Assembly (NCBI RefSeq): GCF_000421745.1
Contig: NZ_ATXP01000002.1
Location: forward strand, 124,001 to 188,000
Length of the DNA: 64,000 nucleotides
Reading direction: 5' to 3'
From: Nesterenkonia alba DSM 19423
GTDB lineage: Bacteria; Actinomycetota; Actinomycetes; Actinomycetales; Micrococcaceae
Shown here piece after piece: positions 1 to 64,000 of this stretch. The notes below the pieces were generated by a model that saw only the letters and a program-made list of their open reading frames with translations, had not been told where the DNA came from and made no database searches. A program made the translations under genes and the position numbers. Numbering within the stretch: position 1 is the first letter of the stretch; every line of letters starts with the position of its first letter.

Positions 1-1095
1 CGCGGGCGTCTCAGCAGAGTGTGCGGCCCGTTGCAGCGCAGTGTCGAGGTCGGCGATGAGGTCAGCCGGATGTTCCAATCCGATCCACAGCCGCACCAGG
101 GCCGGGCGGACCCCGGCAGCGCGGCGCTGTTCCTCACTGAGGTCCCTATGGGTGGTGGCCAGGGGGCTGATCGCCAGTGCCTGGGGCCCACCCACACCGG
201 AAGACCTGCGGAACAGCCGGAGTGCGGCTACTGTCTCCCGGGCCGCAACAGCCTGGTTGACCGGGTCCCGTCCGGCAGAGACCTCGAAGGAGACCACCGC
301 ACCGGCCCCGGCTGGCAGGTAGGAGTCAGCCCGTTCTGCGCAGGGGCTGGTCACCAGCCCGGAGTAGTAGGCGTGGTGCACCCCCGGGTGGGCGTGGAGG
401 AACTCGGCGACCTGCTGAGCGGCGGCAGTCTGGCGGGTCATCCGGGCAGCCAGAGTGTGCAGCCCAGCGGAAATCTCCTCCGCAATGACCCCCGGCAGGG
501 CCGGTCCCAGCTGCCGGGGCAGCGGTTCCCGCAGAGCCGGTTCCACAGTGCCGGCGTCGATGATGATCCCCGCCGCGGTCCGGGCACGCCCGGACAACAG
601 GTCCGCGCTGGTGTGGACCACCAGGTCAGCACCCCGCTCGATGGGTCGGACCAGGTACGGCGTGGCCAAGGTGTTGTCCACAATGAACGCGGCGTCGTGC
701 TGGCGGGCCAGTTCGGCGACCTCATCGAAGGCCAGCACGTCTCCGCGGGGGTCGGCAATCGACTCACTGAGCAGGGCAGCCGTGGTGGGTTTCAGCTCGG
801 CACGCCAGGATTCGGCGTCGTCGGGATCCGCCACAGTGTCCGCCTCCACGCCGAAGCGCGGCAGCAGCTCGGTGAACACCTCACGGTGCCCCGCGAACAA
901 CGAAGGCGCCACCACAATGTGGCTACCGGGTTCGGCCACATGCAACACCGCCAACGCCAGGGCTTCTCGCCCGTCGGTGACAGCCCGTGCCTGTGCTCCG
1001 CCTTCCAGGGAGGCCAGCGTCTGCTCGAGAGTCTCCGTGGGGTTGTCGCTGCGGGAGGATGCGGCGTGAATCAGCCGGGTTTCAAATTCGCTCAT
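1..1095 (-). CDS. Cystathionine gamma-synthase-fold protein lacking the PLP lysine (3' end off window)
   Basis: Reads leftward from ATG 1095 and is still open at base 1, so at least 365 codons are present and only the last few residues are missing. It clearly belongs to the Cys/Met-metabolism PLP family (MetB/MetY): LASLEGG near residue 28, VDNTLATPYL at 139-148 with the pyridine-binding Asp140, GADLVVH at 155-161 and a C-terminal LVRLWIGLE carrying the carboxylate-binding Arg. The Schiff-base lysine of the family motif H-S-x-T-K is replaced: the sequence reads HTSAD and Asp165 sits where Lys belongs. Roughly 40-50 N-terminal residues, which in the family complete the neighbour's active site, are absent, and the phosphate-binding YSR and SGM motifs read SSR and DGR. 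The start is fixed by GGAG six bases upstream. SAM-riboswitch control ties it to sulfur amino acids, but PLP catalysis looks impossible; the actual role is unknown. Confidence 0.85.
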   Translation of the reverse strand, partial: MSEFETRLIHAASSRSDNPTETLEQTLASLEGGAQARAVTDGREALALAVLHVAEPGSHIVVAPSLFAGHREVFTELLPRFGVEADTVADPDDAESWRAELKPTTAALLSESIADPRGDVLAFDEVAELARQHDAAFIVDNTLATPYLVRPIERGADLVVHTSADLLSGRARTAAGIIIDAGTVEPALREPLPRQLGPALPGVIAEEISAGLHTLAARMTRQTAAAQQVAEFLHAHPGVHHAYYSGLVTSPCAERADSYLPAGAGAVVSFEVSAGRDPVNQAVAARETVAALRLFRRSSGVGGPQALAISPLATTHRDLSEEQRRAAGVRPALVRLWIGLEHPADLIADLDTALQRAAHSAETPA

Positions 1096-1143
1096 GATGG
1101 TCTCCATCCGTGCTCATCAGGTGAGACCCGCACTGTGGAGTGA

Positions 1144-1267
1144 AGGTCCGCGCTTGCCGTGACGGGTGCTTATCCGTCCGGCCAGGTCGTCACCCGGGGC
1201 ACCCCACCGCGAACTGGAGGGTTGCCGGCCAGCAAACCGGGGTTTTGCGCTGGCACTCTTGACCTAG
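1144..1267 (-). ncRNA. SAM-IV riboswitch upstream of the PLP-fold gene
   Basis: On the minus strand this leader matches the actinobacterial SAM-IV consensus: CTAGGTC at the 5' end pairs with GACCTGG to close P1, followed by GTGCCAGC, the CCCCGG / CTGGCCGGCAACCCTCC block, GCGGTGGGGTGCCCCGGGTGA, and a distal CGGCAAGCGCGGACC element. SAM-IV aptamers bind S-adenosylmethionine and repress methionine or sulfur genes. Downstream, GGTCTC (1123-1128) can pair with GAGACC (1099-1104), covering the Shine-Dalgarno of the gene starting at 1095, so control is probably at translation initiation. The class call rests on recalled consensus, not a covariance search. Confidence 0.9.
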
Positions 1268-1273
1268 TGCGCA

Positions 1274-1303
1274 ATTCTGCCTTGTGGAGCCGCTGTGAAG
1301 CAA
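1274..1303 (-). promoter_or_regulatory. Promoter for the riboswitch transcript
   Basis: On the minus strand TTGCTT (complement of 1298-1303) lies 18 bp before CAGAAT (1274-1279), placing a start site at about 1267, exactly where the aptamer begins. The boxes are imperfect; position is the main support. Confidence 0.45.
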
Positions 1304-1326
1304 GTCCCCAGGTGAACCGGGAGATA

Positions 1327-1362
1327 TTCACAGCCGACGACGCCGGCTCTAGGCTGTTATTT
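1327..1362 (+). promoter_or_regulatory. Leaderless promoter of the crotonase gene
   Basis: TTCACA (1327-1332), a 17-bp spacer, TAGGCT (1350-1355), then 7 bases to ATG 1363. There is no Shine-Dalgarno, so transcription probably begins at or next to the start codon. It is divergent from the riboswitch promoter 24 bp away. Confidence 0.6.
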
Positions 1363-2139
1363 ATGAGCGAGTACTCCACCATCACCACCAGGACAACTCA
1401 CCGGGTGACCACGATCGAACTGAACCGACCGGAGGCGCTCAACGCCCTGAATCGGCAGCTGATGGAGGAGGTGTTGTCCGCAGCCCGCGCAGCTGAGACG
1501 GACGAAGACGTCGGGGCGGTGCTGCTGACCGGGTCGGCGAAAGCTTTTGCCGCGGGGGCGGACATCACGGAGATGGCCGCACACAGCAGCACCAGTGTGC
1601 GGCAAGCCGATATTTTCTCCGGGTGGGATCAGCTGGCACAGCTGCGCATTCCCATCGTCGCGGCTGTACGGGGTTACGCCCTCGGCGGGGGCTGCGAGCT
1701 GGCGATGATCGCCGATGTCATCATCGCCGGGGAATCCGCGCAGTTCGGTCAGCCGGAGATCACTCTGGGCATCATCCCGGGGATCGGCGGCACCCAGCGC
1801 CTGGCCCGCACCGTAGGGAAAGCCACAGCGATGGATATGGTCCTCACCGGCCGGCGGATCACTGCCGCGGAGGCTGAAACCATGGGGCTGGTGTCCCGGG
1901 TGGTGGCCGACGACGACGTCGTCACCACCGCCACCGACGTCGCTGAGCAGATCGCCCATCACCCGGGGCAGGCGGTCCGCCTGGGCAAAGAGGCGGTCTT
2001 GGCGGCCTTCAACACCCCGCTGGAGCAGGGGCTGCACTATGAACGGCGCCTATTCGAGACGCTCTTCGACACCGAGGATCAAGCCGAAGGCATGGCTGCC
2101 TTTACCCAGAAGCGCCGCGCCGAGTTCCGGCACCGATGA
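1363..2139 (+). CDS. Enoyl-CoA hydratase/isomerase (crotonase family)
   Basis: A 258-residue protein of standard crotonase length, starting at ATG 1363; the upstream in-frame extension crosses the promoter and is rejected. Crotonases hydrate trans-2-enoyl-CoA in the cytosol during beta-oxidation or amino acid breakdown. Visible motifs are AAGADITEM (oxyanion region), GYALGGGCELA and QFGQPEITLGIIPGIGGTQRL-type sequence containing the first catalytic Glu. The second catalytic position (E164 in the rat enzyme) reads AMDMVLTG, an Asp, which is common in actinobacterial EchA proteins. The exact substrate cannot be told. It converges on the FAD-binding protein gene and their 3' ends overlap by 38 bp. 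Confidence 0.9.
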   Translation: MSEYSTITTRTTHRVTTIELNRPEALNALNRQLMEEVLSAARAAETDEDVGAVLLTGSAKAFAAGADITEMAAHSSTSVRQADIFSGWDQLAQLRIPIVAAVRGYALGGGCELAMIADVIIAGESAQFGQPEITLGIIPGIGGTQRLARTVGKATAMDMVLTGRRITAAEAETMGLVSRVVADDDVVTTATDVAEQIAHHPGQAVRLGKEAVLAAFNTPLEQGLHYERRLFETLFDTEDQAEGMAAFTQKRRAEFRHR

Positions 2140-3889
2140 CGTAACCGGCCGCCGCATGGGCATCGGCCAGCGTGCTGGCCGTGGTCCGCGCACTGCCGGA
2201 GGCCTCTGCCGCGATCGCTGTGCCCCACTGAGCCGAGCTCAGTTGCAGTCCCAACACCAGCAGACCCTCAGTGGGTGCGCCCGCCGCGTTCAACGGCCGG
2301 TGGGGGCGCGTGGTCACCGCGAAGCCCTTGTGCTCCTCACCGGCGAGCACCGCCGGGGTGACTTCTCCTGCATCGAGCAGGCCACGCACCAGTGGCTGCT
2401 CAGCCAAAGTGACACGGTTCGGCGGCATCATCGCCTCCACCAGGTGCCGTGCTCGGTAGACGGCGTTCTGTACCTGAGGTGAACGTGCGGTGAAGACCCC
2501 GGCGGCGTCGTCGACGCTGAACTGTGCCGCCGGACCCAGGAACGTGACCACCCCGGCACGGGCCAGCGCGGCGAGTTCTTCGATCCGCTGCACTGGTGGC
2601 CCGGAGGCGAGCCCTTCCACCAGCGGCTCCAAGGTGCCTTCAACGTCATGGACGCGCACCTCATCGCTGATCCGCCCTTCGCTGATCCAGGCTTTGATCT
2701 GCAACCGGGCAGCGTGCAGCGCACCGACGGCCATCTTCTCCGCACTGGCCTGACCTGCCCAACAGGCCGCGGCGTCGGCGACCAGATACTCGGCGGCCGC
2801 CTGTTGGTAGTCCTCCCCGGTGGTGAACTGATGCCCCAGAAAGGGGTGAGCGTAGTTACGGATGGTGAACTCACCGGTGCCGCCGTAGCGCTGATAGTGC
2901 TCGGTGACCTCAGCAGTGAGCATGTCCCAGAGCACAGCGGCGTCGTCGAGCACCCCGGAGCCTGTCAGGTTCTGCAGAATGGCGTCGGTGGTGTGCCGGA
3001 GGGTGATGCCGGCCGGCACGAATCCAGGCAGCACGGATTTTCCCCGGTACGGAACACCGCGCCTCGCCCCGGCGATGAGGTGCGGTTCGGCACCGGAAGG
3101 CGCATAACGCAGACGGTGACCGGCTGGGGCATCCTCCACGGTGTGGAAGACACCACCGCGGCCGGCCGTGGTGGCGATCATCAGGTCGAAGAAGTTCAAC
3201 CCCATCCCTCGGACCAGTACCGGCTCCCCAGCGGGCAGGTCCTCGAATCCGGCGCGGGTGGGAATCGCCGGTGGGCTGTAGTGCAGACCGTGCTGCTCGG
3301 CATGGGCGGCCAGGTCAGCCCGGGCGGCATCGAGGCGGGCGGGGATGTGGCCCAGGCAGAGCACCGCGGTGCGGCAGTGGGCCTGGCCGTCCTCGGTCTG
3401 CAGTCTCCATCCCTGTGCCACCGGGGTCAGTGCCGTGACGTGACTGCGGCGCAGGTCAACCCGCACACCCAGTGCCCGCAGCCCAGAACAGACCTCGGTG
3501 AACAACGCGCTCAGGTACCGGCCGTAGTCGGCTCGGGTGGGGTAGTCCCCGGGTTGCCAGTGGCCGCCGGTGCGCTGAGACCACTGCAAGAAGCTCATCG
3601 CACACGACGACGCCGGCAACTCACCGGTGGTGTCTCCAGTCGGCGCCGCTGTGGGGAATTCGGCGGGGGTGTTCATCAGGTACAGCGGGGATTGGCCCGG
3701 TTCCCACACCGCACCGCATCCGGGTTCGGCCGGTTCACACACCAGCACGCTGAGATCTTCGGCCGCTGCTGGGTGCTGCTCACAGTGGGCAAGCAGCCGT
3801 TCCAATAATGACGTCCCGCGTGGACCGGCACCGATCACCGCCACCTGGTAGCCGGGCTCGCCTGCGCTCCCGGACTCGTCTGAACTCAT
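2102..3889 (-). CDS. FAD/NAD(P)-binding protein (NAD_binding_9 family)
   Basis: 595 residues from ATG 3889. A Rossmann dinucleotide motif VAVIGAGPRGTS lies about 20 residues in, followed by an acidic strand end and a LYLMNTPAEFPTA segment; this matches the FAD-NAD(P)-binding family PF13454 found in actinobacterial adenylyltransferase-like or HdrA-like oxidoreductases. The natural substrate is not known for this family. A longer reading frame reaches 4021 but would run into the tRNA-Ser terminator region, so the shorter start is used. Downstream it converges with the crotonase gene and shares 38 bp with it. No signal peptide or membrane segment is seen, so it should be cytosolic. Confidence 0.8.
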   Translation of the reverse strand: MSSDESGSAGEPGYQVAVIGAGPRGTSLLERLLAHCEQHPAAAEDLSVLVCEPAEPGCGAVWEPGQSPLYLMNTPAEFPTAAPTGDTTGELPASSCAMSFLQWSQRTGGHWQPGDYPTRADYGRYLSALFTEVCSGLRALGVRVDLRRSHVTALTPVAQGWRLQTEDGQAHCRTAVLCLGHIPARLDAARADLAAHAEQHGLHYSPPAIPTRAGFEDLPAGEPVLVRGMGLNFFDLMIATTAGRGGVFHTVEDAPAGHRLRYAPSGAEPHLIAGARRGVPYRGKSVLPGFVPAGITLRHTTDAILQNLTGSGVLDDAAVLWDMLTAEVTEHYQRYGGTGEFTIRNYAHPFLGHQFTTGEDYQQAAAEYLVADAAACWAGQASAEKMAVGALHAARLQIKAWISEGRISDEVRVHDVEGTLEPLVEGLASGPPVQRIEELAALARAGVVTFLGPAAQFSVDDAAGVFTARSPQVQNAVYRARHLVEAMMPPNRVTLAEQPLVRGLLDAGEVTPAVLAGEEHKGFAVTTRPHRPLNAAGAPTEGLLVLGLQLSSAQWGTAIAAEASGSARTTASTLADAHAAAGYVIGAGTRRGASG

Positions 3890-3941
3890 GGAGAGCAGAC
3901 TACTGGCCTGCTGCCGCCACAGGTGCAGCACTGTCACGAAA

Positions 3942-3984
3942 GAACCCCCGCCTGAGAGGAAAGTCCTCGTCAGACGGGGGTTCA
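3942..3984 (-). terminator. Terminator downstream of tRNA-Ser
   Basis: GAACCCCCG and CGGGGGTTC are exact complements, with further pairing inside (GAGGA/TCCTC). In the minus direction the hairpin begins 7 bases after the tRNA 3' end and is followed by TTTCGT. Confidence 0.75.
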
Positions 3985-3990
3985 GCGGGC

Positions 3991-4078
3991 GGAGGCGGAG
4001 GGATTTGAACCCTCGATCCACGGTTAAGCGGATCCTTCATTAGCAGTGAAGTCCGTTCGGCCGCTCCGGCACGCCTCC
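3991..4078 (-). tRNA. tRNA-Ser(GCT)
   Basis: Class II tRNA of 88 nt. The acceptor stem GGAGGCG pairs with CGCCTCC, with discriminator G; the anticodon stem CTTCA/TGAAG encloses CTGCTAA, anticodon GCT, decoding AGC/AGU. It has an extra variable arm and the T-arm GGGTTCAAATCCC. CCA is not encoded. Confidence 0.97.
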
Positions 4079-4229
4079 TGGGGTTCCGCTCATGTGCCGT
4101 GATCCGGCGCTTAAGCGGCTCGGACAGCTTACCGTCTGCCGCAGGGGCAGATCAAAGCGCGCGTCAGTTAGTCTGAACACCGCCGCATCACCTGACGATT
4201 CCTCTACGAGAGCACACCCAGTACTGACT

Positions 4230-5243
4230 ATGACTTCCACACCGGCTGCCCAGGCGAGTCAGCGCATGCACTGGATGGATATGCTGCGCGGGATCGCCGT
4301 GCTGCTGGTAGTCATTCTCCACGGGGCGGATATTCCCTACCTCAACGGCAACGGCGTCGAAGAGTGGGCTGGAGTCAACCGGTATCTCGAGCCTTTCCGC
4401 ATGCCGCTGCTGATGTTCCTCTCCGGGATGCTGCTGCCGCGTTCGCTCTCCAAACCGACCACCCTGTACCTGTGGGGGAAATTCGCCGCCGTGGTGTGGC
4501 CACTGCTGGTGTGGATTGCCCTGTTCGGCGGATTCATCTACCGCGGAGGAATCGACCACCCCGCCTTTTGGCGCAGTGGCGGTGACTACCTGTGGTTCCT
4601 CACCGCCCTGACCATCTGCTACCTCATCGGCCTGAGTCTCAAACCGCTGGTGCGCTACAAATGGTGGCTCATCGCCGGGGCCGCGGCACTGTTTATCGCG
4701 ATGCTGTTGACCCGGCAGTTCGCCGAGATCAACCTGACCATCATCAACCGGACGCTCTACAACGGAGCGTTCTTCTTCTTAGGTGCCGCCTTTGTCAGGC
4801 TCGTTCCCGCATGGATCCGCACCCCCGCCGTCGTCGTGCTCGTCCTCGGGGTGGCCGCAGCAGTCATCGCGCACCTGGGGGTGGATGATCGCACGCTGCG
4901 CACCGGCACGCTCTATGCGGTGCCGGGCTCAGTGATCGGTATCGCCGTGGCGATCTGGCTGGCATCCCGCACACCAGACGGCCCGGTGCTGCGTTTCCTC
5001 GCGTGGGTGGGCCGCAGTTCGATTGTGGTCTACATCGTCCACTTCCCCGCTGCCGTGCTCACCCACCGGCTGATGATGTGGCTGGAAGCCGACCCGGTGA
5101 CCCACACCATCGCCTGCACGCTCGTGGGCCTGGGAGTCTCCTTAGCAGGGGTAGCGGCCCGGCCATGGACTCGGTGGTTGTACACCGTTCCACGCAGTCA
5201 GCAGGTACATGCCCGGCTACTGGACAAGAGCGGTAAGGTCTAG
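4230..5243 (+). CDS. Acyltransferase 3 family membrane protein
   Basis: 337 residues starting at ATG 4230. The motif MLRGIAVLLVVILHG near the N terminus carries the conserved Arg and His of acyltransferase-3 proteins (PF01757), and about ten hydrophobic helices follow. These membrane enzymes transfer acyl groups, often acetyl, to cell-surface glycans, lipids or exported small molecules; the acceptor here is unknown. No Shine-Dalgarno precedes the ATG. The gene ends 4 bases before the dnaX start, so the two are probably co-expressed in part, although dnaX may also have its own promoter inside the 3' end. Confidence 0.85.
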   Translation: MTSTPAAQASQRMHWMDMLRGIAVLLVVILHGADIPYLNGNGVEEWAGVNRYLEPFRMPLLMFLSGMLLPRSLSKPTTLYLWGKFAAVVWPLLVWIALFGGFIYRGGIDHPAFWRSGGDYLWFLTALTICYLIGLSLKPLVRYKWWLIAGAAALFIAMLLTRQFAEINLTIINRTLYNGAFFFLGAAFVRLVPAWIRTPAVVVLVLGVAAAVIAHLGVDDRTLRTGTLYAVPGSVIGIAVAIWLASRTPDGPVLRFLAWVGRSSIVVYIVHFPAAVLTHRLMMWLEADPVTHTIACTLVGLGVSLAGVAARPWTRWLYTVPRSQQVHARLLDKSGKV

Positions 5244-5247
5244 TGCC

Positions 5248-7686
5248 GTGACTACCGCGCTGTACCGCCGCTACCGGCCCGACACTTTCGCCGATGTGAT
5301 CGGGCAGGACCACGTCACCTCGCCCCTGGTCACCGCGCTGAGCAAGGATGCTGTCTCTCACGCCTACCTGTTCTCCGGTCCGCGCGGCTGTGGGAAGACC
5401 ACCTCGGCACGCATTCTGGCCCGTTGCCTCAACTGCGCCGCCGGGCCTACCGGTACCCCTTGCGGAGAATGCGAATCCTGCCGCGATCTGGCCACGGGCG
5501 GACCAGGGTCCCTGGACGTCATTGAGATCGACGCCGCCAGCCACGGGGGTGTCGACGACGCCCGCGACCTGCGCGAACGAGCCACTTTCGCGCCGGTACG
5601 GGACCGATACAAGATCTTCATCATTGACGAGGCCCATATGGTCACCCAGGCGGGGTTCAACGCTCTGCTGAAGATCGTCGAAGAACCGCCTGAGCACATC
5701 AAATTCATCTTTGCCACCACGGAGCCGGATAAGGTCATCGGCACCATCCGCTCCAGGACCCATCACTACCCCTTCCGGCTGGTGCCGCCGGAGCCGCTGC
5801 TGGAGTACCTGGAGCGCCTATGCACCGCAGAAGGTGTCCACGCCGCCCCGGGGGTGCTGCAGCTTGTCCTGCGGGCCGGTGGCGGATCTGTGCGTGACAC
5901 CCTCTCGGTGCTCGATCAGCTCATCGCCGGTTCCGGGGAGAGCGGCATCGACTATGACCGTGCCGTGGCCCTACTGGGCTTCACCCACGCCTCCCTCCTG
6001 GATGAGGTGGTCGAGGCGGTCACCACCCTCAACGGAGAAGCCGCTTTCGGTGCCGTGGACCGGGTGGTCCAGTCCGGCCAGGACCCTCGCCGGTTCGTCG
6101 AGGACCTGTTGGAACGACTACGCGACCTCATCATCGTCAAATCCGCCCCGGAGAATCCGCAGGCGATCCTACGCGGTGTCCCGGAGAGCCAGATCCGCAC
6201 CATGACGGCACAGGCGGAGAAGCTCGGTCACGCGGAACTCTCCCGAGCAGCCGACACCACGGCCACCGCACTGACAGAAATGGCCGGTGCCACCTCCCCC
6301 CGGCTCCATCTGGAGCTGCTGATGGCCCGGCTGCTCCTGCCACACGCCGAGCAGGGGCACAACAGTCTGGCGGCCCGGCTGGAACGGCTCGAGCGGCGTA
6401 TGGACTTCACCACCGGCGCCGGAGTCACCCCCCGCCAGGAGCCCCCCTCCCCGCAGCCGGATCCTGCACCACAGCAGCAGGCCACCACGGCGTCCGACGA
6501 CGGCTGGGCCACCCCAGGAGTGACCCGGAGCGAGCCTGAATCTGCTCCGTCTCAACCCGCCCAGCCTCAACCTGCCCAGCCTGAAACTTCCCCGCCTGCC
6601 TCGCCTCAGCCGGTCTCGTCTCAGTCTGTCTCCCCTGCGGCTGAGCCTCCGCAGGCTGAACCTCCACAAACTGAAGGACCGCAGACTCAGGCTCCTCAGC
6701 CGCAGGCACCGCAGGAGTCTGCCCCGGCAGTCCAGACCCCGGCACCCGGTGACGGTGGCGACTCCGGTGGTGGCGACTCAGTGCAGATGATGCAGCAGGC
6801 CTGGCCGGACATTATCGAGGCACTGAAGCCCCGCTCCCGTCTGCTGTGGATGCTGGTGAAAGACAATGTGCGCGTCGCTGGCTTCGACGGAAAAGTCTTG
6901 CGGATCTCCTTCGCCCACGAAGGCCCCCAGAATTCCTTCGCCAACCGGGGTGGCGATGAAGCCCTCGCCGCGGCGGTCCAGGACGTCCTCGGGATGCAGG
7001 TCAGGATCGAACCGGCTGCTGGACCCGGGTCCGCCCCAGGTGGTGAGCAGCCCCCAAAAGCTGAGGGCCGGGAGGACCCGGCCTCCTCTGACCCGGAGAC
7101 TTCAACTCCTCCGGTCTCCGCCCCAGAAACCTCAATCCCAGGGACCTCAATCCCAGAGACGTCCACCCCGGAGACCTCGCCCTCAGAAACCAGTACGCAG
7201 GAAGCCTCGGGCCCAGCGAATCCCCCTGGAGAGCCCCCACCGGAGGAACTCTCACCCCCGGAACCGGCACCTGATACCCCGGGGGCAGCACCTGCCGAAG
7301 CCTCACCCCGAGCGGACGAGGACCATAAGCCGGTGGTACCGATCTTTGCCCGCCGTGCTGGCAACAGCCCTGCCACGGGCGCCCCTGCAGCCACCGCACC
7401 AGGTGCCCAGCGCCCCGCGCCTTCAGAGCACAGCCCTGCCGCCGCAGCGATCCGGCAGCGGCTCTCGGCTCGGCACCAGTCACCGGCCGAACCACCCCCG
7501 ATCGAATCCGAAGAAACCGTTCCCCCACCAGACTGGGCAGAAGCACCGGCCCCGGCAGCCGAAGACGAAGCACACGCCGACGACGTCGAGATCGCCCATT
7601 CGGGGCTCTTTGGCCGCCGTGCCATCGAACGGATCCTCGATGGCACGCTCATCGAAGAGCGCAGCCTCGACGACGACACCCCGTAG
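5248..7686 (+). CDS. dnaX: DNA polymerase III subunit gamma/tau
   Basis: 812 residues from GTG 5248, chosen because TTALYRRYRPDTF is the usual DnaX N terminus. The clamp-loader AAA+ domain shows Walker A GPRGCGKTTS, a zinc module with cysteines in LNCAAGPTGTPCGECESC, Walker B IIDEAHM and the sensor region SRTHHYPF. It loads the sliding clamp and tethers polymerase cores. Residues from about 395 to 515 and 600 to 760 are Pro/Glu/Ser/Thr-rich linkers with short ETSxP-like repeats, flanking a globular tau-like domain. TAAGGT at 5234-5239 lies 8 bases before the start and could give a leaderless message. The small gene ybaB, usually found between dnaX and recR, is not here. Confidence 0.97.
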   Translation: MTTALYRRYRPDTFADVIGQDHVTSPLVTALSKDAVSHAYLFSGPRGCGKTTSARILARCLNCAAGPTGTPCGECESCRDLATGGPGSLDVIEIDAASHGGVDDARDLRERATFAPVRDRYKIFIIDEAHMVTQAGFNALLKIVEEPPEHIKFIFATTEPDKVIGTIRSRTHHYPFRLVPPEPLLEYLERLCTAEGVHAAPGVLQLVLRAGGGSVRDTLSVLDQLIAGSGESGIDYDRAVALLGFTHASLLDEVVEAVTTLNGEAAFGAVDRVVQSGQDPRRFVEDLLERLRDLIIVKSAPENPQAILRGVPESQIRTMTAQAEKLGHAELSRAADTTATALTEMAGATSPRLHLELLMARLLLPHAEQGHNSLAARLERLERRMDFTTGAGVTPRQEPPSPQPDPAPQQQATTASDDGWATPGVTRSEPESAPSQPAQPQPAQPETSPPASPQPVSSQSVSPAAEPPQAEPPQTEGPQTQAPQPQAPQESAPAVQTPAPGDGGDSGGGDSVQMMQQAWPDIIEALKPRSRLLWMLVKDNVRVAGFDGKVLRISFAHEGPQNSFANRGGDEALAAAVQDVLGMQVRIEPAAGPGSAPGGEQPPKAEGREDPASSDPETSTPPVSAPETSIPGTSIPETSTPETSPSETSTQEASGPANPPGEPPPEELSPPEPAPDTPGAAPAEASPRADEDHKPVVPIFARRAGNSPATGAPAATAPGAQRPAPSEHSPAAAAIRQRLSARHQSPAEPPPIESEETVPPPDWAEAPAPAAEDEAHADDVEIAHSGLFGRRAIERILDGTLIEERSLDDDTP

Positions 7687-7763
7687 CGGACAGCGGGTAG
7701 CTCCTGCCCGCGGCATAGACTGACCCCGTTGTTCTCCCCCTGCCGAAAGGTGCGCTGCTGACC

Positions 7764-8357
7764 GTGTACGAGGGCGCTGTCCAGGACCTCATTGACGAGC
7801 TCGGCCGACTGCCCGGTATCGGGCCGAAATCAGCCCAGCGTGTGGCTTTCCACATCCTGGAGGCAGACACTGAAGACATGCGCCGGTTGGCTGAGGCCAT
7901 CCGTACCGTCAAGGAGAAGGTCCAGTTCTGCGAGATCTGCTTCAACGTCTCCGAGCAGAACCTGTGCAGCATCTGCCGAGATGAGCGCCGGGATGATTCA
8001 GCGATCTGCGTGGTGGAGGAGTCCAAGGACGTCATGGCCATCGAACGCACCCGCAGTTTCCGCGGCAAGTACCACGTCCTCGGTGGAGCGATTAACCCCA
8101 TCGCCGGCGTCGGGCCCGATCAGCTCCGCATTCGGGAATTACTCAACCGGCTCTCTGATGAGAGGGTCCAGGAAGTCATCATCGCCACCGACCCCAATCT
8201 GGAAGGTGAGGCTACCGCCACCTATCTCGTGCGGATGCTCGGTTCCATCGGGATCAAGCTCACGCGATTGGCATCCGGACTGCCCGTCGGTGGGGATCTG
8301 GAATATGCCGACGACGTCACCCTGGGCCGAGCCTTCGAGGGCCGCCGGACGGTCTGA
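7764..8357 (+). CDS. recR: Recombination mediator protein RecR
   Basis: 197 residues, the normal RecR length, from GTG 7764 preceded by CGAAAGG. RecR acts with RecF and RecO to load RecA onto SSB-covered gaps. Visible elements are the helix-hairpin-helix [13 protein letters not shown], the four-cysteine zinc finger [19 protein letters not shown], and the Toprim domain with [11 protein letters not shown] -10-like TAGACT at 7716-7721 in the 77-bp gap after dnaX suggests it is not solely dependent on dnaX transcription. The next gene downstream is an ABC transporter gene rather than the lysC often seen here. Confidence 0.97.
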
Positions 8358-8649
8358 GACCCCCTGCAGTCAAACAGTAATCGAAATGTGATCTGCAATA
8401 TCTCACGAGATTCAACACACAGGCGAGACACCGCACCCATCGCGCTCATCCTGGCAGTGACCCGCCAGTAACACTATTCTTCTCCGTTTTTCAGGAATGT
8501 TACAGAGCGCTCTTCTGGCACCTCTGAGGAAGATTCTCAGTTGGGGAAAGAATTCTTTCGCGCTAGCGTGGCTGCACGCTCGCGGCTGCGTTCTTGCCGC
8601 CGCGCTGCTCGCACGATGAAGTAACCACTGACGGAACTGAGGTACCACT
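8358..8649 (+). other. Leader/promoter region of the ehu operon
   Basis: 292 bases without a gene. It is AT-richer than its surroundings and holds small inverted repeats (CTGAG 8524-8528 with CTCAG 8536-8540; CTGGC and GCCAG around 8450-8466). No confident -35/-10 pair was picked. Osmotic regulation would most likely act here. Confidence 0.4.
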
Positions 8650-9612
8650 GTGACGGACCCGAAGAATCCCTGGCTGCGCTTCGGCGCGCTGAGCGCCGCC
8701 GCTGTTCTGGCCCTGACGGCCTGCGGCAACGGTGATGAGGATGACGACAACGGAGCCGACGACGACAACGGTGCTGACGTCACCGATGACAACGGTGCTG
8801 ACGACGACACAGACGATGATGACGACGACGCCGATGCCGACGCTGCTGGTGACGAACTGACAATCGCCCTCTTCGGTGAGGAGCCCTACTCCTGGATCGA
8901 CGAGGAGACCGGTGAACCCACCGGCGCCACGATCGCTGTGGCGGAGGAAATCTTCGGCGAGCGCATGGGCTACGACATCGACATCGTTGAAGAACCCGAA
9001 TGGGGCAACCTGATCCCCGGTCTGGGTGCCGGCCACTGGGACGTGGTCTCCGCCGGGATGTCCATCAACGAGGAGCGCTGCGCGGAGGCCGCCTTCGGTG
9101 AGCCCGAGCTGGTCTACACCACCGCATTCCTCGTCGAAGAGGGCAACCCCGCTGGTGTGCAGACCTTTGAGGACCTCGACGGCGCCGACCTGGACATCAT
9201 TGCGCTCTCCGGCGCCGTGGAGTCCGGCTGGATGGATGAGCTCGGCATCGAGCACGACACGGTGGACAACGCCCAGGACGGCATCGACTTCGTCGACGGC
9301 GGCGCCGCCGATGTCTTCGCGCTGACCGCGGTGTCCTTGGAAGCCATGGCCGGAGAGATCGAAGGCCTGGAAGTCACCGAATCCTTCGAACACGAGCTCT
9401 CGGTCGGTGCCCACGCCTTCCGTCTCGATGACGAAGACCTGGTCGAGGAGTTCAACGAGCACCTCGCCGAGCTCCAGGACTCCGGTGAGTACCTGGACCT
9501 GGTCTCCGAGTTCGGCTTCACCGAGGATGAGATGCCTCCGAGCGGTCTGACCGCCCAGGAACTCTGTGAAGAGGACCCGGAGGAGCTCGCCGAGGAATAC
9601 CTCGAGGACTGA
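8650..9612 (+). CDS. ehuB: Ectoine/hydroxyectoine-type ABC transporter substrate-binding lipoprotein
   Basis: 320 residues from GTG 8650. A lipobox LALTAC places the lipidated Cys at residue 25. Residues 28-68 form a linker made almost only of Asp with Asn, Gly and Ala, which would hold the binding domain off the membrane. The body is a family-3 periplasmic binding fold (LTIALFGEEPYSW; GATIAVAEEIFGERMGYDI) and it ends with LTAQELCEEDPEELAEEY. Order and sequence of the following genes, especially the EhuA-like ATPase, favour ectoine or hydroxyectoine as ligand; a polar amino acid remains possible. It is separated from ehuC by a stable hairpin. Confidence 0.8.
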   Translation: MTDPKNPWLRFGALSAAAVLALTACGNGDEDDDNGADDDNGADVTDDNGADDDTDDDDDDADADAAGDELTIALFGEEPYSWIDEETGEPTGATIAVAEEIFGERMGYDIDIVEEPEWGNLIPGLGAGHWDVVSAGMSINEERCAEAAFGEPELVYTTAFLVEEGNPAGVQTFEDLDGADLDIIALSGAVESGWMDELGIEHDTVDNAQDGIDFVDGGAADVFALTAVSLEAMAGEIEGLEVTESFEHELSVGAHAFRLDDEDLVEEFNEHLAELQDSGEYLDLVSEFGFTEDEMPPSGLTAQELCEEDPEELAEEYLED

Positions 9613-9633
9613 TCCTCCCCACGCACTGATCCC

Positions 9634-9665
9634 TGCGGCCGGTCCCCTCACGGGGGCTGGCCGCA
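9634..9665 (+). promoter_or_regulatory. Intercistronic hairpin between ehuB and ehuC
   Basis: TGCGGCCGGTCCCC and GGGGGCTGGCCGCA form a 14-bp stem with two G-U pairs and a four-base loop. No T-tract follows, so it is more likely an mRNA-stabilising or partial-attenuation element that keeps the binding protein in excess over the permeases. Confidence 0.65.
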
Positions 9666-9716
9666 AGGTCTGTGACCATCACTGAACTCTCGCACTGACT
9701 CACCGACAGGGGCGTC

Positions 9717-10577
9717 ATGGATTTCTTCGAGGACTGGCCTGGATACTTCGAGGTGGTGGTCAACTGGTCGGACCGCCTGCTCGAGGGCCTGTGGACCACG
9801 ATCCAGCTGACCATCTACGGCGGCGCACTGGCCTTTGTCATCGCCGTGGCTCTGGGCTTGATGGCAGGCAGCCCCAGCCTCTGGCTACGGGCCCCGGCGC
9901 GTATTCTCATTGAGTTCTTCCGGGGAATCTCCCTAGTGGTGCTGCTCTTCCTGCTGATGTATGTGCTGCCTCAACTGTGGATGCGCAACCCGGACCTGCC
10001 GCTGCGGGATCTGGTGTACAACACCTTTCTGCTGGGGGTACTCGCCCTGGGAATCAACTACGGGGCGTACGGCGCTGAAGCGGTCCGGGCCTCACTGACC
10101 ACAGTGCCCTCTGGGCAGTGGGAGGCCACCACGGCCCTGTCGATGTCCTGGGTGCATAAGATGCGTCGGGTCATCTTCCCTCAAGCCTGGGCTCTGATGC
10201 TGCCCTCGCTGACCAACCTGTGGGTGCACCTGCTCAAAGGCAGCGCCATCGCCTACATCATCCCGCATGTCAGCGACTTCACCGCCGCGCTGAACCAGCT
10301 GCGCCGCCCCACAGACATCTGGTTCTCCCACGCCTTCATCGGGCTGGTGATCTACTTCCTCCTGGCCCTGATCCTCACCCTGTTCATGCAGGCACTGGAA
10401 GCCCGGGCCAAGCACAAGCTCGGCCGGGGGCCCTCCCTACGGGAGGTTCTCTCTCCGGCACCCAAAGCCGCTCCCCCTGACGCGGCTGGTCCCGATCCGA
10501 AGACCCTGACCGGTCCCGGTGGCGGTCCCAAGCAGCCCGCCTCCGGCGCAGGCGCCCACCCGGGAGGTTTCGCATGA
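9717..10577 (+). CDS. ehuC: Ectoine-type ABC transporter permease EhuC-like
   Basis: 286 residues from ATG 9717 with GACAGGGG ahead of it. An integral membrane permease of the His/Glu/Gln family: about five helices, EFFRGISLVVLLF, and the cytoplasmic EAA loop GQWEATTALSMSWVHKMRRV followed by LPQ-type FPQAWALMLPSL. It forms the translocation pore with EhuD. The C-terminal 45 residues are Pro/Gly-rich and hydrophilic (KAAPPDAAGPDPK), longer than usual. Its stop overlaps the ehuD start (ATGA). Confidence 0.8.
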   Translation: MDFFEDWPGYFEVVVNWSDRLLEGLWTTIQLTIYGGALAFVIAVALGLMAGSPSLWLRAPARILIEFFRGISLVVLLFLLMYVLPQLWMRNPDLPLRDLVYNTFLLGVLALGINYGAYGAEAVRASLTTVPSGQWEATTALSMSWVHKMRRVIFPQAWALMLPSLTNLWVHLLKGSAIAYIIPHVSDFTAALNQLRRPTDIWFSHAFIGLVIYFLLALILTLFMQALEARAKHKLGRGPSLREVLSPAPKAAPPDAAGPDPKTLTGPGGGPKQPASGAGAHPGGFA

Positions 10578-11308
10578 TCTTCACATCCGGAATCATCCGT
10601 GCCGCCGACGAGGTCGACGACCCCACCATGGTCGACGAGGAGGAGGTTCGGCAGAGCCCCTTCTGGGACTGGGAGTTCGCGTTCAATGCCCTGCCCGAGA
10701 TGCTCATGGCCTTCATCGAGGTCACCCTGGTGGTTACCGTCCTGGGCACTCTCATCGCTGCGGTGCTGGGCCTGGTCATCGCCATCCTCATTCGCGTGCT
10801 GCCAGCACCGCTGGCCTGGATCGTCAAGTGGCTGGCGAACTTCATCCGCATGACCCCCATCGTGGTCCAGCTGATCTTTGTCTTCTGGGCCTTCCTCGGC
10901 GTCATCGATAACCTCACCGTGGGCATCATCGTCTTCGGCGTCCACTACGCCACCTACATGTCCGAGGTCTACCGGGCCGGCATCGAGTCGGTTCCCAAGG
11001 GGCAGTGGGAGGCCACCACTGCCCTGTCGATGTCCGCGGCCCGCACGTGGCGCAAAGTCATCATTCCGCAGGCGCTGCGCTCGACCGTGCCCTCCCTGGG
11101 GAACTACGCGATCTCGATGTTCAAGGACACCCCCTTCCTGCTGGTCATCATGGTCGCGGAGATGGTCACCGTGGCCGGGGAGATCGGCGCTCCGGCGTTC
11201 CGTTACACCGAGGTCTACGTCATCGCCGGGCTGATCTTCCTGGCCGCCAGCTACCCCACTGCCCTTCTGGTCAACCGATTGGAGAAGCGTCTTGCCTACG
11301 CCCACTGA
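10574..11308 (+). CDS. ehuD: Ectoine-type ABC transporter permease EhuD-like
   Basis: 244 residues, translationally coupled to ehuC by a 4-bp overlap. It shows NFIRMTPIVVQLIFVFW, FGVHYATYMSEVYRAGIESV and the EAA loop GQWEATTALSMSAARTWRKV, close to what is known of EhuD proteins, including FKDTPFLLVIMVAEM. It should pair with EhuC in the membrane. The two permeases share the GQWEATTALSMS string, showing they are paralogues. Confidence 0.8.
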   Translation: MIFTSGIIRAADEVDDPTMVDEEEVRQSPFWDWEFAFNALPEMLMAFIEVTLVVTVLGTLIAAVLGLVIAILIRVLPAPLAWIVKWLANFIRMTPIVVQLIFVFWAFLGVIDNLTVGIIVFGVHYATYMSEVYRAGIESVPKGQWEATTALSMSAARTWRKVIIPQALRSTVPSLGNYAISMFKDTPFLLVIMVAEMVTVAGEIGAPAFRYTEVYVIAGLIFLAASYPTALLVNRLEKRLAYAH

Positions 11309-12080
11309 CACCCCGGTGATCGAGTTCGTCGACGTCGAAAAACGCTTCGGCGACAACGTGGTCCTCAAAGACCTCAACTTCTCGGTCGCCCGGGGCGAGA
11401 GGGTCACCCTCATCGGGCCCTCCGGATCCGGGAAGACCACCATCCTGCGCCTGGTGATGACTCTGGAGGAGCTCACCGGCGGCTACATCTACATTGACGG
11501 CCAGCCGCTGACCCACGAAAACCGAGACGGCAAACGCGTCCCGGTCTCGAAGAAACAGCAGAAGAAGCTGCGCACCCGCATCGGCATGGTCTTCCAGCAG
11601 TTCAATCTCTTCCCGAATATGACGGTGCTGGAAAACATCATCGAAGCCCCCGTCCACGTCTTAGGCCAGTCGAAGAAGGACGCCATCACCAAGGCGCATT
11701 CCCTCCTGGAGCAGGTCGGGCTGCCGGACAAGGCCAACGCCCACCCCACCAGTCTCTCCGGGGGCCAGCAGCAGCGGGTCGCCATTGCACGCGCCCTGGC
11801 CATGGACCCGGAGATCCTCCTGCTGGACGAGGTCACCTCCGCACTGGACCCCGAGGTGGTCGGCGATGTGCTCAACATTCTGCGCCAGGTCGCCGACACC
11901 ACCAACGTGACCATGCTCATCGTCACCCACGAGATGGCCTTCGCCCGCGACGTCAGTCACAAGGTCATGATGTTCGACGGCGGCCGGGTCGTTGAGGAAG
12001 GACATCCCGACAAGATCTTCACCAGTCCAGAACATGAACGCACCCAGCGTTTCCTCTCTGCGGTCCTGGGCGATCAGTAG
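11292..12080 (+). CDS. ehuA: Ectoine-type ABC transporter ATP-binding protein EhuA-like
   Basis: 262 residues from a TTG start at 11292, overlapping ehuD by 17 bp; GGAG at 11281 gives correct spacing. Walker A is GPSGSGKTT, the signature LSGGQQQR, Walker [14 protein letters not shown], and the switch His lies in VTHEMAF. The stretch [20 protein letters not shown] with a basic insert before [12 protein letters not shown] resembles EhuA more than general glutamine or histidine ATPases. It powers the EhuBCD importer. lysC begins 10 bases after its stop, so lysC may be read from the osmolyte operon. Confidence 0.82.
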
Positions 12081-12090
12081 GATGAACGCT

Positions 12091-13374
<1,284 letters not shown>

Positions 13375-13412
13375 AGACGACTCCCCCCGTCTGCTCACAG
13401 CACACGCAACGG

Positions 13413-13456
13413 CCGAGGGCGGCAGGTTCCCGGGATGAGATTCCTGCCGCCCTCGG
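13413..13456 (+). terminator. Rho-independent terminator after lysC
   Basis: CCGAGGGCGGCAGG pairs exactly with CCTGCCGCCCTCGG (14 bp), loop of 16 bases, then TTTC. It ends the ehu-lysC transcript and confirms that asd is not co-transcribed. Confidence 0.85.
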
Positions 13457-13600
13457 TTTCAGGTGCGAGATACAAGGCCTTATTTTACCGGAAGTCTCAG
13501 TGAGATTTCAGGGCATCTTCGGATTTCTTCTGCTTCCTGCACACTGGCCGGACACCCGCCCTCTGGGCCGGGGAACCTCTGGGCCGCAGCACAGCAGACC

Positions 13601-14326
13601 TCACCGTGAGGAGGCGGTCTCCTTCACGGGGTGCTCCTGCAACAGCTGACGCATCTGCTCAGCGGTGTGCCGACCGTTGAAGATCTCCGTGCCGTTCTCA
13701 AACGCGCGGCCAGCGCTCAGCGGTCCAGCATCCACCGGGTCGTAGCCCAGTGAGTCGATGAACTGCATGACCAGCGCCTTGGCGTCGTCGTGGTCTGAGG
13801 CGACGGCCAGTGCCCGGCGGTTCGGGTCACCGGGCGGGTGGGAGTCAACCTCCAGGTCCCCATAGCCGATGTGATTGAGGGTCTTGACCAGCTTCACGTC
13901 CCCGAAGAACTCTGCGATGACTTCGGAGGTGGACCGATCACCTTCAAACTCTTCCATCAGTCCATCCACCGGCGCCCAGTAGTTCATCGTGTCCACCACA
14001 ATGTGGCCCTGGAGCACGCTGGTATCGATGCTGCGGTACTTATGCAGCGGGACCGCGGTGATGATGAGGTCTGCTCCCTGCAGATCCTCTTTGTTGACGG
14101 CCTCAGCCCCGGGAACGATGACCTCGGTGAGCAACTTGATGTCCTCGGCCGGACGGCCCGTGGCGATCTTCACCGTATGCCCGGCACGCACCGCCTGGCG
14201 CCCCACGGCCGTGCCCACCCGGCCGGCCCCCAGAATCCCCACGGTCAAGGGACGCACCGAGGACGCCGAAGCTGCGCTCTCTGGCTGGGCGGTGGCCTCT
14301 GGCTGGGGCGCGTCTGTAGTGGCCAT
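13601..14326 (-). CDS. NADPH-dependent F420 reductase-like oxidoreductase
   Basis: 241 residues from ATG 14326, which has GAGGGG upstream; an ATG at 14347 lacks a ribosome site. After a 30-residue Ala/Pro-rich tail comes the Rossmann motif VGILGAGRVGTAVGRQA with ATGRPAED, suited to NADP(H), and then VDTMNYWAPVDG and VKTLNHIGYGDLE, typical of the PF03807 NADP oxidoreductase family including Npd/Fno. Whether the electron partner is coenzyme F420 is not shown by the sequence. It is divergent from the purSQL operon across 187 bp. Confidence 0.75.
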   Translation of the reverse strand: MATTDAPQPEATAQPESAASASSVRPLTVGILGAGRVGTAVGRQAVRAGHTVKIATGRPAEDIKLLTEVIVPGAEAVNKEDLQGADLIITAVPLHKYRSIDTSVLQGHIVVDTMNYWAPVDGLMEEFEGDRSTSEVIAEFFGDVKLVKTLNHIGYGDLEVDSHPPGDPNRRALAVASDHDDAKALVMQFIDSLGYDPVDAGPLSAGRAFENGTEIFNGRHTAEQMRQLLQEHPVKETASSR

Positions 14327-14513
14327 GGGCGGGGCTCCCCTCATCACAACGGTCGGTGTTTCACAACTGAAGAATCCGTGGGACGCAACGCTACGACGTC
14401 GTCATCTGTTCCCTGGGTGGTTCACTGCTGGGCGGATCGTCCCATCGCCGCGCGGGACACCGGGTGCCCGGTAGACTCTGATGGTCCACTCAGCACCATG
14501 TACAGGAGCACCG

Positions 14514-14765
14514 ATGCCGACGATCGTCGTCGAGGTCATGCCCAAGCCGGAGATCCTCGACCCGCAGGGCAAAGCCATCGCCAATGCACTGCCCCACCTA
14601 GGCTTCACTGGATTTTCCGGTGTGCGCCAGGGGAAGCGTTTTGAGCTGACCGTGGAGGGCGAGGTGACCGAGGCCGTGCTCGACGACGCCAAACGCGCCG
14701 CGGCAGAGATGCTCTCCAACCCGGTGATCGAGGACGTCGTCGCCGTCCGTGTGGAGGAAGACTGA
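14514..14765 (+). CDS. purS: Phosphoribosylformylglycinamidine synthase subunit PurS
   Basis: 83 residues from ATG 14514 with AGGAG six bases ahead. The [20 protein letters not shown] start and [20 protein letters not shown] body are the standard PurS ferredoxin-like fold. PurS bridges PurQ and PurL in the complex that makes FGAM in purine synthesis. TAGACT at 14472-14477 may be its -10. purQ follows after 4 bases. Confidence 0.97.
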
Positions 14766-14769
14766 GACG

Positions 14770-15552
14770 ATGACCTCGGCGATTCCCCTCATCGGTGATT
14801 TCCGCGCCGAGACGCCGCGGCAGCTCGACGGCGCACGCATCGGCGTGGTGACCTTCCCCGGCACCTTAGACGACCGTGACGCCGCCCGAGCCGTCCGCTT
14901 AGCCGGCGGCACCGCAGTCCCGCTCTGGCACGCGGATACGTCCCTCCATGGCGTCGACGCCGTGATCCTGCCCGGCGGCTTCTCCTATGGCGACTACCTG
15001 CGGGCCGGTGCCATCGCCCGCTTCGCCCCTGTCATGGAGACGATCATTGCCGAGGCGCAGGCGACGTCGACCTCGTCATCTCCTCTGCCGGTGCTCGGCA
15101 TCTGCAACGGGTTCCAGATCCTCACCGAGGCGCACCTGCTGCCCGGTTCCATGGTGAAAAACGACCATTTGAAGTTCCTCTGCACCGACCAGGTGCTGCG
15201 TGTGGAGAACACCACCACCGCGTGGACCTCTCAATTCACCGAGGATGAGCTCATCGCCGTGCCGATGAAGAACCAGGATGGCCAGTACGTGGTCTCCGCG
15301 GCAGAACTCGAGCAGATCGAAGCCGAGGGCCGGGTGGTGTTCCGTTATGTGGGAGCCAACCCGAACGGCTCTCGCAATGGGATCGCCGGAGTCACCAATG
15401 CCGCGGGCAATGTGGTGGGCCTGATGCCCCACCCGGAGCACGCGGTGGAGCCCGGATACGGTCCCGACGACGCCACTGGGATGCGCAACGGCACCGACGG
15501 ACTGACCATCTTCACCTCCGTGGTCTCTTCCCTGGCGAAAGGGACCGCATGA
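14770..15552 (+). CDS. purQ: Phosphoribosylformylglycinamidine synthase subunit PurQ
   Basis: 260 residues from ATG 14770; GGAGGAAG at 14753 supports this start. It is the glutaminase of the FGAM synthase complex, supplying ammonia to PurL. Class I amidotransferase features are [36 protein letters not shown], the nucleophile in GICNGFQ (Cys112) and [10 protein letters not shown]. About 20 residues precede the usual N terminus and there is a small Ser/Thr insertion before the nucleophile elbow. Its stop overlaps the purL ATG. Confidence 0.97.
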
Positions 15553-17936
15553 GCGAACAGGACACCGACACTGCGATGACGACCCAGCAGTTCAATATCG
15601 ATACGGTCGACCACGCCGCCTCCACCCCCGAGATCGACCAGCCCTGGGCTGAGCTCGGCCTCAAAGCCAACGAATACGCCCGCATTCGGGAGATTCTGGG
15701 GCGCCGTCCCACGGCAGCTGAGCTGGCGATGTACTCGGTGATGTGGTCCGAGCACTGCTCCTACAAGTCCTCGAAAGTGCATCTGCGCCAGTTCGGCGAG
15801 AAGGTCACCGACGAGATGAAAAAGGACCTCATGGTCGGCATCGGGGAGAACGCCGGGGTCACCGATCTCGGCGACGGCTGGGCGGTGACATTCAAGATCG
15901 AATCGCATAACCACCCCAGCTATGTGGAGCCTTACCAGGGGGCGGCCACTGGTATCGGTGGGATCGTCCGCGACATCATCTCCATGGGTGCCCGCCCGGT
16001 GGCCGTGATGGATCCGCTGCGTTTCGGCGATATCGACCACCCGGACACCAAACGCGTGTTGCCCGGGGTAGTCTCCGGGATCGGGGGGTACGGAAACTCT
16101 CTGGGTCTGCCCAATATCGGCGGCGAAGTGGTCTTCGATGAGGTCTACCAGCAAAATCCGCTGGTCAATGCCCTGGCCGTGGGAGTGCTGCGCCATGAAG
16201 ATTTGCGCACCGCCAATGCCTCCGGGGTAGGCAACAAAGTCGTGCTCTTCGGCGCCCGCACCGGCGGTGACGGGATCGGCGGGGCCTCTGTGCTGGCCTC
16301 CGAGTCCTTCGACGACACCAAACCCTCCAAACGGCCGGCCGTGCAGGTGGGTGACCCGTTCGCGGAGAAGGTGCTCATCGAGTGCTGCCTCGAGTTGTTC
16401 GGCAAGAACCTGGTGGAAGGTATCCAGGACCTGGGGGCAGCCGGCATCAGCTGTGCCACCAGTGAGCTGGCGTCCAACGGTGAAGGCGGCATGCACATCG
16501 AGTTGACCAATGTGCTGCTGCGCGATCCGACTCTGACTCCCGGCGAGATCCTCATGTCGGAGTCCCAGGAGCGGATGATGGCGGTGGTCACCCCGGAGAA
16601 CGCCGAGGCTTTCGAAGCGGTGATGGCCACCTGGGGGGTGGAGTACTCCTGGCTCGGGGAGGTCACCGGCGACGGCCGGCTGGTCATCGAGTGGGACGGC
16701 GAGACCATTGTGGACGTCGATCCCCGTACCGTGGCGCACGAAGGCCCGGTCTACGAACGCCCCTACCACCGCCCTTCCTGGCAGGACACCCTGCAGGCGG
16801 CGCGGTTCGCCGAATCTGCTGCCGCGGCTGAGCTTCCGGGCGATGCGGAGTCCTTGGGCCAGGCTCTGGTTGACCTCATGACCAGCCCGAATATGGCCGA
16901 TGTCTCCTGGATCACCGACCAGTACGACCGGTTCGTCGGTGGCAATACTGCGCTGAGCCAACCCGACGACGCCGGGGTCATCCGGGTCGATGAGGAGACA
17001 GGACTCGGCGTGGCACTGGCCACTGACTGCAACTCCCGCTACGCCTACCTCGACCCCTACGCTGGGGCTCAGCTGGCCTTGGCCGAGGCCTACCGCAACG
17101 TGGCAACCTCCGGGGCGGTGCCGGTGGCGGTCTCCGACTGCCTGAACTTCGGTTCCCCTGAAGACCCGGAGATCATGTGGCAATTCGCCGAAGCGGTCCG
17201 GGGACTAGCCGATGCCTGCATGGAATTGGGCATCCCGGTGACCGGCGGCAATGTCAGCTTGTACAATCAGACCGCGGGCCGGGCCATCCACCCCACACCG
17301 GTGGTGGGGGTACTGGGCACCTTCGACGACGTCTCCCGCCGCACACCCTCAGGGTTCCAGCGCTGGGCCGACGGTCAGGCGATCTACCTGCTCGGCACCA
17401 CCCGAGAGGAACTCGACGGCTCGGAATTCGCGCGGTTGCGCGGCCACCTGGGGGGTAGACCCCCGAAGGTGAATCTCACCGCAGAGAAGACCCTGGGCGA
17501 GATTCTCATCAACGCCTCCCGCGACGGAATGATCGACGCCGCCCACGACCTCTCCGAAGGTGGCCTGGCCGCCGCCATCAGCGAGATGGCACTGCGCTTC
17601 GGCGTCGGGGCTCGGATCGCCCTCGACGAACTGTGCGAACGCGACGGGCTCACCCCCGCTGCCGCTCTGTTCAGCGAATCTCAGGCCCGGGCCCTGGTGG
17701 CCCTACCCCGTTCGGAGGAGTTGCGCTTCACTGATATGACCACTGCCCGCGGCTTCCCTGCGTTGCGGTTGGGGGTTGTCGACGCCGAATCAGGTGGTCT
17801 CGAGGTGACCGGCCCCTTCGACGGCGAAAGCTTCGGCATCGGGCTCGATGACCTCAAACAAGCCTGGAGCCAGGTAATCCCCAGCCGGTTCGACGCTGTG
17901 CAGAACGCCACGGAGGCCGTGCGCACCGAACAGTAG
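15549..17936 (+). CDS. purL: Phosphoribosylformylglycinamidine synthase subunit PurL
   Basis: 795 residues, the small-type PurL used with PurS and PurQ. It converts FGAR to FGAM using ATP and ammonia. Visible parts are [16 protein letters not shown], the ATP-binding [10 protein letters not shown] and [15 protein letters not shown], and a second AIRS-like half with [14 protein letters not shown] and GNVSLYNQT. It starts in an ATGA overlap with purQ. The next gene starts 37 bases downstream, so readthrough into the sensor kinase is possible. Confidence 0.98.
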
Positions 17937-17973
17937 AACAACGCCGGCGCCCCCGCCGACAGAAAGGCACATC

Positions 17974-19326
17974 ATGGCAGGGCAACACGCAGAGGCCGGG
18001 CCAACATCCCGACACTGGGTGCGGCCGGCTCCGACCGCCGACCAGCGGCGCAACGATGTGCTCATCGCCGTGGGCCTGTTCTGCCTATCGATCCTCTCCC
18101 TGGCTCTGTTCCGGGCGATAGGACTCTTCGAGGACCCTGCCGGGCCAGTGGTCTCGGTGGCGGCCCTGGCGCTGCTGACCTTCCCGCTGGCGGTGCGCCG
18201 CAGCCGCCCCGTGGTGGCAGTCCTCGGTGCCGCCACCGGCTTGGTCATCATGACCGAACTGGAAGTCCCCGAAGGTCTCGTTCGGGAGATCGCCCTGTTC
18301 CTGGCCCTGTACACCTTGGGGGCGTGGGGCCAGAACCGGCGTCGGGTGCAGTGGGTTCAAATCGGCGTCATTGCGGTGATGGCGCTCTGGCTTCTGGTGG
18401 CGTTCTTCCGTGCCTCCCTGGAGCCGGGGGACGACGAGCCCGTCGTCGGCGCGATGACCCCCGTGCTCGCCATGATGCTCTACCAGTTGCTGGTCAATGT
18501 GCTCTACTTCGGAGGGGCCCTGTGGTTCGGGCAACACGCCTGGAACTCCGCCCGCAATGAGGCCCGGTTGCAGGAGCAGGCTGAGCAGCTCAGAGCCGAG
18601 CGTGAGACAGTGGCCGCCCAGGCGGTCTCTCTGGAACGGATGCGCATCGCCCGGGAGCTCCACGATTCCGTGGCCCACCATGTCTCCCTGATGGGAGTAC
18701 AGGCCGGAGCAGCCCGCACCCTTCTGCGCCATGACCCCACCCAGGCTGAGCAGTTCATTCGGCACATCGAAGAGGCCGCCCGGCAGTCGGTCGATGAGAT
18801 GCACACCCTCATCGGAGTGCTGCGTGGCAATGAACGCCCCGATGATGACGATTCAGCCAGCTCCCTGGGAGTCGAGCAGATCCCTGACCTGGTCGAACAG
18901 ACCGAAGCTGCCGGACTCGAGGTGAGCTACACGGTCCTCGGCGACCCGGTACCACTGCGCCCGCTGGTTTCGCTGTGCCTGTATCGGATCGTCCAGGAAT
19001 CGCTCACCAATGCCCGCAAACACGCCGGCCCGGGGGCCCGGGTGGACCTGCGTCTGCGGTACCGGGACTCCACTGTGGAGATCGAATGCACCGACGACGG
19101 CGCACGACGCCGCACCTCCCCCACCCAGGAACCCTCCAGTGGGCACGGCCTGGTGGGCATGGCTGAACGCACCGCCGCACTGGGTGGCACCCTGGAGACC
19201 GGGCCGCGCACCCCCAGCGGCTTCCGCATCCGCGCGGAATTACCGCTGCAACCGGCAGCTTCAGCCCAGGCCCGGACCGAATCGGCGTCGCCGCAACCGG
19301 CCGGCAGCGAAAGGAGCCACCTGTGA
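17974..19326 (+). CDS. Two-component sensor histidine kinase, HisKA_3 (NarL partner) type
   Basis: 450 residues from ATG 17974 behind AGAAAGG. About five or six membrane helices fill residues 29-190 with no large extracellular loop, suggesting sensing within the membrane. A coiled coil leads to the phosphoacceptor His230 in RIARELHDSVAHHVS. The ATPase domain has IVQESLTNARKHAG and GHGLVGMAERTAALGG. It overlaps its response regulator by 4 bp and sits directly before a NatAB-like ABC exporter, an arrangement resembling NatK-NatR control of sodium efflux. Confidence 0.92.
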   Translation: MAGQHAEAGPTSRHWVRPAPTADQRRNDVLIAVGLFCLSILSLALFRAIGLFEDPAGPVVSVAALALLTFPLAVRRSRPVVAVLGAATGLVIMTELEVPEGLVREIALFLALYTLGAWGQNRRRVQWVQIGVIAVMALWLLVAFFRASLEPGDDEPVVGAMTPVLAMMLYQLLVNVLYFGGALWFGQHAWNSARNEARLQEQAEQLRAERETVAAQAVSLERMRIARELHDSVAHHVSLMGVQAGAARTLLRHDPTQAEQFIRHIEEAARQSVDEMHTLIGVLRGNERPDDDDSASSLGVEQIPDLVEQTEAAGLEVSYTVLGDPVPLRPLVSLCLYRIVQESLTNARKHAGPGARVDLRLRYRDSTVEIECTDDGARRRTSPTQEPSSGHGLVGMAERTAALGGTLETGPRTPSGFRIRAELPLQPAASAQARTESASPQPAGSERSHL

Positions 19327-20030
19327 ACACCGCCGCAGCCCCCATCCGGGTGATGCTCGCCGACGACGAACCGCTCGTACTCGGCGGGATCGCCGCCATT
19401 CTCAACGCACAACCGGATATCGAGGTGGTCGGCACAGCCCGCGACGGCGCCGAGGCGGTTGACCTCGCAGCGGTAGAGAAGCCAGATGTCATCTGCATGG
19501 ACATTGAGATGCCGCGGCTTAACGGCATTGAGGCAACCGGGCAGATCCTCCAGCAGCTCAGCACAGAAGTGGTGATCCTCACCACCTTCAACCGGGAGGA
19601 CTATCTGCTGCAGGCGCTGCGTGCTGGAGCCAGTGGGTTCTTGTTAAAGACTGCCACTCCTGAGCAGCTCACCGAGGGAATCCGCTCCGTGGCCTCCGGG
19701 GATGCACTGCTGGCCCCTGAGGTGACCCGTTCCCTCATCCAGCGGGCCGTGGCCGAACCGCCCGCCGATGCTCCGACCACCTCGCCAGTGACTCCTCGGA
19801 TCCCGGCTACCGCACCAGTGCCCCAGCCGGTGGAACCACTCAGCGACCGTGAACGGGAAGTCTTGGCCCACGCCGCCCTCGGGTTGTCCAATGCCGAAAT
19901 CGCCGAGGCCCTGTTTGTCAGCGCCGAGACGGTGAAGTCCCATATGTCCCGGGTGTTGGCCAAACTCAATCTCCGCAACCGGATAGAGGCTGTCGCCTAC
20001 GCCTACCGGACCGGCATCGTCGCCCAGTAG
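19323..20030 (+). CDS. LuxR-family response regulator
   Basis: 235 residues from GTG 19323. The receiver has Asp14-Asp15, phospho-acceptor Asp60 in VICMDIEMPRLNG, and Lys109 in FLLKT. A Pro-rich linker of about 30 residues leads to a LuxR helix-turn-helix with LSDREREVLAHAALGLSNAEIA and VKSHMSRVLAKL. It should be phosphorylated by the overlapping kinase. Likely targets are the inverted repeats in the 124-bp gap before the ABC exporter. Confidence 0.93.
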   Translation: MNTAAAPIRVMLADDEPLVLGGIAAILNAQPDIEVVGTARDGAEAVDLAAVEKPDVICMDIEMPRLNGIEATGQILQQLSTEVVILTTFNREDYLLQALRAGASGFLLKTATPEQLTEGIRSVASGDALLAPEVTRSLIQRAVAEPPADAPTTSPVTPRIPATAPVPQPVEPLSDREREVLAHAALGLSNAEIAEALFVSAETVKSHMSRVLAKLNLRNRIEAVAYAYRTGIVAQ

Positions 20031-20050
20031 CGGCGCGGCGTCATCACTGC

Positions 20051-20092
20051 ACTCCCCCACGCTGGGAGTCACAGATTCCCCCACCCGGGGGA
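20051..20092 (+). repeat. Two short perfect inverted repeats before the NatAB-like genes
   Basis: ACTCCC (20051-20056) pairs with GGGAGT (20064-20069), and TCCCCC (20077-20082) with GGGGGA (20087-20092). They lie between the regulator stop and a -10-like TAGGCT at 20115-20120. They could be operator sites for the response regulator or a weak terminator for the two-component operon; neither has a T-tract, which favours operators. Confidence 0.45.
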
Positions 20093-20154
20093 TCCCTGGA
20101 ACCCTCCTGATGTCTAGGCTCGATCCCGAAGACATTCCAGGGAGGAGAGTCACG

Positions 20155-21084
20155 ATGCTCCAGCTCGAAGACATCAACCGGTCCTTTGCCGGACGGCAGG
20201 TTTTGCACGAGGTCTCGTTTCAGGCCCAGCGAGGCAAACTGACCGGATTCGTCGGCGGTAACGGCGCCGGTAAGACCACCACGATGCGGATCATTCTCGG
20301 TGTCCTGGCCGCGGACTCCGGGCGGATCACCCTCGATGGCGCCCCGGTCACCGCGGAAGCACGGACCCGGTTCGGGTACATGCCGGCCGAACGGGGGCTG
20401 TACCCCAAGATGCGCATCGCCGAGCAGCTGACGTACTTGGGTCGCCTACACGGTTACAGCAAGGCCGAAGCCGCCAGTCGGGTGGACCAGCTGCTTCAGC
20501 GCCTGGGGCTGACCGAACGCCGCAATGACGCCCTGGAGGCGCTGTCCACCGGGAACCAACAGCGGGTGCAGATCGCCGCCGCTTTGGTCCACAACCCCGA
20601 TGTCTTGGTGCTCGATGAGCCGTTCTCCGGGCTTGACCCGCTGGCAGTCGATGAAGTCCTAGGGGTCCTGACTGAAGCGGCAGCCGGTGGAGCGATCGTA
20701 CTGTTCTCCTCCCATCAGCTTGACGTCGTCGAGCGGCTCTGTGACGACTTGGTCATCATTGGCCGGGGACGGATCCTCGCCGCCGGGGACCGGGAGGACC
20801 TACGACGTCGGCACGGTACCTTGCGCTACGAACTCACCACCGGCGCCGACGCCGGTTGGGTGCGGGATGTTCCTGGAACTGCCGTTGATGAGTTCTCCTC
20901 CCACCGGGTGGTCTTCCGTGCTGATGAGTCCACCGCCCAGCAGATCCTTGCCCGAGCCGTGGACAACGGCCCGGTGGAGAGCTTCACTCCTCTGCTGCCT
21001 AACCTCAGCGATATCTTCCGCGAATTCACCGCTGACCAAAACGCCGACGAGTCCGCTGAGACACCCCAGGAGGTCCACGCATGA
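20155..21084 (+). CDS. ABC exporter ATP-binding protein (NatA-like)
   Basis: 309 residues from ATG 20155, preceded by GGGAGGAG. Walker A is GGNGAGKTTT, the signature is LSTGNQQRVQIA and Walker B VLVLDEPFSGLDP, followed by the DUF4162-type C-terminal domain seen in NatA and drug or bacteriocin exporters. It energises the membrane protein encoded next (4-bp overlap). The two-component pair upstream and the NatB-like partner make sodium or other cation efflux the leading guess, with antimicrobial peptide export the alternative. Confidence 0.85.
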   Translation: MLQLEDINRSFAGRQVLHEVSFQAQRGKLTGFVGGNGAGKTTTMRIILGVLAADSGRITLDGAPVTAEARTRFGYMPAERGLYPKMRIAEQLTYLGRLHGYSKAEAASRVDQLLQRLGLTERRNDALEALSTGNQQRVQIAAALVHNPDVLVLDEPFSGLDPLAVDEVLGVLTEAAAGGAIVLFSSHQLDVVERLCDDLVIIGRGRILAAGDREDLRRRHGTLRYELTTGADAGWVRDVPGTAVDEFSSHRVVFRADESTAQQILARAVDNGPVESFTPLLPNLSDIFREFTADQNADESAETPQEVHA

Positions 21085-22202
21085 GTTCTTCCGCCCCAGA
21101 ACACACCCCCTCCGCGCTGGGGGCCGGTTCAGCCACGATGCTGGTGGCCGAACGGGAAATCACCACCCAGGTGCGCAGCAAAGCGTTCCTCATCAGCCTG
21201 GTCATCATGGTGATCCTGGTCATCGGGGGGATCGTGCTCACCGGTGTCTTCGGCTCGGATGACGATCCCACCCCTGTAGCCGTCACCGATGTCTCTGAGG
21301 AAACGTCCGGGCAGTTGGAGGCCGCCGGATTGGAGCTGCACCCGGTGGAGTCCATGACCGAGGCCGAGCAGTTACTGCGCGAGGAGGACGTCGAGGCGAT
21401 CGTTACCTCAGATGGGAACTCCCCCACCGGCACCCGCGTCATCGGCTTGGACACCGAGCCCACCGAGGTCGCCGGGCTGCTCTCTGTGGCCCCGAGCACC
21501 TCGGTGCTCGAGGAAGACGCCACCGACGGGGGGCTAAGAGTCTTCGTCGCCATGGGTTTCAGCATGGTCTTCATGATCGTGGGGATCGGCTCGGGCATGA
21601 TGATCGTGCAGAACACCATCCAGGAGAAGCAGAACCGGATCGTGGAGCTACTGCTGGCCGCTGTCAGCGCCAGGGCCCTGCTGGCCGGCAAGGTGCTGGG
21701 TAACACGGTGGTGGCTATCGGCCAGGCCGTAGTGCTCGCCGCGGCGACGGCGGCGGGGCTGATGCTCTCCGGGCAGGAGGACCTGCTGGACATGCTCACC
21801 GTGCCGATGTTGTGGTTCGTGGTGTTCTTCGTCCCCGGCTTCGTCCTGGTGGCCGCGCTCTTCGCCGCAGGGGCTTCCCTGGTGTCCCGGCAGGAGGATT
21901 CCGGCACAGTGATCACCCCGGCAATGATGGTGGTGATGGCCCCCTACTTTGTGGTGATCTTCTTCCTCAACAACACGGCGGTGCTCACCGCGGCCTCTTA
22001 TGTGCCCTTCAGTGCACCGGTGGCGATGCCGCTGCGGATGTTCTTCGGTGAGGCGGAGTGGTTCGAACCGCTGATCGCCCTGGGGCTGCTGGGTGCGGCC
22101 AGTGCGCTGGTCATCGCGGTGGCCGCCCGGATCTACAGCCGCTCACTGCTGCGCACCGGTCAACCGGTGTCCTTGCGGGCCGCTTTGAGTTCTTCCGACT
22201 AA
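21081..22202 (+). CDS. ABC exporter permease (NatB-like, COG1668)
   Basis: 373 residues beginning in an ATGA overlap with the ATPase gene. One helix (KAFLISLVIMVILVIGG) is followed by an extracellular domain of about 125 acidic residues and then five more helices, the usual ABC-2/NatB layout. MVFMIVGIGSGMMIVQNTIQEKQNRIVELLLAAVS is the conserved segment that meets the ATPase. It should form the pore with the NatA-like protein. The gene ends 9 bp from the convergent flavodoxin-like gene. Confidence 0.85.
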   Translation: MSSSAPEHTPSALGAGSATMLVAEREITTQVRSKAFLISLVIMVILVIGGIVLTGVFGSDDDPTPVAVTDVSEETSGQLEAAGLELHPVESMTEAEQLLREEDVEAIVTSDGNSPTGTRVIGLDTEPTEVAGLLSVAPSTSVLEEDATDGGLRVFVAMGFSMVFMIVGIGSGMMIVQNTIQEKQNRIVELLLAAVSARALLAGKVLGNTVVAIGQAVVLAAATAAGLMLSGQEDLLDMLTVPMLWFVVFFVPGFVLVAALFAAGASLVSRQEDSGTVITPAMMVVMAPYFVVIFFLNNTAVLTAASYVPFSAPVAMPLRMFFGEAEWFEPLIALGLLGAASALVIAVAARIYSRSLLRTGQPVSLRAALSSSD

Positions 22203-22211
22203 GGGCTTGAC

Positions 22212-22688
22212 TCAGCTGACGCCGTAGGCCAGCAGAGAGTTGGCCCAGTCCTCAATGGCGGGCCAGTCACGGTAGTCGGCGTCGCTGGGGGATTTGACGA
22301 GTTTGAGCTGGAGTTTCTCGATGAAGCTGAGCTTGGATTCCTCCAGCGCCCCCCGGAAGTAGGCGATCTCCCGGTGGGGGTAACGCTTCAGCTGGGCGTA
22401 GAGCTCCGGGGCGAGGGTGGGGCCACCACCGACGGCGAAGAGGAACAGCGGTTTGCCCTGAAGTTCGGTGCGGTGAGCTTCGAGGAACAACGTGCCCTCG
22501 CCGAGTAGTTTGTTCCGGTAGACCGGCATCCCGACGACGACGTTATCGGTTTCGTGGAGCCACTTTCCGGCCTCCCCGATGTCCTTAGCGTGGGCGGAGA
22601 CTCCGCGTGCCTGCAGGGTGGCGGCGATGCGCTCACCGATCTCCGCCGTCGAGCCATGCTTGCTCGCCGTCACAACCATCGTCGTCAT
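22212..22688 (-). CDS. Flavodoxin-domain protein
   Basis: 158 residues from ATG 22688. TTMVVTASKHGSTAEIGERIA is the FMN phosphate-binding loop type of the flavodoxin_5/HemG group (TxSxxGST), followed by VVGMPVYRNKLLGE. Such proteins carry electrons via FMN; some oxidise protoporphyrinogen with menaquinone. This one lacks clear membrane contacts and has a longer C terminus, so function beyond FMN redox is not assigned. It converges with the ABC permease gene. Confidence 0.8.
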   Translation of the reverse strand: MTTMVVTASKHGSTAEIGERIAATLQARGVSAHAKDIGEAGKWLHETDNVVVGMPVYRNKLLGEGTLFLEAHRTELQGKPLFLFAVGGGPTLAPELYAQLKRYPHREIAYFRGALEESKLSFIEKLQLKLVKSPSDADYRDWPAIEDWANSLLAYGVS

Positions 22689-22762
22689 CGGATTCTCTGC
22701 CTTTCCGCGGGTCCTAGGTGCCGGCTCCAGCTTATCGCGCCGGGGCGGCATACCAGGCGGGC

Positions 22763-24733
22763 TTATTTGACCCCGCGCAGGTCGAGTCCGAGGGTGGTCT
22801 CGCCGTCGTCGTCAAGAACCACGGGGATGCCCCAGTCCTGTTGGTAGAGATGGCAGGCGGCGTGCAGGGGGATTTCCTCCCCTTCGGCACCGTCACAGGC
22901 AGCGGCCCGGGCAGTAATATGCAGCACTCCTTCACCGACGGCACGGTTGAGCCGCAGGGTCCGCTGCAAGCCTTCAGAGGCCCCAGCACCCTCGGTAATG
23001 AGTTCCTCCGGGGTGGATGAGATTTTCAGCTGGGTGGGGTCGCCCCACCGGTCGTCGAGTTTCTGTCCGGCAGGGGCGCTGAAACCGACCTCCACGCGGA
23101 GTTCATCACCGGAAACCGCGGTGCTGGGCCGTTGGGTCTGCAGGGCGCCTTCGTCCACGGTGAGGTATTCCTCCGGGACGGCGATGCGGGTCAGCTGGTG
23201 GGCGTTGGTCTCCACCACAAGCAGGTGCTCCCCGTCGGCGTCGAGCAGTACATCAGAGGGTTCCTTCAGCCCCCGGGCCACTGTGCTGACCTCGGCGGCC
23301 ACTGTGCTGCCATCGGCGGCACGATGCTCCTTGTGGTATCGCCGGACTGCGCCGTTGTAGGTGTCGGCCACCAGAATGGAGCCGTCTGGCAGGGCGCTCA
23401 CCCCCAGCGGGTGCTGCAGCCGGGCTCGGGCGGGGTCTCCGTCCCGGAAGCCGAAGTCGAAAAGCCCCTCACCGATGATGGTTTCCACCTCGGGGGCCTG
23501 AGGGTTCTGCCCGGCACGTATGACCCGCAGTGCGGAGGTCTCTGAGTCGGCGATCCAGATGTCCCCGGTGGCGTCTTCAGTCAACCCGGAGGTCTGGGCG
23601 AACCAGGCCCGGTCAGCTGGCCCGTCAGTGAGGCCTTCAAGTCCGGTGCCGGCCCATATGGCCAGTTCCCGACTGACCGGGTCGAAGGTGAAGATCTGAT
23701 GGGTCCCGGCCATGGCGACGACGAGCCGCTGGGCGGAGGTGGACCAGATGACATCCCAGGGTGAGGAGAGCGAGATCGCGGTGGGCTCTCCGGCCAGGGG
23801 GCCGGGGGTTTCAGGGCCGGTGTTCTTCACCCGTTCGGAGTCGATGAGCCGCTGGATCCCGTTACCGGCCAGGGTGGTCACCTCGCCGGAAGTGGTGTTG
23901 ATGCCACGCAGCCGGTGGTTCACCGTATCGGCGACGACGACGTCGTAGCCCACCTGTTCTGCGATGTCTTCGGGGAGAACCGCCAGCCCCTGAGGCTCAT
24001 TGAACTGGGCGGTGGATGCCGAGCCGTCCTGATAACCGCGTTCTCCACTGCCCCATGTACGGGTGACAGTTTCGAGGTCGACGTCGAGTTCCACGATCCG
24101 GTGGTGACCGGTATCGGCGACGAGGAACCGCCCGGTGGAGGCTTCCCCACCCAGGGTGCGCGGTACCGGCACGGCCGCGGCGGGGAAACACAGCGTGCGG
24201 CTGACCGGTTCGGGCGGCACGTAGGGCCCACTGCCGCGGTGCAGGGTGCCTTTGGCCTCGTGTTCGGTGATGAGGTCCTCCACCAGGGAGGCCAGTCCAG
24301 CCACATGTCCCTCACCGGAGAGGGAGGCTGCGATATAGCCTTCCGGGTCGACGACCACCAGGGTGGGCCAGGCGCGGGCGGAGTAGGCCTGCCAGGTCGT
24401 CAGCTCGGGGTCGTCGAGGACGGGGTGTTCGATCTCGTAGCGTTCCACTGCCGCGGCGAGGGCCTCGGGGTCTGCCTCGTGTTCGAATTTTGGTGAGTGC
24501 ACGCCTACGGTGACCAGGACGTCGTCGTACTTCTCCTCCAGTGGGCGCAGCTCGTCGAGGACATGGAGACAGTTGATGCAGCAAAAGGTCCAGAAGTCGA
24601 GGATGACGATCTTGCCGCGAAGGTCCGCAAGGGTGACCTGTTTGCCCCCGGTGTTCAGCCATCCGCGCCCCACCAGCTCTGAGGCACGCACGCGCGCACT
24701 GGTGCGGATGGAACCGGTTGTCACGTCCGTCAT
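22763..24733 (-). CDS. Thioredoxin-like protein with NHL-repeat propeller
   Basis: 656 residues from ATG 24733 behind AGGAGGAC. The first 165 residues are a TlpA-like thioredoxin domain with FWTFCCINCLHVLDEL, where Cys52 and Cys55 form CxxC. The middle holds NHL repeats (for example EPQGLAVLPEDIAEQVGYD and HPLGVSALPDGSILVADTYN) that make a six-bladed propeller, followed by a C-terminal beta domain. No signal peptide is seen although the homologue NHLRC2 type is cytosolic. The family's substrate is unknown. It follows the copper/cytochrome oxidase assembly gene on the same strand, so a redox link is plausible. Confidence 0.88.
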   Translation of the reverse strand: MTDVTTGSIRTSARVRASELVGRGWLNTGGKQVTLADLRGKIVILDFWTFCCINCLHVLDELRPLEEKYDDVLVTVGVHSPKFEHEADPEALAAAVERYEIEHPVLDDPELTTWQAYSARAWPTLVVVDPEGYIAASLSGEGHVAGLASLVEDLITEHEAKGTLHRGSGPYVPPEPVSRTLCFPAAAVPVPRTLGGEASTGRFLVADTGHHRIVELDVDLETVTRTWGSGERGYQDGSASTAQFNEPQGLAVLPEDIAEQVGYDVVVADTVNHRLRGINTTSGEVTTLAGNGIQRLIDSERVKNTGPETPGPLAGEPTAISLSSPWDVIWSTSAQRLVVAMAGTHQIFTFDPVSRELAIWAGTGLEGLTDGPADRAWFAQTSGLTEDATGDIWIADSETSALRVIRAGQNPQAPEVETIIGEGLFDFGFRDGDPARARLQHPLGVSALPDGSILVADTYNGAVRRYHKEHRAADGSTVAAEVSTVARGLKEPSDVLLDADGEHLLVVETNAHQLTRIAVPEEYLTVDEGALQTQRPSTAVSGDELRVEVGFSAPAGQKLDDRWGDPTQLKISSTPEELITEGAGASEGLQRTLRLNRAVGEGVLHITARAAACDGAEGEEIPLHAACHLYQQDWGIPVVLDDDGETTLGLDLRGVK

Positions 24734-24825
24734 CGTCGTCCTCCTGTGTCATGGGCAGCGTCTGGACACAACCGCCGCCCACCACATCTTGTTCCCACCC
24801 CTGACTCATCAATAACCGCTGCAGC

Positions 24826-26970
24826 TCAGCGACGGTCAGCGAGGGTTTCCAGCATCCGGTTGTAGTCCTCGAGTTCGGCGTCCCCGGTCCGATCTGCTTC
24901 TCGGTCGATCCGTTTCATCTCCCGTTTATCATCCGTGGCCCATTGGATGCAGGCGATGACCCCCAGCACCACGGCCGGCACCTCACCGAGCCCCCACATG
25001 AGTTCACCGCCGGTGTGCTGGTCATCAATGGCGGGGAACCAGCCGTGGCCCATGTTGCCGAACCAGTCGGCCTGGATGAGCGTATCCATGGACATCAACG
25101 CCACGGCGAAGAACGCGTGGAAGACCATGGTGGCCAGCAGGATGATGACCCGTAGGAAGTGCGGTGGACGGCTGGGCAACGGATCCCGGCCGATGAGCAC
25201 CAGGGCGAAGATGTAACCCGTTAACAGGAAGTGCACGGTCATGAAGATGTGCCCCAGGTGATACTCCAGGGCCCAGCCGAAGATCGGGGTGAAGTAGAAC
25301 AAGATGATGGAACCGGCAAAGTTCACCGAGGCCACGATCGGATGGGTGACGATCTTCGACCAACGCGAGTGCACCAACCACAGGATCCACTCCCGGGCAC
25401 CTCGCGTACCGTCGGTGCGGGAGGGCAGGGCACGCATTGCCAGAGTCACCGGTGAGCCCATCACCAAGAAGATCGGTGCCACCATGGTGAGGGTCATGTG
25501 CTGGATCATGTGCCCGGAGAAGAGCACCACCCCGTAGATGGCCGGCCCTCCGGAGGTCACCCACAGCAGCACCGCCAGTCCGGTCAGCCAGGACACCGCC
25601 CGCATGACCGGCCAACGGACCCCGCGCTGCCGGGCGCGAACCATGGCACGCAGGTACCACACAGCCAGGAAGACGACGACGGCAGTCCACAACCAGTCGA
25701 ACCGCCACTGTGTGAAGTACTCCGCCAGTCCGGGCTCCGGTGGGAGGTCGTATCCGGTGAGAATCCGGGCCGGGGTGGCATCCGGTGGTAATTCTTCCGG
25801 AACCGGTGGCGGGGTGCGGCCCAGCACTGCGGAGACGGCGATGACCGCACTCATGATGGCGACCTCCACCAGCACCAGCTGCCAGAGCAGCCGAGTCGTG
25901 GAATAGGAGGTGCCGACGCCGGCGTCGTCGGCTTTTGCGCCGGCACCCAGCGTGGATCCGGCCAAGCGGGGGATGATCCACGCCCGGTGCATCCACCCGA
26001 TTCCGGCCAGAACACAGGTGGCCAGGAACTTCACCGAAAGCATCGTCCCGTAGCTGGTGGTCCACAGTTGGCTGATCTCCGCGATACGTAGTTCGGCGTT
26101 GATGACCCCGGAGAACGCGACGGTGACCAGGGCCAACCCGGCAAGCACCGAGTATCGGCGCAGCAGGGTGCCGAGGATTTCTGGGCCGCCCTGTTCCCGT
26201 GCGGTGAGGTCTTCTGCGGTCTGCCGGATCTGTGGTGCCAGCAGGGCGAGCACGGCCAATCCGCCAACCCAGATGACCACTCCGAGTAGATGGAGCCCTA
26301 AGGAGTTCACCGCCGCGGTGTGATCATCACCGGACGCCGAGTGCCCCACCATCGCCATGGGCACAATGGCGCAGAGCCCTAGCGCCGCTGTGAACCCCAG
26401 TCCGGTGGGGTGGCGCACCGCAGTGGCCAGGGTGGAGAACACCGCGGCGATGATGACCACGGCCAGCCAGGCCTGTCCGGTGGCGATACTGGTCGCGTAA
26501 TCGAAGAACCCGGAGGAGAAGGCCTCATCGGCGGTCAGTGGCATACCAGCCAGTGAGGAGAAGCTCAGCACGAGCACGGCGATCGCGGCCAGAGTCCAGA
26601 CCACCGAGACTGCGGCTGCGATCTGGCATGTCCGGGCGAAGAGCGGGTGCTCTTGCTGGTGGTTGCGGGGGTCTTTGCGGCGTTGCCGCGCCCGCGGTCC
26701 GGCGTGCCACGGGATGGCCACTGCAGCCAGCAAAGCCGCCGCCACAGCGGTGGCCATCGCCAGGTGATGGATGTAACGGGCCAGGGGTAGACCCCATCGG
26801 GTGAGCGCACCGGGATCGGAGATCTCCCCGGCTTGGTCAAGTCCGGTCAACAGTCCGGCGATGATGAGCGCGATCAGACCGGCGCTCAGGGCCGCGGCGA
26901 CGGCCGGGATGGGAGCGGCCCACACGCGGCGGGTCGAGCGCGGCTTAGCGGAGACGGAGGAGACAGGCAT
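24826..26970 (-). CDS. ctaG: CopD-CtaG fusion: copper uptake and cytochrome c oxidase assembly protein
   Basis: 714 residues from ATG 26970 with about fourteen membrane helices. The N-terminal half has a CopD domain (LGLHLLGVVIWVGGLAVLAL, GVINAELRIAEIS) and the C-terminal half a caa3-type CtaG domain (SGHMIQHMTLTMVAPIFLV, YHLGHIFMTVHFLLTGYIF). Conserved His and Met residues in these helices can bind copper. Together they should bring copper into or across the membrane and insert it into cytochrome oxidase. The fusion is common in actinobacteria. A small membrane protein gene starts it off, 8 bases upstream. Confidence 0.92.
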   Translation of the reverse strand: MPVSSVSAKPRSTRRVWAAPIPAVAAALSAGLIALIIAGLLTGLDQAGEISDPGALTRWGLPLARYIHHLAMATAVAAALLAAVAIPWHAGPRARQRRKDPRNHQQEHPLFARTCQIAAAVSVVWTLAAIAVLVLSFSSLAGMPLTADEAFSSGFFDYATSIATGQAWLAVVIIAAVFSTLATAVRHPTGLGFTAALGLCAIVPMAMVGHSASGDDHTAAVNSLGLHLLGVVIWVGGLAVLALLAPQIRQTAEDLTAREQGGPEILGTLLRRYSVLAGLALVTVAFSGVINAELRIAEISQLWTTSYGTMLSVKFLATCVLAGIGWMHRAWIIPRLAGSTLGAGAKADDAGVGTSYSTTRLLWQLVLVEVAIMSAVIAVSAVLGRTPPPVPEELPPDATPARILTGYDLPPEPGLAEYFTQWRFDWLWTAVVVFLAVWYLRAMVRARQRGVRWPVMRAVSWLTGLAVLLWVTSGGPAIYGVVLFSGHMIQHMTLTMVAPIFLVMGSPVTLAMRALPSRTDGTRGAREWILWLVHSRWSKIVTHPIVASVNFAGSIILFYFTPIFGWALEYHLGHIFMTVHFLLTGYIFALVLIGRDPLPSRPPHFLRVIILLATMVFHAFFAVALMSMDTLIQADWFGNMGHGWFPAIDDQHTGGELMWGLGEVPAVVLGVIACIQWATDDKREMKRIDREADRTGDAELEDYNRMLETLADRR

Positions 26971-26978
26971 CGGCAGGG

Positions 26979-27245
26979 TCAGCGGTCCGGCGGACCGTCA
27001 GGGCCTGGATTCTCAGGCGGGTGGTTCTCAGGTCCGGGGTGCTCAGGATCTGGTTGCCGAGGGCCTGGGTTGTCTGGGTCGTGGCGCCACTGTTCGGAGG
27101 CCTTGAGCTTCTGCCGGACCAGGATGAGCACGAGCACCACGACGACGAACGCTCCCGCGGCGAAGAGGATGGGCGCCCAGGTGGGTGCGTCGGCTGCCAC
27201 GTCTGCGGCCTGCGCCGTCAGTGACTGCAGCGTGGGGAATGTCAT
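26979..27245 (-). CDS. Small single-helix membrane protein
   Basis: 88 residues from ATG 27245 with AAGGA eleven bases before. One strong transmembrane helix (ILFAAGAFVVVVLVLILV) is followed by a short basic stretch and a tail built of Pro-Gly-Pro-Asp-type repeats with no fixed structure. Its stop is 8 bases before the CopD-CtaG start, so the two are one operon. I do not recognise the family; an accessory role in oxidase assembly is inference from position. Confidence 0.6.
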   Translation of the reverse strand: MTFPTLQSLTAQAADVAADAPTWAPILFAAGAFVVVVLVLILVRQKLKASEQWRHDPDNPGPRQPDPEHPGPENHPPENPGPDGPPDR

Positions 27246-27345
27246 CGGCAGTGGTCCTTCATGACAGGGGTGGCAGGGTGGTCATGACTCACCGGTGGAT
27301 TCTACTCCCTGTAGAAATTCATCTCCACCACGGGAGGGGAAATGC

Positions 27346-27382
27346 ATCGGCCCCTCATCCCACACGGGGATAAGGGGCCGAT
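27346..27382 (-). terminator. Terminator downstream of hup
   Basis: ATCGGCCCCTCATCCC and GGGGATAAGGGGCCGAT pair with one mismatch region around a four-base loop. It lies 29 bases after the hup stop in the minus direction, followed by GCATTTCCCC. Confidence 0.75.
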
Positions 27383-27410
27383 TGATGCGGACCGGTTCAG
27401 TCCTGCACGC

Positions 27411-27698
27411 TTACTTCTTGCCGGTAGCGGCAGCCTTCAGCTTGGAGCCGGCGGAGAGCTTCACGGAGTATCCGGCGGGAATCTCGATGGTCTCGCCGGT
27501 CTGCGGGTTGCGGCCGGTGCGAGCGGCACGCTCGGTGCGCTCCACGGACAGCCAACCGGGGATGGAGACCTTCTCGCCGCGGGAGACCTCTTCGGAGAAG
27601 ACCTCGAAGACGGCGTCGAGCACACCGTTGACGGCGGCCTGGGAGTTGCCGGACTTCTCAGCGACGGCGGCGACGAGTTCACTGCGGTTCAGTGCCAT
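27411..27698 (-). CDS. hup: HU-family nucleoid protein
   Basis: 95 residues from ATG 27698 behind AGGAGGAC. It is a complete HU: MALNRSELVAAVAEKSGNSQ, the saddle FSEEVSRGEKVSIPGWLSV and the DNA-binding arm RTGRNPQTGETIEIPAGYSV. It binds and bends DNA as a dimer. It lacks the long Lys/Ala tail of mycobacterial HupB. The Trp in the hydrophobic core position GWLSV, where Phe is usual, is a minor oddity. Confidence 0.96.
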   Translation of the reverse strand: MALNRSELVAAVAEKSGNSQAAVNGVLDAVFEVFSEEVSRGEKVSIPGWLSVERTERAARTGRNPQTGETIEIPAGYSVKLSAGSKLKAAATGKK

Positions 27699-27909
27699 GG
27701 GATGTCCTCCTGGACGTGTTCCTGATTACTTCCCTCAAGGTCCCCGCTCCCGCGTATTTCCGGGGCTATGAGGCCTTTCGGGCTGTCAGAACGGCAACTT
27801 ACCACGCAACCGGCGCTTCCTCGGCAGAAATGCCGCCTGTGACCAGTGTTTCGCGTGGTTTCCCTCTGAGCGGACGACGTCGATGCCTACGGCCCTCAGA
27901 CACACGAAA

Positions 27910-27937
27910 GCCGGACCCTGCTGAAGCAGGATCCGGC
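27910..27937 (-). terminator. Terminator after rpsN
   Basis: GCCGGACCCTGC and GCAGGATCCGGC form a 12-bp stem with one mismatch and a TGAA/TTCA loop, followed in the minus direction by TTTCG. It ends the rpmB-rpmG-rpsN transcript. Confidence 0.8.
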
Positions 27938-27965
27938 CTGACGCGTGAAGTGGTTCAGAGAGGCA

Positions 27966-28271
27966 TCACCAGGAGGACTTGGTGATACCGGGGAGCTCTC
28001 CCCGGTGGGCCATGTCCCGGAACCGGATACGGCTGATGCCGAACTTCTGGAAGGTTCCGCGGGGGCGACCATCGATGCTGTCGCGGTTGCGCACACGCAC
28101 CGGGGAAGCATCCCGGGGCAGCTTCTGCAGACCCACGCGGGCGGCCTCGCGGTCCTCGTCAGAGGCGTTGGGGTCCACCAGGGTCTTCTTCAGCTGGGCG
28201 CGCTTCTCTGCGTAGCGCTCCACGATGACCTTGCGCTGTTCGTTCTTCGCGATCTTGGACTTCTTGGCCAT
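27966..28271 (-). CDS. rpsN: 30S ribosomal protein S14, long zinc-free form
   Basis: 101 residues from ATG 28271. [20 protein letters not shown] through [28 protein letters not shown] is the long S14 without the CxxC...CxxC zinc site. It is an RNA-binding subunit of the 30S head. Two bases separate it from the rpmG stop. Where a genome has two S14 genes this form is the zinc-sparing one; whether another copy exists is outside the window. Confidence 0.97.
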
Positions 28272-28273
28272 GA

Positions 28274-28441
28274 TCAGCGCTCCTCTCGGAAGTCGACGTG
28301 CTTACGAACGACCGGGTCGTACTTCTTCAGCACGATGCGGTCGGGGTTGTTACGGCGGTTCTTGCGGGTCACATAGGTGAAGCCCGTGCCGGCCGTCGAC
28401 TTCAGCTTGATGATGGGACGTACGTCCTTGTCCTTGGCCAT
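28274..28441 (-). CDS. rpmG: 50S ribosomal protein L33, zinc-free form
   Basis: 55 residues from ATG 28441, which overlaps the rpmB stop by one base (TAATG). The protein runs [20 protein letters not shown], then [20 protein letters not shown], and has no cysteine, so it is the C-minus L33. It binds 23S rRNA near the E site. Confidence 0.96.
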
Positions 28442-28677
28442 TAGAGCTTCTCCCCCTTGGCGATGAGCTCAGAGACGACGGCGTCGATACCGCGTGCGTC
28501 GATCGTCTTGATGCCCTTGGTGGACAGGTTCAGGGTCACTTTGCGACCCAGGGACGGCACCCAGTAGGTCTTCTTCTGGATGTTCGGGTCGAACCGGCGC
28601 TTGGTGCGGCGGTGCGAGTGGGAGATCTGGTTGCCGAACTGCGGCCCCACTCCCGTCACCTGGCAACGTGCTGCCAT
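28441..28677 (-). CDS. rpmB: 50S ribosomal protein L28
   Basis: 78 residues from ATG 28677, chosen over an upstream GTG because AAGGAG lies five bases before it. [20 protein letters not shown] and [19 protein letters not shown] are standard L28. Only one Cys remains of the N-terminal zinc ligands, so like its two neighbours it is zinc-free. First gene of a three-gene operon. Confidence 0.96.
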
Positions 28678-28981
28678 GATCACTCCTTGTGGATATCAGT
28701 ACGTAGATGCTGTTTTTCGGTCCGCGGTGCGAACCGCTTCACTGGCACCGGTACGAGCGACCAGGCTGGGTGAGATCCAACCGAAGTTGCCTGCGGACAC
28801 GCGGGGACCGCGTGGACGGTGCAAAACGTTTGGCGCTTGAACTGTTTTCCGGCGCCGTGCCCCGTGAGAGGGCACAACACAGCCAAGCAGACAAACAGCT
28901 ATCTTAGCCGGACCTGGTGACTCTGCGCAAAGTCACATTTCGTGGGCACCATGACCTCAGGCACCACGTGTTGCTGCGGAC
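28678..28981 (-). promoter_or_regulatory. Promoter and long 5' leader of rpmB-rpmG-rpsN
   Basis: Within this 304-base gene-free stretch, minus-strand TTGCGC (complement of 28925-28930), an 18-bp spacer and TAAGAT (28901-28906) form a good promoter, giving a leader of about 215 nt before rpmB. No Zur palindrome was recognised. GTGCCC and GGGCAC around 28855-28875 can pair. A 68-residue frame inside is not credible as a gene. Confidence 0.6.
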
Positions 28982-30754
28982 TCAGTCCTCGGTCTCGTCG
29001 TCCTCAGATTCGTCGTCAGCCTCGTCGTCAGCCGAGCCGCCCTCCACCGGCACGTCCGTGATCCGCCAGGGGTTCAGGTTCAGCGTGTCAGTGCCGCTCC
29101 TGAGATTCTCTGTGACACTGGGAACATCGACGGTGACCGTCTCAACGTCGAGGGCCGGCCACAGCAACGCAGCAGTTCGGGTCTCGCCCTGTGCGTAGTT
29201 TCCGCTGCCGAAGTTCTGATCCACCAAAGTGCGCACTGTGGGGATCTCATCCTCGGCCTCCTCGTCGCTGGTCAGGGCATAGCTAAGCGGGAAGAGCCGC
29301 TGATCGCCGACCAATAATGTCGGCGCCCGGGCAGTGTGCTGGTAGTTATTTCCCCCGGTGCCCGGGTGGTATCCCCGGTTGCCCATGGTCAGGGGGTACC
29401 CCATGCTTCCGCCTTCGGGGTCGAGCATCTCCACGGTGATGTAACCGAGGAAGAGGTTGTCCACTCGTTGGATGGAGTCGACGGTGACGCGCACCGGGTT
29501 GTCGTCATTGTCACGAGTGAGCTCCACCCCGTCCTCGGCGTCTCCCACCGGTCCTTCGGGCTCTGGGAGGTCAGCCTCCTGAGCTGCGGCATCCTGGGAC
29601 TGATCCGGAGTGGTGAAGTGCAGCTCCACCCGACGGTTCAGCGCCCGGCCTTCCTCGGTGTCGTTGGACGCCACAGGCTCGTTAAACGAGCGACCCTCCG
29701 TGGTGACCTCATCGAAAGCCTCCAGGTCCGTCAGCTCCTCCAAGCGGGCGCGGACCGATTCGGCGCGTTCCTCGGAGAGCACCTGGTTGTACTCCTCGTC
29801 CAGCACGTTGTCGGTGTGGCCGATGATCTCCAGCTCACCGCCGTCGACCTCGCCGAACTCGGCTACTGCAGCCTCCAAGGCCTGGTCAGCCTCAGCCGTC
29901 AGCTCCGACTCATCGATGTCGAAGAGCACATCGGTGGCGATAGTGACGGTGGACTGACCGCTCTCCTCGCCGGTACTCAGGTCCAGGGCTGCGTTTTCCC
30001 GGTAGCTCTCGATGGGGTAGGCGTCTGCCGTCAGATCCGACTCCTCGGCAAGCTCGCTGACCCAGTCTGCGGAGTTCGGCAGGTCCTCCACAGTCCCGTC
30101 AACCACCGGCACATCGGTGATCAGCCCAAGTTCACGCACCATCACCGCCATCTTGTCCGATTCGGGGGCGCCGTAGACGCCTGCCCACTGCGTGCTGGGC
30201 AGCTCCTCGTCTCTGGCTGTCCGGTGGTCGACCACGTACCGACCGTTACTTCTCCTGGCCGGCTCCATCACCTCCATGTTCTCGCTGTCGACCAAGCGGA
30301 CCTGCGCAGGGTGCACCCCTGTGGACCCTCCGCCCAGGCCGGAGAGCGGGAAAGAATCAGGTGTCCAGTCGGAACCCTCTGGGGCTTCGGTCTTCATCAC
30401 CACAATGGCCTGATCTCCGTTCCGGACAATCGGACCTATCTCAGCAGTCACCTCGAACTCGCCATCATCATCTGAGGCAATCCAGCTGTGGCTCACCGGT
30501 TCGGGCTCGTCGTCGGCCTCATCGTCTCCGGCGGCAGAGCCCTCCTCCGGCTCAGCGGACTCCGTGGCCTCCTCGGGTGTCTGCTCAGAGGCCTCGGCGG
30601 TCTCAGTTTCTCCGTTGGTGAGTTCGGATTCCTGTTCCACCTCACCTGGAGCGCAGGCGGCCAACGAGACCAGCATCGCACCGGCACACAGACCGCGTCC
30701 GAGCCGGGGCCACGGTTTGGTGCTGAACTGCTGCATGGTCATTACTGTCGTCAT
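28982..30754 (-). CDS. OmpA-domain lipoprotein
   Basis: 590 residues if started at ATG 30754; ATG 30742 and 30736 are alternatives. The signal ends in the lipobox VSLAAC (Cys34). An acidic linker of about 60 residues follows, then a domain with no clear match, then an OmpA peptidoglycan-binding domain (TIATDVLFDIDESELT; LEIIGHTDNVLDEEYN; SNDTEEGRALNRRVEL) and a C-terminal domain of about 150 residues ending in WRITDVPVEGGSADDE and an acidic tail. OmpA domains bind peptidoglycan stem peptides, so it should link membrane and wall. The WRITDVPVEG string also occurs in frame just upstream of the gene, suggesting a lost paralogue. Confidence 0.85.
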   Translation of the reverse strand: MTTVMTMQQFSTKPWPRLGRGLCAGAMLVSLAACAPGEVEQESELTNGETETAEASEQTPEEATESAEPEEGSAAGDDEADDEPEPVSHSWIASDDDGEFEVTAEIGPIVRNGDQAIVVMKTEAPEGSDWTPDSFPLSGLGGGSTGVHPAQVRLVDSENMEVMEPARRSNGRYVVDHRTARDEELPSTQWAGVYGAPESDKMAVMVRELGLITDVPVVDGTVEDLPNSADWVSELAEESDLTADAYPIESYRENAALDLSTGEESGQSTVTIATDVLFDIDESELTAEADQALEAAVAEFGEVDGGELEIIGHTDNVLDEEYNQVLSEERAESVRARLEELTDLEAFDEVTTEGRSFNEPVASNDTEEGRALNRRVELHFTTPDQSQDAAAQEADLPEPEGPVGDAEDGVELTRDNDDNPVRVTVDSIQRVDNLFLGYITVEMLDPEGGSMGYPLTMGNRGYHPGTGGNNYQHTARAPTLLVGDQRLFPLSYALTSDEEAEDEIPTVRTLVDQNFGSGNYAQGETRTAALLWPALDVETVTVDVPSVTENLRSGTDTLNLNPWRITDVPVEGGSADDEADDESEDDETED

Positions 30755-30769
30755 CCCAACATCACCCCT

Positions 30770-30850
30770 GGGGTCCTCCGAAGCGGCGCCCTCCACCGGC
30801 ACATCGGTGATCCGCCACACTGTGTCCAACGCCATATTACCCGCGGGGGC
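30770..30850 (-). pseudogene. Remnant of the 3' end of a second OmpA-lipoprotein gene
   Basis: About 29 bp here match the 3' end of the gene just downstream (near 29038-29070) with two differences, and translate as WRITDVPVEG followed by an acidic stretch, as at the real C terminus. The frame is open but has no credible start. It looks like the left-over end of a tandem copy. Confidence 0.5.
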
Positions 30851-30890
30851 TCGTAGGACTGGAGGAGTCACTCACAGGCGGGATGAGCAC

Positions 30891-32309
30891 TCATCCCGAG
30901 GCGACCGGGCGGATGAAGCGCTCCTGTGTCACCTTCTCGAAGGCGCGGGCGGCCCGTAGCACCAGCCGGTCCTGGTTCCGAGCTCCGACAATCTGCAAGC
31001 CCACGGGCAATCCGTCTGCGGCCACTCCACAGGGGACCGAAGCCGCCGGCTGCTGAGTCATGTTGAACGGATAGGTGTAGGGCGTCCATGACGTCCACAA
31101 CTCAGCCGGTTCACCATTGGGAGCCCACCCTTCGGGTGCCTGGCGCGTGCAGTCGAAAGCAGTGATCGGCATCGTGGGGGTCACCAGCAGGTCGTAGGTT
31201 TCATGGAAGGCCCCCATCAGCACTCCCATATCCATACGGACCTGCATCGCAGACAGATAGTCCAGGGCTGAGGCGTCCTGGTAGGTCTCAATCCCCTGGC
31301 GCAGACCCGGGTCAATCTCACCGAGGGCGTCGGGACCGTAGGCTTCGAGGACTTTGGCCGCTCCGGTGAACCACAGCACGTGGAAGGGCTCCACCGGGTC
31401 GGAGAACCCGGGGTCCACCTGTTCGACGACGGCACCGGCTTTCTCCAGTTCCGCCACGGCCTGACCAACGAGCCGTTCGACCTCCGGATCGTTCTCCACG
31501 TAGCCGAGGTTCGGTGAGTAGGCGATCCGTAACCCTTCGATGCCGTCGTCGATCCCCTCAGCAAAAGACCAGGTGGGTGTCGGCAACGCAGACCAGTCCC
31601 GCGCGTCGAAACCGGAGATCACATCCAGCAGCAGGGCAGTATCTGTCACACTGCGGGTCATCGGTCCGGCGTGGGCCAAGGTGCCATAGGGGGAGGCCGG
31701 GTACATCGGCACCAACCCATAGGTGGGTTTGATCGCCACAGTGCCGGTGAAGGCTGCGGGAATCCGCACTGAACCCCCGCCGTCGGTTCCCACCGACCAG
31801 GGGCCCATCCCCGCACCCACGGCGGAAGCGGATCCTCCCGAAGATCCCCCGGCGTGCACCTGCGGGTTCCACGGGTTGGAGGTCGCCCCGCTACGCAGGC
31901 AGTCGGTGGTTCCCTTCCACGCGAACTCGGGGGTGGCGGTCTTCCCCAGGAACACCGCACCGGTCTCCCGCAGCCGAGCCACACAGGGGGCATCCCATTC
32001 CCAGGGGCCTGACTCGTCGATGAGTGTGGTACCCCGCAGCGTGGGCCACCCCTTGGTACCGAAAATGTCCTTAATGGAGGTCGGCACCCCATCTCCGGGA
32101 CCTAGCGTCTCACCGTTTTTCCAGCGGGCCGCTGATTCCTCCGCCGAGGCGAGCGCGGCCTCACGGTCGACAAGTACGAAAGCGTTCAGCTCGGCGTCGC
32201 GCTCCTCAATGCGTTTCAGGGAGGCCTCTGTGGCCTCCACAGGGGTGAACTGCCCGGATGCGTAGCCGTCGAGCAGCTCAGCGGCGGTGAGATCCGCAAG
32301 ATCCGTCAT
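30891..32309 (-). CDS. Amidase (amidase-signature family)
   Basis: 472 residues from ATG 32309 with AAGGAGG upstream. The Ser-cisSer-Lys triad can be placed: Lys80 in VPTSIKDIFG, Ser156 in HAGGSSGGSA and Ser180 in GTDGGGSVRIPA. These cytosolic enzymes hydrolyse amides; the range includes aryl and aliphatic amides, and the substrate here is unknown. It is not GatA: no gatC or gatB lies nearby, and the C-terminal part differs. It is the second gene of an operon with a 2-hydroxyacid dehydrogenase, both under a putative GntR operator. Confidence 0.92.
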   Translation of the reverse strand: MTDLADLTAAELLDGYASGQFTPVEATEASLKRIEERDAELNAFVLVDREAALASAEESAARWKNGETLGPGDGVPTSIKDIFGTKGWPTLRGTTLIDESGPWEWDAPCVARLRETGAVFLGKTATPEFAWKGTTDCLRSGATSNPWNPQVHAGGSSGGSASAVGAGMGPWSVGTDGGGSVRIPAAFTGTVAIKPTYGLVPMYPASPYGTLAHAGPMTRSVTDTALLLDVISGFDARDWSALPTPTWSFAEGIDDGIEGLRIAYSPNLGYVENDPEVERLVGQAVAELEKAGAVVEQVDPGFSDPVEPFHVLWFTGAAKVLEAYGPDALGEIDPGLRQGIETYQDASALDYLSAMQVRMDMGVLMGAFHETYDLLVTPTMPITAFDCTRQAPEGWAPNGEPAELWTSWTPYTYPFNMTQQPAASVPCGVAADGLPVGLQIVGARNQDRLVLRAARAFEKVTQERFIRPVASG

Positions 32310-32394
32310 GGGGCCTCCTTCAAGAGTGCTTACGTGGGATAGGTGATGCGACCGGTGACAACTTTAAGACTGCAGGGCCCTTCAGTATTGGGCC

Positions 32395-33378
32395 CTATGC
32401 ACGAGGGACGAAGCCGTGTTCCTTGTCCACAACGTTGACCAAATCTTCCCCGGCCAGCCACCGTTGCGCATTGTCCACGAACTGCTGGGCCAAGGCCTCT
32501 TTCCAGCCGGCCACATCGCCGGACATATGCGCACTGATGAGGACATTGTCCAGCTCCCACAGGGGGGAGGTAGCCGGCAGCGGTTCGGTGGTGAAGACAT
32601 CAAGAGAGGCGAATCCCAGCCGCCCATCCTGCAGTGCTGCGATCATGGCGTTCTCATCCACTGAGGCACCGCGGCCGATGTTGACCAGGTGGGCGCCGGG
32701 TTTCACCGCCGCTAATGTCTGCTCACCGATGAGACCGGCGGTCTGCGGGGTCAACGGGGCGGCGTTGATGATGACATCGGCCCAGCCGACGTGTTCTGGT
32801 AAGTCAGCCGAGGCGATCACGGTGCCGAAGTCGGCATCCCCGGTACGGGCAGTGCGTCCGGCACCGGTGACCTCCACTCCGACGGCTCGCAGCAGTCGGG
32901 CAATCTCTCGGCCAATCGCCCCGGTTCCCACGATCAGCGCGGTGGAACCCGCCACGCGCTTGGTCTCCCGGTGGGCCCACTCTTTGCGCTGCTTGTACCG
33001 GTAGTTACCGGCGAAGTCTTTGGCCTCGGCCAGTACCGCCCCCAGCACCCACTCAGCGATGGGCCGGTCGAAAGTGCCCTGGGCATTGGTGACGATGACC
33101 TCGGATTCACGCAGTTCGTCAAAAAGCAGCGTGTCGACTCCAGCGGCGGCCACGTGGATCCACTTCAGCCGGTCGGCCCCTTTCCAGGCCCGATGCACCG
33201 CCCCAGAGAAGAAATCCCAGAGGAAGAGCGCATCGGCTCCAGTGATGTCCTGTGGGAGGTGCTCGGCGTCGGTGAAGCGGATTTCGGCGTCGTCGGCAAT
33301 CGCCTCAAGGCCAGGGGGTGTGCGCTGCTTCGCCTCAGGGTCCGCGGGACGCAGGACAACGATCACCGGTCTGGCCAT
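32395..33378 (-). CDS. D-2-hydroxyacid dehydrogenase
   Basis: 327 residues from ATG 33378 behind AGGAAGG. NAD-binding motif IVGTGAIGREIARLLRAVGV, and the catalytic Arg, Glu and His lie in NIGRGASVD, FTTEPLPATS and ISAHMSGD. It should interconvert a 2-oxoacid and a D-2-hydroxyacid in the cytosol; the ending DVAGWKEALAQQFVDN suits the GhrA/CtBP-like branch. With the amidase downstream it may process a hydroxy-amide or amino-acid derivative. Transcription probably starts near 33428 from a promoter overlapped by the GntR box. Confidence 0.92.
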   Translation of the reverse strand: MARPVIVVLRPADPEAKQRTPPGLEAIADDAEIRFTDAEHLPQDITGADALFLWDFFSGAVHRAWKGADRLKWIHVAAAGVDTLLFDELRESEVIVTNAQGTFDRPIAEWVLGAVLAEAKDFAGNYRYKQRKEWAHRETKRVAGSTALIVGTGAIGREIARLLRAVGVEVTGAGRTARTGDADFGTVIASADLPEHVGWADVIINAAPLTPQTAGLIGEQTLAAVKPGAHLVNIGRGASVDENAMIAALQDGRLGFASLDVFTTEPLPATSPLWELDNVLISAHMSGDVAGWKEALAQQFVDNAQRWLAGEDLVNVVDKEHGFVPRA

Positions 33379-33434
33379 GGTGCACCTTCCTGTGATGTGC
33401 CGTGTGAGGGAGTGAACTGCCCGGACATGTGGTT

Positions 33435-33464
33435 ACACTATGGAGACCATTTGCGGATTGTCAA
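33435..33464 (-). promoter_or_regulatory. Promoter of the dehydrogenase-amidase operon
   Basis: On the minus strand a perfect TTGACA (complement of 33459-33464), an 18-bp spacer and TAGTGT (33435-33440). The -35 lies inside the inverted repeat at 33451-33475. Confidence 0.65.
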
Positions 33465-33475
33465 CAATCCTGCAA
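33451..33475 (+). promoter_or_regulatory. GntR (FCD-type) operator
   Basis: TTGCGGATTGT and ACAATCCTGCAA are near-perfect inverted arms around CA; the core TTGTCAACAA fits the FadR/FCD GntR box. It overlaps the -35 of the leftward operon and lies 43 bases before the divergent GntR gene, so repression of both is expected. Confidence 0.7.
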
Positions 33476-33518
33476 TGGCACTCACCGCGCCCGCCAGAAG
33501 GGAGCTTCCACACCAGCC

Positions 33519-34190
33519 ATGCCACCGACTCCCCCCTTCCAGCGTGTCCACCGTGAGTCCACCGCCTCTGTCATCACCCGCCAACTGCGCGAAGGGATCA
33601 TGTACGGGACCCTGGCGCCGGGAACCCAGCTGACCGAATCTGGGCTGGCCGCTGAATTCGGGGTGTCCCGGGGACCACTGCGGGAGGCCATGCAACGGCT
33701 GGTCCAGGAGGGTATCGTCCGCAGTGAGCCCAACCGTGGCCTCTTCGTCAAGGAGCTCGACGAAGACGAGATCCGTGATCTCTACACGGCTCGAGCTGCC
33801 GTGGAGACTGCGGCGGGGCGGCTCATCATCCGCGACGACGACGGCTCCGCGGTCACAGCCCTGCGTCAAGCCTGTGCCGCGATGCAGTCAGCGGCCGAGA
33901 CCGGAGAACTGGCCGCACTCTCCGATGCGGACCTGCACTTCCACGAGGTGCTGGTCACGGCCTCCGGCAGTCGCAGACTCCAGCGGATGCACCAAACCCT
34001 GATGGTAGAGACCCGGATGTGCCTGACCGCGCTGCAGGGAACCTACCGGGCACCGGAGGACCAGGTCGCCGAGCACCGCAGGATCGCAGAGGCGATTGCC
34101 GCCGGCGATCTCAACGAGCTCCTCCAAGCAGTGGAATCTCACATGTATGAGGCTCTCGACCGCCTGTTGAGCACTACCGAACCCGCCTAA
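33519..34190 (+). CDS. GntR-family regulator with FCD ligand domain
   Basis: 223 residues from ATG 33519; AGAAGGGAG lies 14 bases before. The winged helix is typical (VITRQLREGIMYGTLAPGTQLTE, FGVSRGPLREAMQRL), and the all-helical C-terminal part holds metal-binding FCD residues (DADLHFHEVLV, EHRRIAEAI). FCD regulators sense small carboxylic acids, often with a metal. It is divergent from the 2-hydroxyacid dehydrogenase operon and an operator lies between them, so it most likely represses that operon and itself until a hydroxyacid or related inducer is present. Confidence 0.92.
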   Translation: MPPTPPFQRVHRESTASVITRQLREGIMYGTLAPGTQLTESGLAAEFGVSRGPLREAMQRLVQEGIVRSEPNRGLFVKELDEDEIRDLYTARAAVETAAGRLIIRDDDGSAVTALRQACAAMQSAAETGELAALSDADLHFHEVLVTASGSRRLQRMHQTLMVETRMCLTALQGTYRAPEDQVAEHRRIAEAIAAGDLNELLQAVESHMYEALDRLLSTTEPA

Positions 34191-34233
34191 AGGTATAGCG
34201 CGTCTGCGCTCAGAGCGCCGCCGTTGAGAACAC

Positions 34234-35217
34234 CTACGGTGAGAGGAACCAGTCCATCCCACGGCCGGAGAAGGTCTCACCCTCATATAGCCGCAGCTCG
34301 TCTTCGACGTTCTGCCGAGCCTGGCGTTCCCAGCGCTGGTACCCGGTACGGGTCTGGAAGAGCCGTGGGGTCTCCACCAGGCGGGTGAGCACCTGGGCAC
34401 GCCCGCGGGCGAAGTCGGCGTCAGACACGTGGGCGTAGTCGGCCCGGACCTGGGAGACATAGCGACGGTACGCCTGCCGATGGCGACCAAGTACTTCGAG
34501 GTCGGCGTCGACGAGGACCGCCCCGGCGACGTCGTCGTCCTCCGGGTGGTGGGTGGCTGTGAGCCGTACGAGTCGGGCGACCTCGGCGATCTCCTCGGCG
34601 GGCAGTAAACCGTCGAGCTGCTCTTCGGCCAGGCGGGCGGAGGCTTCCTCGTCCTCTCCGGGGGTGCCGGTGTAGACGGCGTCGTGGTACCACCCGGCCA
34701 GCATCACCACAGCAGCCCACGACGCCGGCAACTCCCCTGCTCTGCGCAGGATTCCGGTAGTGCGCACCACCGAGGCCAAATGCGGCAGCGCGTGGTAATT
34801 CCGGTGCGGTTCGCCCCAGCGGTCCAGAAGGTCTTCTCCACGGCGTGTCCACTGACGTCCGGCCGGGTCGGTGAGGCCCACGTGGAGCCGCTGCCCGATG
34901 AGACGCTCACCGAGCCGCTCCCAGGCGCGTTGCAGGTTCGCTCGGACTTTCTCCGGCCGCTCCCAGGTCCGCACCCGCAATCCGGATGCGGTCAGGATCC
35001 GCACCAGGTGGTGGCCGCTGACCGGAACCGCACCGAGGTCCACTAACTGCCCGTAACGATGGGCGGGCACATCGTAGTGATCTCGATCGAAAGCCCGGGG
35101 GCTGATTCCGGCCTCAGCGGCAAAGGTATGCAACTGGGCCAGTGACGTATCGGAGATCAGATGGGAGAAAACGGTCCCATGCGCCGGCCACACCGGAGGG
35201 TCGATGAAAACCGTCAT
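34234..35217 (-). CDS. DUF4031 - HD-like domain fusion protein
   Basis: 327 residues from ATG 35217, overlapping the upstream stop (ATGA). Residues 1-85 (TVFIDPPVWPAHGTVFSHL, HYDVPAHRYGQLVDLGA) are DUF4031, a short domain of unknown function often found as a stand-alone protein. Residues 110-320 resemble an HD-type metal phosphohydrolase: HRNYHALPHL and AGWYHDAVYTG carry possible metal-binding His and Asp, with a later ATHHPEDDD and VDADLEVLG. Substrate unknown; nucleotides are the usual class target. It is the last gene of an operon with the two CNNM membrane proteins. Confidence 0.8.
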   Translation of the reverse strand: MTVFIDPPVWPAHGTVFSHLISDTSLAQLHTFAAEAGISPRAFDRDHYDVPAHRYGQLVDLGAVPVSGHHLVRILTASGLRVRTWERPEKVRANLQRAWERLGERLIGQRLHVGLTDPAGRQWTRRGEDLLDRWGEPHRNYHALPHLASVVRTTGILRRAGELPASWAAVVMLAGWYHDAVYTGTPGEDEEASARLAEEQLDGLLPAEEIAEVARLVRLTATHHPEDDDVAGAVLVDADLEVLGRHRQAYRRYVSQVRADYAHVSDADFARGRAQVLTRLVETPRLFQTRTGYQRWERQARQNVEDELRLYEGETFSGRGMDWFLSP

Positions 35218-36272
35218 GACTCCGCCCGGTGGGTCTGCTCCGTTCCGCTCCACTGGTGCTCCACGTTGGGCCAGACCCTGGTGAGGATGTCCTCCCAGGT
35301 CAACGCGTCCCACCCTCCCTCAGCGGATCGCACGACCGCCAGCTGTTCGCCGGCTTGCCGCATGCGCTGGAATGCCCGGTAGACCGAGGTCCCGGCCGCC
35401 AGCAGCAGGGCAGGACGCGCCCACTGGTCTGCGTGGCTCCGGCCCGAGGCCGGAAGGGTGTCGCGGACATGGACCACCAGCGGGGCGGGGTCGTTGGTAT
35501 CGGCCAACAGCACCCGCATATGCCCGGCGTCCAAGGCCGCTTGTTGGACCTGCTCCACGCTGGAGGAACGCGGCAGCGCAGGCACCGGCTCAGCAGTCCT
35601 TCCGCTGATGACATCCTCCACGGTGAGGGTCTCTAGCTCCATAATGCTGGCGATCTGCGACCCGGACGCCTGGTCCAACGCCCCCGCCTGGGTGGAGTGC
35701 TCCACCAGCTGACGGATGGTCTCCGAGTCGTAGCCGCCAGCGGCGGCACGGTCCACCGGTTCCACTCCGGTTGCGGCGACCAGACGGTTGGCGATGCGGT
35801 TGACCCACCACAGCAAAGGCCGGAAAACCCAGAGGAACACCCGGGAGGGTATGGCAACCACCTTGGCGGAGAGCTCCGGGTGGGCGATCGCCCAGGACTT
35901 CGGAGCCATCTCCCCGATCACCAGATGCAGGAAGGTCATCACCAGCAGCGCCACGGCCAGCGCCACAGCGTCAGCGACCCACGCGGCCATATTCCACGAG
36001 ACCAGCACTGGAGCCAGAGCGTACTGGACCGCAGGCTTGCTCACCGCACCCAGGGCGAAGGTGCAGGCGGTGATGCCTAACTGGGCCCCGGCCAACATGA
36101 CAGTGAGCTCGTTGAGGCTGCGCAGCGCCGCCCGGGACGTCCTGCTGGACTCGGCGGTCTCCTCGAGGCGGTGCCGCCGCGCCGCCAGCAGCGAGAACTC
36201 GAGAATCACGAAGAAAGCGGAGAGGGCAATGATGGCCACCGTCGCGGTGACCGGAACAATCCAGTCGCTCAT
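35214..36272 (-). CDS. CNNM/CorC-type membrane protein, short form
   Basis: 352 residues from ATG 36272 with GGAGGAGG before it. Three or four helices of the DUF21/CNNM domain fill residues 1-145 (SAFFVILEFSLLAARRHRL, VMLAGAQLGITACTFALG), followed by a degenerate CBS pair and no clear C-terminal CorC transporter domain. Homologues include MpfA and CorB proteins involved in magnesium export. It overlaps the upstream paralogue by 4 bp, and the two probably form a heteromer. Confidence 0.87.
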   Translation of the reverse strand: MSDWIVPVTATVAIIALSAFFVILEFSLLAARRHRLEETAESSRTSRAALRSLNELTVMLAGAQLGITACTFALGAVSKPAVQYALAPVLVSWNMAAWVADAVALAVALLVMTFLHLVIGEMAPKSWAIAHPELSAKVVAIPSRVFLWVFRPLLWWVNRIANRLVAATGVEPVDRAAAGGYDSETIRQLVEHSTQAGALDQASGSQIASIMELETLTVEDVISGRTAEPVPALPRSSSVEQVQQAALDAGHMRVLLADTNDPAPLVVHVRDTLPASGRSHADQWARPALLLAAGTSVYRAFQRMRQAGEQLAVVRSAEGGWDALTWEDILTRVWPNVEHQWSGTEQTHRAES

Positions 36273-37636
36273 CGCGCCTCCTCCCTGCTCTCTTCGATGA
36301 GTCGCAAGTCCACTTTGGAGGGGACATGATGGGCCAGTTCCAGCACCGTGAGTTCCACCCAACGTTTCGGCGGCTCGTCCTCCACATAGTCCGCCGGGTC
36401 TGCGGGAAGTTCCACTCGGACCTGTTCCCCCGGCTGGAGGAGTTTGCCTTGCTGGGCGATCAGCAGACCGGAGAGTGTCTCGTAGTCGCCCTGCGGAAGG
36501 GCGTGACCGATGGTGCGCTCCACCTCATCCAGATGCAGGTCCCCGTCCATGCGCCAGCCATTGCTGCCCCGCGGCTCGATGCCGGAGTGGTGTTCGACGT
36601 CGTGTTCATCAGTGACCTCGCCCAGGATCTCCTCGGTGAGGTCCTCTAAGGTCACCACCCCGGCGAAGCCACCGTATTCGTCGATCACGCAGGCTAAACG
36701 AGCATCGTGGACCCGCAGCTCACGTACTACATCGGGCAGCGGCATCAGGCCCGGCACAATCACCGGCGGGCGCATCAGCTCCGTCACCGCAGTCTCCTCC
36801 GGCAGCCTGGTGCCCAGCACATCGAGGATCTCGACGACGCCGACCGGCTCGTCCTCATCGTTGACCACCGGATAGCGGCTGTGCTCGGTGGCCATGAGTT
36901 CCCTGACCTCGGCGATCGTGGACTCCGGGCGCACAAAGCCCGCTCGGGATCGGGGGATCATGGCGTGCTCAGCATCATGGTCAGGGAAGTCGAGGATACG
37001 GTCCAGGGTGAGGAACAGCTCCTCGGGAAGATCCCCTGAGTTGTGTGAGCTGGAGACGATATGTTCTAGATCCTCAGCAGTGGCCGTGGAGTCGACGTCG
37101 TGCACCGGCTCGATGCGCAGCATCTTCAGCAAGGCATTAGCCGCATGGTCGAAGATCGAGATCAGCCACCCCATGACCGCCAAGTAGATCTGCGTGGAGC
37201 GGGCCAGCCCGCGAGCCAAGGGAACGGGATTGGCGATCGCGTAGTTCTTGGGAAACAGTTCGCCGAAGATCATCTGCACCACTGTGGAGACGATCAGCGC
37301 CAGCACCGTCCCCACGGAAATGCTGACCGCCGCCGGGACAAGACCGGTCATACCCAGCAACTCCCCCAGGGCCCGGCCCACGAGGGGTTCGGCCACATAC
37401 CCCACGAGCAGACCGGTGATGGTGATACCCAGCTGCGCGCCGGAGAGCATGAACGAGGTCCGTTGGGTGACGGCCAGAGCCCGCTGGGCGGCTTTGTCGC
37501 CGCTGGCAGCCAAGGCGCGGAGCTTATTGCGCTCCACCGACATATAGGCGAACTCCTGGGCGACGAAGTATCCATTCACCGCGATGATGAGAAGAATCAG
37601 AAGTGCGCCCAACAGCAGCGACAAAGCGATGGTCAT
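36269..37636 (-). CDS. CNNM/CorC-type membrane protein with CBS domains, full-length form
   Basis: 455 residues from ATG 37636 behind GGAGGG. DUF21 membrane domain (NGYFVAQEFAYMSVERNKL, FMLSGAQLGITITGLLVGY), a CBS pair around residues 210-340 (MIPRSRAGFVRPESTIAEVR; RYPVVNDEDEPVGVV) and a C-terminal CorC_HlyC domain (WRMDGDLHLDEVERTIGH). Family members move or regulate magnesium and related ions; the older hemolysin label is misleading. First gene of a three-gene operon. Confidence 0.9.
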   Translation of the reverse strand: MTIALSLLLGALLILLIIAVNGYFVAQEFAYMSVERNKLRALAASGDKAAQRALAVTQRTSFMLSGAQLGITITGLLVGYVAEPLVGRALGELLGMTGLVPAAVSISVGTVLALIVSTVVQMIFGELFPKNYAIANPVPLARGLARSTQIYLAVMGWLISIFDHAANALLKMLRIEPVHDVDSTATAEDLEHIVSSSHNSGDLPEELFLTLDRILDFPDHDAEHAMIPRSRAGFVRPESTIAEVRELMATEHSRYPVVNDEDEPVGVVEILDVLGTRLPEETAVTELMRPPVIVPGLMPLPDVVRELRVHDARLACVIDEYGGFAGVVTLEDLTEEILGEVTDEHDVEHHSGIEPRGSNGWRMDGDLHLDEVERTIGHALPQGDYETLSGLLIAQQGKLLQPGEQVRVELPADPADYVEDEPPKRWVELTVLELAHHVPSKVDLRLIEESREEAR

Positions 37637-37903
37637 CTGCGAGCCCTCCAGTATGGGCTCTGGCGGCGATCACCGAACGAGCAGGATGAATCAGTTGATG
37701 CGGAGCAACATCGTCGACGTCGCAGGACCGTTCGGTCTATGTCATCCACCTGATTACAGGCACCTCTTTCACATCTGGGGCCATCCTCGAACACTTCGAA
37801 GATGTGAGAGTGATTATAGGGCTCGCGGAGGGATAGAGTGGTCAGTGACCGTGCCGGTGAGCCGGCCTCAAGCGCGCAGCGACGAGATAGGACGTGAGCG
37901 ACC
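37637..37903 (+). other. Divergent intergenic region
   Basis: 267 bases between the leftward CNNM operon and the rightward aldo/keto reductase. A -10-like TATAGG near 37814-37820 on the plus strand could serve the reductase; short inverted repeats (TTCGAAG region, 37790-37800) are visible. No gene is seen. Confidence 0.35.
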
Positions 37904-38908
37904 GTGAAATTCCGTTATCTGGGCAACAGTGGACTGAAGATCTCCGAGATCACCTACGGCAATTGGCTCACTCACGGCGCTCAAGTCGAACAGGACACGG
38001 CCACCGCCTGTGTCCACGCCGCCCTGGAGGCTGGAATCACCACCTTCGACACCGCTGACACCTACGCCAACACGGTGGCCGAGCAGGTCCTCGGCGACGC
38101 CTTGGCCGGTCAGCGGCGCGAGTCACTGGAAATCTTCACCAAGGTCTACTTCCCCACCGGCCCCAAGGGCCCCAATGACACCGGCCTGAGCCGTAAGCAC
38201 ATCATGGAGTCAATCAACGGCTCTCTGAAGCGCCTGGGCACTGACTACGTGGATTTGTACCAGGCCCACCGCTATGACTTCGAAACCCCGCTTGAGGAGA
38301 CGATGCAGGCCTTCGCCGATGTCGTCCGCTCCGGCAAGGCGCTCTACATCGGGGTCAGCGAGTGGACCGCCGAGCAGCTGCGTGCCGGGGCTGAGTTGGC
38401 CAAGGAGCTGGGCATTCAGCTGATCTCCAATCAGCCGCAGTACAACATGCTGTGGCGGGTCATCGAGTCCGAGGTGATCCCCACCTCCGAGGAACTCGGC
38501 ATCAGTCAGATCGTCTGGTCCCCCATCGCCCAGGGCGTGCTGACCGGCAAGTATCTGCCGGGCCAGCCCTGGCCGGAGGGTTCCCGTGCTGCAGATAAGG
38601 ACGGGGGCGCGCAGTTCATCGAGAAGTACCTCACCGAGGAGATCCTCCAGGCGGTGCAGCAGCTGAAGCCCATCGCTGAAGACCACGGGCTCACACTGGC
38701 CCAGCTGGCGATCGCCTGGACTCTGCAGAACCCGAATGTAGCCTCAGCACTGGTGGGCGCGTCCCGCCCCGAACAGATCAGCTCCAATGTGGCCGCCGCC
38801 GGAGTGAATCTGGATGCTTCCACCATGAACGCTGTCGACGACGTCGTCGGCTCCTTGGCGCAAACTGATCCTTCGCTGACCAAGTCCCCACCGCAGCGCT
38901 TGACGTAG
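37904..38908 (+). CDS. Aldo/keto reductase (Kv-beta-like)
   Basis: 334 residues from GTG 37904. The catalytic tetrad can be placed: Asp and Tyr in FDTADTYANT, Lys in EIFTKVYFP and His in YQAHRYD. NPQYNMLWR and SPIAQGVLTGKYLPGQPWPEGSRA place it with the potassium-channel-beta-subunit group of NADPH-dependent reductases, common in actinobacteria. It should reduce aldehydes or ketones in the cytosol; the physiological substrate is unknown. It stands alone, with a surface protein gene downstream. Confidence 0.93.
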   Translation: MKFRYLGNSGLKISEITYGNWLTHGAQVEQDTATACVHAALEAGITTFDTADTYANTVAEQVLGDALAGQRRESLEIFTKVYFPTGPKGPNDTGLSRKHIMESINGSLKRLGTDYVDLYQAHRYDFETPLEETMQAFADVVRSGKALYIGVSEWTAEQLRAGAELAKELGIQLISNQPQYNMLWRVIESEVIPTSEELGISQIVWSPIAQGVLTGKYLPGQPWPEGSRAADKDGGAQFIEKYLTEEILQAVQQLKPIAEDHGLTLAQLAIAWTLQNPNVASALVGASRPEQISSNVAAAGVNLDASTMNAVDDVVGSLAQTDPSLTKSPPQRLT

Positions 38909-38955
38909 ACTGGCCTGGGCCGGGGGCTCACCCGGTGTACGCAGGATACGAACGG

Positions 38956-40125
38956 ATGCAGCGGATCTCCATGCGCAACGGCAGGAACACCTCGTCCGGC
39001 TCCCCGCCGGCTGCGGCGCGCCCTGCCGAAGGGCGGGCGAAACTCCCTGCACTGCTGGCTGTGCTCACTCTCTCGGTGCTGGGCTCAGCACTGGTGGCCG
39101 CGGGGACCTCCACCCCGGAGACCACCGGCACACCCACAGTGGAGCAGACCACCCTCGAACCCGAGACTGGCAGCACCCCTGAGGGCGAAAGCCCCGAAGG
39201 CGCCCCGGAAACACCTGAGGGCTCCCCCACGGACACGCCGACGACGCCGTCGCCCACCCCCACGCGCACTGAAGCCACCCAGCCCGAACCCACAGAACCG
39301 GATCCGACCCCGACCACCCCGACTGAGACCCCCAGCCCCACTGAGGAAGAGACCGACGCCGAGGACACACCGGAGGAGCTTCCCCTGCAGTGCCCGAACC
39401 GGCAACTGCGCGCCGGGGAGACCATCGTGGTGACCATCCAGGCTCCCGAGGACGTAGAACTGCAGCTGGGAGCCCCGCCGGCCCTGCCGGGAGCCACAGC
39501 GAACCTGACTGGCCGCACCCTGGAGTACTCCACATCCCCGGGTATTTCAGGACAGGACTTCCTCACTGTGACCGGCACCCGCAATGGGGCACAAGGAAGC
39601 TGCCAGTTCATCTTCACCGTGGACGCCGAGGAGACCGATCCCACCGAGACGCTCTCCCCCACGCCGACTCCCACCCCGACCACCTCCCCTGAGCCCACCG
39701 GAACTCAGGCTCCCTCCCCCACCGAAGACGCGGGAGCCACCGATGATCCGGACACCGGTGAAGGCCCCGGAGTGGAGGACACTCCCGGTACAGACACCGG
39801 CAATACCTCGGATCCGAACCTGCCCGGTGCCCCGAACACCGTGGCTCCACCGAATACCGGCAATGGTTACTCCCTACCCATGCCCGGTTTCCCCGGTCTC
39901 ATCAACCCGACCAACGGCGAACCGCAGGCTGAGACCGAGGCGGACGGCGACGCTGACGATGTCCCACCAAACCCCGGCAATGAGCAGCAGCAGGATGAGG
40001 AAGACAGCCTGGCGGAGACCGGTGCGGATGCCACCACCGGTGCCCTTGTCCTCGCCCTGGGCACGCTGGGACTGGGTTTCTCAGCCGTGCTTCTCTCGCG
40101 CCGGCGCTTCCTGGCCGGACGCTGA
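38956..40125 (+). CDS. Cell-wall-anchored surface protein with LAETG sorting signal
   Basis: 389 residues from ATG 38956 with AGGA ten bases before; an in-frame GTG at 38935 is less likely. An N-terminal signal (LLAVLTLSVLGSALVAAG) is followed by a 90-residue Pro/Thr/Glu stalk, a compact domain with two Cys (LPLQCPNRQLRAGET ... GAQGSCQFIF) that probably forms a disulfide, then another Pro/Thr/Gly stalk. The C terminus has LAETG, a hydrophobic helix (ALVLALGTLGLGFSAVLL) and SRRRF, the actinobacterial class E sortase signal. It should be displayed on the wall. The single folded domain has no recognised family. Its 3' end overlaps the convergent regulator by 45 bp. Confidence 0.85.
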   Translation: MQRISMRNGRNTSSGSPPAAARPAEGRAKLPALLAVLTLSVLGSALVAAGTSTPETTGTPTVEQTTLEPETGSTPEGESPEGAPETPEGSPTDTPTTPSPTPTRTEATQPEPTEPDPTPTTPTETPSPTEEETDAEDTPEELPLQCPNRQLRAGETIVVTIQAPEDVELQLGAPPALPGATANLTGRTLEYSTSPGISGQDFLTVTGTRNGAQGSCQFIFTVDAEETDPTETLSPTPTPTPTTSPEPTGTQAPSPTEDAGATDDPDTGEGPGVEDTPGTDTGNTSDPNLPGAPNTVAPPNTGNGYSLPMPGFPGLINPTNGEPQAETEADGDADDVPPNPGNEQQQDEEDSLAETGADATTGALVLALGTLGLGFSAVLLSRRRFLAGR

Positions 40126-40863
40126 AGTCCTCGGCTCCGCAGACTGGGCCGGGCGCAGCACATAACCGGCTCCACGCACCGTGTGAATCATCCGCGGCAT
40201 CCCGGCCTCAATCTTCTTCCGCAGGTAGCTGATGTAGAGCTCGACGATATTGGCCTGCCCGGCGAAGTCGTACTCCCACACCTCTTGAAGGATCTGGGTT
40301 TTCGGCAACACAGTGCGGGCGTGACGCATCAGCAGCCGCAAGAGCCGGAACTCGGTATCAGACAGGTCGATGTCCACCCCGGCTCGGGTCACCGTGCGTG
40401 TGGTGGTATCCAGCTCGAGGTCCCCGACCACGAGCCTTTCCCCCTCGGCCTGGGCGGGGATCCGGCCGGTGAGCAGGTGGAGGCGACGTAAGGATTCGTC
40501 CACGCCGATGTGGGCAGCCATGTGATCGTCATCGGAGGAACACAGCGACAGGATCTCCTCATCGGGGGCATCAGAGTCGAACCAGAACAGGGTGGCCAAC
40601 TCCGCCTGCTCCCGTAGCCGGGTCAACGCCCCGCGCAGCCCACTGATCCGCCGGGAGGCACGAGCATCAGCCACCACCAGGTGGACTTCCTCATGGTCGG
40701 CCAGCTGTAACGCCTCATCGGCACTGGCAGCCACGAGCACTTTGACATCCAAACTGCGCAGCCTGGATGTCAGTTCATTCGACGCCGGAGAGGGGCCGGC
40801 CAGGATGAGCACGGGCGAAGAGATGCGCAAGGAGATGCTCGCGGTCTCCTCGGGGCTCTCCAT
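40081..40863 (-). CDS. OmpR-type winged-helix regulator with degenerate receiver
   Basis: 260 residues from ATG 40863. The C-terminal winged helix is complete (VDIDLSDTEFRLLRLLMRHAR, VVLPKTQ-type ILQEVWEYDFAGQANIVELYISYLRKKIE, IHTVRGAGYVLRP). The receiver half lacks the paired acidic residues at its first strand (VLILAGPSP), and VVADARASR and FWFDSDAPDE do not match the phospho-Asp and Thr/Lys positions, so it probably acts without phosphorylation. No kinase gene is adjacent. A minus-strand TATGAT at 40910-40915 may be its -10. Role unknown; the convergent wall protein is a possible target. Confidence 0.85.
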   Translation of the reverse strand: MESPEETASISLRISSPVLILAGPSPASNELTSRLRSLDVKVLVAASADEALQLADHEEVHLVVADARASRRISGLRGALTRLREQAELATLFWFDSDAPDEEILSLCSSDDDHMAAHIGVDESLRRLHLLTGRIPAQAEGERLVVGDLELDTTTRTVTRAGVDIDLSDTEFRLLRLLMRHARTVLPKTQILQEVWEYDFAGQANIVELYISYLRKKIEAGMPRMIHTVRGAGYVLRPAQSAEPRTSASGQEAPAREKHG

Positions 40864-41014
40864 GCAGGTCCTTCCCGCCAGGCATGACGCAGATCAGCAG
40901 TTGTCCAGATCATATACAGCTTGCCAAGTCAGCGCGGTCCAGAACACTGCGGGCTCAAGGCGGCCTTGAACCTCACCAGCCCCGGTCACCCGGAGGGACC
41001 CGGAGCAAGCCCGT

Positions 41015-42124
41015 TCAGCGCAGGCGCAGCATCTTCCCCGGAACAGGCGTGAAGTAGTGAGCCACCAGATCCTCATCGACGACGTCGACACTCTCCGGTC
41101 GCCACTGCGGGGTGCGGTCCTTCTCCACCACCTGGGCCCGGATACCCTCCCGGAAATCGTGGCTGCGCAGCGCGTGGACCGCCACGGTGTACTCCTGGCT
41201 CAAGGCACCCTCCAGACTCAAACCCCCCGCGGAACGGATACTGCGGTGCGTCACGTGCAGCATCGTGGGGGACTTGGTGCGCAAAGTGCTTGCAGCCTCG
41301 GCCGCTGCGGGGTGCTCTGCCCCCGCCTCATCCAAGGCCCGGAGAATTTCCGGCACCGACGGTGCCGCATAAGCCTGCTCGATCCACGCACTGTCCTCGG
41401 CGGCGAGCCCAGACGTCTCCGCCGGCTCCACGCTGAACTGTTCCAACACCTCACCGGCCGACCCAGTCGTCAGGGCCTCAGTGAGCCGCTCCCGCTCCGC
41501 AGTGGGCACAAAATAGTCCGCCAAACCCAGGTGGATCGCATCCGCAGCGCCGAGGTGGGCCCCCGTCATACCCGCGTGCAAGCCCTTCGCCCCGGCCCGA
41601 GCCAACAACCAAGAGCCCCCCACGTCAGGAGTGAAGCCGATCGTGGTCTCCGGCATACCGACCCGACTCCGTTCAGTGACCACCCGATGCGACCCGTGAG
41701 CAGAGACCCCCACTCCCCCACCTAAGGTCACCCCATCCATCATCGCGATATACGGCTTGGGATACTCGGCAATCATCAGATTCATCCGGTACTCCACCGC
41801 CAGCATCCGCTCCGAGGCGAACTGGTGCGAATAGGCGGGCGTCCCCTCCGGAAGTAACGGGCCGCCGTCGCGCTCCTGCCCGGCGACCATGTCCCGGTAG
41901 AACGCAGTAACATCAGCCCCGGCACAGAGCCCCTTCTCCCCGGCACCACGGATGAGGACCTGAGCGACGTCGTCGTCACCGGCCCACTGGTCCAACTGCA
42001 CCGTGATGGACTCACACATCAGTTCAGTCAGCGAGTTCAGCGCCTTGGGGCGGTTCAGCGTGATGATGCCCAGGTGCCCCCGAACCTCGAAGGCCACATC
42101 CCCGGTATACGTCTCTCTGCCCAC
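41015..42124 (-). CDS. 3-hydroxyisobutyryl-CoA hydrolase-like crotonase
   Basis: 369 residues from GTG 42124 with GAGGAGG before it. It is longer than ordinary crotonases and shows the HIBCH pattern: LCAGADVTAFYRDMV, MDGVTLGGGVGVSAHGSHRV, and PETTIGFTPDVGGSWLLARA. This enzyme releases 3-hydroxyisobutyrate from its CoA ester in valine breakdown. The branched-chain dehydrogenase operon 2 kb away fits that reading. A non-hydrolase enoyl-CoA hydratase is the alternative. Confidence 0.85.
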   Translation of the reverse strand: MGRETYTGDVAFEVRGHLGIITLNRPKALNSLTELMCESITVQLDQWAGDDDVAQVLIRGAGEKGLCAGADVTAFYRDMVAGQERDGGPLLPEGTPAYSHQFASERMLAVEYRMNLMIAEYPKPYIAMMDGVTLGGGVGVSAHGSHRVVTERSRVGMPETTIGFTPDVGGSWLLARAGAKGLHAGMTGAHLGAADAIHLGLADYFVPTAERERLTEALTTGSAGEVLEQFSVEPAETSGLAAEDSAWIEQAYAAPSVPEILRALDEAGAEHPAAAEAASTLRTKSPTMLHVTHRSIRSAGGLSLEGALSQEYTVAVHALRSHDFREGIRAQVVEKDRTPQWRPESVDVVDEDLVAHYFTPVPGKMLRLR

Positions 42125-42197
42125 TCCACGACCTCCTCGTCGAACCCGGTGTTTGTCACCGAGACTACCCGGGCCGGCTCAACACCGCCTGGAGTGC

Positions 42198-43043
42198 TCA
42201 GGCATTCCACAACCCATAGGAATCCGCGAGGCTGGCGATCTTCTGCGCCCGTGCCAGACGCGGCAAATACGAGCCATCCCCCACCGAGGCTCCGCGCTCA
42301 TGCGCCTCAATGAGTTCACGAGCCCAGCGCAACTCCTCCTCCGAAGGGGAAAGCCCACGGTTGACCAGCTCCACCTGCGCCCGGTTCAGCGACAACTTGC
42401 CAGTCATGCCCATCTCCGCGGTGACCTGGCAGGCCGCAGTGATCGTCTCCTCATCCGCGTTGGCCTCCGTGGGACCATCAATCGCCCCCGGCAGCCCCCC
42501 CACACGGGAGGCGATGACCAACCGTGAACGCGCATAGGCCAGCGCCATGGGGTCCGCAGAAACACCCACATCCTTACGGAAGTCATTAGTACCGAACGCC
42601 AAACGGAACGTCCCCGGTGCCGAGGCGATCTGCGTGGCATTCTCCACCCCCAAAGCGGATTCAATGAGCGCGATGACCGGAGTACCGGCACGCAAACGCA
42701 TCGCTGTGTAGGTGACCTGGTCAGGACGCTCCGTCTCCGCAAGCATGACCCCACGCAACCCATCGGCCTTCGACAGGGCTGCGACGTCATCCTCCCAATG
42801 AGGGGACGTCGTCGGACTGATCCGCACCCAGGCGGTCATTCCGCCGTTGAGCGCATTGAGCACAGACTCCCGAGCCCCAGCCTTCTTCTCATCGGGAACA
42901 GAGGCCTCCAGATCAAAAATCACCGAGTCCGCCTCCGAGGCGAGTCCCGGGGCGTAGTCTTCCTCTTTCGCGGCATTGATGAGCAGCCACGAGCGGGATA
43001 ATTTGGCGGGAAGTGCGGCGGCTCGGCGGTTGCGGATCGGCAT
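42198..43043 (-). CDS. HpcH/HpaI aldolase / CitE-like CoA-ester lyase
   Basis: 281 residues from ATG 43043. LSRSWLLINAAKEEDY, DSVIFDLEASVPDEKKAGAR, IALIESALGVENATQIA and LAFGTNDFRKDVG are CitE-like: the acidic residues in ESA and ND coordinate magnesium, and the Arg near residue 15 in LSRSWLL would hold CoA, though it lacks the typical R-S-x-L-x-x-P. Candidate reactions are cleavage of malyl-CoA, citramalyl-CoA or beta-methylmalyl-CoA. No citrate lyase subunits are nearby. It lies 73 bp upstream of the hydrolase gene on the same strand, so the two are probably co-expressed. Confidence 0.85.
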   Translation of the reverse strand: MPIRNRRAAALPAKLSRSWLLINAAKEEDYAPGLASEADSVIFDLEASVPDEKKAGARESVLNALNGGMTAWVRISPTTSPHWEDDVAALSKADGLRGVMLAETERPDQVTYTAMRLRAGTPVIALIESALGVENATQIASAPGTFRLAFGTNDFRKDVGVSADPMALAYARSRLVIASRVGGLPGAIDGPTEANADEETITAACQVTAEMGMTGKLSLNRAQVELVNRGLSPSEEELRWARELIEAHERGASVGDGSYLPRLARAQKIASLADSYGLWNA

Positions 43044-43102
43044 GATCCCAGCGTATCGCGCCCAGTGCACACCCCGGGCCCACGACGCCGACACCACCCC
43101 GC

Positions 43103-43132
43103 TTGACAGGGCACATCACCACGTCTCACTAT
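43103..43132 (+). promoter_or_regulatory. Candidate promoter reading into the repeat region
   Basis: TTGACA (43103-43108), 18-bp spacer, CACTAT (43127-43132). It points away from the CitE-like gene and would transcribe about 500 nt of noncoding sequence before the lipoprotein. Confidence 0.35.
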
Positions 43133-43366
43133 GGAGTCAAGCGGGGTCCTTCAGATTTGAAAGATCCCGCGGGAATGGTTCCGCTGTCCATTCCGTTACC
43201 CCTCCAACAGAAGATGGCCAGAGCTTCCGTTCCCTCTGTGTCACCATCTGGATAACCGAGAAGTCGCAGGCCGGGTGCTACCCATCCCACCCCCTCCGTG
43301 CAGTACCCGGACTCCTTCTCATCGCGGGCGGGAGGTTGCCCCCGTTCACAACCTCCCGTCCGCACC

Positions 43367-43582
43367 CCAGCCTTCTCCTGTGCGCTTACGCGCCATCAGC
43401 TGGGGCCCCAGTTTCCTGTCGGCGCGCTGCAGTCGCGCGCGCCTCCAGACCTAAAGCAGCCTCCTCCTGTGCGCTTACGCGCCACCAGCTGGGGCCCCAG
43501 TTTCCTGTCGGCGCGCTGCAGTCGCGCGCGCCTCCAGACCTAAAGCAGCCTCCTCCTGTGCGCTTACGCGCCATCAGCTGGG
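43367..43582. repeat. 89-bp tandem repeat, about 2.4 copies, with paired hairpins
   Basis: Copies begin at TGTGCGCTTACGCG 43379, 43468 and 43557, exactly 89 bp apart; the first two are nearly identical (one C/T difference seen in CGCCATC/CGCCACC). Each complete unit holds the 12-bp palindrome CTGGGGCCCCAG (43400-43411, 43489-43500) and the stem GGCGCGC / GCGCGCC (43421-43443 in copy one). The third copy breaks off after CAGCTGGG. Confidence 0.95.
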
Positions 43583-43599
43583 TGCTTCCTCCCCTCACT

Positions 43600-43635
43600 T
43601 TCGCAGCGGCGGGGTGGTGAGACTATCCTGGGCCG
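43600..43635 (+). promoter_or_regulatory. Leaderless promoter of the GerMN lipoprotein
   Basis: TTCGCA (43600-43605), 18-bp spacer, TATCCT (43624-43629), then 6 bases to GTG 43636 or 9 to ATG 43639. No Shine-Dalgarno. Confidence 0.5.
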
Positions 43636-43638
43636 GTG

Positions 43639-44385
43639 ATGTTCTCCCGCCCCTGGTTTGCGCGCACCGCCGCAGCCGGTACCTGCCTGGCTTTGCTCCT
43701 CACCGCCTGTGAGCTCGGCGACACCGAGCAGACCGACCAGCAGGACGACGACACCGTCACTGAAGAGGATGAGGCCGACACCGCGGAGAACCCCATCCCT
43801 GAGCCGGAGTACGAAGACGACGACACCGTGCGTCTACCCATCGGACTCGTCAGCCCCGCCGGACACAGCGAAGCCGCCCCCATCGGAGAAGACGGACAAC
43901 TCGAAGGCAACCAAGCCCCCGGAGCGGCACCCGGTACCGGGGCCCCCCAGATGCGCCCCCACCAAACCGAGATCGCCCGCAGCGCGACCTTCGGCTGCGA
44001 AGACACCATCTCCGTCGTCCGCACCGTGCCCATGGTCACCGAGGAACCAGCGACCTCGGCACTGGAATTTCTCTTCGCCGATGACTCCTACGAACACGGT
44101 GACCCCGCATTCATCAATGCTCTGGCCGTCTCCTCCAACCTGGCGGTGGACAACACCGAACTCAACGGAGACACGGTCACCGTGGAACTGACCGGTCAGC
44201 CCACTGTGCGTTCCGGCTGTGAGTCCTGGCAATTGCTCAAGCAGATCGAAACCACTGCCCGCCTGGCGACCGGCGCATCCCGAGCAGAGATCACCGTGGA
44301 CGGAGTATCCCTGGCCGAGCTGCTGGGACTGGCCACAGAGGACACGCCCCTGGAGATCTACGAGATCGAACCGGAAGTCGACTAA
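43639..44385 (+). CDS. GerMN-domain-like lipoprotein
   Basis: 248 residues from ATG 43639 (GTG 43636 is directly before and equally possible). Lipobox LLLTACE gives Cys24. An acidic linker is followed by a domain with TVPMVTEEPATSALEFLF, LAVDNTELNGDTVTVELTGQ and IEITVDG-type AEITVDGVSLAELLGL, the pattern of GerMN proteins such as LpqB and GerM. GerMN domains bind wall or spore components; actinobacterial members are surface lipoproteins of uncertain role. It stands alone, convergent with the BCKDH operon. Confidence 0.7.
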   Translation: MFSRPWFARTAAAGTCLALLLTACELGDTEQTDQQDDDTVTEEDEADTAENPIPEPEYEDDDTVRLPIGLVSPAGHSEAAPIGEDGQLEGNQAPGAAPGTGAPQMRPHQTEIARSATFGCEDTISVVRTVPMVTEEPATSALEFLFADDSYEHGDPAFINALAVSSNLAVDNTELNGDTVTVELTGQPTVRSGCESWQLLKQIETTARLATGASRAEITVDGVSLAELLGLATEDTPLEIYEIEPEVD

Positions 44386-44408
44386 CCCAACCCGGCCGTA
44401 GGAGGCCC

Positions 44409-45827
44409 TCAGTCCAGGAGCAACCCTGGCTGTTCCAACACCGCCGCAACATCGCTGATGAAAGCACCGGCGAGATCACCATCGATCAGCCGGTGATCGA
44501 ACGACCCACCAATCACCATGACATCCCGGGGCACGATGTCCCCGCCGACGACCCACGGCTTCTTCCGCACAGCACCCAGCGCCACGATCGAAGCCTGCCC
44601 GGGCGGCAAGATGGGGGTGCCGCCGTCGAGCCCGAGCGTACCGATATTGGTAATAGAGATGGTCCCACCCTGCATCTCCCCCGGGGTGGTCCTGCCGTCC
44701 CGGGCATCGATCGTCAGTTGAGTAATCGCCGCCGCCAGGCCCTGGGTGTTGTACGTATGAGCCTCATGGATCACCGGCACCACCAGTCCCCTGGGGGTCG
44801 CCGCGGCAATCCCCAGGTTCACATAGTTCCGCAGGGTGTAATGAGTCTCATGCCAGGTCGCATTGATCTGCGGATTCCGGCGGGCCGCCCAAATGATGGC
44901 CTTCGCGGCGAAGAGCATCGGCGAGACGCTGAGCCCCTGATACGCCGGGTCATTCTTCAAAGCGGCCCGCAGCTCCATCGTGCGGGTGATGTCCACCTCT
45001 TTGAACACGGAGACATGCGGCACCTGCTGAGCAGAGGCGGTGACATTCAGGGCCGTAGCCTTACGAACCCCGCGAACTTGGATCTTCTCTTCCCGTGGCC
45101 CCTCATAGAGAAGCCCCACCTGCGCCGGGGAGGGCTGGCGGGATCCCGGCACCGGTGCACCGGCGGTGGGCATCTGACCGGAGTCCTGCTGAGCCTTCTT
45201 CCGGCGAGCCTGCCGTTCGACGTCGTCGCGGGTGATCTGCCCCTCACGTCCCGAACCGACCAGCTCCCACACCGCGACCCCAAGACGCTTCGCCAAAGCA
45301 CGCACCGGCGGGCTGGCCTTGGCGACAATATCGGCCAGATCCCCGTGACGCCCAGCCGCCGGACGCGGCACCTCATCGATTCCCAAGTCCGAGGTATCCA
45401 CCAGATCTGGTTCGGTGGTGCGCACCCGGGGCCTCCGCTGAGGCGCATCCGGTTTGGGCCCAGAACCAACCAGAGCCCCCTGGGACTCGGCAGTCTGCTT
45501 GCCCGGCGTCTGCGCAGCACGTGATGTGCGGGCGTCTGCGGCTTTGGCCTTCTGGGTGCTCGTGGCGGAGGTCTCGACCTCACCAGAGGCCGGATCCGCA
45601 ATGCGGATCAACGGAGCGCCGACCTCGATGGTCTCGCCCTCTTCGGCGAGCAGCTCCGCCACCTGGCCGGCATAGGGCACCGGCAGCTCCACGAGGGACT
45701 TGGCCGTTTCGATCTCACAGATGATGTCATTGACCTCAACCGTGTCGCCGACGGCGACCCGCCAGGACACCAGTTCAGCCTCGGTGAGTCCTTCGCCGAC
45801 ATCAGGCAGTTCGAACGTCTCGCTCAT
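44409..45827 (-). CDS. bkdC: Branched-chain 2-oxoacid dehydrogenase E2 (lipoamide acyltransferase)
   Basis: 472 residues, starting in an ATGA overlap with E1beta. One lipoyl domain (EIETAKSLVELPVPYAG, lipoylated Lys43), a long Ala/Lys linker, an E1/E3-binding domain (ASPPVRALAKRLGVAVWELVG) and the catalytic domain with SVSPMLFAAKAIIWA and the active-site His in FDHRLIDGDLAGAF. It moves the acyl group from E1 to CoA. Specificity for branched-chain rather than pyruvate substrates is inferred from the alpha2beta2-type E1 and from nearby acyl-CoA genes. No E3 gene is in the operon. Confidence 0.9.
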   Translation of the reverse strand: MSETFELPDVGEGLTEAELVSWRVAVGDTVEVNDIICEIETAKSLVELPVPYAGQVAELLAEEGETIEVGAPLIRIADPASGEVETSATSTQKAKAADARTSRAAQTPGKQTAESQGALVGSGPKPDAPQRRPRVRTTEPDLVDTSDLGIDEVPRPAAGRHGDLADIVAKASPPVRALAKRLGVAVWELVGSGREGQITRDDVERQARRKKAQQDSGQMPTAGAPVPGSRQPSPAQVGLLYEGPREEKIQVRGVRKATALNVTASAQQVPHVSVFKEVDITRTMELRAALKNDPAYQGLSVSPMLFAAKAIIWAARRNPQINATWHETHYTLRNYVNLGIAAATPRGLVVPVIHEAHTYNTQGLAAAITQLTIDARDGRTTPGEMQGGTISITNIGTLGLDGGTPILPPGQASIVALGAVRKKPWVVGGDIVPRDVMVIGGSFDHRLIDGDLAGAFISDVAAVLEQPGLLLD

Positions 45828-46825
45828 CCCGCGGTGCTCCTCTCATAGACGAAGCTGCGCTCCACGGCCTCTAGCATCCGGTCAATATCCGGCAGGTAGC
45901 GGCCTTCTTGAGCCGAAGGCGGGTACGGCATGTGGAAGCCGCCCACCCGCAACACCGGGGCCGCCAGACGGTGATAGGCCCGCTCGGTGACCCGGGCGGC
46001 GATCTCCGCACCGAAACCGCCGAAGGTGGGAGCTTCGTGGGCGACGACGAGCCGCCGGGTCTTCGCTGCCGAGCGGGCGATGGTCTCATCGTCCAATGGA
46101 CTGATCGAGCGCACATCGATCACCTCAATACTGCGACCCTCCGTGCTGGCGACCTCGGCGGCGGCCAATGCCACCGGAACCAAGGGACCGTAGGTGGCCA
46201 AGGTGGCGTCGCTGCCCTGGCGCAGCACCTGAGCGGTGAACGCATCCGGGGCCGGGTTGGCAGTGTCCACCTCCCCTTTGAGCCAATAGCGCCGCTTGGG
46301 TTCGAAGATGATGACCGGATCATTGGAGACGATCGCCTGTCGGGTCATCCAGTAAGCATCCTGGGGACTAGACGGGGTGATGATACGCAGTCCCGCAGTG
46401 TGCGCGAAGAGCGCCTCTGGGGACTCCGAGTGGTGTTCGATGGAACCTATGTGCCCGCCATAGGGGATACGGATCGTCACCGGAACGGTGATGGCACCAT
46501 CGGTGCGGTTATGAATCTTGGCCAACTGGGTGGTGATCTGGTTGTAGCCCGGGAAGACGAAACCATCGAACTGGATCTCCGCGACCGGCCGATAGCCGCG
46601 CATCGCCATACCGATGCAGGTACCGATAATGCCCGACTCCGCCAAGGGGGAGTCAATCACCCGATGTTCACCGAATTCAGCCTGCAGCCCGTCGGTCACC
46701 CGGAAGACCCCACCCAGGGCGCCGATATCCTCCCCGATGAGCAGGGTCTTCTCATCGGCGGCGAGTTCATCCCGCAGCGCGGTGTTGATCGCTTTGGCCA
46801 GCGGAAGCGTTGTGGTGTGACTCAT
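45824..46825 (-). CDS. bkdB: 2-oxoacid dehydrogenase E1 beta subunit
   Basis: 333 residues from ATG 46825 overlapping the E1alpha stop. TLPLAKAINTALRDELAADE, LLIGEDIGALGGVFRVTDGL and FDGFVFPGYNQITTQLAKIH are standard transketolase-like E1beta; the catalytic His lies in GGHIGSIEHHSESPEA. With E1alpha it forms the TPP-dependent decarboxylase. Confidence 0.93.
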   Translation of the reverse strand: MSHTTTLPLAKAINTALRDELAADEKTLLIGEDIGALGGVFRVTDGLQAEFGEHRVIDSPLAESGIIGTCIGMAMRGYRPVAEIQFDGFVFPGYNQITTQLAKIHNRTDGAITVPVTIRIPYGGHIGSIEHHSESPEALFAHTAGLRIITPSSPQDAYWMTRQAIVSNDPVIIFEPKRRYWLKGEVDTANPAPDAFTAQVLRQGSDATLATYGPLVPVALAAAEVASTEGRSIEVIDVRSISPLDDETIARSAAKTRRLVVAHEAPTFGGFGAEIAARVTERAYHRLAAPVLRVGGFHMPYPPSAQEGRYLPDIDRMLEAVERSFVYERSTAG

Positions 46826-47961
46826 GATGAGGCGGCCTCCTCGGCGTCGTCGTCCTCAGCGAAGCCTGCCTCATAGTCCTTCAGCCAGGCCCGGTCCGCT
46901 TCCACCTGACGGTGGGGTTCGGTGTAAACGGTGTCGAAGACACGCTCGATGTCAATCGGTTCGATCTCCGCTACGGCCCGTCGCAGGTCAGCTGCGACGT
47001 CCTTCGCCTCAGCGTCGACCTCATCGAAGAACCCCTCATCGGCTTTCCCCTCCGAGGTCAACCACTGCCGGTACCTGTGCAGCGGGTCCCTCGCCTCCCA
47101 GGAGGCGACCTCCTCGGCACTGCGGTACTTCGTGGGGTCATCAGCGGTGGTGTGCGCACCCAGACGATAAGTCACCGATTCGATGAGTTTGGGTCCGGCT
47201 CCGGAACGGATCTGCTCAGCCATCTCCGCGGCCACCGCGTAGCTGGCGAGCACATCATTGCCATCCACCCGGACGCCTTCGAACCCATAACCGGCGGCCC
47301 GGTGAGCCAGGGGTGCCCGTGACTGGGTCGATGATGGCACCGAGATCGCCCAGTGGTTGTTCTGGATGAAATAGAGCATCGGAAGACGGTAGCTGGCGGC
47401 GAAGACCATGGATTCGTGCACATCCCCCTGGCTGGAAGCGCCATCACCGAGGCAGGCCAGCACGATCTCATCCTCGGCCTTGTCACGGGGCAGAGTGCCT
47501 GAGCGCAGATCCTGTTGGATACCCATGGCCCACCCCGTGGCGTGCAAGGTCTGGGAGGCCAAGACGATGGCGTAGGAGTTGAAGTTATACGTGTTCGGAT
47601 CCCAGCCGGTGTGCGCGGCAGCACGGAAGAGAACGATGAGCTCTTCGGGGCTGATCCCTCGGTACAGCGCCATGGCGTGCTCACGGTAGGTCGGGAAGAC
47701 CCGGTCGGTGGACTTCAGTGCAGCAATCGTGCCCACCTGTGTGGCTTCCTGCCCCAGAGCAGGAGCCCAGAGCGCCAATTGCCCCTGCCGCTGCAAAGAT
47801 GTGGCCTCGGCATCGAAGCGCCGCTCTAAAGCCATGTGTCGGTACAGAGCGCGGAAGCCGGCGTCGTCGAGCCCCTCTAAGTGCCGGCTGTAGAGCTCGT
47901 GGGTGGACAGCGTGCCGTCTTCGGCGAGCAACTGCACCCGCTCGGTGGCTGCATCCTCCAC
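46822..47961 (-). CDS. bkdA: 2-oxoacid dehydrogenase E1 alpha subunit
   Basis: 379 residues from GTG 47961 with GGAG six bases upstream. The TPP motif runs GDGASSQGDVHESMVFAASY to IQNNHWAIS; the phosphorylation-loop-like region is YRLGAHTTADDPTKY. FRALYRHMALERRFDAEATSL is typical of the branched-chain/pyruvate E1alpha of actinobacteria. It is the first gene of a three-gene, fully overlapping operon. Confidence 0.93.
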   Translation of the reverse strand: MEDAATERVQLLAEDGTLSTHELYSRHLEGLDDAGFRALYRHMALERRFDAEATSLQRQGQLALWAPALGQEATQVGTIAALKSTDRVFPTYREHAMALYRGISPEELIVLFRAAAHTGWDPNTYNFNSYAIVLASQTLHATGWAMGIQQDLRSGTLPRDKAEDEIVLACLGDGASSQGDVHESMVFAASYRLPMLYFIQNNHWAISVPSSTQSRAPLAHRAAGYGFEGVRVDGNDVLASYAVAAEMAEQIRSGAGPKLIESVTYRLGAHTTADDPTKYRSAEEVASWEARDPLHRYRQWLTSEGKADEGFFDEVDAEAKDVAADLRRAVAEIEPIDIERVFDTVYTEPHRQVEADRAWLKDYEAGFAEDDDAEEAASS

Positions 47962-48121
47962 TCGGTGCTCCTCTCAGGGGGCGGACATCGGGCAGTATTC
48001 TGGCGCTCATTGTGTCAGCGGCCCTGCCAGGCGCCGCTGTAGGTTGTGCACAACCACGCCGCCTCACCGTTGAGCCGAGCTGGGCACCCTCGTGTCGAGG
48101 TTTCACTCAGGACCAGCGGCG

Positions 48122-48134
48122 TAGCATATGTTCC
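48122..48134 (+). promoter_or_regulatory. -10 box of the small membrane protein gene
   Basis: TAGCAT (48122-48127), then 7 bases to GTG 48135, with no ribosome site. The -35 is weak (GGTTTC, 48099). Confidence 0.45.
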
Positions 48135-48524
48135 GTGAGCATCCTACTGGCGATCATTCTCAACGCCCTGGCATTGGGCGCAGCCGTACTCCTGGTTCCA
48201 AACCTGACCGTTGAGGGATGGGACAACGACCCCATCATGGTGATACTGGCCTACCTGGTGGTCGGCGCGATCTTCGGAGTGGTCAACACCTTCATCAAAC
48301 CGGTGATCCAGGTGCTGGCGCTACCGATCACCGTGTTGACCCTGGGCCTCTTCATGCTCGTCATCAATGCGCTGATGCTCATGCTCACCGGCTGGCTGAC
48401 CAACTGGATCCCCGGTGTTCAACTAGACGTCGGCGGGTTCATCCCCGCACTGCTGGGATCGATCGTCATCTCCGTGGTCTCACTGATCCTGAGCCGGTTC
48501 ATCTTCCGCGGCTCGGAACGCTGA
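48135..48524 (+). CDS. Phage-holin-like four-helix membrane protein
   Basis: 129 residues from GTG 48135; a longer upstream frame has no support. Four helices are clear: LAIILNALALGAAVLLV, MVILAYLVVGAIFGVVNTFI, LALPITVLTLGLFMLVINAL and FIPALLGSIVISVVSLIL. IKPVIQVLALPI after the second helix is the signature of PF04020 (mycobacterial four-TM, called phage holin by annotation pipelines). No phage genes are nearby, and the true function is unknown. Its 3' end overlaps the convergent hydrolase gene by 26 bp. Confidence 0.85.
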   Translation: MSILLAIILNALALGAAVLLVPNLTVEGWDNDPIMVILAYLVVGAIFGVVNTFIKPVIQVLALPITVLTLGLFMLVINALMLMLTGWLTNWIPGVQLDVGGFIPALLGSIVISVVSLILSRFIFRGSER

Positions 48525-50094
48525 ACCGACCATCGGGTAGAGCCCACTCTTCGGGCTGCCTGAGTTCTTCCACCATGTCTGTGACGTACTCGGTGTCCTC
48601 CCGGCTCTCCCACTCCCAGGGATAGCGGTGCTCGGGGTCCTGAAGTGACTCCCATTCGGTGTCGTAGACGTAGGTTTCAATGTCCCCGTCGAAGAAGGAC
48701 CGCAGGCCGTCAAGGTGTTCGCGCTCTTCGTCGGTGAGGTCCTCCCACATCTGATCTTCGATCACCCCGATGGCATCAACATTGTGCGCATAGGCGTGAT
48801 TGAGCAGGGGGCCATGCTCAGCATGATTCTCCAGTAGGTCATCACCGAGATTCTCCAGGCTCTGATGCGGCTGCCCCGGATCGAGCTCAGGAACCCCGAC
48901 CTCGGGGTTGACGTAGTCATAGACGATGTTGATCCGGTTGGAGCCAGTGTGGTTCTGCTCTCCGGTGATGTAGTGCAACGGGTCGTTACGGTCATGGAAT
49001 TGCGCCACCGGCACCTCGGGGTCCACCCGTTGGGAACGCGCGGGAGTGCCGATCGTGGTCGCCCCACGCACGGTGTACCTGTCCTGCAGTCGTCGATGAT
49101 TGACCAGGTTCAAGGTGTGCATTCCGCCCATGGAGTACCCGGTGAACATGATCTCGGCCCCGTCGGGGACCCCGGCGTTTTCCAGGGCCTTCTCCACGAT
49201 GCCGGCCATATGCTCGGAATCGTTGCTCCACGCGTCGATGAGGCTCAATCCCCCGCGCCCGGCGTGTAGATCGAGCTCCCCGTCCTCAAGGTGTTGTCCC
49301 GGGGAGAACCCGGGCAGGTGCACCGCGTAGACGGTCTCTCCATTGGGATGTTCGATCACCGAGACGGCCAGATCTCCAGCATCAGCGACCCGAGACATCG
49401 TGTCCAAGTAGGTGTGGAAACTGCCATCTGCGGTGAAGGAGAACTCCGCCACGGCGTCCTCGTGCAGCACATGCTGGTGTCGCCCCATGGCTGAAGGCGG
49501 GATACCGGCGTGATCGTTGATGATCGCCACCATCTGCACCGCCGCTGAGACCAGCGGGAACCGGCTGAAGACCCCGCTGAAGAGACCCCCGGCCATCAGA
49601 CCGGTGCTCAAAGAGTGGTCACTGGGGTAGTGGAAGTTCCCGGTGGCTACCTGGCGCAGATACTCGACCTGTCCCCACTGGGAAGTACGCCGGGCCAACT
49701 CCATCCAGGCACGGGCCTGAGCTTCAGCTTCCCGGTAGAGGGCGTGCGCGGTGTGGACATTGTCGATCAGCGACTCGAGCCGGGCCTCGAATTCTCCGGT
49801 CAGCGCGTGGGCTGCCGCCAACCGCGCCAGAAAGGGACCGATACGCCAACTCAACGGTGCAGCCGGTGCCACCCCCATCGCCTGGGCGAGCAGGTCCCGC
49901 TGCCGCTGGAGCACGCGCCGGGCGGCGGTAAGGTGCTCGGCGGCATCCTCCATGGCATCCCAGGTCAGGCTGATCCGACTGGGTCCACCGAAGGTGTCCA
50001 TTTGCAACCGGCCACGGCCGGTATCCACCTCACCGAAGACGCGTGGCCCCAGAGGGAGGCTGGGCAATCTGATGTCAACAGGCATGTATGCCAT
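48499..50094 (-). CDS. Alpha/beta hydrolase with N-terminal helical (WXG-like) domain
   Basis: 531 residues. Residues 40-150 are alpha-helical with heptad-like spacing (WDAMEDAAEHLTAARRVLQR, ARLESLIDNVHTAHALYRE), similar in style to type VII secretion substrates. The second half is a lipase-like fold with nucleophile Ser321 in FTGYSMGGMHTL, a possible acid in FHDRNDPLHYITG and His in LLNHAYAHNVD. No signal peptide. It follows a helical protein gene by 6 bases (TGA to ATG). The pair looks like a secreted hydrolase with a WXG100-type partner; the secretion route and target are inference. Confidence 0.75.
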   Translation of the reverse strand: MAYMPVDIRLPSLPLGPRVFGEVDTGRGRLQMDTFGGPSRISLTWDAMEDAAEHLTAARRVLQRQRDLLAQAMGVAPAAPLSWRIGPFLARLAAAHALTGEFEARLESLIDNVHTAHALYREAEAQARAWMELARRTSQWGQVEYLRQVATGNFHYPSDHSLSTGLMAGGLFSGVFSRFPLVSAAVQMVAIINDHAGIPPSAMGRHQHVLHEDAVAEFSFTADGSFHTYLDTMSRVADAGDLAVSVIEHPNGETVYAVHLPGFSPGQHLEDGELDLHAGRGGLSLIDAWSNDSEHMAGIVEKALENAGVPDGAEIMFTGYSMGGMHTLNLVNHRRLQDRYTVRGATTIGTPARSQRVDPEVPVAQFHDRNDPLHYITGEQNHTGSNRINIVYDYVNPEVGVPELDPGQPHQSLENLGDDLLENHAEHGPLLNHAYAHNVDAIGVIEDQMWEDLTDEEREHLDGLRSFFDGDIETYVYDTEWESLQDPEHRYPWEWESREDTEYVTDMVEELRQPEEWALPDGRFSVPSRGR

Positions 50095-50100
50095 CTGCGC

Positions 50101-50595
50101 TCACCATCCCGCCCGGGAGACGACCTCACGCAGTACCTCCGGGATACCCCCGGGCTGCCGGGTGAGGTACTCAGTGGCGGTCTGCGCATCGTGCAGCACT
50201 TCGGCGGCATGGGTAGCTGCTTCTTCGGCCACCCGGGCCCGAACGGTGTCACCCAGGACCCCCGGCAGGTCAATAGTGCCGGCCACCTCGACCATCCAGG
50301 CCAGCTGGGCGATCGTGTCACGGGTCTGCTGCAGCTCTGCACTGATGGTCGCCGCCTCACCGGCGAGGTTCTCCGCCTCAGCTGCCAGCAGGTTGGCAGG
50401 CCACCGTAGCCCCATGGCCAACAGCCTGAAGAGCGCTGCCGCAGCGGACTGCCAGTTCTCCACGGCAGCTTGGTCAGCGTGGGTGAGGAAATCATCGCGC
50501 AGAGCCTGTACCTGGTGCAGCAGTTCGGCCACGCGCTGGTACTCAGCGGCAGCCTGCTCCAGCTGGCTCACCGCGGCTGCGGCCACCATAGACAT
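50101..50595 (-). CDS. WXG-like helical protein, partner of the hydrolase
   Basis: 164 residues from ATG 50595 with AAGGAG five bases upstream; longer readings are rejected. It is nearly all helix: VSQLEQAAAEYQRVAELLHQ, then AVENWQSAAAALFR, where W-x-S with flanking Ala recalls the WXG turn, then a second helical hairpin and an amphipathic C-terminal third. I do not recognise a named family. It begins an operon with the hydrolase and is divergent from purB. Confidence 0.7.
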   Translation of the reverse strand: MSMVAAAAVSQLEQAAAEYQRVAELLHQVQALRDDFLTHADQAAVENWQSAAAALFRLLAMGLRWPANLLAAEAENLAGEAATISAELQQTRDTIAQLAWMVEVAGTIDLPGVLGDTVRARVAEEAATHAAEVLHDAQTATEYLTRQPGGIPEVLREVVSRAGW

Positions 50596-50724
50596 CACGC
50601 TCCTTGAAGTCTGAACTGTCCCGGCGGGTAGTAGCTCCGCCGGCATCCCGGTGTGTGAGCTTAGGGAGGGCACCGAAGCCGGTGGCGTCGTCGTCGGCTT
50701 CCTGTGGAGAGGTCTGCGTGTCCA
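50543..50724 (-). CDS. Possible small protein ahead of the WXG-like gene
   Basis: 60 codons from ATG 50724, hydrophilic (MDTQTSPQEADDDATG), overlapping the next start by 53 bp in another frame. GGAG lies ten bases before. It may be noncoding leader; no family is recognised. Confidence 0.25.
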
Positions 50725-50759
50725 TCACGGCGATTCTCCGGTGTGGAAAACTGGAGCCT

Positions 50760-52190
50760 ATGACCTCCGCCGACTCCGCAGCACAGCACCGCACCGTTCT
50801 TGCCGAGGCCGAACCTCGCATTGCCCTGGGACCCTTGGATGGGCGCTACCGTTCGGCCGTGGCGCCGCTGGTGGATCACCTCTCCGAGGCGGCCCTGAAC
50901 CGCAACCGGATCCACGTGGAGATCGAATGGTTCATCCACTTATGCGACCGTCAGGTACTGCCCGGATTGCCAACTCTCACCGAGGAGCAGACGCGCAGTC
51001 TGCGGCACATCGTGGAGACTTTCGGCCCGGATGAGATCGCGGAGCTGGCCGCCATTGAGGCTGAAACGGTTCACGACGTCAAAGCTGTGGAGTACTTCAT
51101 CGCCCGGCGCCTGGAGCCGGTGGGGCTAGGGGATCTGACACCGTTGGTGCACTTTGCCTGCACCAGCGAGGACATCAATAACCTCAGCTACGCGGTGGGC
51201 ATCCGCGATGCCATCCAACAGGTGTGGCTGCCGGCGGCACGGACAGTCCTCGAGGGCCTCAGTACCCTCAGCCGGCAGGCCGCCGAGGTGCCCATGCTCT
51301 CCCGCACCCATGGTCAACCGGCGACGCCGACCACGCTCGGCAAGGAGATCGCCGTGTTCGTCCACCGGCTCTCCCGGCAGCTGAGCCGTATCGAGTCCCA
51401 GGAGTACCTGGGCAAGATCAACGGCGCCACCGGAACCTACGCCGCCCATCTGGCCGCCGCCCCTGAGGCGGACTGGCCGGGTATCGCCCAGAGCTTTGTG
51501 GAGAAACTGGGGCTGACGTTCAACCCGCTGACCACCCAGATCGAATCTCACGATTTCCAGGCGGAGGTGTACGCCGACGTCGCACGCTTCAATCGGATCC
51601 TGCACGGGTTGTGCGTGGACATCTGGAGCTACATCAGCATCGGCTTCTTTAAGCAGATTCCGGTAGCTGGTGCGACCGGCTCATCCACTATGCCGCATAA
51701 GGTCAACCCCATTCGGTTCGAGAACGCGGAGGCGAACCTGGAGATCTCCAATGCGCTGCTCGATGCCCTGGGTGCAACCCTGGTGGAGTCACGCTGGCAG
51801 CGCGACCTCACCGATTCCTCCGGACAGCGGAACATCGGCACCGCTCTGGGGCACTCAGTGCTGGCGCTGAGCAATGTCACTAAGGGACTGAAGCAGCTGG
51901 ATGTCGCCGCAGATGTCATCGCCGCAGACCTTGAGGCCAATTGGGAAGTGCTTGGCGAGGCGATCCAGACGGTGATGCGTGCTGAGGCAATCGCTGGCAC
52001 TGAGGGCATGGAGAACCCGTACGAACGGCTCAAAGAACTCACCCGGGGCCGCCGAGTGGACGCACAGAAACTCACCGAGTTCGTCGAATCCCTGGGGTTG
52101 TCCGACGACGCCGCAGCTCGCCTGAAACGCCTCACCCCCGCCACCTACACCGGCCTCGCCGCCACCCTGGCTCAGCAGCACTCGGGATAG
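50760..52190 (+). CDS. purB: Adenylosuccinate lyase
   Basis: 476 residues from ATG 50760 with GGAG just before; the upstream frame is rejected. It cleaves SAICAR and adenylosuccinate in purine synthesis. Conserved parts are GPLDGRYRS, FACTSEDINNLSYA, the catalytic His in LSRTHGQPATP and the flexible loop GSSTMPHKVNPIRFENAE with the catalytic Ser. It is far from purSQL in the window, as usual. The divergent gene pair is unrelated in function. Confidence 0.97.
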   Translation: MTSADSAAQHRTVLAEAEPRIALGPLDGRYRSAVAPLVDHLSEAALNRNRIHVEIEWFIHLCDRQVLPGLPTLTEEQTRSLRHIVETFGPDEIAELAAIEAETVHDVKAVEYFIARRLEPVGLGDLTPLVHFACTSEDINNLSYAVGIRDAIQQVWLPAARTVLEGLSTLSRQAAEVPMLSRTHGQPATPTTLGKEIAVFVHRLSRQLSRIESQEYLGKINGATGTYAAHLAAAPEADWPGIAQSFVEKLGLTFNPLTTQIESHDFQAEVYADVARFNRILHGLCVDIWSYISIGFFKQIPVAGATGSSTMPHKVNPIRFENAEANLEISNALLDALGATLVESRWQRDLTDSSGQRNIGTALGHSVLALSNVTKGLKQLDVAADVIAADLEANWEVLGEAIQTVMRAEAIAGTEGMENPYERLKELTRGRRVDAQKLTEFVESLGLSDDAAARLKRLTPATYTGLAATLAQQHSG

Positions 52191-52242
52191 ACCGTACCGG
52201 GGTCTGACGAGAAGTTGCGAGGGGCCACACGCCCGGGGTCAG

Positions 52243-52959
52243 TCACCCGCGGTGGGGGCGTGGACGCTGGCGCAGCAGCGCATCGAGCCCCCACAGGGCG
52301 CACACTAGAGCGAGATAACCGGCCAGGATGGCCACCACATAGCCACCCACCCCTGCGTAGCCCAGGCCCGGCACATCCAAAATCGTGTAGGGGTACCAGT
52401 CGATAAACGGCCCCCGCACCAGGGTCACCGTCAGCCACGCCAGCGGAATCACCATGGACCACACCACCACCCGGCCAGCGATGTACCCGTGAGGACCAAA
52501 CACCAACCAGACCAGCGGCACCACCACCGGCAGCACCTGGTGCAGCAGCGCATCATTGAGCAACCGCACCCCGGTCAAGGTCTCCGGTCCGCGCAGCAAC
52601 ACATTGAACACCACACCGGTGATGGCGATACACACCACCGCCGAAACCCGCACTGCGTGAAATACCACCGACTCCCAACGGGTCCGCACGGCCAACCCCA
52701 CGGAGGTGAGGAACACCATCAGCCCGGAGAGGAAGGTGAAATACGCCGGCTGGTTCACCATGTGACTCCACCCGGCGGGGAAACTCCCCGCATAGCCGGC
52801 ACCATCGGGGACCGGGGAATCCGCCGTCCACCCCAGATACAACGACGTCGCTAGCCCCACGGCCGCCAGTACAGCCACCACAGCGTGCACCCCACGGGCG
52901 AGAACCCCGTGCTGCCAGACCAGCGCGGAGCCTGCCTGCGGCCCCGCCCCACCGGTCAC
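52243..52959 (-). CDS. Pr6Pr family membrane protein
   Basis: 238 residues with six membrane helices. FLSGLMVFLTSVGLAV, LLNDALLHQVLPVVVPLVWL and PYTILDVPGLGYAGVGGYV are the features of the Pr6Pr (FAR-17a/AIG1-like) family, whose activity in bacteria is unknown; animal members hydrolyse fatty-acid esters of hydroxy fatty acids. The start overlaps the transporter stop by 4 bp, so it is translated with it. Confidence 0.8.
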   Translation of the reverse strand: MTGGAGPQAGSALVWQHGVLARGVHAVVAVLAAVGLATSLYLGWTADSPVPDGAGYAGSFPAGWSHMVNQPAYFTFLSGLMVFLTSVGLAVRTRWESVVFHAVRVSAVVCIAITGVVFNVLLRGPETLTGVRLLNDALLHQVLPVVVPLVWLVFGPHGYIAGRVVVWSMVIPLAWLTVTLVRGPFIDWYPYTILDVPGLGYAGVGGYVVAILAGYLALVCALWGLDALLRQRPRPHRG

Positions 52960-53918
52960 CGCTGAGCCTCCGCCACCGGGATCGGTTGACGGTTACGGAC
53001 CACCTGGGCCAGCACCGCCAATAACGGCAGCTCAATGAGCGGGCCAACGACCAGTGCCACGGCAATCAGTGGGCGGTCCGGGAACGCCGCGACCGCCACC
53101 GCCAGGGCGATAGGCGAATTACGCGCGGTGGTGACCATCGTCAAGGTCACCCGCTGGGCGCTCGGTAGTCGCAACAGGGCGGAGACGCCGGTGGCCACCA
53201 GCGGCAAGCCTGCGAAGAAGACCACCAGCGGCGGCAGCAGCAACAGGATCTCACCGGCATGGTCCAACACCGCCGGGGCCTGCCAAGCGAACATCGCGAA
53301 GACCGCCACACAGAGCAGCGGCACCACAGCGGAGGAGCTGACCGTCTCCAGCCGGTCCACGGCGCCGGTGCGATGCGCCCACCAGCGCAGCAGCACAGCC
53401 ACCACCAGGGGGGCCACCAGTACCAACACCACAGTCTCAAACAGCGTGGCGACACCGACGCCGGCGGCTTCTCCACCGAGCAGCAGCACATAGACCGGCA
53501 GCAGGAGCAACTGCAACACCAAGTTGACCGGCAGCAGTGCCGCAGCAATACCGGTATGCCCCTTCGCGAGGGCGGTGAAGACCAAGTACCAGTCAGTACA
53601 GGGGGTCACCAGCAGCAAGAGCAAGCCGATGCGCAGATCCGGCTCATCCGACAACAGCCCAGCCCCCAGGGCCCACGCCAGGGCGGGGGTGAAGACGTAA
53701 TTGAGCACCAGGGAGGCGGCCACCAGACGTTTGGCGCTGCGCACCTGCCCCACCCTGCCGGGGCTGAGTTGAGCGAAGACCGCCACGAGCATGACGACCA
53801 GTGCCGGCAGGACCACGTACTCCCCGGCACCGCCGAGATCAGTCAGGGCACCAAACCCCAGTCCCAGGGCCGCGGCGGCAGCCACCAGCACGCTCTGCAT
53901 CCGTTCCAGCCAGGACAT
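52956..53918 (-). CDS. Bile-acid/arsenite-type sodium symporter (ACR3-like)
   Basis: 320 residues from ATG 53918, preferred over GTG 53927 because TACAGT lies 7 bases upstream. About ten helices. LLLLVTPCTDWYLVFT has the conserved Cys of arsenite permeases at the turn of a helix, and MVTTARNSPIALAVAVAAF matches the SBF/ACR3 fold. No arsR or arsC is nearby, so arsenite export is not proven; organic anion uptake is possible. Confidence 0.8.
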   Translation of the reverse strand: MSWLERMQSVLVAAAAALGLGFGALTDLGGAGEYVVLPALVVMLVAVFAQLSPGRVGQVRSAKRLVAASLVLNYVFTPALAWALGAGLLSDEPDLRIGLLLLLVTPCTDWYLVFTALAKGHTGIAAALLPVNLVLQLLLLPVYVLLLGGEAAGVGVATLFETVVLVLVAPLVVAVLLRWWAHRTGAVDRLETVSSSAVVPLLCVAVFAMFAWQAPAVLDHAGEILLLLPPLVVFFAGLPLVATGVSALLRLPSAQRVTLTMVTTARNSPIALAVAVAAFPDRPLIAVALVVGPLIELPLLAVLAQVVRNRQPIPVAEAQR

Positions 53919-53925
53919 ACCTGTC

Positions 53926-53931
53926 ACTGTA
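53926..53931 (-). promoter_or_regulatory. -10 box of the ACR3-like gene
   Basis: TACAGT on the minus strand, 7 bases before ATG 53918; no ribosome site. Suggests a leaderless message. Confidence 0.45.
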
Positions 53932-53972
53932 AACGGTCAGCCGCGCTCACCGACGTCGGATAGCAGGCAGGC

Positions 53973-54731
53973 TCACAGGTGAACGACGACGTCGGCGTCG
54001 TCGCGCAGTTCCTCGAGGTAGTCCATCGCGGCCTCGTTCTGATGCTGAGCGGCCACCTGGTCTTCGAGCTCGTCACGCACCTCATCGAGGGAAGGCTCTT
54101 CGGTTTCACCGTCTTCCCCCTCGATGGGAGCCTGCTGAGCGAGGAACTCCTCGTAGGCTTCTTCGATCTCTTCTTCCGTGGGCTCCGGGGTCTCCAAGGA
54201 GTCAAGGACCTCGTTGACCAGCACCTGGTTCTCCACGTCTTCGAGGATTTCCTCCTCGGTGTTGCCCTGCTCTTCAAGGGCCTCAATGAGGTCCTCCCCG
54301 GATTCCATGCCGTTGGTCTCCGCGGCAGTGTCCAGTTCCTCGTCGATCTCCTCGTCGGTGACCTCGTAGCCGCTGGCCTGAGCGTCCTGGATGAGCAGTT
54401 CGTTGTTGACCAGGGTGTCGACCGTCTGCTCTTGCAGTTGCTCTTCGTCGATCTGTTGCCCGGTCATCTGCGCCTGCATCGTCATCTCCATGAACTGGGA
54501 TTCGTAGATGGCGGTGAAGTCTTCGCCGGAGATTTCCTCACCGTTGACTTCGGCGACGACGTCGGGCACATCGTCCAGATCGGGTTCGGGCATTTCTTGT
54601 TCGCCCATCCCCTCGATGTCCTCGACGTCGGTGCCCTCTTCGGGCGTTTCGTCCTCGGTGGTGTCGTCACAGGCCGTGAGCCCGACCAACAGTCCGGCGA
54701 GGGCGAGGCTTGTGATGATTTTCTTCTGCAT
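53973..54731 (-). CDS. SurA_N-domain lipoprotein
   Basis: 252 residues from ATG 54731. Signal and lipobox LAGLLVGLTAC give Cys21. A very acidic linker precedes a SurA-type chaperone domain (PDVVAEVNGEEISGEDF, LVNNELLIQDAQASGYEVTDEE). The peptidyl-prolyl isomerase domain of PrsA is missing, so it is a chaperone-type foldase at most. It should sit on the outer face of the membrane and help exported proteins fold. Overall charge is strongly negative, as in the other lipoproteins here. Confidence 0.85.
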   Translation of the reverse strand: MQKKIITSLALAGLLVGLTACDDTTEDETPEEGTDVEDIEGMGEQEMPEPDLDDVPDVVAEVNGEEISGEDFTAIYESQFMEMTMQAQMTGQQIDEEQLQEQTVDTLVNNELLIQDAQASGYEVTDEEIDEELDTAAETNGMESGEDLIEALEEQGNTEEEILEDVENQVLVNEVLDSLETPEPTEEEIEEAYEEFLAQQAPIEGEDGETEEPSLDEVRDELEDQVAAQHQNEAAMDYLEELRDDADVVVHL

Positions 54732-54832
54732 GGTGTTACAACTTCCCGAAATACTACGGTGGGCCGCGGTCACGGTAACAGCCCGAGCACAACAGGCAAT
54801 CCAGCTGGTGACCAGCCTCGCTGCCTCGCCGC

Positions 54833-54844
54833 TAGGCTGGATGT
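54833..54844 (+). promoter_or_regulatory. -10 box of the aminotransferase gene
   Basis: TAGGCT (54833-54838), 6 bases before ATG 54845; no ribosome site, so a leaderless message. Confidence 0.5.
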
Positions 54845-56017
54845 ATGCGCATCTCCCAGCGGTCTGAGGTTCCCGGATTTGAGGTGATGCGCATTCTGGC
54901 GCGCATCGAGCAGCTGCGTGCCGCCGGCCGGGAGATCATTTCCCTCACCGCTGGGGAGCCCGGCGGTGGAGCCCCTCCGGCGGTCAATGAGGCCGCTGCC
55001 CGCCTGCATGCGGCCCACACGGTCCTCAACTACTCCCCCGCTCTGGGCATTATGCCGCTGCGCGAGGCCATCGCCTCCCATTACCACCGGTGGTACGGGG
55101 TGGAGATTCCCGCGGAACGGGTTGCGGTGACCACTGGATCCTCGGGTGCGTTCATGCTGAGTTTCCTAGCGGCCTTCGACACCGGGGATCGGGTAGCGCT
55201 GGCCCGCCCCGGCTACCCGGCGTACCGCAATATTCTGGCCAGCCTGGGAGTCGACGTCGTCGATCTCGACTGCGGTCCACAGGTGCGGTTTCAGCCCAGC
55301 CTTCACCAGGTGGAGGCCGCTCACGCCGAATCCCCACTGGCCGGTCTCATCGTCGCCTCCCCGGCGAACCCCACCGGCACAATGGTCGATGCCGGACAGC
55401 TGAATGCCCTGGCCGCCTGGTGCAGCGCTCATGGAGTGCTGCTCATCAGTGATGAGATCTACCACGGCATCACCTACACCCACCCAGGGGTCAGCGCCCT
55501 GGAGGTCAGTGAGGAGGCGGTGGTCATCTCCTCGTTCTCCAAGTACTGGGGAATGCCCGGATGGCGGGTGGGATGGGCGGTGCTCCCGGAGTCCCTGGTG
55601 GACCCAGTGGCCCGGCTGGCGGGTAATGTCGCACTGTGTCCGCCGCACGGCCCGCAGCTGGCCGCGGTGGAAGCGTTCACCCCCGAGTCCCTGGAGTTCG
55701 CCCACAGCCAAGTCGAGCGCTACGCCCAGGCCCGCCAGTCCGTACTGCACGCCGTCGACGCCTTGGGGTGGGGGCAGGCCGCCCCGGCCGATGGTGCCTT
55801 TTACGTCTATGTGCACCTCGGCGAGCACCTGGATCGGTTCGGGGACTCTCCCACCTACGCTGCCACCTTGTTAGAAGAGGCCGGAGTCGCCGTGGTTCCC
55901 GGCACTGATTTCGATCCCGTCGGCGGAGACGAGTGGATCCGGCTCTCCTTGGCTCCGGGGCCAGAAACCGTGGCCGCCGGCTTGGAACGCATCGCCGCCT
56001 TCCACCGGAGGGCATAA
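54845..56017 (+). CDS. Class I/II PLP aminotransferase
   Basis: 390 residues from ATG 54845. The PLP lysine lies in VISSFSKYWGMPGWRVGW, the pyridine Asp in LISDEIYHGITY, the Asn in ASPANPTGTM and the carboxylate Arg in EWIRLSLA. It is of the fold-type I aspartate/alanine aminotransferase group; the amino donor is not known. No functional partner lies beside it. Confidence 0.93.
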   Translation: MRISQRSEVPGFEVMRILARIEQLRAAGREIISLTAGEPGGGAPPAVNEAAARLHAAHTVLNYSPALGIMPLREAIASHYHRWYGVEIPAERVAVTTGSSGAFMLSFLAAFDTGDRVALARPGYPAYRNILASLGVDVVDLDCGPQVRFQPSLHQVEAAHAESPLAGLIVASPANPTGTMVDAGQLNALAAWCSAHGVLLISDEIYHGITYTHPGVSALEVSEEAVVISSFSKYWGMPGWRVGWAVLPESLVDPVARLAGNVALCPPHGPQLAAVEAFTPESLEFAHSQVERYAQARQSVLHAVDALGWGQAAPADGAFYVYVHLGEHLDRFGDSPTYAATLLEEAGVAVVPGTDFDPVGGDEWIRLSLAPGPETVAAGLERIAAFHRRA

Positions 56018-56086
56018 GGACAACAGTCCAGCATGGACCCTCATCAGCGGGCCAGAATCCACTCTATGACCGTATCTGCGGAGTGC

Positions 56087-56098
56087 TAGAGTGTTTTT
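56087..56098 (+). promoter_or_regulatory. -10 box of the molybdate locus
   Basis: TAGAGT (56087-56092), 6 bases before ATG 56099. No ribosome site, so a leaderless start. Confidence 0.5.
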
Positions 56099-56491
56099 AT
56101 GCCGCAGGTACGTATTTCAGATGCCGCTCAATTTCTGGGGGTCAGTGACGACACGGTACGCCGCTGGGTCAGCTCCGGGGAGCTGACCGCAGAGACCGAC
56201 GACGCCGGCAAAAAAGTCATCGACGGCGCCACCCTCGCCCATTTCGCCCGCGAACGTCGACCCCACCTCCCCACCCCGCGAGGCTCCTCTTCGGCACGGA
56301 ATCGTTTTGTGGGGCTGGTGACCTCGGTGACCTCGGACACGGTGATGTCCCAAGTCGAACTGCAATGTGGCCCCTACCGAGTCGTCTCCCTGATGAGCAC
56401 AGAGGCCGTCGGCGAACTGGGACTGGAACCTGGCTCCGTAGCCACAGCATCAATCAAGGCGACCAACGTCATCGTCGACCGTCCTGAGTGA
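56099..56491 (+). CDS. HTH-TOBE (Mop) molybdate-binding protein
   Basis: 130 residues. The first 55 form a MerR/excisionase-type helix-turn-helix (ISDAAQFLGVSDDTVRRWV). The last 65 form a TOBE/Mop domain (NRFVGLVTSVTSDTVMSQVEL, ASIKATNVIV) that binds molybdate or tungstate. It is likely a molybdate-responsive regulator or store. It lies 4 bases before modA and is the first gene of the operon. Confidence 0.9.
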   Translation: MPQVRISDAAQFLGVSDDTVRRWVSSGELTAETDDAGKKVIDGATLAHFARERRPHLPTPRGSSSARNRFVGLVTSVTSDTVMSQVELQCGPYRVVSLMSTEAVGELGLEPGSVATASIKATNVIVDRPE

Positions 56492-56495
56492 GGCC

Positions 56496-57293
56496 ATGGA
56501 CCACACTGTGAACCTCACCCGAGCCCGAATCACCGCAGCAACCACCGCAGTGGTGCTGCTGACCGCATGCGCCGACAGCGACACCCGTGACCAAGGCGCC
56601 GCCGAGTCCATCACCGTCTTCGCCGCGGCGAGCCTCCATGAAGTGTTCGAGGACATCGCCGAGCTCTACACCGAGGAGACCGGCACGGCGGTCACCTTCA
56701 ACGTTGCGGGATCCTCCGGACTGGTGGAGCAGCTGGAGAACGGCGCCCCTGCTGATGTGCTCGCCACTGCGGATGAGGCCACGATGGAGCGGGCCGTCGA
56801 GGGCGACCTCATCGCCGGTGAGCCTGCACTCTTCGCCGAGAACTACCTGGTCATCGTCACCCCGGCGGACAATCCCGCAGGGGTGCAGTCCTTGGCAGAC
56901 CTCGGTGACGATGCCGTTGAGACCGTCATCTGCGCCGAACAGGTGCCATGCGGGGCGGCTACCGGGCGGATCACTGAGGCCTCCGGTGTACAGATCACCC
57001 CGGTCTCTGAGGAAACCTCGGTCACCGATGTGCTCGGCCGGGTCCGCAACGGGGAGGCCGAGGCCGGACTGGTCTATGCCACCGATGCCTTACAGGCTGG
57101 CGATGAGGTGGAGGCGATCGAGATCGAGGGGGCCGAGGAGGATCCCAACCTGTACCCCATCGCCGTGGTGGACCACGCCGCAGAGCCTGAAGCGGGCGAA
57201 GAATTCATCGACTTCGTCCTCACCGATGAGCAGGCTCAACAGATCCTCACCGAAGCGGGTTTCGTCGAACCCCAGGAGCACGACGCGGCGTGA
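56496..57293 (+). CDS. modA: Molybdate ABC transporter substrate-binding lipoprotein
   Basis: 265 residues from ATG 56496. Lipobox VVLLTACA, Cys25. ITVFAAASLHEVFEDIAELY, FNVAGSSGLVEQLENGAPAD and VYATDALQAGDEVEAIEIE are ModA signatures; Ser residues in AAASL and AGSSG bind the oxyanion. It hands molybdate to ModB. The next start overlaps its stop by 4 bp. Confidence 0.94.
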   Translation: MDHTVNLTRARITAATTAVVLLTACADSDTRDQGAAESITVFAAASLHEVFEDIAELYTEETGTAVTFNVAGSSGLVEQLENGAPADVLATADEATMERAVEGDLIAGEPALFAENYLVIVTPADNPAGVQSLADLGDDAVETVICAEQVPCGAATGRITEASGVQITPVSEETSVTDVLGRVRNGEAEAGLVYATDALQAGDEVEAIEIEGAEEDPNLYPIAVVDHAAEPEAGEEFIDFVLTDEQAQQILTEAGFVEPQEHDAA

Positions 57294-58087
57294 ATACCGC
57301 CACCCGTGCCCTGACCCGCCCTCCGGGGTGGGTGCTGATCCCCGGTCTGCTCGGCGCGGCGGTGATCCTCCTACCGGTGATCGGGATGATGAGCCGGCTG
57401 AAGTGGACCGAACTTCCCGCCCTGCTGACCGCACCAGCCTCTCTCGATGCCTTACGCCTCTCGGTATGGACCGCACTAGTGGCCACTGTGCTGTGCCTGC
57501 TGCTGGGTGTGCCGTTAGCCTTATTGCTCGCCCACGCCCGCTTCCGGGGTTTGACCGTGGTGCGTTCGGTCATCCTGCTCCCTCTGGTGCTTCCGCCAGT
57601 GGTCGGTGGGCTCGCTCTGCTGTACACCTTCGGCAGTCAGGGGATGCTCTCCGGGGCCTTAGAGTTCTTCGGCATTCGAGTGGCCTACACCTCCCTCGCC
57701 GTGGTGCTGGCGATGACGTTTGTCTCCATGCCGTTTCTGGTTATCAGTGTGGAGACCGCGGTGCGCGGCATGGACCCCGAGATCATAGAAGCCGCCACTG
57801 TTGACGGCGCCTCCCGCACTGGGATCCTGCGGCACATGGTCCTCCCGCTCATTGGGCCGGGACTCATATCCGGGGCTGTGCTCGCCTTCGCCCGGAGCCT
57901 CGGCGAATTCGGAGCCACACTGGCCTTTGCCGGCAGCCAGCAGGGGGTCACCCGGACTCTGCCGCTGGAGATCTACCTGCAGCGGGAGACCGACCCCGAC
58001 GCCGCCGTCGCGCTTTCCTTACTGCTGATCGCCGTGGCCGTGGTGGTCATCTCCCTGGCATATAGCCGCAGCCGGACGGTGCATTGA
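57290..58087 (+). CDS. modB: Molybdate ABC transporter permease
   Basis: 265 residues from GTG 57290 with six helices. The EAA loop for the ATPase is ATVDGASRTGILRHMVLPLIGP, and ARSLGEFGATLAFAG is a ModB/CysT signature. It needs ModC, but no ATPase gene follows: the next gene is on the other strand. A perfect 12-bp tandem duplication covers its stop codon. Confidence 0.94.
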   Translation: MNTATRALTRPPGWVLIPGLLGAAVILLPVIGMMSRLKWTELPALLTAPASLDALRLSVWTALVATVLCLLLGVPLALLLAHARFRGLTVVRSVILLPLVLPPVVGGLALLYTFGSQGMLSGALEFFGIRVAYTSLAVVLAMTFVSMPFLVISVETAVRGMDPEIIEAATVDGASRTGILRHMVLPLIGPGLISGAVLAFARSLGEFGATLAFAGSQQGVTRTLPLEIYLQRETDPDAAVALSLLLIAVAVVVISLAYSRSRTVH

Positions 58088-58104
58088 TCCGGGCATTGAT
58101 CCGG
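58081..58104 (+). repeat. 12-bp tandem duplication at the modB stop
   Basis: GCATTGATCCGG occurs at 58081-58092 and again at 58093-58104. The first copy holds the modB stop (TGA 58085-58087). Confidence 0.9.
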
Positions 58105-58124
58105 CTGCCGCTGCGACCCTGACC

Positions 58125-59006
58125 CTAGGCGCATTCCCCTTCCGCACTGAGCGGGTTCTCGCAGAGCGTGGAGACTTCTACGGCTTCCACATCGTAGAGA
58201 CCATCAGCTTCTTGGAGCCGGAGATAGTAACGCTCACCGAGCACCGGGCCTTCACCCTCCATGACGTGGTCGAACGTCCACTCGATCTCATCCTCGGTGA
58301 CATTGACTAACACCGTGTGCGCATCCGCTTCGGACTGCTCCTCGACTTGGTCACGGATCTGCTCGGCGGCATCGGCGGGGTTCTCCGCTGCTGTGAGCTC
58401 AAAGTCCTCGGTGACGCTGAAGCGATTGTGAATTTCGGCGTCGTCGTGGTCATCAACGAGCCAGCCGACCGATCCTGCGGCCACAAACCCCAAAACCTCC
58501 GCCTCGTACCAGGCGTAACCGACCTCGGGGATCTGAAGCTCCACCCAGTGGATGTCCTCGTGGAGGCGTTCACGTCCGGTGGTGATGCCCGCCAGCGGAC
58601 TGGGAGACTCCTCGAAGAGCACCTCGGAGTCGCTATCTGGCAGCACGTGGGAGGCAATGGCCTCATCCTCCGTCAAGGGCACGCCCACAAAGGTGGTCTC
58701 ATGGCCCTCCTCGGCGAACTGGCTCTGAGTGGGTTCGCCGGGCAGATCCTCTTCTTCAGCCTGACTCAAACCGTCATGGTCCACAGCATCGCCGGGGGTC
58801 TCCGTAGTCTCCGGCTGCTCGGTCTCTGACTGGTCCTCTGTCTGCTCGCCGTCGCCCTGCGGAGTGTCGTCAGGCTCCTGAGGTTCGGTCTCATCCGGGG
58901 GCGTCTGGGTCTCAGTGCCCTCGGCGTCGAGCTCCTCCCCGCCACAGGCGGTAAGCCCTAAAGCCATCACCATGCTCCACGCGGCTGCTGCGCGATACCC
59001 GTTCAT
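58125..59006 (-). CDS. Acidic lipoprotein of unknown function
   Basis: 293 residues from ATG 59006 with GGAGGAG upstream; the longer upstream frame is rejected. Lipobox ALGLTAC gives Cys21. A 90-residue Glu/Asp/Gln/Thr/Pro linker precedes a globular C-terminal half (VGVPLTEDEAIASHVLPD, EVGYAWYEAEVLGFVAAGSV, WTFDHVMEGEGPVLGERYYL) with a Cys pair near the end (STLCENPLSAEGECA). I do not recognise the family. It is convergent with modB. Confidence 0.7.
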   Translation of the reverse strand: MNGYRAAAAWSMVMALGLTACGGEELDAEGTETQTPPDETEPQEPDDTPQGDGEQTEDQSETEQPETTETPGDAVDHDGLSQAEEEDLPGEPTQSQFAEEGHETTFVGVPLTEDEAIASHVLPDSDSEVLFEESPSPLAGITTGRERLHEDIHWVELQIPEVGYAWYEAEVLGFVAAGSVGWLVDDHDDAEIHNRFSVTEDFELTAAENPADAAEQIRDQVEEQSEADAHTVLVNVTEDEIEWTFDHVMEGEGPVLGERYYLRLQEADGLYDVEAVEVSTLCENPLSAEGECA

Positions 59007-59354
59007 GACACTCCTCCTGTTGGGTGGTGGTCTCCCCTCCAAGAGTTCTCTTGAGGTAGCAGACAGACAACCCTGGAGGCACAGACGTTGCCGGATCGTA
59101 ACGCCACCTCCAGGTGCCTCATCGCCGGTGTGCAGGGAGCACCCAGAGGCGCTTGCCCTCCTGAGAACTCTCAGGACACGGCACACGTCACGACACGGTG
59201 ATGCACTCGTTGCGGTACACATCGATCCACAGTTGGGTTTCGCCGATATACCCGGCGCTCCCTGGTGGCTGTTGATTCCAACGGTGCTGTTCGCCGCGTG
59301 GATCCTGCACCGGCGGCAGCGCCTGCAGCGGGCCGAAACCGAAACCGCCGAAGA
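59007..59354. other. Intergenic region between lipoprotein and DUF3817 genes
   Basis: 348 bases. The left part would carry the lipoprotein promoter. A short frame at 59233-59358 could encode a one-helix peptide (listed separately). No RNA gene or repeat was recognised. Confidence 0.4.
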
Positions 59355-59358
59355 CTAG
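59233..59358 (+). CDS. Possible 41-residue single-helix membrane peptide
   Basis: From TTG 59233 the frame gives an amphipathic start, one helix (WWLLIPTVLFAAWIL) and a basic then acidic tail ([16 protein letters not shown]), as small membrane proteins do. No ribosome site is seen, and the start is a guess. Confidence 0.3.
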   Translation: MGFADIPGAPWWLLIPTVLFAAWILHRRQRLQRAETETAED

Positions 59359-59720
59359 CTCTGCACCGTCTCAGCCGGCTGCGGGCCCGCCCGGTGCGTC
59401 TGGGGTTTCAGTTTGCCGGTGCGGTGGTACCAGATCTCCAGTGGGACGGTCATCAGCGGTGGGACCGCCATGAGGATCGCCACGACCCAGACCCAGAATT
59501 TCCACCGGAAGGTGAACCACGCCACCGTGGCCACTACGCAAAAGACGATGAACGCTATGCCGTGAGTGATCCCCCAAAACTCCATGGGGCCGTCGTCGTC
59601 GAGTACATACCGGGCGTACATCGCCCAGAGCAATCCGGCCCAGGTGATGGCCTCCACAATGGCCACCACGTGGAAGGCTACGCGCATCAATGTCTGCCAA
59701 GCTGTTGGTTGCATCATCAA
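59355..59720 (-). CDS. DUF3817 membrane protein
   Basis: 121 residues from ATG 59720, overlapping the rlmN stop by 4 bp. Three helices and the pattern [30 protein letters not shown] and [20 protein letters not shown] identify DUF3817 (PF12823), widespread in actinobacteria, function unknown. Its coupling to rlmN is the only context. Confidence 0.88.
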
Positions 59721-61093
59721 CTTTCTGACGCTGCGAGCTGGCCGCAGGCGCCGTCGATTTCTTTACCTCGGGTATCCCGCAGCGTGGTGGGGACTCCGGC
59801 GTCATTGAGCCGACGGATGAATTCGCGCATCACCGCCGGTTCCGAACTGGTCCACACCGAGTTCGGCGTGGGGTTCAGCGGGATGGGGTTGACGTGGACC
59901 CAACCACGTCCGCGGGCGTTGAGCTTCTCCGCCAGCAGGTCAGCCCGCCAGGGGTGGTCGTTCATATCCTTGATGAGCGCGTACTCGATGCTCACCCGGC
60001 GGCCCGTCTTCTGGTAGTACTCATAAGCGGCATCGATGGCTTCATCCGCCTTCCACCGGGAGTTCACCGGGATCAGCTCATCGCGCAGCTCATCATCAGG
60101 GGCGTGCAGGCTCAACGCGAAGGTGATCGGCAGGTCTTCGGCAGCGAGCTTCCGGATCGCTGGGACCAGACCCACTGTGGAGATGGTGATCCCACGGGCG
60201 GACATCCCCAGACCTTCTGGCGCCGGGTCGATCATCCGGCGCACGGCATTCATCACACGCTTGTAGTTGGCCAACGGTTCTCCCATCCCCATGAAGACGA
60301 TGTTGGAAACACGCTGAGGCCCGGTTTTCTCCGAGGCGGAAACCGCCGACGCCGCCGTCTGGGCTTGTCCTTGCTTCACCGCGGAAATATCCGACTCACC
60401 TTCGGCGAAGGCGACCTCATCACCTAACCCAACGGTGGTGTCGTCGTCGTACTGAACGTTGAGTTCGCCTGCGGCGATCACCCGGTTGGCCTGGACAATC
60501 TGGTCGACGATCTCGGCTGCAGACATATTCCGGGTCAGCCCGTTCTGGCCGGTGGCACAGAAAGGACAGTTCATCCCGCAACCGCATTGGGATGAGATGC
60601 ACAGGGTGATCCGATTCCGGTAGCGCATCAGCACCGACTCCACGAGGGCACCATCGAAGAGCCGCCAGAGGAACTTGATGGTGGCGCCGTCGTCGGTCCT
60701 CAGCCGCCGCACCTCGGTCAGCAGCGGAGGCAGAAACTCGGCGACCAGTTGTTCACGGGTCTCAGCCGGCAAGTCTGTCATCTCCGCTGGGTCCGTGGTG
60801 TAGTGCTGGAAGTAGTGGACGCTGAGCTGCTTGGCACGAAACCCGGGCAATCCCAGCTCCTTGGCTTTGGCGACGCGTTCATCCAGGGTCAGGTCAGCCA
60901 GGTGTGTGGGCGGCTGTTTGACCCGCGTGGACTGGGCGAACTGCAGCTTGGGCCGACCCTCGGCGTCGACCGCCTGCGTCCAGCCTTCAGCCCGAGGTTT
61001 GACCTGCGGGCGTGCTGAGCCCCGCGGCGGCACTTCAGGAACAGAAGATGCGGACGACGACGGCGTAGCGGGTTTCTCAGACATCTTCACCAT
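59717..61093 (-). CDS. rlmN: 23S rRNA (adenine2503-C2)-methyltransferase
   Basis: 458 residues from ATG 61093 (ATG 61084 also possible). It is a radical-SAM enzyme that methylates C2 of A2503 and some tRNAs; the 4Fe-4S cluster is held by Cys172, Cys176 and Cys179 in [27 protein letters not shown] and the C-terminal methyl-carrying Cys region ([14 protein letters not shown]) are present. Between radical-SAM helix residues 200-210 and RVSN at 261 there is an insertion of about 45 residues, rich in Asp, Glu, Ser and Ala, and the N terminus is extended by about 60 residues. Actinobacterial RlmN proteins are nearer 350-410 residues. Confidence 0.95.
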
Positions 61094-61115
61094 TGTCCCA
61101 TGCCAGGCACCACCC

Positions 61116-62105
61116 TCAGGCGCCGGGACGACCTTGCCGCCAGTAGCCCATAAAGGAGACCTGCTCCCGACTCAGTCCCACCTCCTTCACCAGGTAGCGG
61201 CGCAGCCCGGTGATGACCCCGGCCTCCCCGGCCAGCCAGGCGTATTCGCCGTAGCCTTCCGGGGTCGCGGTCTCCCAGAGGATCCCCTCAGCGTCCACCT
61301 CGGGCAGCTGTTGGCCGGACTCCCGGTCCCTGGCAGGCTGCTGGCTGGACTGCTGCTGGCGGGTCTGGGCCCAGTGCTGCACAGCGGTCGTCAACCGCGT
61401 TCCCAGTTCGGCACCGTCACGGGGTAGCCAGTGCACCAGGACACCGGAGCCGGTCTCCACCCCCAGCACGTCATCGGCTGTGGGCACCTCGAGGTAGGCG
61501 TGGCCGGTGTAGTCGGCAGGGAGTGCCTCGAGGATGGCACACAGCGCCGGGACTGCGGTCTCGTCCCCAGCTAAGAGGAGGTGCCGGGCACTGCCCGGGG
61601 TGAAGTCGATGCCACCCCCGGGGACCTCGGCCCGGCGGTCCGGGCCGATGACGATGAGCTCGTCACCTGGCGCCGCTTCCACCGCCCACCCGGCGGCCGG
61701 GCCTGTGGAACCGTCGGCCTCTGTGTGGATGACGAAGTCGATGTCGACTTCAGGTACCTGCGGCCGGATAGCCCGCACCGTGTAAGTACGGATGGGGTTG
61801 CGGTCAGTGTCGTCCAGCTGGCGCCAGGCGGTGTACCACTGCATGATCGACGCCGGCGGATCGGCGAAGAGCCCCAGCTCTGGGTAGCTGCCGTCGGCCC
61901 GGGGCAGAAACAGCTTGATCCGCTGGTCCCAGGCGGGCAGGGTCTCCACCTGTTGTCCAGCAGTCTGTTGGGGGCCGAAGTGAACAAGGTCCTCACCGGT
62001 GACTGTGATGCGCAGAAAATGCTCGGAGAGCCGCTGCACCCGCACAACCTCCGTGCGGTAAGCACGGGTGGCCGCACGGGTAGCGGCGGAAGTGGCCTGG
62101 GCCAT
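61116..62105 (-). CDS. Siderophore-interacting protein (FAD ferric-siderophore reductase)
   Basis: 329 residues from ATG 62105, overlapping the upstream stop by one base. The FAD-binding motif is IRTYTVRAI and the NAD(P)H-binding domain has [20 protein letters not shown] and [18 protein letters not shown], the SIP family pattern (PF08021/PF04954). It should reduce ferric siderophores in the cytosol so iron is released. A Gln-rich stretch ([14 protein letters not shown]) sits inside the NAD domain. It is the last gene of the iron operon. Confidence 0.93.
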
Positions 62106-63163
62106 CAGTCCAGGTTCTCCACGGCCTCGGCCAGCTGCGGGGTGAGTTCCTCGAGCACCAGTTCGATGCTCAGCGGACTGCCCGCGCTGAAGGCCTGCAC
62201 GAGGTCGTCCTCCGGGTCCAGCAATACCGCCCGGTCCTCGGCGACGACGTCGAGTGAGCTGATGAGCGGGTCAGATGCGAGGTCTTCGAGGGTGTAGCCG
62301 ATGGGGAAGAGCACGGCCACATCGGCGTCGAAGACTTCGACCTGCTCTTCGGACACATCGGCGAAGAACCCTTGGTTGGGTTCCATGTCCGCCGCGGGTC
62401 CGTACATCTGGAACCCAAGCAGCTCGATGATGTCCCAGCGCATATCCCCGGAGTAGCTGAGTCCGTAGGCTTCACCGAACTTGGAGCCAGTGATGGCTTC
62501 TACACCTTCGAACTCCGGGTGGGCCTGGCGGACCTCGTCGATCTGGGCCTGGGTGTCGGCCACGAGCTGTTCGCCTTCCTCGGCGAGTCCCAGGGCCTCG
62601 GCGACCAGGCGGGTGTGGTCCTCCCAGCCGGGGTTGAAGTTTTCGGCCCCTTCTGGTCCGGAGACCGTGGGGGCGATGTCGTTGAGCCGGTTGTATTCGT
62701 CCTCCTCATAGCCGGAGTTGACGTTGAGGATGACATCGGGCTCCAGGGACTGGATGAGTTCGTAGTCGATGTCTCCGTCACTGCGTGGGATGACATCCGG
62801 GTCCCCGGTGACCAGGTCTGCAGCCCAGGGGCCCACGCCGTGGTTCTCCTCCCCGAAGCCGAGCCAATCGTGCACGGCGATGGGTTCGACCCCGAGGGCC
62901 AGGGCGATTTCGGCATCCGACCACCCCAGGGCCACAACGCGCAGATCTCCGTCCTCGGGTGCGGGAATTTCCGTGGGACCGTACATGTGGTCGACGACGG
63001 CGAGCACATCCTCATCCGTCTCGGCTGAGTCCTCACCGCTCGCACCGGCGACGTCATTGGTCCCGGTGGCTTCGGCGTCGTCGTCGGTATCGCCGTTGCA
63101 GGCGGTCAGGGCCAGGGCCGCGGCAGCTACCAGCGCGGTGACAGGCAGGATCGGGGTCTTCAT
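62105..63163 (-). CDS. Iron-siderophore ABC transporter binding lipoprotein
   Basis: 352 residues from ATG 63163. Lipobox ALALTAC, Cys22. A short acidic linker precedes a class III (FhuD/FepB-type) binding fold: RVVALGWSDAEIALALGVEP and YELIQSLEPDVILNVNSGY. It should bind a ferric siderophore outside the cell and pass it to permeases encoded beyond the right edge. The ATPase gene is 47 bp upstream. Confidence 0.92.
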   Translation of the reverse strand: MKTPILPVTALVAAAALALTACNGDTDDDAEATGTNDVAGASGEDSAETDEDVLAVVDHMYGPTEIPAPEDGDLRVVALGWSDAEIALALGVEPIAVHDWLGFGEENHGVGPWAADLVTGDPDVIPRSDGDIDYELIQSLEPDVILNVNSGYEEDEYNRLNDIAPTVSGPEGAENFNPGWEDHTRLVAEALGLAEEGEQLVADTQAQIDEVRQAHPEFEGVEAITGSKFGEAYGLSYSGDMRWDIIELLGFQMYGPAADMEPNQGFFADVSEEQVEVFDADVAVLFPIGYTLEDLASDPLISSLDVVAEDRAVLLDPEDDLVQAFSAGSPLSIELVLEELTPQLAEAVENLD

Positions 63164-63210
63164 AGGGGTCTCCTTAACGTGAGGGGAAGGTGGACGGATC
63201 TGTGGTGCGA

Positions 63211-63996
63211 TCACTTGGGTGAGGCTTTGGGGATCACCAGCGGCCGGCCGGTCTCCGGGTCCTGAATGACCCGGGCGGCGACGCCGAAAACATCCTCGAC
63301 GAGGCCTGCGGTGCCGGTGGTCTCGGGGGCGCCTTGGGCGATGATCTCGCCATCGCGCATGGCCACCACGTGGGTGGCGTAGCGCAGCGCCTGGTTGAGG
63401 TCGTGGAGAACCGCCACGAGGGTGCGGCCTTCACGCTGCAGTTGGGTGCACAGTTCGAGAACTTCGATCTGGTGTGCAATGTCCAGGTAGGTGGTGGGTT
63501 CATCCAGCAACAGGATGGGGGTCTGCTGGGCCAACGCCATAGCGATCCAGGTGCGCTGCCGCTGTCCACCGGAGAGCTCATCCACCGCGCGGGTAGCCAA
63601 CTCTGTGGTGCCAGTGACCTCCAGGGCCTCACGCACGGCGGCTTCATCCTCCCGTCCCCACCGTTTGAGCAGGCTCTGGTGGGGGTGCCGCCCGCGGGAG
63701 ACCAGATCGGCCACGGTAATGCCTTCCGGGGCGACCGAGGTCTGGGGCAGCAGCCCCACCGTGCGGGCCAGCTGCTTGGTGGGCAGGGTCGTGATCGCAG
63801 CCCCGTCAAGCAGCACCTGGCCGGAGGCTGGGCGAATGAGCCGGGCAAGACTGCGTAACAACGTGGATTTACCGCAGGCGTTGGGCCCGATGATGACAGT
63901 GAAGGAACCCTCCGGAATGTGGAGGTCCAGCTCGCGGAGCACCGTGCGCTGGTCATAGCCGGCGGTGATGTTCTCAGCAGCCAGTCGGTGTTCCAC
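63211..63996 (-). CDS. Iron-siderophore ABC transporter ATP-binding protein (FecE-like)
   Basis: 261 residues from GTG 63996. Walker A GPNACGKSTLL, signature LSGGQRQR, Walker B ILLLDEPTTYLD and switch His in VLHDLNQAL. It drives siderophore import with FecCD-type permeases that would lie beyond 64000. The only start available in the window is this GTG, 4 bases from the edge, so the true start could be overlapped by the permease gene. Confidence 0.92.
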   Translation of the reverse strand: MEHRLAAENITAGYDQRTVLRELDLHIPEGSFTVIIGPNACGKSTLLRSLARLIRPASGQVLLDGAAITTLPTKQLARTVGLLPQTSVAPEGITVADLVSRGRHPHQSLLKRWGREDEAAVREALEVTGTTELATRAVDELSGGQRQRTWIAMALAQQTPILLLDEPTTYLDIAHQIEVLELCTQLQREGRTLVAVLHDLNQALRYATHVVAMRDGEIIAQGAPETTGTAGLVEDVFGVAARVIQDPETGRPLVIPKASPK

Positions 63997-64000
63997 AGGG

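Follow-up and report, generated by a model that had tools for sequence, protein, structure and literature searches.

At the left edge of the window (the whole 64,000-nucleotide stretch of Nesterenkonia alba DSM 19423 analyzed here), the minus strand encodes a homolog of the O-acetylhomoserine sulfhydrylase (MetY) family in which, according to an original prediction made from the sequence, the catalytic lysine has given way to aspartate. This raises the question of whether the gene, here called pseudo-metY, reflects a sequencing error, a pseudogene in slow decay, or a protein that kept a job after losing its chemistry. The gene and its leader comprise the following features:

1-1095, minus strand: pseudo-metY, encoding a protein of the MetY family; 365 of 369 codons lie in the window, start codon assigned by orthologs
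1102-1105, minus strand: GGAG, Shine-Dalgarno-like, 6 nucleotides before the ATG at 1095
1145-1264, minus strand: SAM-IV riboswitch aptamer (RF00634) ahead of pseudo-metY; score of 105.4 bits (gathering score 38), covering model positions 1 to 116 of 116

Lesions in the active site

The product, pseudo-MetY, clearly belongs to the Cys/Met metabolism PLP-dependent family (PF01053; 261.3 bits, E = 1.3e-77, curated cut-off of 27), and its closest solved structure by sequence is an O-acetylhomoserine sulfhydrylase (4kam). On the NCBIfam model TIGR01326, it scores 275.1 bits, well under the cut-off of 495.1 and the 626.2 bits of one intact MetY from the genus; 42 NCBIfam families were matched, the best 25 of which all scored below their own cut-offs. 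The ATG at 1095 (MSEFETRL) is the likely start, since both orthologs described below begin with MTEFETRL and a GGAG precedes it; an ATG at 1107 is also in frame. The frame is open throughout the window, as had been predicted, but it does not end after 365 codons: the gene continues past base 1, and its final four codons and stop lie just outside the window. Pseudo-MetY is predicted to retain the MetY fold, in a model of moderate confidence built from four sequences (mean pLDDT of 71.5; residues 190 to 199 and 302 to 323 below 50). A library of defense systems gave no match. The positions that matter for catalysis, with canonical MetY numbering in parentheses, are as follows:

601-603, minus strand: codon of Asp165 at the Schiff-base lysine position (Lys212); all 27 intact Nesterenkonia MetY proteins have lysine here
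676-678, minus strand: codon of Asp140, the retained pyridine-nitrogen aspartate (Asp187)
91-93, minus strand: codon of Arg335, the retained substrate-carboxylate arginine (Arg416)
1057-1062, minus strand: first internal deletion junction, after residue 12; canonical residues 19 to 58 absent, Tyr59 replaced
520-546, minus strand: second internal deletion region (residues 184 to 192); canonical residues 233 to 240 and 253 to 278 absent in both full copies

The roles of Lys212, Asp187, Arg416 and the other residues named here are those that they have in the family, whose PLP phosphate cup consists of Ser88, Gln90, Ser209 and Thr211 together with Tyr59 and Arg61 (YxR) of the neighboring subunit, which reach across into the active site. 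At the Schiff-base site, pseudo-MetY aligns with the intact enzymes without a gap (VVHTSADLL versus VVHSATKFL), which places Asp165 exactly where the original prediction had put it, and the motif VVHTSxDLLxGR is identical in all three copies of pseudo-MetY that we found. Relative to the 27 intact enzymes, the cup residues Ser88 (now Asp), Gln90 (Arg or Pro), Ser209 (Thr) and Thr211 (Ala or Leu) have all been replaced (by Asp, Arg, Thr and Ala, respectively, in the window copy), and so have Lys212 (Asp), His217 (Arg) and Asn381 (Gly or Ser). Gly89, an aromatic residue at Tyr114 (Phe or Tyr), Asp187, Thr396 and Arg416 are kept, and among these are the aspartate and the carboxylate-binding arginine already described as retained. 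The predicted loss of the 40 to 50 N-terminal active-site residues needs correcting: the N-terminal FETRxIHA is in place, and the 40 missing residues were excised internally behind it, as far as Tyr59, the first residue of the YxR motif. Serine is aligned with Tyr59 in the window copy, while the position is missing from the second full copy (genome G012); at Arg61, the two carry arginine and histidine, respectively. The second deletion is larger in the window copy than canonical residues 233 to 240 and 253 to 278.

Pseudo-MetY thus lacks both the Schiff-base lysine and an intact phosphate cup and is an enzyme homolog without essential catalytic residues. Because the lysine and most of the cup are gone, MetY chemistry by this protein is, judging from its residues, not credible, and we consider it almost certain that the protein is dead as a MetY.

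The operon and its distribution

Downstream of pseudo-metY, after a gap of 20 bases and left of the window (contig C2, positions 122802 to 123965), lies metX, at the spot where an intact metY had been thought worth looking for. Its product passes the cut-off of PRK00175 (421.8 bits against 331), just misses that of NF047917 (461 against 475) and clearly misses that of TIGR01392 (404.3 against 500). With this gene downstream and upstream a SAM-IV riboswitch that matches the complete model above its gathering threshold, an element absent from the original prediction, pseudo-metY occupies the metY place of a SAM-IV-metY-metX operon.

A SAM-IV match is present in all 30 Nesterenkonia genomes surveyed. 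In 27 of them, it is followed by a lysine-bearing MetY of 439 to 483 residues and then by metX on the same strand, whereas the window genome (G000), G012 and G016 (N. pannonica) have a shortened, aspartate-bearing protein in the metY place. The copy in G012 has 373 open codons, is 67% identical to that in the window and likewise sits between a SAM-IV riboswitch and metX, the latter 9 bases downstream. In G016, the gene is in pieces in different frames, one of which reads PFLARPVEQGADLVVHTSLDLLAGR, again with the aspartate. Since metX and rpoB of G016 are also in pieces and genome completeness is 62%, this breakage most likely tells of the assembly rather than of the gene. Two further genomes share both the aspartate and the excision; lysine at this site occurs in the intact MetY of the 27 genomes and in more distant homologs, not in the orthologs with the shortened form, so the outcomes named as refuting the original prediction did not arise. 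A sequencing error, or an error in a single codon, is ruled out by the same aspartate and excised segment in three genomes and by a lesion that extends far beyond one codon. The two full copies are 49% and 44% identical to intact MetY, compared with 81% among the intact proteins, so much of the protein surface changed on the stem branch.

Outside the genus, profile searches covered 395 genomes of the family (E limit of 1e-60), 396 of the order (1e-60) and 394 of the class (1e-80), each set sampled from a larger group; in one of these searches, the loci came from 12 places only, above the lower-ranking matches. Among the homologs read out, all 55 distinct rows outside the pseudo-MetY group carry lysine (a count that leaves aside four pseudo-MetY rows, all with aspartate, as well as L015, a misaligned fragment from N. 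pannonica), as does locus L177. In plasmids, 1,228 records had a match, all with less than 60% identity. A scan of genome contigs gave at least four loci, one of them a pseudo-MetY. A lysine-bearing relative of MetY, L014 (contig G073:C169), comes from a different family within the order; it seems to be without part of the MetY loop and has a SAM-IV riboswitch about 1 kb upstream on the same strand. In N. pannonica DSM 29786 (L073), deposited as a complete chromosome (NZ_CP080575.1), frame breaks occur in all three genes examined: pseudo-metY, metX and rpoB.

Pseudoenzymes are an already known kind, also among PLP enzymes; among the open-licence literature matches listed, there was no natural lysine-less MetY or MetB, and thus no such MetY kept in a riboswitch-controlled met operon. 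A Nesterenkonia genus comparison (PMC8875376) does not contain the terms "metY," "pannonica" or "pseudogene."

On the other side of the riboswitch, an enoyl-CoA hydratase gene (1363-2139, plus strand) precedes a gene for an FAD/NAD(P)-binding protein (PF13454; 2102-4021, minus strand). The stretches that surround the operon in the other 29 genus genomes, limited in length, contain no match to the former; the latter is found upstream of the operon in each of the three pseudo-MetY genomes, with further matches in three stretches from intact-MetY genomes (L121, L133 and L144). Between this FAD protein gene and one for an acyltransferase (PF01757) lies a tRNA gene whose variable arm is long (3990-4078, minus strand; RF00005, 54.3 bits).

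Elsewhere, the window genome encodes an intact second MetY (MetY2, L002), which passes TIGR01326 with 599.1 bits. Of the 29 other genomes, 27 carry MetY2 at 82 to 91% identity; in G016 it is reduced to a broken piece, and G001 lacks it. In the window genome, metY2 is not preceded by a SAM-IV riboswitch, the only one there being that of the pseudo-metY operon. The same genome also encodes a cystathionine gamma-synthase (L001) and a related protein (L003).

Origin of the loss and selection afterward

A 36-protein tree joins the two full copies of pseudo-MetY (support of 100) and places them among the Nesterenkonia operon MetY proteins (MetY1), on a stem branch of 1.69 changes per column, with weakly supported next forks and with a long-branch warning and an unusual letter composition in G012 to be kept in mind. 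A DNA tree of rpoB from 29 of the 30 genomes (G005 had no rpoB match) places G000, G012 and G016 together (92/96; 88% of 200 bootstrap trees), although G016 fills only 16% of the columns. This clade conflicts with the MetY2 tree, in which G012 groups with G002 and G019 (96) and not with G000; the MetX tree leaves the relations of the pseudo-MetY genomes unresolved. Given the rpoB clade, the identical aspartate and the matching excision, a single ancestral event is the simplest reading, and metY probably lost catalysis in place, once, in the common ancestor of the three genomes. Horizontal spread of the operon, a thought raised by the MetY2 tree, seems less likely than one vertical origin on the basis of the rpoB tree.

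If the loss is indeed shared, whatever separates the two full copies arose later, and it bears the mark of constraint: dN/dS between these two lesion-bearing genes is 0.29 (dN of 0.276, dS of 0.948, 366 codons), while metX of the same genomes gives 0.21 (dN of 0.261, dS of 1.269). Protein identity between G000 and G012 amounts to 66.9% for pseudo-MetY, 67.2% for MetX and 87.9% for MetY2. Across 96 intact, non-independent genome pairs with MetY2 identities of 85 to 92%, MetY averages 80.0% (72.6 to 87.8%) and MetX averages 74.2% (68.2 to 84.7%). Since both operon proteins fall below the lowest of these pairs, some relaxation of selection is real; pseudo-MetY changes more quickly than intact MetY, at about the pace of its own, rather fast MetX.

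Where the conservation was lost is informative. At 162 columns that vary among the intact enzymes, the pseudo-MetY copies share 62.3% of residues, compared with an average of 59.2% (41.6 to 76.9%) for 72 intact, again non-independent, pairs of like divergence; at 189 columns invariant among the intact enzymes, they share 72.0%, compared with 98.4% for held-out intact pairs. The loss is thus concentrated at formerly invariant columns, and the variable ones are conserved as they are between intact enzymes. Along the protein, residues 62 to 81, 162 to 181 (60% identity versus 96% in intact pairs), 204 to 223 (50% versus 96%) and 284 to 303 (50% versus 86%) are the most relaxed. In segments 42 to 61, 102 to 121, 122 to 141, 142 to 161, 224 to 243, 244 to 263, 264 to 283 and 344 to 363, conservation roughly equals or exceeds that of intact pairs; segment 142 to 161, which holds the neighbor of the Asp strand, stands at 80% versus 82%. 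This is the pattern that a pseudoenzyme with a remaining noncatalytic job should give. On these sequence comparisons, pseudo-MetY is very probably under purifying selection as a protein, conserved after catalysis was lost, and the original description of a conserved and regulated pseudoenzyme is borne out by the aspartate in all three shortened copies, the constraint after the loss and the riboswitch upstream.

Possible roles and known systems

The explanation that we favor, and hold to be reasonably likely although it draws on only three genomes, one of them a frame-broken assembly, is that pseudo-MetY is a genuine pseudoenzyme with a noncatalytic job in methionine synthesis, selected in its original riboswitch operon and helping or regulating another enzyme. 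It would fold as a fold-type I subunit, bind no catalytic PLP and make no homocysteine. When SAM falls, the riboswitch would let pseudo-MetY and MetX be made together; pseudo-MetY might then bind MetX, the enzyme of the preceding step, and stabilize it or tune the supply of O-acetylhomoserine, with intact MetY2 meanwhile making the homocysteine.

MetX is our tentative choice of partner: it shares the operon and stands one step earlier in the pathway, and a pairing with MetY2 would be missing what YxR contributes. It is at least as good a candidate as a true MetB or MetY, for which a regulator or scaffold was proposed originally. MetY2 as partner is doubtful, and the remaining probability goes to another partner or a small ligand. 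A more specific version, in which pseudo-MetY evolved in place from the second enzyme into an allosteric subunit of MetX, so that the operon, which originally specified two consecutive enzymes, now encodes one enzyme and its regulator, is conceivable, if speculative; the analogy is with TSB-like and TSA in plants. Co-change among the genus genomes gave no usable signal and supported neither partner. MetX has one clade-specific change (Q344E), a number reached in 1 of 69 comparison pairs, a biased set consisting mostly of pairs that are not clades with their relatives removed; MetY2 has none. At otherwise invariant columns, MetX is changed at 7 of 175 in G000 and 6 of 175 in G012, which is no more than in G024 (7 of 182) or G026 (7 of 189).

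Cys/Met PLP-family enzymes are tetramers, and the window genome and G012 each encode both proteins, so pseudo-MetY might instead enter mixed tetramers with MetY2 and inhibit or tune it; we regard this as rather unlikely. With Tyr59 and the segment before it excised, a mixed catalytic dimer would lack a complete site on the side of the intact MetY, an inhibitor made at low SAM would be odd, and MetY2 is changed at only 1 (G000) and 2 (G012) of 273 otherwise invariant columns, which is nothing unusual among 28 genomes. A dead paralog that activates a live one is, for its part, known from deoxyhypusine synthase (PMC3663545).

Slow decay of a gene that MetY2 made redundant and that only its position between riboswitch and metX preserves is improbable, in our judgment. 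It would fit the intact MetY2 in the window genome and G012, the very long stem branch, the frame-broken N. pannonica copy and the short gaps to metX; yet across the 27 intact operons these gaps vary between -4 and 196 bases, so the genes do not have to be tightly coupled, and N. pannonica metX and rpoB are broken as well. Open frames of 369 and 373 codons in two genomes, the low dN/dS after the shared loss and variable columns conserved as between intact enzymes speak against decay. Similarly hard to credit is a former active site turned ligand sensor or new Schiff-base-free active site, for example, for homoserine or O-acetylhomoserine via Arg335: Asp140, Arg335, the aromatic residue at Tyr114, the invariant VVHTSxDLLxGR, the unrelaxed segment 142 to 161 and the ColD-type enzymes, in which histidine replaces the lysine, would suit it, but several segments of the former pocket (162 to 181, 204 to 223 and 284 to 303) are much relaxed.

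The locus offers a natural experiment, in which catalysis was lost in place while operon, riboswitch and partner gene were kept and for which 27 intact sister genomes are available for comparison. Should the partner of pseudo-MetY be MetX, a consecutive enzyme can become the regulator of the preceding step in bacteria, and whether intact MetY already binds MetX becomes testable. For annotation, a PF01053 match alone would count a MetY that is unable to work.

With the intact MetY of the Nesterenkonia SAM-IV-metY-metX operon, pseudo-MetY shares gene place, riboswitch, downstream metX, Asp187, Arg416 and predicted fold, but it differs in having no catalytic lysine, an altered phosphate cup, no YxR segment and no residues 233 to 240 or 253 to 278. 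SPTLC1 and antizyme inhibitor are PLP-enzyme homologs that have no functional site and work via partners; unlike pseudo-MetY, they are eukaryotic and belong to other families. The TSB-like proteins of plants have a PLP fold different from that of MetY, and deoxyhypusine synthase is not a PLP enzyme. In trypanosomatids, a catalytically dead deoxyhypusine synthase paralog has a role and its partner, the live paralog, has been shown, a point on which it differs from the present case (PMC3663545). TSB-like of core eudicots is reported to be a noncatalytic paralog of the second enzyme in a two-step pair, a match to pseudo-MetY, and to activate the first-step enzyme TSA; there, however, it is an added paralog with reported activation, whereas here the metY gene itself has changed in place and activation is only proposed (PMC12727527).
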